Made by a program: the position numbers and the translations under genes. A model generated the notes under the pieces. The model did not search any database, had not been told where the DNA came from, and saw nothing but the letters and a program-made list of their open reading frames with translations. Below are positions 1 through 23,390 of a stretch of 23,390 nucleotides of DNA, piece by piece (the first letter of the stretch is position 1; each line of letters starts with the position of its first letter). Origin of the DNA: a virus; IMG/VR virus record IMGVR_UViG_3300023170_000178, positions 1 to 23,390 of that record; one strand, 5' to 3'.

Positions 1-328
1 ACACCTCCATGCACGCTTCCAGTTCAGGAAGAGAACAATAAGGAATGAATGCCATACCAGGACCACGACCCTGGATGGAATCGAGCATGATCTGATACTT
101 CAGGTTAGAAGTATAGATGTGCTTCTGTTCTGGACGAAGAGTCAGATAATCTGACCTGTCCTTCTGAAGGGAGACCTCTTCTGGTCTCCAGAAGTATCCC
201 AGTTGTTGTGTTGTGAGTTTCTCAAACACAGGATACTTGTAAGAATCATATCTCTGAACACCAAGAGGAGCACCAAAGAACATTGGTTGCTTCTTAGTGT
301 TCACTTCAGTGCTGTTAAAAACAGTCAT
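1..328 (-). CDS. nrdB: Ribonucleotide reductase beta subunit NrdB, N-terminal part (runs off left edge)
   Basis: The small subunit of class Ia ribonucleotide reductase houses the diiron-tyrosyl radical that NrdA uses to reduce ribonucleoside diphosphates. Only the first ~109 codons are here; the gene continues past position 1. The translation begins MTVFNSTEVNTKKQPMFFG and continues with GVQRYDSYKYPVFEKL, the usual beginning of T4-like cyanophage NrdB, and contains FWRPEEVSL, an NrdB signature (tryptophan-rich WxPEEvdL segment). The metal ligands lie outside the window. I chose ATG at 328 because the family similarity starts there. Its Shine-Dalgarno is poor: the only purine run, GAAAGG, sits almost against the ATG. 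It follows nrdA after a 43-nt gap with no clear promoter, so co-transcription with nrdA is likely. Confidence 0.93.
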   Translation of the reverse strand, partial: MTVFNSTEVNTKKQPMFFGAPLGVQRYDSYKYPVFEKLTTQQLGYFWRPEEVSLQKDRSDYLTLRPEQKHIYTSNLKYQIMLDSIQGRGPGMAFIPYCSLPELEACMEV

Positions 329-371
329 ACCTTTCACATTAACATTATTATTATCACCAATGGGTGAAACC

Positions 372-2681
372 TTAAATTGCACAGGATTCACAGACTTCCT
401 CCTCTGACTCTGATAGTTCTTTTACTAGATCTTCTAATTTTGATTTTGTATTTTCTTTTTCATCATCACTTCCATCATGTTTTGAATCATAAGTGTTGTG
501 ATAATAAGAAGTCTTCCATCCATACTTATAGGTGGTGAGGAAATCGTTTGCAATCACGGATGTTGGAACTTCACGATCGGGATAATCTTCCAAGTTGTAG
601 GACCAGTTGCCTGAGATGGCTTGGTCGAAGAACTTCTGCATTACGGCAACAACGTTAATGTAACCCTTGTTGCTTCCCATTTCCCAGAGCAGAGTGTAGT
701 GATTCTTCAGTGTGGAGTACGAAGGAACAATCTGCTTAAGAACCCCCTTCTTGCTCTTCTTAGCGGACAGGAATGCTCTAGGTGGTTCAATTCCGTTTGT
801 GGCATTTGACACAACGGAACTGCTCTCTGAAGGCATCTGTGCGGACAAAGTGCTGTGTCGGAGTCCTGATTCCAGGATAGATTTTCTAAGACCCTCCCAA
901 TCATAGTTCAGTGGAACGTTACTAATCTCGTCTACATCTTGTTTGTAGGTGTCAATGGGAAGAATCCCGTCTGAATATTTAGTCCTACCGAAGTACTCAC
1001 AGTGTCCTTTTTCCTTTGCCAATGTGTTGGAAGCCTTAAGAAGATAGAACTGGAATGCTTCGGACAGTTTGTGGGTTGCATCCCATGCTTCCTGTGAGTC
1101 ATAGGGTGCTTCCAACTTAGCAAGGTAATGTGCCAGACCAATGAATCCAACACCCAGAGATCGACGTGCCTTGGTGGCAATCTCTGCTGCCTTGACAGGG
1201 TAATCCTGATAATCAATCAGTTCCTCCAGACCCCTCACAGCAAGGTCACAGAGATCTTCCAGGTCATCCAGTTTGTTGATCTTACCAACATTGATGGCAG
1301 ACAGAATGCATAAAGCAATCTCACCTGTCAGATCATCAATGTGCTGCAGAGGATAAGTGGGAAGAGTGATCTCCTGACACAGGTTACTCATCTCCACCTT
1401 ATCTTTGAAGGAAGAGTGAGTGTTGCAGTGGTCGATGTTCATGATGTAAATTCGACCAGTCTCAGACCTCTCCTTCAGGAGATCCAGAATCAGTTCTTGA
1501 CCACCAATGGTTTTTCTAGGGATCGACGAATCTGCTTCGTACTTTCCATATAACTCATCAAACTTATCAGTACCGAAAGCGTCATAAAGCCCAGGAACAT
1601 CGTGAGGACTAAAGAGGCTAATGCTCTCATCTCTAATAAAGCGTTCATAAAACAGTTTGCTTATCTGAATTGAGTAATCAAGTTTGCGAACACGGTTATC
1701 CTCAGTTCCCTTATTGTTTTTCAGAACGAGGATGTCTTCTATTTCTTGGTGCCAGATGGGGAAGTGGACTGTCGCTGATCCACCTCGGATGCCATTCTGA
1801 GTGCAGCATCTGACAGTTGCCTCAAACTTTTTGAGAAACGGGACGACGCCTGTGTGCTGAACTTCTCCGCCTCTGATTTTAGCGTTGATGCCACGGATCC
1901 TGCCTGCGTTGATACCGATTCCCGCCCTTTGTGCAACGTATCGGCCAATCGCCATATCAGAGCTAAAGATAGAATCGAGGGTGTCATCAACATCAACAAG
2001 AACACAGCTAGCAAACTGTCGAAGTGGAGTTCTAACTCCCGCCATGATAGGTGTGGGAATGTTGATTTTGTGCTTGCTGATTGCGTCGTAGTATCGTCTG
2101 ACATAAGAGAGTCTCGTTTCCTTGGGATAATCTCTAAAGATAGTCAGAGCAATCATGATGTACATGAACTGGGGGGTCTCATAGACCTTGCCAGTGCTTC
2201 TATCCTGTACCAAATATTTATCTACAACCTGCCTGAGACCAGCGTAAGTAAACAGGAAATCACGACTATGGTCCACAAAAGATTCGACCTTTTCAATCTC
2301 CTCTTTCGAGTACTTGGTAAAAATGTCACGATCATAGTTGTCAGCGTATGCCTGTTCTGTGATATGGTCAATGAGTTTAGGAAGTTGTCTGGTGCGTCCA
2401 AACAGTTGCTTCCTCACGGAGAAGAGAAGGAGACGTGCAGCAACGAATTGATAGTTTGGATGGTCCAAGTCAATCAAGTCAGAAGCAGAACGAATCAAAA
2501 TCTCCTGGATCTCTGCTGTTGTGATGCCATCATAAAACTGAATTCCTGACTGCATCTCCACTTGCGATGCAGAGACACCTGCAAGACCCTCACACGCCTC
2601 TTGCACCATCAAATGCATCTTATCGAGGTCTAGTGATTCAACTCTCCCGTCTCTCTTCTTTACCTTCGTTCCGTTACTCAT
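372..2681 (-). CDS. nrdA: Ribonucleoside-diphosphate reductase alpha subunit NrdA (class Ia)
   Basis: This is the catalytic subunit that reduces NDPs to dNDPs for phage DNA synthesis. At 769 aa it is full length. An N-terminal ATP-cone is visible at about residues 5-90 (VKKRDGRVESLDLDKM). The redox cysteine pair is C226 (FASCVLVD) and C458 (EIALCILSA). The radical site is N433/C435/E437 in MSNLCQEI, preceded by NIDHCNTHSSF. The substrate phosphate loop is PSESSSVVSNATNG near 617-630, and the radical-transfer tyrosines are Y726/Y727 (TSYYHNTYD). The C-terminal CESC pair (C764/C767) is the thioredoxin or glutaredoxin re-reduction tail. All key residues are present, so it should be active. The ATG overlaps the end of the primase gene by 4 nt (ATGA), pointing to translational coupling. 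The gene sits directly upstream of nrdB. Confidence 0.98.
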   Translation of the reverse strand: MSNGTKVKKRDGRVESLDLDKMHLMVQEACEGLAGVSASQVEMQSGIQFYDGITTAEIQEILIRSASDLIDLDHPNYQFVAARLLLFSVRKQLFGRTRQLPKLIDHITEQAYADNYDRDIFTKYSKEEIEKVESFVDHSRDFLFTYAGLRQVVDKYLVQDRSTGKVYETPQFMYIMIALTIFRDYPKETRLSYVRRYYDAISKHKINIPTPIMAGVRTPLRQFASCVLVDVDDTLDSIFSSDMAIGRYVAQRAGIGINAGRIRGINAKIRGGEVQHTGVVPFLKKFEATVRCCTQNGIRGGSATVHFPIWHQEIEDILVLKNNKGTEDNRVRKLDYSIQISKLFYERFIRDESISLFSPHDVPGLYDAFGTDKFDELYGKYEADSSIPRKTIGGQELILDLLKERSETGRIYIMNIDHCNTHSSFKDKVEMSNLCQEITLPTYPLQHIDDLTGEIALCILSAINVGKINKLDDLEDLCDLAVRGLEELIDYQDYPVKAAEIATKARRSLGVGFIGLAHYLAKLEAPYDSQEAWDATHKLSEAFQFYLLKASNTLAKEKGHCEYFGRTKYSDGILPIDTYKQDVDEISNVPLNYDWEGLRKSILESGLRHSTLSAQMPSESSSVVSNATNGIEPPRAFLSAKKSKKGVLKQIVPSYSTLKNHYTLLWEMGSNKGYINVVAVMQKFFDQAISGNWSYNLEDYPDREVPTSVIANDFLTTYKYGWKTSYYHNTYDSKHDGSDDEKENTKSKLEDLVKELSESEEEVCESCAI

Positions 2682-3670
2682 ACTTTTTTCCAGGTGGTGA
2701 AATGTAGTTTAGCTTCTAAACCTTTGAATGTATTAGATTTTATCAAATCCTTGACATAATGACCAGCAAGGACCATATCATTTATGTCTTTTTCTTGGAC
2801 ACCTTGCGGCCAGATGACGACTTTGTGTCCTGATTCAATGTGTCGTTCAATTCGCTTGACAATTTCTTTATTGCGGGGCTCGTTATCGTAAACAAAAACG
2901 AGATCGCTTCCCTCAAGACAACCCACGTCACCGTCACTCCCACACAGAGCCACGCAATTGTCAACGAAAGTGCTGTCCAAGGGTCCTTCGACCACATAGA
3001 CAGGTAGTCCTGGGTCGATTGAGTCAAGTCCGTAAATCTTTGGTTGTTCATCATCGATCATTACAGTGATGTATTTAATGGGGTTCGAAGAGAGTGCTCT
3101 TCCTTGAATCCCGATAAGTTCTCCATCCCTAACAAGAGGGATGACAATCCTCTCCTCACCATAATTGGCATTCTCAAAAGTGCCTGGTCTTATGGTGTTG
3201 GCAAACTCTTTGAAATTCTCAGTGTAATAAAAGACACCATCAAAGATCGCTCGCCCGTGAAGGTAGATCTTTGATACATTAACATCAAAGGCATTGGGTA
3301 AGTCAACCTTGACACGTTTCTTAAAGGTTGGTTTGGACTCCATTGCCTTCTCAACGATGCTCTCTGGTGTCCCGTGGACAAAGTTCCTGCCACTGTGACC
3401 CTCTTTGAACTTCTCAAAGATGTATTCTTTGTGCATCACTGGGTCCAAGTCCTTCAAGAAACTGTTGAAGGAGACATTGAGACCACAGTTATGGCATTTG
3501 AAATTAGTGTTAGTTTTGATGCGGTAAAGATATCCACGCGCCTTGCTCTTGTTCTTCTGTGAGTCACCACAGTAAGGACACCGAAAATTATACAGATGGG
3601 GTTTGACCCTCTTGAATCTTTGGAGTCTGGATGATATCAGGTTGATGAATTTGATATCAATGAAATCCAT
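2678..3670 (-). CDS. gp61: DNA primase, T4 gp61-type (CHC2 zinc finger plus TOPRIM)
   Basis: The primase of the T4-type primosome makes RNA primers for the lagging strand together with helicase gp41. The protein is 330 aa, close to T4 gp61. The N-terminal zinc-binding domain is clear: CPYC at residues 31-34 and CHNC at 59-62, with the basic GYLYRIKTNTNFK segment between them. The TOPRIM core appears as VYVVEGPLDSTF (glutamate at about 228) followed by LVFVYDNEPRNKE (aspartate at about 262). A downstream DINDMVL segment also fits phage primases. It ends in a 4-nt overlap with nrdA. The helicase gene is about 12 kb away rather than adjacent, because the late-type block lies between them. Confidence 0.93.
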   Translation of the reverse strand: MDFIDIKFINLISSRLQRFKRVKPHLYNFRCPYCGDSQKNKSKARGYLYRIKTNTNFKCHNCGLNVSFNSFLKDLDPVMHKEYIFEKFKEGHSGRNFVHGTPESIVEKAMESKPTFKKRVKVDLPNAFDVNVSKIYLHGRAIFDGVFYYTENFKEFANTIRPGTFENANYGEERIVIPLVRDGELIGIQGRALSSNPIKYITVMIDDEQPKIYGLDSIDPGLPVYVVEGPLDSTFVDNCVALCGSDGDVGCLEGSDLVFVYDNEPRNKEIVKRIERHIESGHKVVIWPQGVQEKDINDMVLAGHYVKDLIKSNTFKGLEAKLHFTTWKKV

Positions 3671-3680
3671 GCCAAAGAGA

Positions 3681-4070
3681 CTAACGCTCTTGGATTATAA
3701 CAGGTTGTGGTGCTAAGGGAAAGTTAATAATGCCAGCTCTTAATAAAAGACCTGTTAGGTTGAGGGCAACAGTTGCCGCAGCGAAACCTCCCAGGACTCT
3801 CCAGACCTTTTGTTCTAGTTTTCGTATTCTTGCAAACAGACTGTCATTACTGCGGTCCACTTTATCACTGAGTTTGTCAACCTTTGCAAATAATACAGTG
3901 TCGATCTCTTCTTGCTTTGATATGCGCTCTTCATGGACAGCGAGCATTCTGCTAACTGTTGTATTTACCTCACTTAATTTTTCAATCGCGTGATCAATTT
4001 TATACACGATTGGTTTCAAATCTTCGAGTTTTTGTTCTAGGATTGCGATCCTAACTTGTTCCTCTGCCAT
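3681..4070 (-). CDS. Coiled-coil protein with one C-terminal membrane segment, unknown function
   Basis: I do not recognise a named family with certainty. Residues 1-90 are a nearly continuous heptad-like helix (VRIAILEQKLEDLK, VDKLSDKVDRSNDSLFARI, KLEQKVWRVL). One hydrophobic span follows at about 93-115 (LGGFAAATVALNLTGLLL), then a short proline-containing tail. This coiled-coil plus single C-terminal helix layout resembles XhlA-type phage proteins associated with lysis, and also some virion tail-anchored proteins, but layout alone does not decide. The start overlaps the end of the upstream gene by 20 nt, and the stop lies 10 nt before the primase start, so it belongs to the same transcript. 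Function is unassigned. Confidence 0.8.
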   Translation of the reverse strand: MAEEQVRIAILEQKLEDLKPIVYKIDHAIEKLSEVNTTVSRMLAVHEERISKQEEIDTVLFAKVDKLSDKVDRSNDSLFARIRKLEQKVWRVLGGFAAATVALNLTGLLLRAGIINFPLAPQPVIIQER

Positions 4071-4365
4071 TGAAGGGAGTGAAATAAGGATTGTAGTTTA
4101 ATGCTTTTTTCCTTGCCTTTCTGTCTTCTCTCTTCTTCTTTCTGTCCATCAAATCTTTGATCGCTTTCTTCACATACTTATTGCGACCATCCAATCTCAT
4201 AACGGGGTCGAAACCAGCAGTAGGACCAGCAGCATTGGAGGAACCAGAAAATCCCCCAGATCCCCCAGGAGGATTTGCCACCATGCCTTCCTCTGAGACG
4301 CTAAATTCATTATACATTGCAGAACGAAATGCATTGATAACTCTATCGATCTTGTCTTTATCCAT
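4051..4365 (-). CDS. Small Gly/Ser-linker basic protein, unknown function
   Basis: This 104-aa protein is unrecognised. It has three visible parts: an N-terminal helix (MDKDKIDRVINAFRSAMYNEF), a flexible proline/glycine/serine-rich stretch at about 30-50 (PPGGSGGFSGSSNAAGP) leading into AGFDPVM, and a strongly basic C-terminal helix (KKAIKDLMDRKKKREDRKA). The Gly-rich run ending in AGFDPVM is a pattern I associate, from memory, with small cyanophage proteins of unknown role. The basic tail could bind nucleic acid or sit inside the capsid. It overlaps both neighbours, 20 nt downstream and 8 nt upstream, so expression is probably coupled. No signal peptide or membrane segment is visible. Confidence 0.8.
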   Translation of the reverse strand: MDKDKIDRVINAFRSAMYNEFSVSEEGMVANPPGGSGGFSGSSNAAGPTAGFDPVMRLDGRNKYVKKAIKDLMDRKKKREDRKARKKALNYNPYFTPFNGRGTS

Positions 4366-4738
4366 GGCTAATCTTTTGTAGTTCAGACAAACAAGTTTGG
4401 TCTAACTCAATATCATGAATTGGAGTGTGTGGAAACTCTGGAAGTCTATCTAAGAAGACAATGAAAGTTTTAGTCACGGACCAGAGATTTCTCTCAATCT
4501 TGTAAAACAACATTGGGGTCGCTGCTTCACCAAAGATGTTATAAAGAATGATGAAATGATTAATCAACAGGTGGACCCGAAGGTCCCCTGTGCTTTTATA
4601 TCTTTTGAGCAAACGCTTGATGTAACGAAAATGATTCAGATCTTTTTCAAAATCTTCTTTCGTTACTGCTGCTGGATTCTCATAATTTTTAATAGCAAAG
4701 AGGAGAAAGTTCTCCTCGTTCAATTCACTAAAGATCAT
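4358..4738 (-). CDS. Conserved-looking phage protein of unknown function, helical
   Basis: This 126-aa soluble protein is predicted mostly helical. It begins MIFSELNEENFLLFAIKNYE, with a central basic patch (HFRYIKRLLKRYKSTGDLR) and a hydrophobic, histidine-containing segment VHLLINHFIILYNIFGEAA. The layout resembles a small protein family seen in several phage groups, recalled from memory and not checked. No catalytic motif is evident. It starts 5 nt after the preceding gene ends and overlaps the next start by 8 nt. It is therefore probably transcribed with the probable virion protein upstream and the small genes leading to primase. Confidence 0.8.
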   Translation of the reverse strand: MIFSELNEENFLLFAIKNYENPAAVTKEDFEKDLNHFRYIKRLLKRYKSTGDLRVHLLINHFIILYNIFGEAATPMLFYKIERNLWSVTKTFIVFLDRLPEFPHTPIHDIELDQTCLSELQKISHG

Positions 4739-4743
4739 TTAGA

Positions 4744-5274
4744 TCATCCTTCAGCAGTTGGATAAGGGATGTTACCTGTGGTGATACCAGACATCGCAAC
4801 AAGAACTTCTCTCTTGACTCTCAGGTTGCCGTGGTTGTCAACATAAGTTGTGATTCCAACCCAACCAGCATCAATCTTCTCATAACCAGCGGGGCCACCG
4901 ATAGCAGTGTCAGCATCCGAAACACCGTAGATGATTTTATCATCAGTGCCAGAGGAAGACTCACTGTAGGTGACATCCTTAACACTCGAAACAGGAAGTT
5001 CGGAGATGTAGAAATCAGCTCCAGCGATTGCTGCTCCGCTGAGACCTGCGGTAGAACCGATGGTCAGTGATTGAGTACCAGCGATGCTGACAATTACAGC
5101 GTCACCATAATAAGTCGAACCACCACCACGGGTTCCAAATCTAATTACATCACCAGTTTTAGCAGCGCCAACCTGGCCGAAAGTTGTGCCAGTTCCTGTT
5201 ACAGCACCAGTGCTGTAGTTCAGGGAAACGGTACCACCAGAACCAACTGCGTCGTTATTGCCCCAAAGTGCCAT
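4744..5274 (-). CDS. Probable virion surface or decoration protein, beta-rich, Gly/Thr/Ser-rich
   Basis: The protein is 176 aa and starts MALWGNNDAVGSGGTVSLNY, a beginning I associate with a cyanophage virion structural protein family. Composition is rich in Gly, Thr, Ser and Ala with alternating hydrophobic residues (GAVTGTGTTFGQVGAA, DAVIVSIAGTQSLTIGS), which fits a beta-sandwich or fibre-like fold exposed on a capsid. There are no cysteines, no catalytic motif and no signal peptide. It has its own T4-like late promoter (TATAAATA at 5318-5311) about 37 nt upstream and is shielded from upstream transcription by a terminator. That suggests high late expression, as for an abundant structural protein. 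The decoration role is inference; the late expression signal is seen directly. Confidence 0.8.
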   Translation of the reverse strand: MALWGNNDAVGSGGTVSLNYSTGAVTGTGTTFGQVGAAKTGDVIRFGTRGGGSTYYGDAVIVSIAGTQSLTIGSTAGLSGAAIAGADFYISELPVSSVKDVTYSESSSGTDDKIIYGVSDADTAIGGPAGYEKIDAGWVGITTYVDNHGNLRVKREVLVAMSGITTGNIPYPTAEG

Positions 5275-5310
5275 GTCTTTGCCCTTAGATAAAATTGCTA
5301 TGCTAAAAGA

Positions 5311-5318
5311 TATTTATA
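5311..5318 (-). promoter_or_regulatory. T4-like late promoter for the 176-aa virion protein
   Basis: Read on the minus strand this is TATAAATA, an exact match to the T4 late promoter core recognised by gp55-type late sigma factors. It lies about 37 nt upstream of the ATG at 5274 and directly after a terminator hairpin, so it would restart transcription for the structural gene. Confidence 0.75.
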
Positions 5319-5344
5319 AAAGCAGGAAACCGAAGCTTCCTGCT
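5316..5344 (-). terminator. Intrinsic terminator after the 67-aa gene
   Basis: On the minus strand the RNA reads AGCAGGAAGC, loop UUCG, then GUUUCCUGCU followed by UUUAU. This is a stem of about 10 pairs (one G-U) capped by a stable C(UUCG)G tetraloop, with a short U-run. The U-run overlaps the late promoter core. It sits just past the stop codon at 5351 and would end transcripts from upstream genes. Confidence 0.8.
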
Positions 5345-5350
5345 CTTACA

Positions 5351-5554
5351 TCATTCGCCGTCTCTGTTTCTGATTGCCTTATCAACAGCAGCAAGCAGTT
5401 GATCGTCCATGTCGGTCTTAGTAAGTTTTACTGCCTTACTAAGAATAACCAGACAAACGTCAATCAGTTTTTCACCAAGTTCTTCGTTGTCGGGAATCTT
5501 GGAAACAGAATCAGAAATGATTTTTGATGCCAATGGAAGAAGGAATGAGAGCAT
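5351..5554 (-). CDS. Small hydrophobic-N-terminus protein, unknown function
   Basis: This 67-aa protein begins with a hydrophobic stretch (MLSFLLPLASKIISDSV) and has a second hydrophobic helix (LIDVCLVILSKAVKL), followed by an acidic/polar tail (TKTDMDDQLLAAVDKAI). The small size and hydrophobic start allow a membrane-associated or holin-like role, but the second half looks like a soluble amphipathic helix and I cannot assign it. It has its own late-type promoter, CTAAATA, 22 nt upstream of the ATG, and an intrinsic terminator right after its stop codon. It could therefore be a monocistronic late transcript unless read from upstream as well. Confidence 0.75.
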   Translation of the reverse strand: MLSFLLPLASKIISDSVSKIPDNEELGEKLIDVCLVILSKAVKLTKTDMDDQLLAAVDKAIRNRDGE

Positions 5555-5575
5555 AATTAGATCCTCAATGCACTT

Positions 5576-5582
5576 TATTTAG
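5576..5582 (-). promoter_or_regulatory. Late-type promoter CTAAATA for the 67-aa gene
   Basis: The minus strand reads CTAAATA about 22 nt upstream of the ATG at 5554. CTAAATA is a variant of the T4 late core reported for cyanomyoviruses, recalled from memory. It lies in the 30-nt gap between two genes, which strengthens the call over chance. Confidence 0.55.
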
Positions 5583-5584
5583 AG

Positions 5585-5809
5585 TCAATCGAGGTTAGAA
5601 ACGTATTTCTTCTGAACAGGATCCCACTTCTTGACTTCGCCTTTACGAAGTCTGGACTGAGCATTCTTGGTGTCGTCCATATGGTCCTTCCAAGACTTAC
5701 CATACTTCATGCGTGCCTTACGCTCTTTGTCAGCCTTGTCATGCTCTGCGTCCTGTCTTTCTTCTTTGCTGCCGTAATAACCAGCAAAGGGAGCTTCGTG
5801 AAGTGACAT
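5585..5809 (-). CDS. Small highly charged protein, unknown function
   Basis: This 74-aa, lysine- and aspartate-rich protein starts MSLHEAPFAGYYGSKEER, followed by a long charged helix (HDKADKERKARMKYGKSW) and the C-terminal WDPVQKKYVSNLD. No known motif is visible. Its start codon shares one base with the stop of the 548-aa protein (TGATG), so it is probably translated by re-initiation from the same late mRNA. The charge pattern resembles the C-terminal parts of its upstream neighbour. A small virion or head protein is possible, but nothing in the sequence proves it. Confidence 0.75.
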   Translation of the reverse strand: MSLHEAPFAGYYGSKEERQDAEHDKADKERKARMKYGKSWKDHMDDTKNAQSRLRKGEVKKWDPVQKKYVSNLD

Positions 5810-7455
5810 CAGTCTCTGGGTGAATCGTACTTCGCTCTTGCTTGTGTTTCCTTCTTCTCTTTGGAAGTCAGTCCGTACTTCGCTGCACGTTGTGCCTGGG
5901 CACCTCTGCGACGAGCTGCTGCCTGTCCTTCGGTTTCCTTAGCACCACGAACCTTTTTGGGTTGTCTGGAACCAGGGTTTTCTTGACGGAACTTCTTAAT
6001 CAGACCAAACGCTCTGCCTGTCTTCTCATAACTGGAAATTTTCTTACCCTCTGCTTCCTTAGCAGGGTCTCTTGCTTCTTTGACTGACTTCGCCTTAGCA
6101 ACGGAAGACTTCTTGCGAGGACCGTCGGTGTAGTAAGTCTTACCAACCTCTGCCTTATCGACAACCTCACCAGTTTCAACATCGCGGTGCTTGAGACCTT
6201 CTTTCACTTGGGGTCCACGTTCGGCTTCCAGTTTAGCAGCAACTGCCATCTGACGACGCTTCTCTTTTGACTTTCCTTTGAACTGAGGAGCATCAGACTT
6301 GTAGAAGTCCTTTACCACATCACCCATGTCTGCTTTCTTTAGATTGAGTTTCTCATCAACCTGCTCAACATCCTCACCAATCTTCTCTTTGCGACCAACA
6401 CCCTTGCCTCTGTAAGTGGTTTCTCCGCTCTTTCTCTCTGACTCATAACCAGACTTAGCAAGACCCTTGACTCTTGCAACTGCGCTAGAGACTTTCTTTG
6501 CTGCTCTTCCAGGTGCAGACTTCACAGCGTCAGCGGTGTTTGCTGCTCTTGCAGCGGCACGGCCAGCACCAACGATTGCTTTCTTAGCAGCGGACTTCAG
6601 TCTGTCCTTAATTGAACCCTGCGTTTTCTTCTTCGCTGTAAATTGAGTTGTCTTTACATTAGCAGAATTTGACTTAGAAGTTTCAGTTGCTGAATCATAA
6701 TAACCCTCATCCAGAGTGGTCAGTGCTGACTCGATTCCAAACTCAACTTCATCCTCAGAGAAACCTTCTTTAAGCAGTTCCTCATAAACACTCCCAAGAA
6801 TGTAATCAAACTCATCATCATACTCCATCATCTCAAGGATGGTTCCACCCAGTGCCTCAATTGCCTCACTCACTCCCATTGGTGGGTTGATGATAACTTT
6901 GTTCTTGACTTTCTTGTCTTTGATTTCGACCTTCATCTCAGAATCCTTCTGTGCCTGAGAAGAAGGAGTGTCATAAGGGTTATCGATTACTTCAATCAGA
7001 TCAGTTCTCCAATTAGAAAAACCCTCCTGGACACCAGCACGTTGTGGTTTGATCTTTGACTTTCTCTTCTTGAAAGAATCCATGTCTACTGTGGTTCTGA
7101 TGGTTCTTGCCTGAGTTTCCAGTTTCTCTCTCTTAGAAGGATTCTCTTCCTTGGAAGCAGCGTAATCCTTATTGGATGCCTGGGAAAGCATACGTCCAAT
7201 GTGGATTGGTTTCTTATCTTCTTCTACTTTCTTTCTTCCTGGGAGATCACGAAGTTTCTTTCCAGAATACTTTTCCTTTGCCTTCTCTTGCCCAACTTGC
7301 ATCTTATTCTTTGGACCCTCATGGTCACAACCACAAGACTCATCCAAAGTGCCCTCTAGGCACTGGCATGGATCAAAACCACACACAGGACAAACAGTTT
7401 CTTCTGCAATGCTTGCCATGTAAACTGCAGACAAGTCGTTCAAGTGTTTAGACAT
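5809..7455 (-). CDS. Probable internal head or virion protein with Cys cluster and basic repeats
   Basis: This 548-aa, lysine-rich, low-complexity protein has the general layout of cyanophage virion proteins of unknown function. The N-terminus is an amphipathic helix (HLNDLSAVYMASIAE) ending in I16-A17-E18, which resembles a T4 gp21 prohead protease site. Directly after it comes a cysteine cluster (C22, C25, C30, C32, C41, C43, then H45) that could bind metal. A GFSNWRTDL...KNKVIINP segment lies at about 144-190. An acidic helical region follows at about 195-250, then an Ala/Lys/Arg-rich, histone-H1-like region at about 280-340. The remainder to the C-terminus is highly basic. Such composition suits DNA contact inside the capsid. 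A late promoter lies 35 nt upstream, inside the end of the preceding gene. No enzyme domain is visible. Confidence 0.82.
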   Translation of the reverse strand: MSKHLNDLSAVYMASIAEETVCPVCGFDPCQCLEGTLDESCGCDHEGPKNKMQVGQEKAKEKYSGKKLRDLPGRKKVEEDKKPIHIGRMLSQASNKDYAASKEENPSKREKLETQARTIRTTVDMDSFKKRKSKIKPQRAGVQEGFSNWRTDLIEVIDNPYDTPSSQAQKDSEMKVEIKDKKVKNKVIINPPMGVSEAIEALGGTILEMMEYDDEFDYILGSVYEELLKEGFSEDEVEFGIESALTTLDEGYYDSATETSKSNSANVKTTQFTAKKKTQGSIKDRLKSAAKKAIVGAGRAAARAANTADAVKSAPGRAAKKVSSAVARVKGLAKSGYESERKSGETTYRGKGVGRKEKIGEDVEQVDEKLNLKKADMGDVVKDFYKSDAPQFKGKSKEKRRQMAVAAKLEAERGPQVKEGLKHRDVETGEVVDKAEVGKTYYTDGPRKKSSVAKAKSVKEARDPAKEAEGKKISSYEKTGRAFGLIKKFRQENPGSRQPKKVRGAKETEGQAAARRRGAQAQRAAKYGLTSKEKKETQARAKYDSPRD

Positions 7456-7459
7456 TTCT

Positions 7460-8704
7460 TCAGACTCTTTTCTTATATCTATTTATGAACTCTTTAATAT
7501 TTGACTTAGGACCTTTGTAAGGTTTTCCACCTGACTGAAGGTTGGTGTCATCTCCTTTGTTAAACCCAGGAGTCATATCAGCAGCATACTTAAAGTAACC
7601 AGTTGTGCCAGTCAAAGTGTTTGGTTTATCTTTAGTTCTCATCTTGCGGTCCATCTTGACCTCAGTGTACTCATTGAGATCTCTGATCCAAGACTTGAAC
7701 ATCATGTTGTTCTCAGTCACACAGATCAGATAATTGGTTCCACGTCTGATAACCTTACCAACCAAACCAGTGTTCAGGTTCTCAACCAACTGATCAACCT
7801 GGAAGATGTTACCATTCACATAATTTTCACGAAGATTCTTCCAGTCAAACTTAGGAGCAATCTCCCACAAGTTCCAACCTTCCTCAACCTTCATCTTCTT
7901 TCTGAGGATTTGGAAGGTGGATCGGATTGCCTTATCATCCATCTCCTTTGGCATTCCTGAACGGAATGTTTCCATGTCATTATCTGCTGCTGCCTTTCTC
8001 ATCTTAGAGGCAGACATTCCTTCTACACCCTCGGAATCCGCATCTCGATTACCCGCAGAGATCGTCTGAATCTCATCGAAGTTATAAAGATCGCCGTTGT
8101 ATTTCTGAGCCAGCGAGTCAAATTCTGACATCCTGTCCGAACCAACGACAATATTGACATTCTTGTAACCTTCTTCATCAGCAGTTCTCAATGCGTCAAA
8201 GATAGTTTTGATATCTTCATCGTTATGGATGCTGTCCGCGTGCTTGGGATACATCTTTTTCATCAACTCAACCTTGGTCTCAGGATCCAAAGGATTCTTC
8301 TTTGGATCATAAGAACGTGAAGGATAAACATACATGTCACCAGGAAGTGCTGCTGCTTTATCCAGAACTCTCTTGTGACCGATGGTTGGAGGATTGAATC
8401 TTCCAAACACCAGAGTTACTGTTTCGCCTTCTTTCTCTGGTTGTCCGTCTACTGGTTTCTTACTCTTGTCACCCTCTTCTGGTGCTCCCCCTCTCTGCGC
8501 TTTGGGTTCTTCTTCTTTTCCCTGTGCTGCTTGTTTAGGTTGTTCGCCTGCTTTTACAGGTACAAGACGATCCCCCTCAGTCTTGGCAACAAAGTTACCC
8601 TGACTGTCGTACCAGTTGCCAGGTCCTCTTGCTACTAAACCTTTGCGCTTCGCTTGATCAGCGACGCTCGAAGCTTCGGAGAAAAACCTTAGAAAACTTT
8701 TCAT
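7460..8704 (-). CDS. Probable packaged virion protein with nucleotidyltransferase-like (HIGH-type) domain
   Basis: The 414-aa protein has four parts. Residues 1-13 (MKSFLRFFSEASS) resemble a T4 capsid-targeting peptide with an h-S-E|A cleavage-like site. A small module at about 20-50 (GLVARGPGNWYDSQGNFV) follows, also seen in the 757-aa protein of this cluster. After a low-complexity linker (51-94) comes a cytidylyl/adenylyltransferase-like fold: the nucleotide-binding loop FGRFNPPTIGHKR (about 100-112, GHKR replacing HxGH), VVGSDR at 186-191, and MSASKMR (230-236) in the place of the ISSTxxR motif. The C-terminal ~125 residues hold a small beta domain (GLVGKVIRRGTNYLICVT) that I have seen in cyanophage structural proteins. 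The substrate cannot be predicted; NMN, nicotinate nucleotide and phosphopantetheine are all possible for the fold. A double late promoter lies upstream. Confidence 0.82.
   Translation of the reverse strand: MKSFLRFFSEASSVADQAKRKGLVARGPGNWYDSQGNFVAKTEGDRLVPVKAGEQPKQAAQGKEEEPKAQRGGAPEEGDKSKKPVDGQPEKEGETVTLVFGRFNPPTIGHKRVLDKAAALPGDMYVYPSRSYDPKKNPLDPETKVELMKKMYPKHADSIHNDEDIKTIFDALRTADEEGYKNVNIVVGSDRMSEFDSLAQKYNGDLYNFDEIQTISAGNRDADSEGVEGMSASKMRKAAADNDMETFRSGMPKEMDDKAIRSTFQILRKKMKVEEGWNLWEIAPKFDWKNLRENYVNGNIFQVDQLVENLNTGLVGKVIRRGTNYLICVTENNMMFKSWIRDLNEYTEVKMDRKMRTKDKPNTLTGTTGYFKYAADMTPGFNKGDDTNLQSGGKPYKGPKSNIKEFINRYKKRV
7490..7496 (-). promoter_or_regulatory. T4-like late promoter ATAAATA for the 548-aa gene
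   Basis: The minus strand reads CATAAATAGATA, about 35 nt upstream of the ATG at 7455. It lies inside the last codons of the preceding 414-aa gene. Spacing matches the other late promoters of the window. Confidence 0.65.
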
Positions 8705-8735
8705 TATAACTTGTGAAACGTTTCTTTCATCCTGA

Positions 8736-8746
8736 TATTTATTTAT
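8736..8746 (-). promoter_or_regulatory. T4-like late promoter(s) ATAAATAAATA for the 414-aa gene
   Basis: The minus strand reads GGATAAATAAATATC, giving two overlapping ATAAATA cores 32-42 nt upstream of the ATG at 8704. They overlap the last codons of the methyltransferase gene. Similar spacing elsewhere in the block supports function. Confidence 0.65.
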
Positions 8747-9612
8747 CCAAGAAATGAATCAAGTGTTACAGGACGCTCGTCATAATGACCATTGATCAGG
8801 TCATACATGATGCCATGCTCAAGATACTCATCGATGTTGCTGGAACGCAAACCCCAAGCAATGTCGTGAAGTCCAATGGATTGTGCTCCAGAAGCAAAAC
8901 GAGCAATCTTAGTCCAGTCATGCTGGAGGATCAGATCCTTACTTCCTTGCATCCAACGACCAGTGTTGTCATTGTAAGGACGACCATCAGGATAAGCAAG
9001 TCCCTCCAGAATCATTCCAGCAGTTGAACCCTGAGTGCGGAGATAATATTCCGCTTCGTCTTTAGGAACTTGCTTGAAGAACTCACCATAAGGTGTGTTA
9101 CCAAACTTCTTCCGTTTGTAATCACGACGTTCCCACATCTGGAAGCAAGTTCTTACAAACTTCTCCTGTCCATCAGGAAGAATGAAGACTTGATTGGGAA
9201 GAGTGTAATCACCAACAGGATGATAAAACTCATTGATGCGATCAATGCGTTGAACCTTACGGAAGCACTGTGGAAGAATGATCGCAACACGATCAGCAAA
9301 CTTTGTGGCATGATTGAGAATGTCACATGCCAGACCACCCAACCAACCAAATGGTGGATTGGTCAACACCAGGTCAAAATGTTCTGGTGGTTGTTCAAGA
9401 AAGTCACCAACACGATCCAGAGGATGCTCATACTGATTGAGATCCCAAACGGTAACATTATCAAGACCCTTAACCAGGTGTCCCTCACCACAGCAAGGTT
9501 CAAGGATTGATCCTTCCAACCAACCCGCTTCAGCAAGGATGTTATGAACAAACTCAACGTCTTTGGGGTGAGTAAAGTAAGCATCTGAAATGGATTCAGA
9601 AAACTTAGACAT
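8743..9612 (-). CDS. DNA methyltransferase, N6-adenine type (NPPF)
   Basis: This 289-aa protein has the S-adenosylmethionine-binding fold of class I methyltransferases. Motif I appears as LEPCCGEGHLVKGL at about 37-50. An acidic residue follows strand 2 (VTVWDLNQY, D57). Motif IV is DLVLTNPPFGW (80-90), and NPPF is the hallmark of amino-methyltransferases acting on adenine. The N-terminal segment ISDAYFTHPKDVEFV resembles the start of Type I/IIG-like phage methylases. No target recognition domain or cognate restriction gene is obvious, so the target sequence is unknown and it may be an orphan enzyme that protects phage DNA or modifies host DNA. An RNA or protein target cannot be ruled out. 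The ATG shares one base with the sigma factor stop (TGATG). There is no own promoter, so it probably lies on the late mRNA from 14606. Confidence 0.85.
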   Translation of the reverse strand: MSKFSESISDAYFTHPKDVEFVHNILAEAGWLEGSILEPCCGEGHLVKGLDNVTVWDLNQYEHPLDRVGDFLEQPPEHFDLVLTNPPFGWLGGLACDILNHATKFADRVAIILPQCFRKVQRIDRINEFYHPVGDYTLPNQVFILPDGQEKFVRTCFQMWERRDYKRKKFGNTPYGEFFKQVPKDEAEYYLRTQGSTAGMILEGLAYPDGRPYNDNTGRWMQGSKDLILQHDWTKIARFASGAQSIGLHDIAWGLRSSNIDEYLEHGIMYDLINGHYDERPVTLDSFLG

Positions 9613-10304
9613 CAGACAATCTCCACAAAATGATTCTTCAGTTTCGCAATTGCTTTGCGCTCAATCAAGGAGATGGCTGCATATGAAACTCCATATAGTT
9701 TAGCACACTCACGCTGAGTCTTAGCAAGTTCTCCGTCAACACCATAACGATGACACAAAATGTTATACTCTCGCTCTGTCAGAACATCCTTCATCTGATC
9801 CTTGACAGCATCCAGTTCGTCAATTTCATTGTTCGTGATGAGATAAGAAGTCACATCCTCCAGAGTGGAGTTTTCCCCATAGGATGCGTTCAGTGAAAGA
9901 ACGACAGGAATCTTACTCTTCTCTGCCATCAGACCCTGAGCATCGTGGTCTTTGTTGAGTTTGCGAATCTTCTCAGTCACATGAACGGGAACACGAATCT
10001 TACCGTGGTTGTTGGCATTATAACGACTGATGAAGCAATAAACCCAGTAATAAGAATAGGTGGAAAAACGACAACCCTCTTTGGGGTCGAACTTTTCAAT
10101 GGCACGCATGAGACCGAAGACACCCTCTTGGAACAGATCCTCATAGGAATACTGTTCATTTTTATAATACAACTTCTTAGCGAGTTTACCAACGAGACCC
10201 AGATTGCGGGTCACCATGGTGTCGAATGCCTTTTTGTCTCCTGCCTGTGCTGCTTTACACAACTCAAGTTCCTCAACATGTGACAGCAGGGTGCGTTTCT
10301 TCAT
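9612..10304 (-). CDS. Sigma-70 family RNA polymerase factor, bacterial-type
   Basis: This 230-aa protein has two conserved sigma regions. Region 2 spans about 25-107: the core-binding segment YEDLFQEGVFGLMRAIEKFDP is textbook, followed by the -10-contact segment RFSTYSYYWVYCFISRY, where the usual WWIRQAI has diverged to YWVYCFI. Region 4 is at about 170-228: LTEREYNILCHRYGVDGE, then a helix-turn-helix LAKTQRECAKLYGVSYAAISLIERKAIAKL. Region 3 is mostly missing. T4-like late factor gp55 of cyanophages is usually shorter and lacks a full region 4, so this is more like a host group 2/3 factor acquired by the phage. It could direct host RNA polymerase to late promoters or remodel host transcription. 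It overlaps the 757-aa gene by 4 nt (ATGA). Whether it is the only late factor cannot be told from this window. Confidence 0.9.
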   Translation of the reverse strand: MKKRTLLSHVEELELCKAAQAGDKKAFDTMVTRNLGLVGKLAKKLYYKNEQYSYEDLFQEGVFGLMRAIEKFDPKEGCRFSTYSYYWVYCFISRYNANNHGKIRVPVHVTEKIRKLNKDHDAQGLMAEKSKIPVVLSLNASYGENSTLEDVTSYLITNNEIDELDAVKDQMKDVLTEREYNILCHRYGVDGELAKTQRECAKLYGVSYAAISLIERKAIAKLKNHFVEIV

Positions 10305-12574
10305 GTAATGGGGTCTCGCAGCGAACGTTTTAGTCTCTCTATCCTATCACGACCTGATGGTTTTGTCAAGGTAATGGTCTCTTCTTGAATCCATTCTCCC
10401 TCATCGTAATAATTTTCAAAGATGAGTTTCTTGAACTTCGCTGCCTCTTTGGGTTGCATGTTCTGGTCAATCAACTTCTCGTCAATCAAACCATTGGCAG
10501 CGAGAGACTTGTAGAACATCTTCTCCCATGTTCCTTTCTCATTCAGTTTTCCTTTTGTGAAAACTGCATCCTCTTCTGCTTCTGCATCAGGTCCCATTTG
10601 AGACAATGCTGTGGTTCTGTCCCCCGCTTCATGGAAAAGACTGTTGTAATTTTCAATCATTTCCTTTCTCTTCCCCGCGTCCTGACCAATCATGTTCATA
10701 ATTAGAGGACGGAACAACTCCTTCTGAGTTTTGATTTGAGACCTGGTGAGTTTCCTATCCTTCACCATTCCCAATGCCTTTCTCATCTTGTCACCGAGAG
10801 CAACAGGAGTTTTCTTGATTCCATTTCTGTCCATTGCTTCACTCTCTGCCAATTCATTATCAAACAGAGTCTGAATTGCTTCAGGAGAGGCAGAACTTGT
10901 GAACTGTTTGTTCTTAATTACATTGTCTAACAGAGATGCAAGACCTTTGTTCTTTGCTTGGAATGCTTTGTCTGCTGCTTCTAGATCAACATAATCACTC
11001 TTTGTCTTTCCACCATGCTTGTTCTTAACATTATCAAGAAACTTATCCATGTGAAGGTCTGACTTTTCATTGTTCACACCAGTTGCAATCCACAACCAGT
11101 TCTTGGCATTCTCTCTTTCTTTGAGTTGCTCAAGAGTCACACCCTCTTCACCAGGTTCCATTGCATTGATTCCGCGAACGTGCTCAAGTTCCATGTAACG
11201 GGGGTCAAGCAGATTACCAGTATAACCATCACGACCACCCTGGTCAAGATAAAGTTTCAGCAACAGTTTCTTTCTTGCTGTGCTGCTGTTCGTTGTTCTG
11301 TTTTTATCACCCTCTCCACCATAATGAAGTTTAGCAGCAGGAATGTTCTTGATTGAACCATCAGGTTGAAGTGCCTTGAAGGATGTTCCAATGTTACCTG
11401 AACCAAGTGCGCCCTTGAACGAATCGGGAATGACTTTCCAAAGTGCTTCGACTTGCTCCATGGGAGTGTCAACAATCTTTCTGGAGTTGACAAACTTTTC
11501 GATGGTTTCTGGCGACCCATCACCATAACCATTCAGCAACATCTTCTGAACATCAGGATTCAACAGCTGTTGAGCATCCTCATAAAACATTGTTCTCTTA
11601 CCTTCACCATGACGGATTCTTCCGCTGTAAGTGTTGGCGAGTGCCATCACCGAAATGAATTGGTCTCTCATGTCTTCTTCAGACATGTCAGAGTCTGCCA
11701 CTTTACTCTTCATAATTTCCTGAATGGAATCACGAATTGGTTTCATCTTCTCATCGATGATTTCATCTTCCATATCAAAGGACTCTTTCAACTTACTCTT
11801 GAAATCATTAATGAGTTGTTGTCTTTCAGAAACAACATTGTCAGCCACTGTGTCCATAACTTCTTCAGAATCACCAAGGTCTTCGAGAGGTCCTTCGCTT
11901 CTAAGTTCATCCAATAATCCTTCCAGACCTTCAGGAATTTCATCCTCCTCTTCAATGTCTTCATCTTCAACTGCCTGGTCCAAAGTGATTGGTTCAGGTG
12001 CTTCTTTCTTTTCTTCTGGTTCTGGTTGTGCTGCCTCTTCTTCATCAGCAGCGGCAGCATCTTCTTCTGCCTGTGCTGCCATCTGTGCTGCCAGTTCTTT
12101 CTCTTCCTCGCGTCTGGCAATCAGTTGTTGTGCTTCTTCTCTCTTCTTTTGCTTCATGGATGCGTTCATAACATCCCAGCGACCACGAGAGAGCATCATG
12201 GCAACCTGCTCAACATCACCACTGTCCATCACTTCAGCAGAAGGACCACCAGGAACACGGCGACTTCCCTGTGGGTCAGCAAGTTCCGATTCTAGGTCCA
12301 TGGACTGCTGCGCTACTGCGTCAGCGTCCTTTCTCATCTGAGCAAAGTTCTTAGGACCCTTCTCTTCAGGTGCTTTCTTTTCAGCAGTTTCTTTGTCGGC
12401 AACCTTTTCCAGTTTGCCGTTTCTTACTTCATATCTCTGCCCGCTCTTATCGTCAACATAATGTCCAAATCGAATGTTGCGGAGACCAAGTTTCTGTGCT
12501 TGCATTTGAGCAAGACTTGGTTGCTTCTCTTCGGAGATCTGTCTTGCTTTTTTTAGATACTTGAAAACGTCCAT
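10301..12574 (-). CDS. Large acidic virion-type protein with HNH-like nuclease domain
   Basis: This is a 757-aa protein. Residues 1-16 (MDVFKYLKKARQISEE) look like a capsid-targeting helix with an I-S-E cleavage-like site. At about 28-56 is the same GxxYxDxxG...GKLxxV module found in the 414-aa protein. A long Glu/Ala/Asp-rich low-complexity region runs from about 145 to 240, and a helical middle section follows to about 430. A candidate HNH/McrA-like domain spans about 440-510: DQGGRDGYTGNLL, then MELEHV (catalytic-type E464-H465), then NWLWIATGVNNEKSD (N492, N501). The zinc cysteines of many HNH enzymes are absent, as also in Cas9-type HNH domains. The C-terminal ~250 residues are helical and unassigned. 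The call of a packaged nuclease is inference; the motif set is visible. The gene lies 1 nt after the 303-aa gene. Confidence 0.8.
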   Translation of the reverse strand: MDVFKYLKKARQISEEKQPSLAQMQAQKLGLRNIRFGHYVDDKSGQRYEVRNGKLEKVADKETAEKKAPEEKGPKNFAQMRKDADAVAQQSMDLESELADPQGSRRVPGGPSAEVMDSGDVEQVAMMLSRGRWDVMNASMKQKKREEAQQLIARREEEKELAAQMAAQAEEDAAAADEEEAAQPEPEEKKEAPEPITLDQAVEDEDIEEEDEIPEGLEGLLDELRSEGPLEDLGDSEEVMDTVADNVVSERQQLINDFKSKLKESFDMEDEIIDEKMKPIRDSIQEIMKSKVADSDMSEEDMRDQFISVMALANTYSGRIRHGEGKRTMFYEDAQQLLNPDVQKMLLNGYGDGSPETIEKFVNSRKIVDTPMEQVEALWKVIPDSFKGALGSGNIGTSFKALQPDGSIKNIPAAKLHYGGEGDKNRTTNSSTARKKLLLKLYLDQGGRDGYTGNLLDPRYMELEHVRGINAMEPGEEGVTLEQLKERENAKNWLWIATGVNNEKSDLHMDKFLDNVKNKHGGKTKSDYVDLEAADKAFQAKNKGLASLLDNVIKNKQFTSSASPEAIQTLFDNELAESEAMDRNGIKKTPVALGDKMRKALGMVKDRKLTRSQIKTQKELFRPLIMNMIGQDAGKRKEMIENYNSLFHEAGDRTTALSQMGPDAEAEEDAVFTKGKLNEKGTWEKMFYKSLAANGLIDEKLIDQNMQPKEAAKFKKLIFENYYDEGEWIQEETITLTKPSGRDRIERLKRSLRDPIT

Positions 12575-12575
12575 C

Positions 12576-13487
12576 TTAACTCCAGGGGTCTCCTGACATC
12601 TTTAGACTGCTTGAAAACTTCTCAGATTCAAATTTAAATCTCATTTTCAAGATTTTCTTTGTTCCTGCCTTGACACCGACAGAATCATTACCAACTCCCT
12701 CAAAGGAGATGTTATCTCTTCGGATTGCTCGAAGTTTGTCATTGTCAAGTGGGTCTTCCACAGTTGCCGAATAAGGACCCGATGTCCCTCTTCCCGTCAC
12801 TTTAACATAGGGAGGTTGAAGTTGCTCCGAGGCATCAATCCAAGAGTTAAGAATGTATTCCAATCTGGCACTCTGAGATAGAGTATTTAACTTTGTCAGT
12901 AAGACACCACGAATGTTGTTGAGAGCAGTTGCTGCTGCCTCATCTGCTTTTTGTTTAATCAGAGGGTTGGCACGAATCTCTTGCTTTCTTGTCTGTCTGT
13001 TACTCGAAAGACCATATTGTTGAGCAAATGCTTCACCAGCAGCGTCAACAGTGGATTTTAGAGAGATGTTCAAGTCTCTCTCAACAGTTCCCACACCAGG
13101 ATTCTTAAATCCAATATCACCGCTGCTGCTCGTGGACTTGGCGGACAAACCAAGAAACTTTCCACCAGCAAACTCTACCAACACATCAGTTGGATTCTTG
13201 CGCTGGTCAACATCATAACCAGTCACTGCTCGGAAAGAGAAACCAGGACGTGCTGTCCAATGAACTCCCCTTACGCCATTGTACCCATTTCGTCCTGCCC
13301 AAGCAAGAAACTGTTCTGCCATCACAGAAGCACGACCCATTTGTTGTTGGGCTTGCTGGGGGGTCAGCAGTTCCAGTTTCCTGTCAAACTGAGCTTTGGA
13401 TTGTGTGTCAGGGAAAGCACCGTTATTCAGTGCAAAGGCTGTGTAGATTTCATTGACATCAGCCAGGTCCGTGTTGTTGGCTGGCAT
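12576..13487 (-). CDS. Probable virion-associated protein with possible PD-(D/E)xK nuclease core
   Basis: This 303-aa protein starts MPANNTDLADVNEIYTAFAL, a helix similar in position to those of its cluster mates but without a clear protease site. A helical segment (VMAEQFLAWAGRNGYNGV, 55-72) is followed by HWTARPGF. Then comes NPTDVLVEF (D101), a glycine turn, and FLGLSAKSTS (S115-A116-K117). A D...(E/S)xK pair on adjacent strands is the core of PD-(D/E)xK nucleases, including the variant with Ser in place of Glu. GDIGFKNPG follows, and the C-terminal half is of unknown fold. The family is not recognised by name. A nuclease would fit the adjacent HNH-like gene, but a DNA-binding structural role is equally possible. 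It starts 10 nt after the 356-aa gene. Confidence 0.75.
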   Translation of the reverse strand: MPANNTDLADVNEIYTAFALNNGAFPDTQSKAQFDRKLELLTPQQAQQQMGRASVMAEQFLAWAGRNGYNGVRGVHWTARPGFSFRAVTGYDVDQRKNPTDVLVEFAGGKFLGLSAKSTSSSGDIGFKNPGVGTVERDLNISLKSTVDAAGEAFAQQYGLSSNRQTRKQEIRANPLIKQKADEAAATALNNIRGVLLTKLNTLSQSARLEYILNSWIDASEQLQPPYVKVTGRGTSGPYSATVEDPLDNDKLRAIRRDNISFEGVGNDSVGVKAGTKKILKMRFKFESEKFSSSLKMSGDPWS

Positions 13488-13497
13488 CTGTCAAACC

Positions 13498-14568
13498 TCA
13501 CTTCTGCTTTTTCTCGATCTCTTTGCTCATCTTGGCAATTTGAGCGATGCTCAGATTACCAGTTCCAGTGAAACCAGGCTTCGAAGGATCTGGTTGCTTA
13601 GAATGAGTGCGATCTTTCTTACCTGCTTGATCGGGTTCACGCTGGTAACCTTCGTCCCAGGAGTTAACGATGGCATCGATTCTTGCCTGCTCTTCGGCAG
13701 AGAAAGTGACTCCTTCCTTTACACCCTTGTCCTTGGCAATCGCTTTGCCGATGGCCTTGCGACGCTTGGCAAGATACTTATCGGAGGAATCGGTGTCACC
13801 ATCGTTGTCGATGTCAGCGTCTTCCTGACCGACGGGATCCAGTTTTTCGTAGATTCCTTTGTAAGCAGATGCCCACTCGGTTCTGATCTTCGAAGGAACA
13901 CCCAGGATGTTCTCTTCCTTGAACTGTGGGTGATCATCCAGTTTCATGCCACGCTTCTTCTCAAGGCGTGCTTTCTGCTCGGCAGAGTTGTTACCACGGA
14001 TGTTCAGAGTCTTCTGCTTCAGTCTCTCTTTAGCAGCATCTCTTTCCTTCTGAGGGATCTCAAATCCCTTGATGTCCATGGTGCCTTCCAGCATCTTAGC
14101 GAAACCTTCCAGGACATTCTTTCTGTCCAGAGCAACACAGGCTTCATGAATCTTGGAGTTACCGTGCTCGTGAGAAATCTTACCCTGCCACTTCTCGACC
14201 AGAGGCTTGCTGTCACGATACTCAATGAAGCGAAGTTCTGCTTCTTCAGGTGCTCTCTCGGTCACCTTGTTGAAGGTTGTGTCAAATGCTTCGGCAAGTC
14301 TTGTTACCTTGGCAACACGCAAAGGTGATGAATCCTTATCTACGCTCTCTTCCAGGATTGATGCGACTGCTTCAAATGCATCTCCAGCGGAAACTCCCTC
14401 AAGGAAGAGTGCCTCAACGATGTCTTCAGCAACGAGGACCAGATCTTCTTTGGTCAGTTGAGTCAGATCCATTACAGAGATCTCATCTCTTGACTCATTA
14501 AGTTGTTGATTGACATCGGCATTATGCACAGCAGCATAAGCTCTGTACAGATGGCTCATATCGGACAT
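13498..14568 (-). CDS. Probable cyanophage virion/internal structural protein with EF-hand-like loop
   Basis: This 356-aa protein begins MSDMSHLYRAYAAVHNADV, a beginning I associate with cyanophage virion proteins of unknown role. The N-terminal helix is followed by Q22-L23-N24-E25|S26, a good match to the T4 gp21 prohead protease consensus. An acidic helical region (30-75) comes next, then basic/helical segments. A loop at 252-263 (DIDNDGDTDSSD) has aspartates at EF-hand positions 1, 3, 5, 7 and 12 with Gly at 6, so it may bind Ca2+. The lysine-rich, proline-containing C-terminus suits a DNA-facing or head-internal protein. It is the first gene of the late block and has its own TATAAATA promoter 31 nt upstream. 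The head location is inference from composition, promoter and cleavage-like site. Confidence 0.82.
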   Translation of the reverse strand: MSDMSHLYRAYAAVHNADVNQQLNESRDEISVMDLTQLTKEDLVLVAEDIVEALFLEGVSAGDAFEAVASILEESVDKDSSPLRVAKVTRLAEAFDTTFNKVTERAPEEAELRFIEYRDSKPLVEKWQGKISHEHGNSKIHEACVALDRKNVLEGFAKMLEGTMDIKGFEIPQKERDAAKERLKQKTLNIRGNNSAEQKARLEKKRGMKLDDHPQFKEENILGVPSKIRTEWASAYKGIYEKLDPVGQEDADIDNDGDTDSSDKYLAKRRKAIGKAIAKDKGVKEGVTFSAEEQARIDAIVNSWDEGYQREPDQAGKKDRTHSKQPDPSKPGFTGTGNLSIAQIAKMSKEIEKKQK

Positions 14569-14597
14569 GATTCTACCAATAACTTTTATCGTTATTG

Positions 14598-14795
14598 TTA
14601 TTTATAAGTTTCTAACAACTCTCGTTCATCTTGATATGGCAGTTCCTTTTCAGTGAGCATGTCAAATCCTCTTTGGATCTCAGGATACAACCACACATCC
14701 CAATCTTTAGCACAATACTCCCAGTTCTGTGGAACTGTCACACATGGAATAACAACCATACCAATGAATGAGATGATGTAGTTGAGTGCTGTCAT
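14598..14795 (-). CDS. Small protein with N-terminal hydrophobic segment, unknown
   Basis: This 65-aa protein has residues 2-20 (TALNYIISFIGMVVIPCVT) forming one hydrophobic span, either a membrane anchor or an uncleaved signal. A polar, acidic tail rich in Trp, Tyr and Glu follows (WEYCAKDWDVWLYPEIQRG). No family is recognised. Its ATG overlaps the stop of the preceding gene by one base (TAATG). It is the last gene of the early-type run before the late block, and its stop region overlaps the late promoter at 14606-14599. Small single-span proteins of this kind are common in phage early regions as host-takeover factors, but no function can be read here. Confidence 0.7.
   Translation of the reverse strand: MTALNYIISFIGMVVIPCVTVPQNWEYCAKDWDVWLYPEIQRGFDMLTEKELPYQDERELLETYK
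14599..14606 (-). promoter_or_regulatory. T4-like late promoter TATAAATA at the head of the late block
   Basis: The minus strand reads CTTATAAATAACAATAACG. TATAAATA is an exact T4 late core, 31 nt upstream of the ATG at 14568, straddling the stop of the 65-aa gene. It is the best-placed promoter for the 356-, 303- and 757-aa genes, sigma factor and methyltransferase, which follow with gaps of 10 nt or less. Confidence 0.75.
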
Positions 14796-15007
14796 TAGTC
14801 TTGTTTGTAAAAACCAAGTGATTGAGCATCACGAAGACGCTCTTTGAGAACCAATCCAGTCAAAGATTCCATCACACTGAGGATGTCTTCTGCCTTTGCA
14901 CCTTCACCAAGTTCCTTTGCAACAAAGTGATACTTGGCGAAGAAGGTGTCAGCAACCTCCTTGTAATCTTCAACTGTTACTGGTTTATCCTTCTTGTCCT
15001 TCGGCAT
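14795..15007 (-). CDS. Small acidic-helical protein, unknown function
   Basis: This 70-aa protein starts MPKDKKDKPVTVEDYKEVAD. An in-frame ATG at 15061 would add 18 residues, but I chose 15007 because AAGGAGGAG lies 7 nt before it and because the longer form would overlap the upstream gene by 77 nt instead of 23. The body is predicted helical (DILSVMESLTGLVLKERLRD). There are no recognised motifs, no cysteines and no membrane segment. The gene is part of a tight string of four small genes between mazG and the late block. Confidence 0.72.
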   Translation of the reverse strand: MPKDKKDKPVTVEDYKEVADTFFAKYHFVAKELGEGAKAEDILSVMESLTGLVLKERLRDAQSLGFYKQD

Positions 15008-15206
15008 CAGTCTCCTCCTTAAGTTCTTCCAAGGCTTTCTCAATGCCATCATCCAGTTCACCGATCACCTTACGGATGTCCACGATGCGCTCAGGAGTGC
15101 AGGTGGGATCATAGGTGTAATCCTTCTGTGACTCAAACAGGACTTGTCGAACTGCTGCTGCAGAACGAACGTCCATCGTTGACACCACAACAACTTCTTT
15201 ACTCAT
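14985..15206 (-). CDS. Small acidic protein, unknown function
   Basis: This 73-aa protein begins with a hydrophobic strand (MSKEVVVVSTMDVRSAAAVR), followed by a polar middle (DYTYDPTCTPERIVDIRKV) and a very acidic C-terminal helix (GELDDGIEKALEELKEETD). I do not recognise it. The ATG overlaps the stop of the 76-aa gene by 4 nt (ATGA), and the 3' end overlaps the next gene by 23 nt, where its tail contains the AAGGAGG ribosome site of that gene. Translation of the two is therefore likely linked. Confidence 0.72.
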   Translation of the reverse strand: MSKEVVVVSTMDVRSAAAVRQVLFESQKDYTYDPTCTPERIVDIRKVIGELDDGIEKALEELKEETDAEGQEG

Positions 15207-15433
15207 TCATCATCTCCAAAACTAATTCCAAAGAATCCCTGGTCACCAGGTTTCCGATTTTCTAATTTGTCCAAGACATCATCGATGGTCTTGAGTTTAT
15301 CGATCCCTGTCAATAATTCAGCGATCATGTTACACACAGCAGGACGTTCTTGTCTTGCTGCATAAGCAAGAGCGTTCCTTAGGGAAGACTCCGATTCGTC
15401 CAGGGAATCCAGGACTGATTGTGAAAGTGCCAT
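15203..15433 (-). CDS. Small helical protein, unknown function
   Basis: This 76-aa protein starts MALSQSVLDSLDESESSLRN. It is predicted as two to three helices (LRNALAYAARQERPAVCNMI, IDKLKTIDDVLDKLEN) with a glycine-rich acidic end (GDQGFFGISFGDDE). No known motif is visible. Its ATG shares one base with the mazG stop (TGATG), so it should be translated from the mazG mRNA. Size and context suggest an early accessory protein. Confidence 0.75.
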   Translation of the reverse strand: MALSQSVLDSLDESESSLRNALAYAARQERPAVCNMIAELLTGIDKLKTIDDVLDKLENRKPGDQGFFGISFGDDE

Positions 15434-15843
15434 CAGACATCTCCTTCCTTACGGTTCTCAGAATAATGAACATCAAACTCACCTCCAGGATAACGTGCCT
15501 TCAGTTTGTCCACATTCATCTCAATGACTTCATCCAGTGTAACACCAAGACCCATACAGGCTTGCATCACATACCACATAACGTCACCGAGTTCTCGTTT
15601 GAGATGGAAGAGGTTATCTTCGTTCACAGGTTTGCCCTGGAACACAATCTTCTTCACAACCTCAGTGAACTCACCTGCCTCAGCACACAGACCTACAGAA
15701 GCAGTAAGTAGGCGCTCGACAGGAAATCCGTCTTTCTGGAGAACGGCAACGCGCTCAAGAAAGCTGAGATGATCTTTACTTTCTTGTGAGGTGACTGCGT
15801 TGACAAACTCTTTATATCTTTCAGAGTCAACATGATGTGTCAT
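15433..15843 (-). CDS. mazG: MazG-type nucleoside triphosphate pyrophosphohydrolase
   Basis: This 136-aa protein matches the all-alpha MazG fold. The metal-binding helices carry CAEAGEFTEVVKK (E55, E58, E61) and LKRELGDVMWYVMQACMGLG (E84, D87), followed by VTLDEVIEMNVDKLKARYPG, a typical ending of phage MazG. MazG hydrolyses NTPs or dNTPs to the monophosphate and pyrophosphate. Cyanophage MazG was first proposed to lower host ppGpp, and later work I recall found (d)NTP substrates preferred, so the real substrate is open. It is a common cyanophage auxiliary gene. Its ATG overlaps the previous gene by 4 nt (ATGA), placing it in the gp41/UvsX/gp43 operon. It could salvage nucleotides from host DNA for the phage. 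Confidence 0.93.
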   Translation of the reverse strand: MTHHVDSERYKEFVNAVTSQESKDHLSFLERVAVLQKDGFPVERLLTASVGLCAEAGEFTEVVKKIVFQGKPVNEDNLFHLKRELGDVMWYVMQACMGLGVTLDEVIEMNVDKLKARYPGGEFDVHYSENRKEGDV

Positions 15844-16136
15844 AGATTTAGGGGTTCTGCTTGTCTTTCAGGTAGGATGTTTTGGGCATTGAGTTGTTTG
15901 TCTTTCTCCAGTTCAGTGGATGAAACATTGACAACCTTGGGAGGATCTGGATAATGACCAATCCTGTAGTATCTTCCTTGTCTTAATTGTACCATATCAA
16001 TGGCATCTCGTTCCTCTCCACAATGACAGAGAACCGAACCGTCTTCATTCAGGACCACAAAGTAAATGCCATCAGTGTCTCTGATCCGAAGATCAGAACT
16101 TGAATCCTTCGAAGGTTTTCTTAGGTTTGTCGTCAT
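15840..16136 (-). CDS. Small conserved-looking protein downstream of gp41, unknown function
   Basis: This protein is 98 aa from ATG at 16136 (MTTNLRKPSKDSSSDLRIRD). A TTG at 16163 with a better AGGAAG ribosome site 8 nt upstream would add nine residues, so the start is uncertain. The central part is beta-like (GIYFVVLNEDGSVLCHCGEE) with a CxC pair and then a helix (RDAIDMVQLRQGRYYRIGHY). The tail is polar. I do not recognise a family, though the VLNEDGSVLCHCGEERDA segment looks like a small substrate- or metal-binding hairpin. It overlaps the 3' end of the helicase gene by 44 nt (71 nt with the TTG start) and is followed by mazG through a 4-nt overlap. Confidence 0.75.
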   Translation of the reverse strand: MTTNLRKPSKDSSSDLRIRDTDGIYFVVLNEDGSVLCHCGEERDAIDMVQLRQGRYYRIGHYPDPPKVVNVSSTELEKDKQLNAQNILPERQAEPLNL

Positions 16137-17463
16137 CGTAATTTCTTTCAGGTTGTTTATCAATCATGTCTTCCTGTGCCGACTGTTCACAATCATACAG
16201 TCTCATTTTAGCACGATCGATTCCAACAATGAACCGCTTGTAAACTGTGGGATCGTTGTAGCGATTCTTCAGTTGCTTCACAAGTATTTGTCCCAATCCT
16301 TCAAGCTCGTCAGTCGAAATAAGGGCAAACATAAGATCAGCAGTAGCAGGGAGGCCAAAGGACTCACTAGTATCAGTGAGTTCAACATCACTGCTACCAA
16401 AACCAGAGCGAGTGGTCTGCGTGGCAGAAACGATAGGGACGTTTGCTTCAACAGCCAAGCCTCGAAGTTCCTCAGCAATTGCCTTGATATATGAATATGA
16501 ATTGACAGTGCTGTTTCCGCGATACCGCGAGGAAGCACATATATTAAGGTAATCAATGAAAATAATATCAGGACGGAATGACTTCTTAAGTGCAAGTTCG
16601 TTAAGAAGTGATTTAAAGTGTCCACTGTGTGCCGATGCTGTTGGGTACTCCTTGATGATCAGAGTTCCTTGGGTCTTCTGAGCAATGTTATTTACCTTAC
16701 TGGTGAACATCTGCTTGGGAAGATCAGTGATGTCCTGAATGTTAACGTTCAGAAGATTAGCATCAATTCTTTCAGCAATTTTTTCTTCAGCCATTTCAAG
16801 CGTGATGTATAAGACGTTCTTGCCCTGTAAGAGAACTGAACTTGCGACGTGACACATAAACAAAGACTTACCGACGCCAGTGCCAGCGAGAGCAATGTTA
16901 AGTGTTTTATTTGGAAGGCCACCCTTCGTAATCTTGTTGAAATACTCAAGGTCGAAACCGATCCTGTCCTCCTTCCGAGTGTAGGCGTCATACCTTTCAT
17001 CCGCATCGTTTAGATAATCATGACCGACGTTGTTGTCGAAACTGACTGCCAAAGCATCCGAAAGAATGGATGGAATGGCATCAGGAGTTTTCTTCTGGTC
17101 ACCACCATCAGCGATGGAGATGGACTCCAGAAGTGCCAGATAAATTGCTCTGTCGCGGCACCACTTTTCTGTGGTGTCAACTAACCAATCAAACTCAGCA
17201 GGATGTTCATCCAACCCATTGATAAGTTGGACAACTTCCTTATATTCAGATTCGTTAATGTCCTTCCGTTTCTCAGTCTCAATCGTCAGGACTTCCTTTG
17301 TGGGAACCTGATTATATTCAGACACAAAAGTGGAGATTTCTTCAAAGACAAGTTTTTGATTCCTGTCTTGGAAGTAATCTCCTTTGAGAAAAGGAATTGT
17401 TTTTCTTAGATAGTCTTCATTATGTAGGAGATTTCTGAGAACCAGAAATTCAATGTTATCCAT
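16093..17463 (-). CDS. gp41: Replicative DNA helicase, T4 gp41-type (DnaB/RecA fold)
   Basis: The hexameric 5'-3' helicase of the T4 replisome moves on the lagging strand and recruits primase gp61. The ATG at 17463 gives 456 aa (a TTG one codon earlier is possible). Residue numbers below count from the TTG. Visible features are an N-terminal helical domain (about 1-150), Walker A IALAGTGVGKS (191-201), the catalytic glutamate in YITLEMAEE (E224), Walker B PDIIFIDYLNI (299-309), and the DnaB-type SATQTTRSG segment (347-355). The C-terminal FEGFKF tail is the likely gp61 or gp59 contact. Length matches T4 gp41 (about 475 aa). It overlaps the uvsX end by a few bases, so coupling is likely. Confidence 0.95.
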   Translation of the reverse strand: MDNIEFLVLRNLLHNEDYLRKTIPFLKGDYFQDRNQKLVFEEISTFVSEYNQVPTKEVLTIETEKRKDINESEYKEVVQLINGLDEHPAEFDWLVDTTEKWCRDRAIYLALLESISIADGGDQKKTPDAIPSILSDALAVSFDNNVGHDYLNDADERYDAYTRKEDRIGFDLEYFNKITKGGLPNKTLNIALAGTGVGKSLFMCHVASSVLLQGKNVLYITLEMAEEKIAERIDANLLNVNIQDITDLPKQMFTSKVNNIAQKTQGTLIIKEYPTASAHSGHFKSLLNELALKKSFRPDIIFIDYLNICASSRYRGNSTVNSYSYIKAIAEELRGLAVEANVPIVSATQTTRSGFGSSDVELTDTSESFGLPATADLMFALISTDELEGLGQILVKQLKNRYNDPTVYKRFIVGIDRAKMRLYDCEQSAQEDMIDKQPERNYDDDKPKKTFEGFKF

Positions 17464-18472
17464 CAATGCTTGATCCGTAAGAGAATTGTTCTTGTGCTAT
17501 TCCATCCAACTTTTCCATCACTTCAGGAGTAAAGTACTCCTCAGGTTCTTTGAGAATTTGCTTGGCATAGACTTTCTTACCATTAATTTCATATCGTCCT
17601 GCGACATTCTTCCAAAGTCCACCGAGTTCACCGAGTTCAAGAAGACCATAATAACGATCGAGACCACGCTCATCATAATAAAGACGGACTTCAACATCTT
17701 TGTTCTCCTTACTTAGACGCGACTTAGCAGTCTTAGCTTTGATAATGTTTCCGATAACTTCTTTACCATCCTTTTCTTTCTTTTTTCCGAGATGGATGAT
17801 TGTACTTGCTGCATACTTGAGGCCGCTGCCTCCCCCCATTTCCTTAGTTGGAATGTAAGCTCCGATAACGTCATAGGTGTGATTGGTTACGATCATTGGA
17901 ATGTTTGCTTGACCCAACTTCAGAGTGAGCATTCTGAAGGCACCTTTGACCAGTTGGGATTTGGTCATGTCTCGGACTTGTTTGTCGTTGAGCGCGTCAG
18001 TAATCTCTTTCTCTGTGGAAAGCATTCCTAACGAGTCTAATACAAACATGCACGGTTTGCGGGAATCTACTGGTTTCTTTTGGTATAGATCCACTGCCTT
18101 GAGTGCTTTGCTCCGAAACTCCTCAATGGTAACGACGTTAATAACAACAACGCGATCTAAGTCAATGCCCCGAGATTCAAGTAGGGATTTGTTAACGGCA
18201 GCCTCTGTATCAAAGTAAAGACAGTAACCATCAGGATTAGAATCCAGAAAGTTTTTAACAACAGCGAGAGAGAAAAAAGTCTTTCCAGTAGAAGACTCAC
18301 CAGCAATAGCAGTAATCTTATTCCCAGATACACCACCAAATATGCTACCTGAAACCAGTGCGTTAAAAATGTAACTACCCGTGTCAACATAAGTTTCAGT
18401 CTCGTCGATGTCTGAAGCGAGTTGGGTGTACTCGCCACCAATCTCTTTTACGATGTCTTTAAGGAAATCCAT
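17456..18472 (-). CDS. uvsX: Recombinase UvsX (RecA/Rad51 family)
   Basis: UvsX forms filaments on ssDNA and drives strand exchange, recombination-dependent replication and repair. The protein is 338 aa, shorter than T4 UvsX (about 390 aa) but usual for cyanophages. Walker A is AGESSTGKTFF (58-67), the catalytic glutamate is in YFDTEAAV (E90), and Walker B is CMFVLDSLGML (141-151). The L1/L2 region includes NHTYDVIGAYIP and KEMGGGSGLKYAAST (about 197-224). The ATG shares one base with the polymerase stop, so both are translated from one mRNA. UvsY is not in the window. Confidence 0.95.
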   Translation of the reverse strand: MDFLKDIVKEIGGEYTQLASDIDETETYVDTGSYIFNALVSGSIFGGVSGNKITAIAGESSTGKTFFSLAVVKNFLDSNPDGYCLYFDTEAAVNKSLLESRGIDLDRVVVINVVTIEEFRSKALKAVDLYQKKPVDSRKPCMFVLDSLGMLSTEKEITDALNDKQVRDMTKSQLVKGAFRMLTLKLGQANIPMIVTNHTYDVIGAYIPTKEMGGGSGLKYAASTIIHLGKKKEKDGKEVIGNIIKAKTAKSRLSKENKDVEVRLYYDERGLDRYYGLLELGELGGLWKNVAGRYEINGKKVYAKQILKEPEEYFTPEVMEKLDGIAQEQFSYGSSIDG

Positions 18473-21009
18473 TATCCAAAAAATGATTCAAGGTTTACCG
18501 TTTTCTCAACATTCCAATTGATAGCATCCAGAATGACTTTCACAGGTTCCAAGAATGCCTTGTTGAATTGTACATCATAGTCGATGTATTGTTGAAGATT
18601 CAATTCATGGGGAAAGTCAGTCTGGAATGAAATGACATTCTCACCCAGCGGGTTTGGTTTCTTCAGATGAACAAACTTGATTTTGTCTCCGTTGTTGATC
18701 ATTGAATATTTGTTCTCCAAACCTGCCTTGCGGACATAATGATTGTGGAGAAGCGCACCCCTGACGTGCATGGGACAACCCTTACCATAAATGGTTTGAG
18801 CGTTCTTATGTTTATTTACATCAGACACAGAGCGTGGGAAAGCAATCTCTTCCACGGGCATCTTCTTAAACTTGATGCGTGCCTGCTCGATGTACTCAAT
18901 CACGTCATCCTCAGATGCACTCATCATCAACTTCAGTGCATCTTTAATCATGGTGCGACAGGGAGCAGGAGTGGATGATTTCACTGCCTCAATGCCCATG
19001 ATCTTCAGTTTGGGTTCCTCATAACGAACACCCTCACTGTCCCAGACATTCAAGATGTAACGCTTCTTCGCTGTCCAGATGCCACGGTCTGCGATGTTCT
19101 CTCGCTTCATCTGCATCTTCTGATCATAAGCATTGACATAAGATGCGAGTTGGTTGTAACACTTATCGATGTAAGGTTCCAACTGATCTTCACAGATCTG
19201 GTTGATCTTGGTCACAGTCTGTTCCTTATCTCCCTCAAACTTGGCAAGGAACTTATCGACGACGGGACCAAAGTTGATGTAAATGGAGTCAGTGTCAGAT
19301 GCGATCACATAATCAATGTCTTCAGTCTTGAGAATGTTATTCAAAAACTTGTTCATCTTCCCTTCGATCCAACGAATGGAAGTCTGACCAGACAGAGTGA
19401 TTGCCTCAGCGTTGGCAAGTTTAAAGTAACGGAAGTAAGCATTACCAATGGCACCATAACAACTGTTCAAACAGATCTTACGAACCATCTGGAAGTTGTG
19501 GAACTTGGCAATGTCTTTGACTGTCTGTTCCTTCTGCTTCATCAGAACTGGATCTTTGTTCGTCTTGATCTTTGCTTCGATGTCAACCAACTTCTGCTTA
19601 CACCTCAGCATTTCTTTCTTGAATGCTTTGCGTTCAGCATACATCTTCTCCATCAACTCAGGCATAAAACCCTTAACATCCTTACGGAACATCGCACCAT
19701 TGGCACACACAGCATAATCACTGTACATCTCGAAGGTCAGTTCCTCATTCAAAATCTTATCCACTGTGACTGATGGGTGTCTGTCGTCCACCAGAGTCTC
19801 AGGAGAGATGTTGTACTGCATCATCAAGTGAGGATACAGAGAGTTCAAGTCAAAGGACACAACCCAGTCATATACACCAGGTCTGGGTTCTTTCACATAA
19901 GCACCAGCGAACTTTTCGTCCTTGTCACTCCTGTCCTTCGGAGGAACGACGATGTTCTTTTTCTTCAAGTAATTGTAAATGATGGTGTCCCACAGACGAA
20001 CCTGGAACATTGGATCCACAAAGTTTACCTTTGCGTCATATGCCATCGTGATGACCAGTTCAATCAGACGAAGTTTATCCTCCAGTCTGTCAACCAGTTC
20101 CACGTCAACGATGTTGTAATCGACGAACTTCTTCCAGTCGTTGGTGTAAAAGTCTTTGAAGGTGTCGAACTCAGAGTGGTCCAACTTCTTCTGACCCAAC
20201 TCAACTTCAGCAATGTAATCCAATCGATAAGACTCACGATTGGTGTAGGTGAACTTCTTGTAAAGTTCCAGGTAATCCAAACCTGTGATGCCAGCAATCT
20301 CAAAGACGTTGTATGTGCGCCCAGAGATGGCAAGTTCGGAACCAGTCACACGTCCCCAGGGAGACAACATCCTCACCTTCTTAGGTCCCAACACACGGTC
20401 AATGCGACCACAGATGTAAGGGATGTCATACAGACGTGTGTTCCATCCAGTGACAACCTCTGGATAATTGTTAGACCACCAGAAGAGGAATGCGTTCAGC
20501 ATGTCCGCTTCCTCTGGATGATAATGATAAGTCACGTTATCCTGCTTCGGAGTGTAAGGATAACGACCCCAGGTGGTAATCTTCTTGGTTGCGTAATCTT
20601 GAATAGAGATGGTAAGCATCTCTTCATTACAGTGCTCTGGGTCAGGGAATCCCTGCTCAGACTTCACCTCAATGTCCATCGTGACGAGACCAATCTTCTG
20701 AATGTCAAACTTGATCTCATTCTCTGGATACTTCTCAGAGATGTACTGATAAATGAAACGTTCGTTGCCGTAGATTTTGAATCCTTCTACGTCCTCATAC
20801 TTGCGAAAGAATTCACGGCAATCTCGGATGTTGCCAGGTTGAATGGGTTCGACGTGCTCACCTTCCAGGGTCTTATATTTCGTTTCCGCTTTAGATTTGA
20901 CGAACAGGGTGGGATAAAACTCCTCCCTGAACATCACCTTCTGTCCGTTTTCATAACCCCTGACCAACACGTCATTGCCGAGAACTTGAATGTTGGTGTA
21001 AAATCTCAC
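18472..21009 (-). CDS. gp43: DNA polymerase, family B, T4 gp43-type
   Basis: This 845-aa replicative polymerase with proofreading exonuclease is somewhat shorter than T4 gp43 (898 aa). Exonuclease motifs are Exo I VTMDIEVKSEQ (D112, E114), Exo II TGWNTRLYDIPYI (D195), and Exo III VDYNIVDVELVD (about 297-307). Polymerase motifs are A SFDLNSLYPHL (385-395), B KICLNSCYGAIGN (511-523), and C IASDTDSIYIN (569-579) with the catalytic DTD. No intein or split is seen. The start is GTG, and GTGA overlaps the previous stop by 4 nt with GAGGA about 9 nt upstream. The non-ATG start and coupling could lower expression relative to neighbours. The end overlaps the UvsX start by one base. Confidence 0.97.
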   Translation of the reverse strand: MRFYTNIQVLGNDVLVRGYENGQKVMFREEFYPTLFVKSKAETKYKTLEGEHVEPIQPGNIRDCREFFRKYEDVEGFKIYGNERFIYQYISEKYPENEIKFDIQKIGLVTMDIEVKSEQGFPDPEHCNEEMLTISIQDYATKKITTWGRYPYTPKQDNVTYHYHPEEADMLNAFLFWWSNNYPEVVTGWNTRLYDIPYICGRIDRVLGPKKVRMLSPWGRVTGSELAISGRTYNVFEIAGITGLDYLELYKKFTYTNRESYRLDYIAEVELGQKKLDHSEFDTFKDFYTNDWKKFVDYNIVDVELVDRLEDKLRLIELVITMAYDAKVNFVDPMFQVRLWDTIIYNYLKKKNIVVPPKDRSDKDEKFAGAYVKEPRPGVYDWVVSFDLNSLYPHLMMQYNISPETLVDDRHPSVTVDKILNEELTFEMYSDYAVCANGAMFRKDVKGFMPELMEKMYAERKAFKKEMLRCKQKLVDIEAKIKTNKDPVLMKQKEQTVKDIAKFHNFQMVRKICLNSCYGAIGNAYFRYFKLANAEAITLSGQTSIRWIEGKMNKFLNNILKTEDIDYVIASDTDSIYINFGPVVDKFLAKFEGDKEQTVTKINQICEDQLEPYIDKCYNQLASYVNAYDQKMQMKRENIADRGIWTAKKRYILNVWDSEGVRYEEPKLKIMGIEAVKSSTPAPCRTMIKDALKLMMSASEDDVIEYIEQARIKFKKMPVEEIAFPRSVSDVNKHKNAQTIYGKGCPMHVRGALLHNHYVRKAGLENKYSMINNGDKIKFVHLKKPNPLGENVISFQTDFPHELNLQQYIDYDVQFNKAFLEPVKVILDAINWNVEKTVNLESFFG

Positions 21010-21257
21010 TTCAGGAGTTCCTCATATTTGTCTTTCAGTTTACCAGTGGGGTCTGCCAGTGTCAAGATCTTATCAGAATGAATCATAAATGTGTTCTGAT
21101 TGGTAATGTTTACCAACCAGGGAATCAGATTCCCATCCTCTGTCAGAACAAATGGTTCAGTCAGTTTACAATCTGGCGACCCAAGTTCAGCAGAGACCTC
21201 ATCAATCTGGGTCAACAACGTCAGATTCGACAACACCAGAATCTTCAGATTTTCCAT
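21006..21257 (-). CDS. Small Sm-like fold protein, second of a tandem pair
   Basis: This is an 83-aa protein. Strands are suggested by LKILVLSNLTLLTQIDEVSA, a turn, then CKLTEPFVLTEDGNLIPWLV and KILTLADP, with a C-terminal helix KLKDKYEELL. Its second half aligns by eye with the neighbouring 111-aa protein: (T/I)P(Y/W), a Thr, then D, P, L and Y in the same order (IPWLVN.. / TPYVPL.., DKILTLADP / DWVVSIVEP, LKDKYEELL / LTELYQKSI). From memory, an Sm-like (LSm/Hfq) protein of putative cyanophage origin has been crystallised, and this pair resembles it. A role in RNA binding is possible. The N-terminal 56 nt lie inside the end of the upstream gene, and its stop is joined to the gp43 GTG. Confidence 0.8.
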   Translation of the reverse strand: MENLKILVLSNLTLLTQIDEVSAELGSPDCKLTEPFVLTEDGNLIPWLVNITNQNTFMIHSDKILTLADPTGKLKDKYEELLK

Positions 21258-21537
21258 ACTTCTTAATTGACTTTTGATACAGTTCTGTTAGTTGATCGAT
21301 GGGTTCAACAATGCTCACAACCCAATCTGCTGGGACGGGAATGGTTTTGTCTTTGCTGAGAGGAACATAAGGGGTGACTTTCATTTCAGTTTCGCCCGAA
21401 TCCCTCTTGAAAACTTTTGCGGTGCAGGGGTTATTTAAAAAATAACCAACGACTGCTTGAGCTTCACCGACAACCATCTCTGAGACATCAGCGACAACAT
21501 CTTCACCAGATTTCAATAAGACTAATTTGATGGTCAT
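21202..21537 (-). CDS. Small Sm-like fold protein, first of a tandem pair
   Basis: This is a 111-aa protein. Strand-like segments are IKLVLLKSGEDVVADVSEM, VVGYFLNNPCTAKVF, KVTPYVPLSKD and PADWVVSIVEP, followed by a helix LTELYQKSIKKYG and an acidic tail. The KSGEDVVADV...PDWVVSI..P pattern is, to my knowledge, a widespread cyanophage/T4-like small protein family with an Sm-like beta-barrel. Such proteins often form rings that bind RNA, so with RegA nearby a role in phage mRNA control is plausible, but it is inference. The tail region overlaps the next gene by 56 nt in another frame. It is the first gene after the terminator at 21569-21609, so it may have its own promoter. Ribosome site AGGAG is 13 nt upstream. 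Confidence 0.85.
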   Translation of the reverse strand: MTIKLVLLKSGEDVVADVSEMVVGEAQAVVGYFLNNPCTAKVFKRDSGETEMKVTPYVPLSKDKTIPVPADWVVSIVEPIDQLTELYQKSIKKYGKSEDSGVVESDVVDPD

Positions 21538-21558
21538 TTTTGATTTATCTCTCCTAGT

Positions 21559-21586
21559 ATATTAGCACAAAAAAGGGGGGACACAA
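21559..21586 (-). promoter_or_regulatory. Possible sigma-70-type promoter for the gp43/uvsX/gp41 operon
   Basis: The minus strand reads TTGTGT, 16 nt, TAATAT, just upstream of the AGGAG site of the 111-aa gene. The -35 element lies in the terminator stem. Only moderate matches, but a promoter is expected here because the terminator cuts off upstream transcription. Start mapping is needed. Confidence 0.35.
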
Positions 21587-21609
21587 CTGGATTTTGCCAG
21601 TTGCTCCCC
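21569..21609 (-). terminator. Strong intrinsic terminator after hsp20
   Basis: On the minus strand the RNA reads GGGGAGCAACTGG, loop CAAAAT, CCAGTTGTGTCCCC, then CCTTTTTT. Arms pair over 12 positions with a small bulge (G against CA). The GC-rich base and a run of six Us make a strong Rho-independent terminator. It separates the gp62/regA/hsp20 unit from the gp43 unit. Confidence 0.9.
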
Positions 21610-21629
21610 GCGCCGACGATATTCAGTTG

Positions 21630-21636
21630 TATTTAT
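21630..21636 (-). promoter_or_regulatory. Late-promoter-like ATAAATA just before the terminator
   Basis: The minus strand reads CCAATAAATACAACTG at the very end of hsp20, about 20 nt before the terminator hairpin. It has no gene directly behind it. It may be chance, or it may drive a short terminated RNA or readthrough into the gp43 operon late in infection. Confidence 0.3.
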
Positions 21637-22073
21637 TGGTCCTTACCAAACCACAAGAAACGTTTGTGATTCTCTGGAACGATACGAACCAAGGCCACTG
21701 CCAGAATCCCGTTTTCAAACTTCACTTCCTTGACTTCCACATCATCGGAAAGAGTCCAGGTGCGAGTGAAGGAACGAGCAGCGAGACCACGGTGGACATA
21801 TTCACGTTGGTCAGTGTCTGCTTTTGCTGCTTCGACAACGAGTTGACTGTTTTCAGTGTAAACCTTTACTTCGTCCTCTGCGAACCCTGCGAGGGCAAGT
21901 TCCAGACTGAAGGTGTTCTCATCCACCTTAACGAGGTTGTAAGGGGGATAGTTGACATCTTGCTGAATCGTGTTAAACGAATCAAAGAATTTGTCAAGAC
22001 CAATCGAGTAACGATCAATGTCCTTCAGGAAGGTGTTGATGTCACCAGAACGGTATCGTGCGAGGTTTCCCAT
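21633..22073 (-). CDS. hsp20: Small heat shock protein Hsp20 (alpha-crystallin domain)
   Basis: This 146-aa ATP-independent holdase is carried by nearly all T4-like marine cyanophages. An N-terminal extension (1-45) includes FLKDIDRYSIGLDKFFD. The alpha-crystallin domain runs at about 47-135: YNLVKVDENTFSLELALAGF, DEVKVYTENSQLVVEA, the loop REYVHRGLAARSFTRTWTL, and the conserved A/G-x-L motif FENGILAVALVRIVPE. The C-terminal IxI oligomerisation motif is not evident in the short end FLWFGKDQ. The ribosome site AAGGAG lies 7 nt from the ATG. It has a probable TATAAT promoter and a hairpin in its leader, and it is followed by a strong terminator. Its likely role is to protect phage or host proteins under infection stress or aid scaffold folding, but this is not proven. 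Confidence 0.95.
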   Translation of the reverse strand: MGNLARYRSGDINTFLKDIDRYSIGLDKFFDSFNTIQQDVNYPPYNLVKVDENTFSLELALAGFAEDEVKVYTENSQLVVEAAKADTDQREYVHRGLAARSFTRTWTLSDDVEVKEVKFENGILAVALVRIVPENHKRFLWFGKDQ

Positions 22074-22101
22074 TGGGTTTCTCCTTTTTAAGCGAGTGTA
22101 A

Positions 22102-22128
22102 ATTGTGAACCCTTTCGGCGCTCACAAT
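22102..22128 (-). repeat. Inverted repeat in the hsp20 leader
   Basis: On the minus strand ATTGTGA, 13-nt loop GCGCCGAAAGGGT, TCACAAT forms a perfect 7-bp hairpin in the 5' leader of hsp20. An outer imperfect pair, CGAGTAAA (22149-22142) with TTTACACTCG (22102-22093), encloses it and the -10 box. It could be an operator palindrome or an mRNA 5' structure. Confidence 0.6.
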
Positions 22129-22131
22129 GTA

Positions 22132-22137
22132 ATTATA
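22132..22137 (-). promoter_or_regulatory. Probable -10 box TATAAT for hsp20
   Basis: The minus strand carries a perfect TATAAT in the regA-hsp20 gap, about 60 nt before the hsp20 ATG. No good -35 element is seen at 16-18 nt (CTTCCT or TTCCTT). T4-type phages may use activators in that case. A start about 6-7 nt downstream would place the hairpin at the 5' end of the mRNA. Confidence 0.5.
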
Positions 22138-22171
22138 AGACTTTACTCGAAAAAAGGAAGGTGGAAAACCG

Positions 22172-22609
22172 TCAATTCTCTTCGGTTTTTACCTTACGAG
22201 CACCAATGTTATATTTCTGCTCCAGAGTCCACTCGTTCTTATCACGATAAGGGAGAACCTTGATCTGATTCAGTGGAGCAATGTCCATAATGCTGTCTTC
22301 CTTAACAACAGAAATCAGTCCCCAGTCAACCAAGAGACGGGTGATCCTGTTGCGGCGCTGCACATCATTAACTGTGATGTTAGCATACTTTCCATCAAGG
22401 GCAAACAGTTCCTTGAAGTGAACAATATAATACTTACCCTGTTTGTGCAGGATGTGACAGGACTGGTACAGCTTCTTTTCCTTGCGAGAAGCGACACCAA
22501 TTCTTGTCAGAGTCTCTCTTACCTTCAGGAAATCGTCAGGTTCATTTAATACCACCTCAATCATCTGGTCTTGCGACCAGTTTACTTGTGGCTCAATAGT
22601 TTGAGTCAT
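22172..22609 (-). CDS. regA: Translational repressor RegA
   Basis: RegA binds ribosome-binding sites of many early phage mRNAs and blocks their translation, tuning replisome protein levels. The protein is 145 aa. The core MIEVVLNEPDDFLKVRETLT, then YQSCHILHKQGKYYIVHFKE and LLVDWGLISVV, match T4 RegA closely (T4: MIEITLKKPEDFLKVKETLT). A 15-residue N-terminal extension precedes the T4 start point. I kept the ATG at 22609 because it overlaps the gp62 stop by 4 nt (ATGA) in coupled fashion; an internal ATG at 22564 is the alternative. Gene order gp62-regA matches T4 (44-62-regA-43), although here hsp20 and two Sm-like genes sit between regA and gp43. Confidence 0.96.
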   Translation of the reverse strand: MTQTIEPQVNWSQDQMIEVVLNEPDDFLKVRETLTRIGVASRKEKKLYQSCHILHKQGKYYIVHFKELFALDGKYANITVNDVQRRNRITRLLVDWGLISVVKEDSIMDIAPLNQIKVLPYRDKNEWTLEQKYNIGARKVKTEEN

Positions 22610-22986
22610 TTTTTACCGCCAGTGTCAAGTCGTTGTTTAATAAATTCGATTTGCTCAGGTGACAAAAGTTTCAGTGCTTGAGATGCTTTCTCGTTACTAT
22701 AACCATAATAACGTTTCACATAATCAAGATCCGAGATCTTGTCTTTACGAAGCCAAGGAGAGAATCTCTTCCTTTTTCTCAAACTATTTAGATAAAATTC
22801 ATATTGCATGTCTTTATCAAGAAATGCGTACTTGTTCATCTCGTTGGCAAGTAAGACGCAATCCAAGTGACCAGACAAACAACGATTGATAATAAAAGGA
22901 GGATAATCCTTGGCGAGAGAAGAATCCTCCTCAAGCAGATTCTGCTTGGTGAAGTTGATTGAGTTCAACCAGTCCTTAAGTTCCAT
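22606..22986 (-). CDS. gp62: Clamp loader small subunit gp62
   Basis: The gp62 subunit joins four gp44 ATPase subunits to load the sliding clamp gp45 on primer-template DNA. The protein is 126 aa from ATG at 22986 (MELKDWLNSINFTKQNLLEE); an upstream ATG at 23019 would add 11 residues but increases overlap with the preceding gene to 44 nt and has no better ribosome site. Family features are the conserved YPPFIINRCLSGHLDCVLLANEMN segment and the FSPWLRK / VKRYYGYSNEKASQAL pair typical of cyanophage gp62. It is shorter than T4 gp62 (187 aa), as in cyanophages. gp44 and gp45 are expected beyond the right edge. The stop is joined to regA by ATGA. Confidence 0.9.
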   Translation of the reverse strand: MELKDWLNSINFTKQNLLEEDSSLAKDYPPFIINRCLSGHLDCVLLANEMNKYAFLDKDMQYEFYLNSLRKRKRFSPWLRKDKISDLDYVKRYYGYSNEKASQALKLLSPEQIEFIKQRLDTGGKK

Positions 22987-23173
22987 AACCGTCGTTGGTG
23001 AGTTTTTCAATGTATTCATAAATCAGTTTCCACCCAAACTCGTAGGTGTCCCCGTGCTCATCCTGCAGATAAAAAGGAATGTCGGGGTGAAGGCGCTTTG
23101 CACGGTAATAATGATTGACTACATTATAGTCATCATCAATGCACCTTTCAATCTCCAGTTGATCAACCGCCAT
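22976..23173 (-). CDS. Small acidic protein upstream of gp62, unknown function
   Basis: This 65-aa protein starts from ATG at 23173 (MAVDQLEIERCIDDDYNVVN); a TTG one codon earlier is possible. It is acidic and aromatic-rich, with IPFYLQDEHGDTYEFGWKLI as a probable beta-strand part and a final helix YEYIEKLTNDGYGT. No family is recognised. It overlaps the glycine-zipper gene by 11 nt and the gp62 start by 11 nt, so all three are probably on one transcript. Its placement between a membrane-type protein and gp62 gives no clear hint of role. Confidence 0.7.
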   Translation of the reverse strand: MAVDQLEIERCIDDDYNVVNHYYRAKRLHPDIPFYLQDEHGDTYEFGWKLIYEYIEKLTNDGYGT

Positions 23174-23390
23174 CAATCTGACATCCCACCATTGAACCTG
23201 CTACGATGCCTGTGGGTATTGCCCACCAACGACCATCACCACGAGATACAGCAGCACCAATGCCGCCGCCAGCAATGCCGCCAAGAATACTTCCTTCAAT
23301 ACACGAGTTGTCGTCAACGTTCTCTGCTCGTTGCTGAGGGACTGGGGTGGTTGCAGAAGGTGCTGGAGTGTTACCACAAGGAACAGCGAC
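23163..23390 (-). CDS. Glycine-zipper protein, C-terminal part (runs off right edge)
   Basis: The open frame is read through the window edge; only the last 75 residues are present, so the start is outside. It has a Pro/Thr-rich linker (GNTPAPSATTPVPQQRAEN), then a Gly-rich zipper: SILGGIAGGGIGAAVSRGDG and AIPTGIVAGSMVGCQIDGG. Two short hydrophobic helices with GxxxG spacing, joined by a turn, fit glycine-zipper 2TM proteins (17-kDa-antigen or Rcs-type outer-membrane lipoproteins). Whether an N-terminal signal peptide or lipobox exists cannot be seen. In cyanophages small membrane-type proteins near the replication genes are common, but a role is unknown. It is co-transcribed with the 65-aa gene, which it overlaps by 11 nt. 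Confidence 0.7.
   Translation of the reverse strand, partial: VAVPCGNTPAPSATTPVPQQRAENVDDNSCIEGSILGGIAGGGIGAAVSRGDGRWWAIPTGIVAGSMVGCQIDGG

Follow-up and report, generated by a model that had tools for sequence, protein, structure and literature searches.

The gene run analysed here is a late virion-protein cassette within the replication region of a T4-like cyanophage, and it very probably represents an internal-protein system of the T4 type with enzyme cargo, comprising late expression, recruitment by N-terminal peptides, cleavage of the gp21 type, retention in the head and probable delivery. The window, i.e., the whole stretch of 23,390 nucleotides, is a 23-kb fragment of the phage genome. 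The ORFs of 548, 414, 757, 356 and 303 aa are located on its minus strand, with coordinates and N-termini as given in the first-pass annotation (Table 1). Two genes within the run had been left out there, namely those for a DNA methyltransferase-like protein (8743-9612) and for a sigma factor resembling RpoD (9612-10304).

We propose that the cassette would encode late-expressed internal head proteins, that their N-terminal targeting peptides would recruit them into the prohead core, that a gp21-type prohead protease would cut them at sites of the type h-x-E/A (the slash marking the cut), and that the cut proteins would stay in the DNA-filled head, from which they would probably be delivered with the DNA. 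There is good support for packaging of the 414-aa protein in the head via a T4-like targeting peptide, and packaging of the 757-aa protein is supported by the shared leader; related S-SCSM1 proteins likewise support a virion location for the 548- and 356-aa proteins. We infer protease cleavage, location in the head interior, injection and the roles of the cassette proteins, and by analogy with T4 injection may serve early takeover.

Table 1. Features of the cassette and its flanks, in window coordinates and in descending order.
Positions	Strand	Feature	Remarks
14599..14606	-	Late-promoter core TATAAATA	Exact match; about 31 nt upstream of 356-aa gene
13498..14568	-	356-aa predicted virion protein	Conserved N-terminus (Y-x-A-V-H); EF-hand-like acidic loop
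12576..13487	-	303-aa protein, candidate PD-(D/E)xK nuclease	Invariant E13, D101, S115-A-K117
13137..13187	-	D101-x13-S-A-K117 stretch of 303-aa protein	No variation at these residues among 55 sequences
10301..12574	-	757-aa protein	Targeting-like helix, leader module, long acidic region, HNH-like domain
12530..12574	-	N-terminal peptide MDVFKYLKKARQISE of 757-aa protein	Contains h-x-E site; candidate peptide for targeting to the head
12392..12526	-	Leader module of 757-aa protein (G-x-W/Y-x-D type)	HMM match
11063..11224	-	HNH-like motif YTG...LEH(V/I)R...RE(N/H)..N...N..K	In 757-aa protein
9612..10304	-	RpoD/SigA-like sigma factor	Differs from gp55, the late factor; without own leader
8743..9612	-	DNA methyltransferase-like protein	PHROG 5172 and 799
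8736..8747	-	Late-promoter core GATAAATAAATA	Upstream of 414-aa gene
7460..8704	-	414-aa nucleotidyltransferase (NMNAT/cytidyltransferase-like)	Orthologous to virion proteins of cyanophages; PF01467 2e-7; PHROG 395 1e-102
8675..8704	-	Capsid-targeting-sequence-like peptide MKSFLRFFSE	Cut predicted ahead of Ala11
8549..8641	-	Leader module GL..G.GNWYD.QGNFVAKT...L of 414-aa protein	
8108..8410	-	Nucleotidyltransferase domain, motif GRFNPPTIGH	With a SASKMR-type motif farther along the protein
7480..7487	-	Late-promoter-like CATAAATA	Upstream of 548-aa gene
5809..7455	-	548-aa Cys- and Lys-rich predicted virion protein	N-terminus LND(L/I)S.(V/I)Y
5585..5809	-	74-aa basic protein	Downstream of 548-aa gene; PHROG 12705
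5311..5318	-	Late-promoter core TATAAATA	Upstream of 176-aa gene; exact; 35/35 relatives
4744..5274	-	176-aa tail-fibre-like virion protein	Beyond the range of the first-pass annotation; PHROG 3086

The earlier description of the run as late-type was borne out by its promoters. Late-promoter cores (ATAAATA) precede the 356-aa gene, the first of the cassette, as well as the 414-, 548- and 176-aa genes, while the replication genes are without them. Among relatives, ATAAATA was found at most 75 nt upstream of the 356-aa gene in 38 of 39 cases, of the 414-aa gene in 45 of 59 and of the 176-aa gene in 35 of 35, as compared to none of 153 for gp41, uvsX, nrdA, gp61 and gp43. The sigma-factor and methyltransferase-like genes inside the run have no late promoter of their own, and the sigma-factor gene occupies the same neighbourhood in ACG-2014f.

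The assignment of the 414-aa protein as nucleotidyltransferase-like holds, since the HxGH-like and ISSxxxR-like motifs expected of PF01467 are present as GRFNPPTIGH and SASKMR; GRFNPPT.GH and SASKMR are kept in nearly all of 89 relatives, and the protein scores below the NCBIfam NMNAT equivalog cut-offs. Its likeliest role would be an activity related to NAD or to nucleotides at the start of infection. Its N-terminus, MKSFLRFFSE/AS, resembles the start of T4 IPIII, MKTYQEFIAE/AS, in which targeting has been mapped by mutants to residues 4 and 7 and processing to residues 8 and 10 (PMC9026906). These are the positions retained in all 60 unique relatives (F at 4, F at 7, L, F or I at 8, E at 10), and position 11 is A in 58 of the 60. 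The cyanophage peptide proposed as the counterpart of the T4 IPIII tag is MKSFLRFFSEAS. When the strict pattern M..[FYL]..[FY][LIVFM].E was required at the annotated start, 2 of 282 S-SCSM1 proteins matched as compared to 0.09 expected, one of the two being the virion nucleotidyltransferase.

The virion NMNAT/cytidyltransferases (T4-GC190) already published for S-SM1, S-CBWM1, S-SZBM1, S-SCSM1 and S-CREM2 are relatives of the 414-aa protein. Such a nucleotidyltransferase has been known from cyanophage particles since 2010 without a packaging route being stated in the publications consulted, and the publishing authors considered it a possible contaminant of CsCl-purified particles (PMC9602691). 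Added here are the targeting peptide on this enzyme and its tie to neighbouring cargo. In the virion-detected nucleotidyltransferase of S-SZBM1, the peptide MRFRQFIIE/A is kept and the leader module is absent.

By contrast to the strict pattern, the loose h-x-E site, which the first-pass annotation had taken as a shared signal of four proteins, does not occur above chance: in the complete S-SCSM1 proteome it was found within the first 40 aa of 28 of 47 virion proteins identified by mass spectrometry and of 153 of 235 others (65%; p=0.81). The pattern by itself is therefore uninformative, and its presence was dropped as evidence. Conservation in homologues was seen for the 414-aa (60/60) and the 757-aa protein (22/23 unique relatives, at the equivalent place) and failed for the other two: the proposed site E18 of the 548-aa protein is kept in only 5 of 14 relatives, the column of E25 in the 356-aa protein is mostly Ser, and both candidates were rejected. 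Head packaging is supported for the 414-aa protein by its T4-like peptide and for the 757-aa protein by the shared leader, and for the 548- and 356-aa proteins the virion location stands without the cleavage sites named.

The N-terminal peptide of the 757-aa protein carries F at position 4, L or F at position 7 and a cleavage-type site at 14-16, and is therefore a longer, looser version of the T4-type peptide. An HMM built from nucleotidyltransferase leaders alone matched the S-H34 kinase (1.6e-25), ACG-2014f gp185 (2.4e-22) and the 757-aa family (1e-7 to 8e-3); the window copy reached only 8e-3, which is a weak point of the preferred explanation. The HNH-like assignment of this protein is sustained by E-H, N, N and K being invariant across 23 sequences and by a match of HNH_4 to one relative at 1.7e-4; the top three Foldseek matches of the domain were all HNH, at non-significant values (E above 0.5). 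DNA cleavage at the start of infection would be its likeliest role. Sequence searches of the PDB with the 414-, 757- or 303-aa protein, or the profile of each, gave no useful match.

Syntenic proteins of S-SCSM1 and S-SZBM1 are virion proteins identified by mass spectrometry, and of a run of seven S-SCSM1 proteins at the position of the cassette, six are flagged as such. The 548-aa protein is related to virion protein gp280 and the 356-aa protein, by a weak profile relation, to gp089, likewise flagged; counterparts of the 176-aa protein in virions are S-SCSM1 gp277 and, by position, S-SZBM1_136. The S-SCSM1 virion proteins gp089, gp282, gp280 and gp279 have no canonical targeting peptide, and the peptide is therefore not the sole route. 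In S-CRM01, the kinase g130 starts with a perfect targeting tag (MISFDQFLSE), and g126-g130 all carry sites of this kind near their N-termini. Runs of consecutive tagged genes were found in this phage and in uncultured relatives, with five in a row at two loci (L118 and L124), and the cargo set differs between phages. gp21 is annotated in S-SCSM1 and S-SZBM1, and sites of similar type are present in capsid proteins (SFLAE/A in S-SCSM1, GILTE/A in S-SZBM1, FLTE/A in T4).

The cassette resembles T4 IPI, IPII and IPIII in the 10-residue peptide with the same key positions, the h-x-E/A site, the unrelated bodies behind one tag and the rapid turnover from phage to phage. However, the T4 proteins are small, whereas those of the cassette are large and enzyme-like, and behind the peptide many carry an additional conserved leader module, which was looked for in T4 and not found. 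T4 Alt, an ADP-ribosyltransferase, is likewise a head-packaged enzyme with an N-terminal propeptide; no Alt relative was found among the cassette proteins. The Ser/Thr kinase of S-CRM01, a putative kinase having been reported in virions of this phage, combines a perfect targeting peptide with the leader module, which is also found on the S-H34 kinase, but the window has no kinase. In the giant phages SPN3US and phiKZ, the propeptides of head cargo, including ejection proteins, are cut by a prohead protease and paralogues have a common N-terminus, but these propeptides comprise 20 to more than 100 residues and the cleavage motifs are other ones (PMC5694885).

Several other explanations have to be considered. 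A merely fortuitous likeness of the 414- and 757-aa leaders to one another and to T4 is highly improbable: the loose h-x-E is indeed common among non-virion S-SCSM1 proteins, but the strict pattern is hardly expected once in a proteome, leave-family-out HMM matches reach 1e-25 and the conservation of the columns in both families contradicts it. Abundant late cytosolic proteins might also co-purify with particles, the N-terminal likeness being a general assembly or chaperone signal rather than one for packaging. This is quite unlikely in view of detections made independently in five cyanophages, of the exact preservation of all four residues known from the T4 mapping and of unrelated bodies behind the tags in gene runs, even though contamination was raised by the authors of both the S-SCSM1 and S-CREM2 studies and a canonical tag is missing from several of the cassette proteins.

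It is less improbable, but still unlikely, that the proteins are parts of the prohead core or scaffold for head assembly, similar to T4 gp67 and gp68, with enzyme domains that would play no part in the newly infected host. In line with such a function are late expression, the fact that gp21 also cuts T4 core proteins, and Lys/Glu-rich stretches of low complexity in the 548-, 356- and 757-aa proteins, and it may hold true for the 548- and 356-aa proteins. On the other hand, the active-site motifs are kept in nearly all nucleotidyltransferases, every HNH-like sequence retains H, N, N and K, and cargo bodies differ among phages, as those of a core component would not. A special case of the preferred internal-protein explanation is a tentative suggestion: the payloads might be counter-defence proteins acting as soon as they are delivered, with the nucleotidyltransferase restoring NAD+ or altering a nucleotide signal. 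T4 IPI blocks GmrSD (PMC3012670), there are defences that deplete NAD+ and phages that restore it (PMC12774641) and the cargo set changes between phages, but there is no known defence target and NMNAT alone cannot rebuild NAD+ from ADP-ribose.

There is about an even chance that modular cargo loading, by a T4-type peptide often combined with a small leader module, is widespread in the T4 superfamily outside T4, so that changing enzymes (nucleotidyltransferase, HNH-like and other nucleases, kinases and DUF6267 ligase-like proteins) would be loaded into heads for delivery, mostly from one dedicated late cassette in the replication region. A packaging tag would account for the repeated finding of the nucleotidyltransferase in purified particles of cyanophages, which are among the commonest marine viruses, and would turn the puzzle of virion enzymes into a sequence-based prediction: of which uncharacterized proteins are carried in the head, and of the exact new N-terminus to be sought in existing spectra. 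Packaging and delivery thereby become directly testable in laboratory phages.

The 303-aa protein is possibly a PD-(D/E)xK nuclease, as had been suggested earlier, in which case DNA cleavage at the start of infection would be its likeliest role. D101 and S-A-K117 are invariant, the latter being S-A-K rather than E-x-K. The AF2 model is confident, and its leading Foldseek matches, none of them significant (E 0.15 or worse), include Cas4-like proteins, AdnAB, EcoO109I and EcoRV; a Pfam search of the family returned nothing. There was no tblastn match in isolated phages, and the family profile does not reach the proteins in the same slot, S-SCSM1 gp282, P-TIM68 gp156 and ACG-2014f gp182. By eye, all that these proteins have in common is a pattern similar to D-(V/I)-x(n)-S-(L/A)-K. 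The family is widespread, with 174 confirmed loci in IMG/VR.

The 23,390-base viral contig belongs to a T4-like cyanophage and carries, all on the minus strand, nrdB and nrdA, the gp61 primase gene, the cassette, MazG, gp41, UvsX, gp43, Hsp20 and a RegA-like gene, named from position and similarity to annotated relatives; S-B05, P-TIM68, RN05-S and S-SCSM1 have comparable gene order. The five open reading frames of the first-pass annotation (548, 414, 757 and 356 aa, proposed as a candidate cassette of head-packaged proteins, and their 303-aa neighbour) were present as described, and the run holds two genes absent from that annotation, one coding for a sigma factor of RpoD type and the other for a methyltransferase-like protein. 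This second sigma factor, RpoD/SigA-like and distinct from gp55, lies inside the virion cassette and adjoins methyltransferase genes in both the window phage and ACG-2014f. Moreover, a 104-aa protein contains GFSGSSNAAGPTAGFDPV, close to the major capsid protein segment just past the predicted cleavage site, and matches PHROG 696 (E 2e-11); its sequence suggests a small protein that mimics the N-terminus of the mature capsid protein.

Positions of features in the window and in fetched relative loci (L-numbers)
Feature	Record	Position
Proposed cassette	window	5809-14568
104-aa protein	window	4051-4365
176-aa gene	window	4744-5274
414-aa nucleotidyltransferase	window	7460-8704
RpoD/SigA-like sigma factor	window	9612-10304
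757-aa HNH-like protein	window	10301-12574
303-aa protein	window	12576-13487
gp030	S-SCSM1 (L005)	44215-44535
gp185	ACG-2014f (L059)	8989-11667
RpoD/SigA-like sigma factor	ACG-2014f (L059)	13501-14193
g51	S-CRM01 (L166)	8209-10287
Tagged five-gene run	L118	7696-11359
Tagged five-gene run	L124	4822-8045
DUF6267-type protein	L135	2998-4233
DUF6267-type protein	L145	2488-3717
DUF6267-type protein	L151	2510-3721

The h-x-E pattern on which head targeting had been proposed was uninformative alone, occurring within the first 40 residues of 28/47 virion proteins of S-SCSM1 as compared to 153/235 others, and conservation, leader homology, expression context and virion presence were therefore examined instead. 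In T4, targeting is set by residues 4 and 7 of the peptide and processing by residues 8 and 10 (PMC9026906); the N-terminus of T4 IPIII is MKTYQEFIAEAS. All 60 unique nucleotidyltransferase leaders had F at residues 4 and 7, L, F or I at residue 8 and E at residue 10, and 58 had A at residue 11; because the collection pattern required F at positions 4 and 7, the independent evidence lies in residues 8, 10 and 11 and in the fact that nearly all full-length relatives retrieved pass it. The cleavage site predicted for the 414-aa protein is thus conserved in its family, and that predicted for the 757-aa protein was kept in 22 of 23 relatives. A strict peptide pattern was found at the start of 2 of 282 S-SCSM1 proteins (0.09 expected), namely the virion nucleotidyltransferase and gp030. 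The latter, a structural-region protein of 106 aa whose tag (MKTFKQFMSE|S) fits the T4 type perfectly, is conserved in 135 cyanophage records and bears no flag in the S-SCSM1 virion proteome. The nucleotidyltransferase detected in S-SZBM1 virions has a peptide shorter by one residue (MRFRQFIIE|A) and no leader module, the conserved stretch behind the peptide; the peptide is therefore the common factor. We came across no account of such a cyanophage tag in the accessible part of the open literature on the capsid targeting sequence.

The late promoter of cyanophages is NATAAATA (PMC2984593). TATAAATA or a near variant lies 5' of the 356-, 414-, 548- and 176-aa genes, and such a core is absent upstream of every replication gene in the window. 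Across the fetched loci, many of which are related so that counts are not independent events, ATAAATA was located no more than 75 nt from the start in 38/39 members of the 356-aa family, 35/35 of the 176-aa, 45/59 of the 414-aa, 23/55 of the 303-aa and 5/37 of the 757-aa family, as compared to 0/153 starts of gp41, uvsX, nrdA, gp61 and gp43, which bears out the late-type run; the 757-aa gene is probably co-transcribed. Mass spectrometry identified 45 virion proteins in S-SCSM1 (PMC9602691). Its record carries 47 virion flags by our count, including gp089, gp282, gp281 (the nucleotidyltransferase), gp280, gp279 and gp277, which make up six of the seven consecutive genes at the cassette position in the replication block. 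The S-SZBM1 virion list includes syntenic ORFs 136, 139 and 140, and published reports also place the nucleotidyltransferase in virions of S-CBWM1, S-CREM2 and S-SM1. In T4, foreign proteins bearing the tag are packaged and delivered (PMC9026906, PMC3012670). By analogy, we infer that the cassette proteins would be cleaved, located inside the head and injected; roles of these enzymes in the host are guesses.

The 414-aa protein retains nucleotidyltransferase motifs, consistent with its earlier assignment, and scored below the NMNAT equivalog cut-offs. The HNH-like assignment of the 757-aa protein is likewise favored by the invariant H, N, N and K of its family and a Pfam HNH_4 match in relatives; its top three Foldseek matches were HNH domains, none significant, using a model of only moderate confidence. 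IMG/VR contains a large 303-aa family, for which the structure model is confident but the fold matches are weak, the leading ones including PD-(D/E)xK enzymes.

In most retrieved nucleotidyltransferases the peptide is followed by a leader module of about 35 residues (LGL..DG.G.W.D..G..VAKT...L). A model derived from these leaders alone matched ACG-2014f gp185 and the S-H34 kinase as well as other large proteins; it also matched the 757-aa family, weakly for the window protein (8e-3) and down to 1e-7 for its relatives. When whole records were searched, the module turned up nowhere but in the neighbourhood of this cassette, and T4 gave no match. In S-CRM01, the consecutive genes g126-g130 all have N-terminal sites of the targeting-peptide type, perfect in three of them, which encode the nucleotidyltransferase, the kinase and a 78-aa protein; a kinase was reported in S-CRM01 virions, which we read as g130. 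The HNH-like body is found at another place in this phage, g51, where it follows another N-terminus (MDPLQELYQLYE|A), so body and leader have been exchanged; a late-promoter core lies 5' of g51. Two loci of uncultured relatives found via the 303-aa family (L118 and L124) each possess five consecutive genes with different bodies and targeting-like F..[YH]L.E starts, and one of these bodies shows distant similarity to a protein of a Rhodobacter phage. In L134 and L145 the 303-aa family proteins bear the N-terminal extensions VKTFREYISE and MKTFREFILE. A targeting-like N-terminus was also seen in DUF6267-type proteins (KWDGAP motif, ligase-like by eye; Pfam run on the L145 copy) of three loci and was absent from those of the cyanophages examined (S-SZBM1_141, S-CRM01 g132). 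ACG-2014f gp185 is annotated as cytidyltransferase, the true nucleotidyltransferase being gp189, and this label may derive from the shared leader.

Follow-up and report, generated by a model that had tools for sequence, protein, structure and literature searches.

A putative PD-(D/E)xK nuclease of the Ser-x-Lys type from a T4-like phage and its possible place in a head-loaded enzyme set

What use does a T4-like phage have for a putative nuclease that no family library recognizes? The question is raised by the window, i.e. the whole stretch of 23,390 nt analysed here (a 23-kb virus record), in which an ORF starting with ATG on the minus strand (12576..13487) encodes a protein of 303 aa. A preliminary description had read the pattern D101-x13-S115-A-K117 of this protein as the D-(x)n-(E/S)xK core of a PD-(D/E)xK nuclease with Ser at the Glu position, and had proposed that the gene is paired in a late operon with the HNH-like gene directly following it. 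The codons confirm the three residues, and the ORF coordinates confirm that only 1 nt separates the gene from the HNH-like ORF (10301..12574, minus strand).

The gene and its genomic setting

ORF inspection of the window identifies NrdA, gp61 primase, gp41 helicase, UvsX, gp43 polymerase, and Hsp20, and the T4-like set is encoded entirely on the minus strand. The Synechococcus phages S-B05, S-SM2, Syn19, and RN05-S have, in full or in part, the order gp43-UvsX-gp41-MazG-[variable genes]-cytidylyltransferase-...-gp61-NrdA in their annotation, and the 303-aa gene is located in the variable slot, with MazG on one side and the cytidylyltransferase on the other. The source virus is of the T4 type and probably has a cyanobacterial host. 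The features of the block are as follows:

7460..8704, minus strand: cytidylyltransferase with a capsid-targeting-like N-terminus (family matches; the cytidylyltransferases of S-SM1 and S-CREM2 are virion proteins)
8743..9612, minus strand: DNA-methyltransferase-like protein (phrog_799, E 9e-20)
9612..10304, minus strand: phage sigma-70-type factor (family library matches)
10301..12574, minus strand: HNH-like protein, 757 aa, with an N-terminal module common to virion proteins (HNH-type invariant residues in alignment A7; N-terminal profile match)
12576..13487, minus strand: 303-aa protein of predicted PD-(D/E)xK fold, Ser-x-Lys variant (family core; this copy is without targeting peptide)
13137..13139, minus strand: codon of K117, candidate catalytic Lys on strand 110-118 (sequence, alignments, model)
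13143..13145, minus strand: codon of S115, the residue found where (D/E)xK enzymes usually have Glu (sequence and alignments)
13185..13187, minus strand: codon of D101, candidate metal ligand at the start of strand 102-106 (sequence, alignments, model)
13449..13451, minus strand: codon of E13, helix-1 Glu and motif I candidate (invariant in 61/61; helix H5-20 of the model)
13498..14568, minus strand: 356-aa protein, encoded at the head of the block (an RN05-S protein in a like position is annotated 'virion protein')
14599..14606, minus strand: TATAAATA, late promoter sequence of the T4 type, ~31 nt upstream of the gene for the 356-aa protein

The 356-aa gene is linked to the RN05-S and S-B05 proteins by position and N-terminal resemblance only, the latter two being relatives of each other. 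An 88-aa ORF (14795-15061) gives a sub-threshold match to the Pfam colicin pore-forming domain (17.3 bits, cut-off 23.4), which is probably due to chance, PHROG 2171 being a far better fit.

The proposal of a late operon gains support from the exact copy of TATAAATA, which we take to be the T4 late promoter sequence, ahead of the gene that opens the block. Two matches are found in the window where 0.23 would be expected, both on the minus, i.e. coding, strand, and the second (5311-5318) lies upstream of a 176-aa ORF (4744-5274, minus strand). Among the family genes, 15 of 69 have the sequence within 150 nt upstream as compared to 1.5% expected, a count to which related loci contribute non-independently; CTAAATA is not found above chance. 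This pattern suggests that the 303-aa gene is expressed late in infection.

Conservation and predicted fold

Relatives of the 303-aa protein are encoded in 174 of 215 pattern-matched IMG/VR stretches, 80 of which were kept, and a profile-derived scan found relatives in 210 of 294. The family is thus widespread in viruses, and it is unannotated: Pfam and PHROGs contain no family for the window protein, and searching all 56 members of alignment A2 against Pfam and all 52 members of A1 against PHROGs gave scattered chance-level names only. The HNH-like protein has no match in Pfam or PHROGs either. In the open-access literature on cyanophages together with PDDEXK, capsid targeting, virion, or Cas9 we found no account of the 303-aa family or of cyanophage targeting peptides. 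A scan of prokaryote genomes returned a single relative, and the MAG contig encoding it is probably of viral origin. S-B68 is the one annotated phage with the family, which there forms the C-terminal part of the 583-aa protein QBP06017 (E 5.5e-80 with a profile built in part on QBP06017 itself, E 2e-25 with A2, from which S-B68 was left out). A1 comprises 52 rows and A2 56 rows, some of them from the profile-derived scan, the incomplete L034 and duplicates being excluded.

D101, S115, and K117 are identical in 59/59 sequences (the window protein and 58 unique relatives). A set of 61 sequences that combines A1 with seven paralogues of the A3 group bearing a capsid-targeting sequence (CTS) and two L064-type paralogues, and so includes divergent subfamilies, has only ten invariant columns, i.e. 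E13, T78, D101, G113, S115, K117, N129, G131, K281, and K296. The D, the SxK, and the helix-1 Glu are in register both in the paralogues L064 and L167 (profile E 5.7e-11 and 1.7e-10) and in the A3 group (hhalign A2-A3, E 3.2e-5). Scans with L064-type and S-B68-type queries yielded 2 and 0 loci, respectively, and the A1 profile has no match in metaG-MbCM1 or ACG-2014f. The nearest relative of the window gene differs from it with dN 0.21 and dS 1.55. A motif of D...SxK shape alone is weak evidence; the corresponding regular expression matches 2 of 1390 shuffled ORFs.

Other cyanophage groups carry proteins with D...S-L-K in the same slot, i.e. S-SM2_160 and Syn7803C24_179/Syn19_172 of ACG-2014f. 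Profile comparison does not establish kinship for either, as Syn7803C24_179 (A4) aligns with A2 at E 0.19 in the wrong register and S-SM2_160 (A5) at E 0.019 over 29 columns. The ACG-2014f type has a fold match in BFVD from the same phage (433 aa, E 1.2e-4), the accession being assigned to the gene by its length, and both groups serve here as leads only. D...S-L-K is also seen in three PHROGs of 'unknown function', phrog_3060, phrog_3560, and phrog_33928, whose genes occupy this slot or lie close to it (L177:6651-7967, L185:2405-3703, L203:4986-6119), and these are possibly further SxK nucleases. Four contigs (L009:3168-3242, L013:5900-5974, L017:5906-5980, L028:3015-3089) have a tRNA-Ala(TGC) gene immediately ahead of the family gene, and in S-SM2 a tRNA-Ala overlaps the start of the SxK-type gene in the same slot (L177:6605-6677).

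The AlphaFold2 model of the 303-aa protein, based on 56 sequences, has a pLDDT of 90.6 and a pTM of only 0.64, and its secondary structure elements are H5-20, H28-38, H43-66, E72-77, H85-89, E102-106, E110-118, H132-139, and onward. D101 is positioned just before strand 102-106 and K117 within strand 110-118, with a turn at 107-109, so that the model places the two residues on the adjacent strands of a hairpin behind the E13 helix H5-20. This is the arrangement expected of PD-(D/E)xK enzymes.

A Foldseek search of the model against the PDB gave nothing at E 0.001, the first match being Cas4-like ACE1 (E 0.085). Among viral structure models nine matches reach E 0.001, none of known function, and profile A1 against PDB sequences gave a single chance match. 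In the VIA comparison the best matches are HinP1I (Z 6.0 and 5.7), ACE1 (5.2 and 5.0), MspI (5.0), influenza PA (4.8), RecE (4.7), Hjc (4.6), AddAB (4.6), and Dna2 (4.3); Hjc is tied with RecE, the PA endonuclease, and others. HinP1I aligns over 207 residues at 4.8 Å, Hjc over 92 residues at 3.0 Å. By name 33 of the best 50 VIA rows are PD-(D/E)xK nucleases, and five more (Prp8, SPARDA, a putative exonuclease) presumably also belong there, leaving 12 that do not; counted in this way, the first 19 rows are all PD-(D/E)xK enzymes, the first clear non-member being row 20 (Z 3.8). Restriction-enzyme families besides those named do not figure among the best rows, which says nothing against them. 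A restriction-endonuclease-like α/β core is thus found in 38 of these 50 rows, at Z ≤6.0 and Foldseek E ≥0.085. All VIA Z values are below 8, i.e. moderate and by the tool's guidance possibly reflecting a common arrangement, and the case for the fold consequently rests on the agreement among the matches and on the conserved residues. The available part of a review (PMC4081073) assigns MspI to the beta branch; its references include a paper whose title names a similarity of HinP1I to MspI.

The position ahead of x-Lys is occupied by Ser in 59/59 and 61/61 sequences. Most (D/E)xK enzymes have Glu or Asp here; active restriction enzymes with a non-acidic residue include MspI, HinP1I, and NgoMIV/Cfr10I. 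In view of the Ser we call the 303-aa protein a variant rather than a plain member of the PD-(D/E)xK enzymes. The reading of the preliminary description is supported in part, and neither outcome that would have spoken against its nuclease proposal occurred: the predicted fold matches restriction-endonuclease-like nucleases best, and D101 and K117 do not vary. Taken together, the invariant E13, D101, S115, and K117, the predicted hairpin, and the best matches to HinP1I, MspI, Cas4-like enzymes, RecE, and Hjc indicate that the protein is most likely a nuclease of the PD-(D/E)xK fold, and we consider it highly probable that it has nuclease activity.

Neighbouring genes and capsid-targeting peptides

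A gene for a DUF6267 protein or a cytidylyltransferase is found within positions +1 to +3 of the family gene in 55 of 70 nonredundant loci and upstream of it in 0/70, these counts being non-independent as the same gene families recur. An HNH gene, in contrast, is the +1 gene in only 3 of the 67 loci that have a downstream gene, so that the proposed pair of nucleases exists in the window and is not a conserved unit; among 22 HNH-bearing ORFs, those adjoining the family are that of the window and those of two IMG/VR contigs, which were fetched repeatedly. In the HNH-like protein D449, Y451-T452-G453, E464-H465, N492, N501, and K504 are invariant (12 sequences, A7), and a search with profile A7 returned low-complexity matches only. 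The motif and the invariant residues suggest the HNH identity of the 757-aa neighbour. An S-CBWM1 protein annotated 'virion structural protein' has the HNH core in common (E 7e-17). The protein in the HNH slot of RN05-S (L186:9425-12004) has the same N-terminal 257 residues (E 1e-57) followed by a different HNH-type C-terminus, a sign of domain swapping. In PV261925.1 the labels look shifted, a cytidylyltransferase relative being called 'tail fiber protein' and a relative of S-B05 QCW22942 'cytidyltransferase'.

DUF6267 (PF19782), which goes unnamed in the open-access literature we searched, gave a model with a pLDDT of 89.8, only residues 1-13, i.e. the targeting peptide, being below 50. RNA or DNA (polynucleotide) ligases make up 49 of its 50 best structural rows, headed by an RNA ligase from Naegleria (Z 9.1); Foldseek alone lists an archaeal DNA ligase first (E 0.041). 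K58 and D60 of a KxDG motif are invariant in 28 sequences (A6: L047:1759-2985 and 27 more). DUF6267 thus appears to be a nucleotidyltransferase of the RNA ligase type whose capsid-targeting N-terminus is detachable.

Internal proteins of T4 enter the prohead via N-terminal sequences of 10-19 residues that are removed by gp21, and foreign proteins including EcoRI have been packed by means of such sequences (available parts of PMC9026906 and PMC5694885). A T4-like targeting peptide is found at the start of 61 of 110 ORFs at positions +1/+2 of the family gene as compared to 37 of 370 other ORFs, and at residues 41-80 of the same +1/+2 ORFs the motif occurs in 0/110. The family itself bears the peptide in 3 of 70 members (L052, L063, L077); the window copy and the other 67 members are without it. 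It is also present on the paralogues L064/L167, on the A3 group, and on S-B68 QBP06017. Among 14 A3 loci, three of which offered too little upstream DNA for this comparison, five have an unlabelled family gene ahead of the labelled A3 paralogue at a distance of at most 4 nt; the two copies could act jointly, or only the labelled one could travel. A gp21-type protease (Peptidase_S77) is encoded in 4/4 tested family-carrying contigs >100 kb and in 5/12 overall.

In its strict form the motif marks just two of 62 T4 genes, ipII and ipIII; ipI is not among them. The virion proteome of S-CREM2 comprises 52 proteins (PMC10665884, Table 3), and the strict motif, a form that was narrowed after these data had been seen, occurs in 5/52 virion proteins and in 0/167 others. 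A loose form separates the two groups weakly (8/52 vs 8/167, p 0.027; with a 25-residue limit 7/52 vs 8/167, p 0.053). The five strict-motif proteins are a SAM hydrolase, a kinase, a cytidylyltransferase, and two unknowns, and gp12 (labelled Cas9/Csn1), for which Table 3 of PMC10665884 lists 28 unique peptides from virions, carries the motif behind a longer leading stretch. A second N-terminal motif, L.[DEN][LIV]..[VIL]Y, which seemed to be common to the family N-terminus and neighbouring proteins, was rejected, as 0/219 S-CREM2 proteins have it within their first 40 residues; E13, which lies within it, is better explained as the helix-1 Glu since it is conserved in the CTS-bearing paralogues, too.

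Profiles of N-termini also lead to virion proteins. The profile of the HNH N-termini, window included, finds gp14 (1e-13) and gp12 (3e-6) in S-CREM2, and that of the cytidylyltransferases finds gp14, gp12, and gp154, all of them virion proteins. In otherwise unrelated proteins the targeting peptide is followed by a module of ~40 residues, GL...GxGxYxDxxGxVxxxTxxGxL; its carriers are the window proteins at 10301-12574 and 7460-8704 as well as S-CREM2 gp12 and gp14, the latter two found in virions. Residues 4-146 of S-B68 QBP06017 are 60% identical to S-CREM2 gp12, i.e. the same N-terminal module is joined to an HNH-type domain in S-CREM2 and to the nuclease domain of the window family in S-B68. 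Virions of S-SM1 contain a cytidylyltransferase (available part of PMC3037559) and those of S-SCSM1 an NMNAT-like protein (available part of PMC9602691); authors of the virion proteomes note, in the part of the text available, that abundant proteins could have co-purified. None of the phages whose virion proteomes we consulted carries the exact window family, and in their virions module-sharing relatives only are seen.

Possible functions and known systems

Based on these findings we favour, with moderate confidence, the view that the protein is a late PD-(D/E)xK phosphodiesterase belonging to a head-loaded enzyme set of a T4-like phage. The 303-aa protein would be a metal-dependent enzyme made late in infection, in which E13 of helix 1 and D101 hold the metal ion and K117 positions the attacking water, with S115 at the position usually occupied by Glu. 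Its gene travels with those of an RNA-ligase-like protein, a cytidylyltransferase/NMNAT-like enzyme and, in the window, an HNH protein, and this set of nucleic-acid and nucleotide enzymes may enter the head and be delivered along with the phage DNA, as the T4-type capsid-targeting peptides on many of the partner proteins lead us to infer. Once delivered, the nuclease might cut host nucleic acid, assist in early takeover, or act in counter-defence. Packaging of the family in general is plausible without being probable, and packaging of the window copy itself is rather doubtful. More tentatively, we speculate that aquatic T4-like phages possess a head-borne enzyme kit, delivered with the DNA, that repairs or cuts nucleic acids before phage genes are expressed, with the window gene as its core nuclease. 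Its parts may be the Glu-Asp-Ser-x-Lys clade of PD-(D/E)xK enzymes, DUF6267, NMNAT-like cytidylyltransferases, HAD phosphatases, HNH proteins, and kinases; swappable capsid-targeting peptides and the common N-terminal module of ~40 residues would tie them together.

The most serious rival, which we nevertheless regard as unlikely, keeps the enzyme in the producing cell as a late replication or packaging nuclease, e.g. a Holliday-junction resolvase or a debranching enzyme replacing endonuclease VII. REase-fold candidates have been proposed as resolvases in jumbo phages without known ones (available part of PMC7824862). Hjc gives one of the better structural matches, a targeting peptide is missing from most copies, and endonuclease VII was found in 0/12 family contigs (the positive controls S-CREM2 and S-B05 were matched) and RuvC in 0/5 large ones. 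However, seven of the 12 contigs are shorter than 50 kb, so that absence there says little, the conserved neighbours are ligase-like and cytidylyltransferase genes and not recombination genes, and several SxK relatives bear targeting peptides, for which a resolvase would have no use. Degradation of host DNA for nucleotide supply, as by the host-DNA nucleases of T4 and only made late, would agree with the nuclease fold and active site and with the location of the gene in the replication/nucleotide-metabolism half, between gp41/MazG and gp61/NrdA. Yet T4 breaks down host DNA early, which is when such an enzyme would be expected and not what the late-type promoter sequence indicates, and the link with the head-cargo genes would go unexplained; we thus consider this role improbable.

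Catalysis itself is at stake if the protein is a degenerate, non-catalytic nucleic-acid-binding relative with Ser in place of the catalytic Glu. The Ser in all 61 sequences would be in line with this, nuclease activity being a prediction, but a dead enzyme would not need to keep E13, D101, and K117 in 61/61, and the active restriction enzymes named above do with a non-acidic residue at this position; we give this possibility little weight. That the gene is a free-standing homing endonuclease appears very improbable, even though HNH and PD-(D/E)xK homing endonucleases exist in phages and the adjoining HNH gene comes and goes among relatives, as position and direction relative to DUF6267/cytidylyltransferase are constant in 55/70 loci and the active site is invariant over wide divergence, with dN far below dS.

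On the view that the enzyme belongs to a head-loaded set, a large unannotated family and, via its neighbours, DUF6267 are given a testable function. If these enzymes are indeed carried in the head, abundant aquatic T4-like viruses would inject ready-made nucleic-acid enzymes, the picture of host defence and of the first minutes of a cyanophage infection would change, and the recurrence of cytidylyltransferases, kinases, and 'Cas9' in cyanophage virion proteomes would be explained. The targeting peptide offers a simple sequence test for further cargo.

Several known systems resemble parts of this scheme. With HinP1I and MspI the window protein shares the beta hairpin with Asp and x-Lys and the non-acidic residue at the Glu position, at an identity of only 8-10%. 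With archaeal Hjc it shares the PD-(D/E)xK core (Z up to 4.6) and the helix-1 Glu; Hjc, however, has Glu at the Ser position and is ~120 aa long as compared to 303. S-CREM2 gp12 and S-B68 QBP06017 have the N-terminal module in common, but QBP06017 bears the nuclease domain of the window family, whereas the C-terminus of gp12 is of HNH type and not SxK, and presence in virions is shown for gp12, not for QBP06017. T4 gp4, a virion-associated nuclease of REase fold (available part of PMC7824862), links such an enzyme with the head of a T4-like phage, as is proposed here; it differs in being a head-completion protein needed for packaging and in its gene neighbours. Finally, T4 internal proteins are not nucleases and the window copy has no targeting peptide, but the N-terminal F..F(I/L)xE-like peptide of IPI-III and Alt recurs on the relatives and neighbours of the window family.

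Follow-up and report, generated by a model that had tools for sequence, protein, structure and literature searches.

T4-like cyanophages rank with the most abundant viruses of the sea, and two small proteins that form part of their conserved replication cluster, here called A and B, are yet without a function in Pfam, PHROGs or GenBank. Both are members of described families (PF20198, that is DUF6561; PHROG 431 and 483; T4-GC 176 and 177), the entries for which carry neither a function nor an Sm-like label, and no mention of DUF6561 was found in the literature searched. The closest described structure is 3BY7 (JCVI_PEP_1096686650277), an Sm/LSm-like protein from a marine metagenome that serves as the five-fold half of TIP60, a designed particle, and that assembles with itself in five-fold symmetry, as reported for TIP60. 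A 3BY7 homologue had been noticed as early as 2008, on contigs of marine origin that also carry phage RimK genes (PMC2530865).

The Hfq and LSm rings share the Sm-like barrel with A and B, and E. coli Hfq also has an acidic, disordered C-terminal tail, which limits nonspecific RNA binding (PMC8348266). Cyanobacterial Hfq has kept the Sm fold, has very low affinity for RNA and works with PilB/EbsA (PMC10989914). In Prochlorococcus, Hfq is missing from 10 of 12 genomes (PMC2518516), and a phage therefore cannot rely on the host protein. Rof is an Sm-like protein that acts through binding to Rho (PMC11018626).

The locus

The window, by which is meant the whole stretch of DNA analysed, is an entire IMG/VR contig of 23,390 bases from a T4-like cyanophage. 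The genes and sites considered are:

18472..21009, minus strand: gp43 DNA polymerase (PF00136, phrog_262), downstream in the A-B gene run
21006..21009, minus strand: GTGA, 4 nt shared by the B stop and the gp43 GTG start; a possible site of translational coupling
21006..21257, minus strand: gene for protein B, 83 aa; open reading frame, orthologue of T4-GC 177
21202..21257, minus strand: overlap of A and B, 56 nt in different frames, from the ORF coordinates
21202..21537, minus strand: gene for protein A, 111 aa; open reading frame, orthologue of T4-GC 176
21633..22073, minus strand: small heat-shock protein of the Hsp20 family, its gene lying between those for RegA and A
22172..22609, minus strand: RegA translational repressor

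The minus-strand order in the window is gp62, RegA, Hsp20, A, B, gp43, UvsX and gp41 helicase, the last two identified by their sequence and by the gene order of annotated relatives. The coordinates and lengths first noted for the two frames (minus strand, 21202-21537 and 21006-21257) hold, and the 56-nt overlapping reading frame is exact (21202-21257), the frames being different. The earlier note had also placed the pair directly upstream of the polymerase and downstream of RegA; gp43 does lie directly downstream, but two features, an intrinsic terminator and the gene for Hsp20 (21633-22073), separate the pair from RegA. In L001, A is identical to that of the window, and L081, from the same contig, has an identical B.

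Predicted structures

Both proteins had been proposed to be Sm-like, and structure prediction with structural alignment bears this out, since both models are Sm-like barrels that match 3BY7 and the two folds do not differ. In the AlphaFold2 models (pLDDT 87 for A and 90 for B) A has an Sm-like barrel (residues 1-79), a C-terminal helix (81-95) and a disordered acidic tail (about 96-111, with pLDDT under 50 at residues 98-106), and B has an Sm-like barrel and a C-terminal helix (72-82), the first strands occupying residues 3-8 in A and 4-8 in B. The bent barrel of the canonical Sm/LSm/Hfq family is present in both models, as is the fold of 3BY7 with its C-terminal helix. 3BY7 was the best VIA match of each, over 82 residues for A (Z 14.5, rmsd 0.9 A) and 76 residues for B (Z 14.0, rmsd 1.0 A), so that the whole barrel and the C-terminal helix are shared to within about 1 A; the next rows after 3BY7 and TIP60 in Foldseek and VIA were nearly all Sm/LSm proteins (Z 6-7.7). 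Profile searches of the PDB led to the same protein from A (9e-10), B (1.3e-7) and a third family, C, described below (6e-12), and all three also matched TIP60, the particle constructed from that protein.

B matches PF20198/DUF6561 at 1.3e-29 (102 bits), above the Pfam cut-off, whereas A, at 8e-5 (23 bits), falls below the cut-off of 27 and is placed in the DUF6561/3BY7 family through cross-hits among phrog_431/527/483 and through hhalign to B and C. The PHROG matches are phrog_431 for A (7.6e-28) and phrog_483 for B (7e-20). Judged by these profile comparisons and by the models, both proteins are members of the DUF6561/3BY7 family.

A and B differ from the Hfq and LSm rings in several respects. 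The N-terminal helix before strand 1 is absent from both AlphaFold2 models, which have a C-terminal helix instead, and neither the RG dipeptide of Sm2 nor the YKHA of Hfq is present, the consensus at that position being IPVxxDWVVTIVEP in A and MIHSDKILTIxDP in B. The core is acidic: the pI is about 4.5 in all three families and the mean net charge is -10 for A, the core of which is negative too, -6.4 for B and -5.2 for C, in contrast to RegA and gp62 of the window, which are basic. Such a charge, as calculated from the sequences, would be unfavourable to RNA binding on the ring face, but it is not decisive. It would suit a reading in which A and B are Sm-like adaptors that bind proteins and not nucleic acid and that would bring proteins of the host or the phage to the replication machinery. 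The cyanobacterial Hfq, with its very low RNA affinity and its partners PilB and EbsA (PMC10989914), and Rof, Sm-like and working by binding Rho (PMC11018626), are precedents. A local basic patch is possible on an acidic protein, however, and nucleic-acid binding is general among Sm-like rings, and we consider this reading unlikely.

Relationship of the two proteins

A and B had been aligned by eye in their second halves and taken for the products of a duplication. Such an alignment is unprovable from two sequences alone, because a two-sequence BLASTP of A against B gave no significant match (E 0.16), a value that allows a chance resemblance. Family alignments were built from metagenomic relatives (52 sequences for A, 53 for B and 17 for C), and in hhalign comparisons the profiles of A and B matched at 97.2% (E 3e-11), those of A and C at 98% (E 1.7e-13) and those of B and C at 85% (E 6e-6). 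The pairs of motifs originally picked out (TPYVPL/IPWLVN, DWVVSIVEP/DKILTLADP and LTELYQKSI/LKDKYEELL) fall in the same register in the profile-profile alignment, and chance resemblance is ruled out by the profiles together with the models. In a tree built from few columns B forms one clade (100/99) and no single branch sets A apart (2 changes), a shape that could be compatible with an old tandem duplication followed by fast change in B. The profile kinship and the tree thus support the duplication origin, and the computed fold and kinship show A and B to be two diverged copies of a 3BY7-type Sm-like protein family. That B is a spurious open reading frame is likewise ruled out, as it is better conserved than A and occurs in some lineages with no A.

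Distribution among phages and the composition of a possible ring

GenBank phage records matching A and B number 207 and 108, and all are named as Synechococcus, Prochlorococcus, cyanophage or marine viruses. The order A-B-gp43 was found in all seven complete genomes (P-SSM2, S-SM2, S-PM2, S-SCSM2R, MED4-213, Syn9 and P-SSM4), with an extra gene, CPMG_00190, between the A-like genes and B in MED4-213; it is a standard feature of the T4-like cyanophages and not unique to the present phage. In annotated genomes the genes are labelled T4-GC 176 and 177 (417 for B of P-SSM4), or DUF6561 in one recent record, and none has a function. The main gain is accordingly a fold and a kinship for proteins hitherto entered as 'unknown function', the pair itself being a standard feature of the family. 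T4-GC 174/175, Syn9 gp170 and CPMG_00190 were considered as further members and were ruled out by Pfam and PHROGs. A cellular origin was also rejected: a genome scan gave only two contigs from MAGs, and these look like phage DNA, because both carry the upstream hairpin element described below.

Each of five complete genomes searched has three or four members of the Sm-like family. Paralogue C (about 95 aa, ending TPSKKLIL) lies just after gp44 and was seen in L001, beyond the end of the window. T4-GC 139, which adjoins uvsW, matches PF16243 (Sm_like) and is annotated 'methylamine utilization'; it belongs to the same superfamily as A and B by PHROG cross-hits and PDB matches, but it has another genomic place and is longer (about 137 aa). 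One Sm-like family thus joins A, B, the paralogue beside gp44 and the gene beside UvsW, and several separate puzzles are reduced to a single testable question, namely the role of a family of acidic Sm-like rings beside phage replication genes.

The pelagiphage Mosig has the order RegA, a RimK/glutathione-synthetase-like gene, one Sm-like gene, ferredoxin and gp43, so that the near relative of 3BY7 is there a single Sm-like gene before gp43, with no tandem pair. That gene, at 44%, comes closest to 3BY7 among phage genes, and C too is nearer to 3BY7 than are A and B, which stand at about 20-24%. As a 3BY7 homologue also occurs on the marine contigs with phage RimK genes, 3BY7 probably came from a pelagiphage of the Mosig type, and pelagiphages are indicated as its likely source.

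On 11 metagenomic contigs B occurs without an adjacent A, although these are fragments and A could lie elsewhere in the genomes concerned. A profile search of the 11 found only B and, on some, a second match of about 100 aa; in L093 and L112, the two with open reading frames listed, Hsp20 is followed by B and A is missing between them, a short unrelated frame lying between Hsp20 and B in L112. These observations bear on the suggestion, made in the earlier note, that the two proteins form a hetero-oligomeric ring and exert post-transcriptional control, in the fullest form of which A and B would make one mixed Sm-like ring that binds RNA and regulates phage or host mRNAs in concert with RegA. 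The Sm-like fold of both proteins, their tandem, overlapping arrangement and their co-inheritance in most genomes would agree with it, and mixed rings of paralogues exist in the eukaryotic LSm1-7. Against it stand the fragments with B and no adjacent A, the single copy at the Mosig site, the five-fold homomeric assembly of 3BY7, the missing RG of Sm2, the acidity of all the families and the Hsp20 gene and terminator between the pair and RegA. An obligate ring of A and B seems unlikely on the gene distribution, because there are lineages with B alone or with one Sm-like gene, and the mixed regulatory ring as a whole is quite unlikely. The proposal of post-transcriptional control is not supported for a further reason as well, the neighbouring genes being mostly those of replication and recombination and not of RNA regulation.

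The overlapping reading frames

The acidic tail of A does lie, as had been claimed, over the N-terminal strand of B: its last 17 residues (GKSEDSGVVESDVVDPD) and the stop are encoded over the first strand of B, so that the last 17 codons of A and its TGA cover the first 18-19 codons of B, and the TGA falls within the conserved Q-I-[DE] codons of B. Among 98 distinct A-B protein pairs the overlap is 26-113 nt in 94 and 4-11 nt in four, the relative frame is the same in 96, and in most of the longer overlaps the TGA of A again lies within Q-I-[DE]. Since 94 of the pairs overlap by 26-113 nt and 96 share the frame, the overlap exceeds chance; it is ancestral in this lineage and not a special device of the present phage.

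It may be asked whether the overlap has any regulatory role or is ordinary phage gene packing, the stop of A having drifted into B and the tail being a by-product of B codons. Genes are tightly packed here and the window may hold another long overlap, of 77 nt; a TGA in Q-I-[DE] is likely from codon choice alone (probability 0.69 for the sequence of the window); and in a comparison of close relatives the first and second codon positions of B change no less often within the overlap than beyond it, so that the overlap is not unusually frozen relative to the rest of B. On the other hand, besides the frame being kept in 96 of the 98 pairs, synonymous re-drawing of B codons with the B protein kept interrupted the A frame in 73% of cases, and the native tails are more acidic than the recoded ones (mean net negative charge 4.1 as against 1.4, with 54 of 59 pairs above expectation), although this comparison treats related phages as independent and its P of 1e-10 is not to be taken literally. 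Packing as the whole explanation is therefore on the doubtful side. As the acidity exceeds that of recoded tails and a long acidic tail persists in L054, where the overlap is only 4 nt, the acidity seems, on this comparison of sequences, to have been selected in its own right. A pure by-product of the frame is made unlikely by the synonymous recoding, with the reservation that the pairs share ancestry.

A possible role in replication

The explanation we prefer, that A and B are coupled, mostly homomeric Sm-like rings serving as accessory factors, is in our judgement evenly balanced between right and wrong. The two genes stand first in a T4-like cyanophage gene run that continues with the polymerase, UvsX and helicase genes, and each product would form a small ring, probably five-membered and mostly with itself. 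A ribosome finishing A would re-enter B through the 56-nt overlap, and the pair would be made together with gp43 by stop-start coupled translation, a coupling suggested by the gene layout. A and B would then be accessory factors for phage replication or recombination, and the disordered acidic tail of A might serve as an auto-inhibitory or partner-docking arm by analogy with the tails of Hfq and of single-strand-binding proteins. The accessory role is favoured by the position of the paralogues, C adjoining gp44 (in L001) and T4-GC 139 adjoining uvsW.

Two observations should be set beside this. The strong acidity of A and B (pI about 4.5) is unusual for nucleic-acid binding and speaks against an accessory-factor role, and operon history may be all that lies behind the proximity of the pair to replication genes.

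A hairpin element upstream of A

The interval between Hsp20 and A contains an element that is more novel than the Sm-like pair, being conserved, covarying and unannotated:

21556..21586, minus strand: position of an early (sigma70-type) promoter for A-B-gp43, weak here (TTGTGT ... TATACT)
21569..21609, minus strand: intrinsic terminator downstream of Hsp20, made up of a hairpin and a T-run (GGGGAGCAACTGG CAAAAT CCAGTTGTGTCCCC CC TTTTTT), conserved and covarying
21610..21622, minus strand: ATATCGTCGGCGC, a near-invariant block 5' of the hairpin
21630..21635, minus strand: TAAATA, late-promoter-like, overlapping the Hsp20 stop codon

Its layout is TAAATA, about 7-9 nt, ATATCGTCGNCGC, the hairpin and TTTTTT, and TAAATA lies no more than 30 nt upstream in 49 of 53 distinct copies; NATAAATA is the known cyanophage late promoter (PMC2984593). 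In an alignment of 41 sequences ATCGTCG is invariant and 9 of the 13 hairpin pairs have changed on both sides, with a covariation of 0.277 as against 0.132 when shuffled and at most 0.154 when slid. A search of Rfam with the element gave no family at gathering score, and weak matches to miRNA and lncRNA families were put down to chance. A similar stretch occurs in 150 phage records, and the full motif is present as a single copy in each genome having it.

Many of the copies beside A run on into a promoter of early type, with the -35 in the 3' arm of the hairpin and the T-run within the spacer. A 12/12 match to TTGACA - 16 to 18 nt - TATAAT was found in 17 of the 53 elements, some relatives having a perfect TTGACA-N17-TATAAT, and 43 of 53 score at least 10/12, compared with 18 of 1060 shuffled sequences. 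In S-PM2 and Syn9 the element is remote from A and B, with hli and other genes as neighbours, and the sigma70-type promoter is absent from those copies. The arrangement suggests that a late unit, or a late small RNA of 60-70 nt, ends at the element and that the early unit A-B-gp43 starts there, both transcripts being putative. The element is thus a candidate terminator or late small RNA joined to a promoter of early type that would serve A-B-gp43. It is a concrete small-RNA candidate, and the RNA, of 60-70 nt, would run from about ATATCGTCG to the T-run.

It is very improbable, though conceivable, that A and/or B form a phage Sm-like ring that binds the U-tail of this conserved late small RNA. 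In many relatives the ATATCGTCGNCGC-hairpin-TTTTTT element immediately precedes A, and in others it has another place. Were the idea true, the phage would have its own Hfq-like system in hosts where Hfq is absent or does not bind RNA. In the window the -35 is degraded, and the copy in L001, which is identical, has a promoter score of 8/12.

The intergenic element upstream of A

21569-21635, minus strand: conserved intergenic element (alignment A4; loci L172 and L173)
21556-21586, minus strand: fused terminator and early sigma70-type promoter (equivalent site in related loci L018, L034, L045 and L159)

The conserved element comprises a late-promoter-like TAAATA, ATATCGTCGNCGC, a covarying hairpin and a T-run. 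Similar stretches occur in 150 cyanophage records and, wherever it is present, the element is found as a single copy per genome, its genome position varying between phages. It corresponds to no Rfam family and is a candidate for either a late small RNA of 60-70 nt or a dedicated terminator. In the fused arrangement the -35 sequence (TTGACA) is contained within the 3' arm of the hairpin and the spacer holds the T-run, after which comes TATAAT; this promoter is perfect in 17 of 53 copies and is degraded in the window's own.

Two MAG contigs, L167 and L168, labelled Thermoplasmata and Paceibacterota, carry A-family genes. The upstream hairpin element also occurs on both, and they are probably misbinned phage DNA.

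Further Sm-like genes

L001:690-977 and L006:12-299: C, third Sm-like paralogue (phrog_527)
L165:2717-3130 and L166:1872-2285: T4-GC 139, adjoining uvsW
L176:4992-5306: Sm-like gene of Pelagibacter phage Mosig, upstream of gp43

C lies directly after gp44, past the end of the window, and its conserved C-terminal motif, TPSKKLIL, looks like a docking peptide. A fourth paralogue, T4-GC 139, is an Sm_like (PF16243) protein, and its existing annotation, "methylamine utilization", looks wrong. Among phage genes, the one closest to PDB 3BY7 (44%) is that of Mosig, which is flanked by RimK-like and ferredoxin genes. The title of the 3BY7 paper reportedly gives a "cyanophage origin", but the protein may instead come from a pelagiphage.

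A possible second long overlap

14985-15206 and 14795-15061: small same-strand ORFs, the latter read from a putative GTG start

These ORFs form a possible further overlap, of 77 nt, within 14795-15206.
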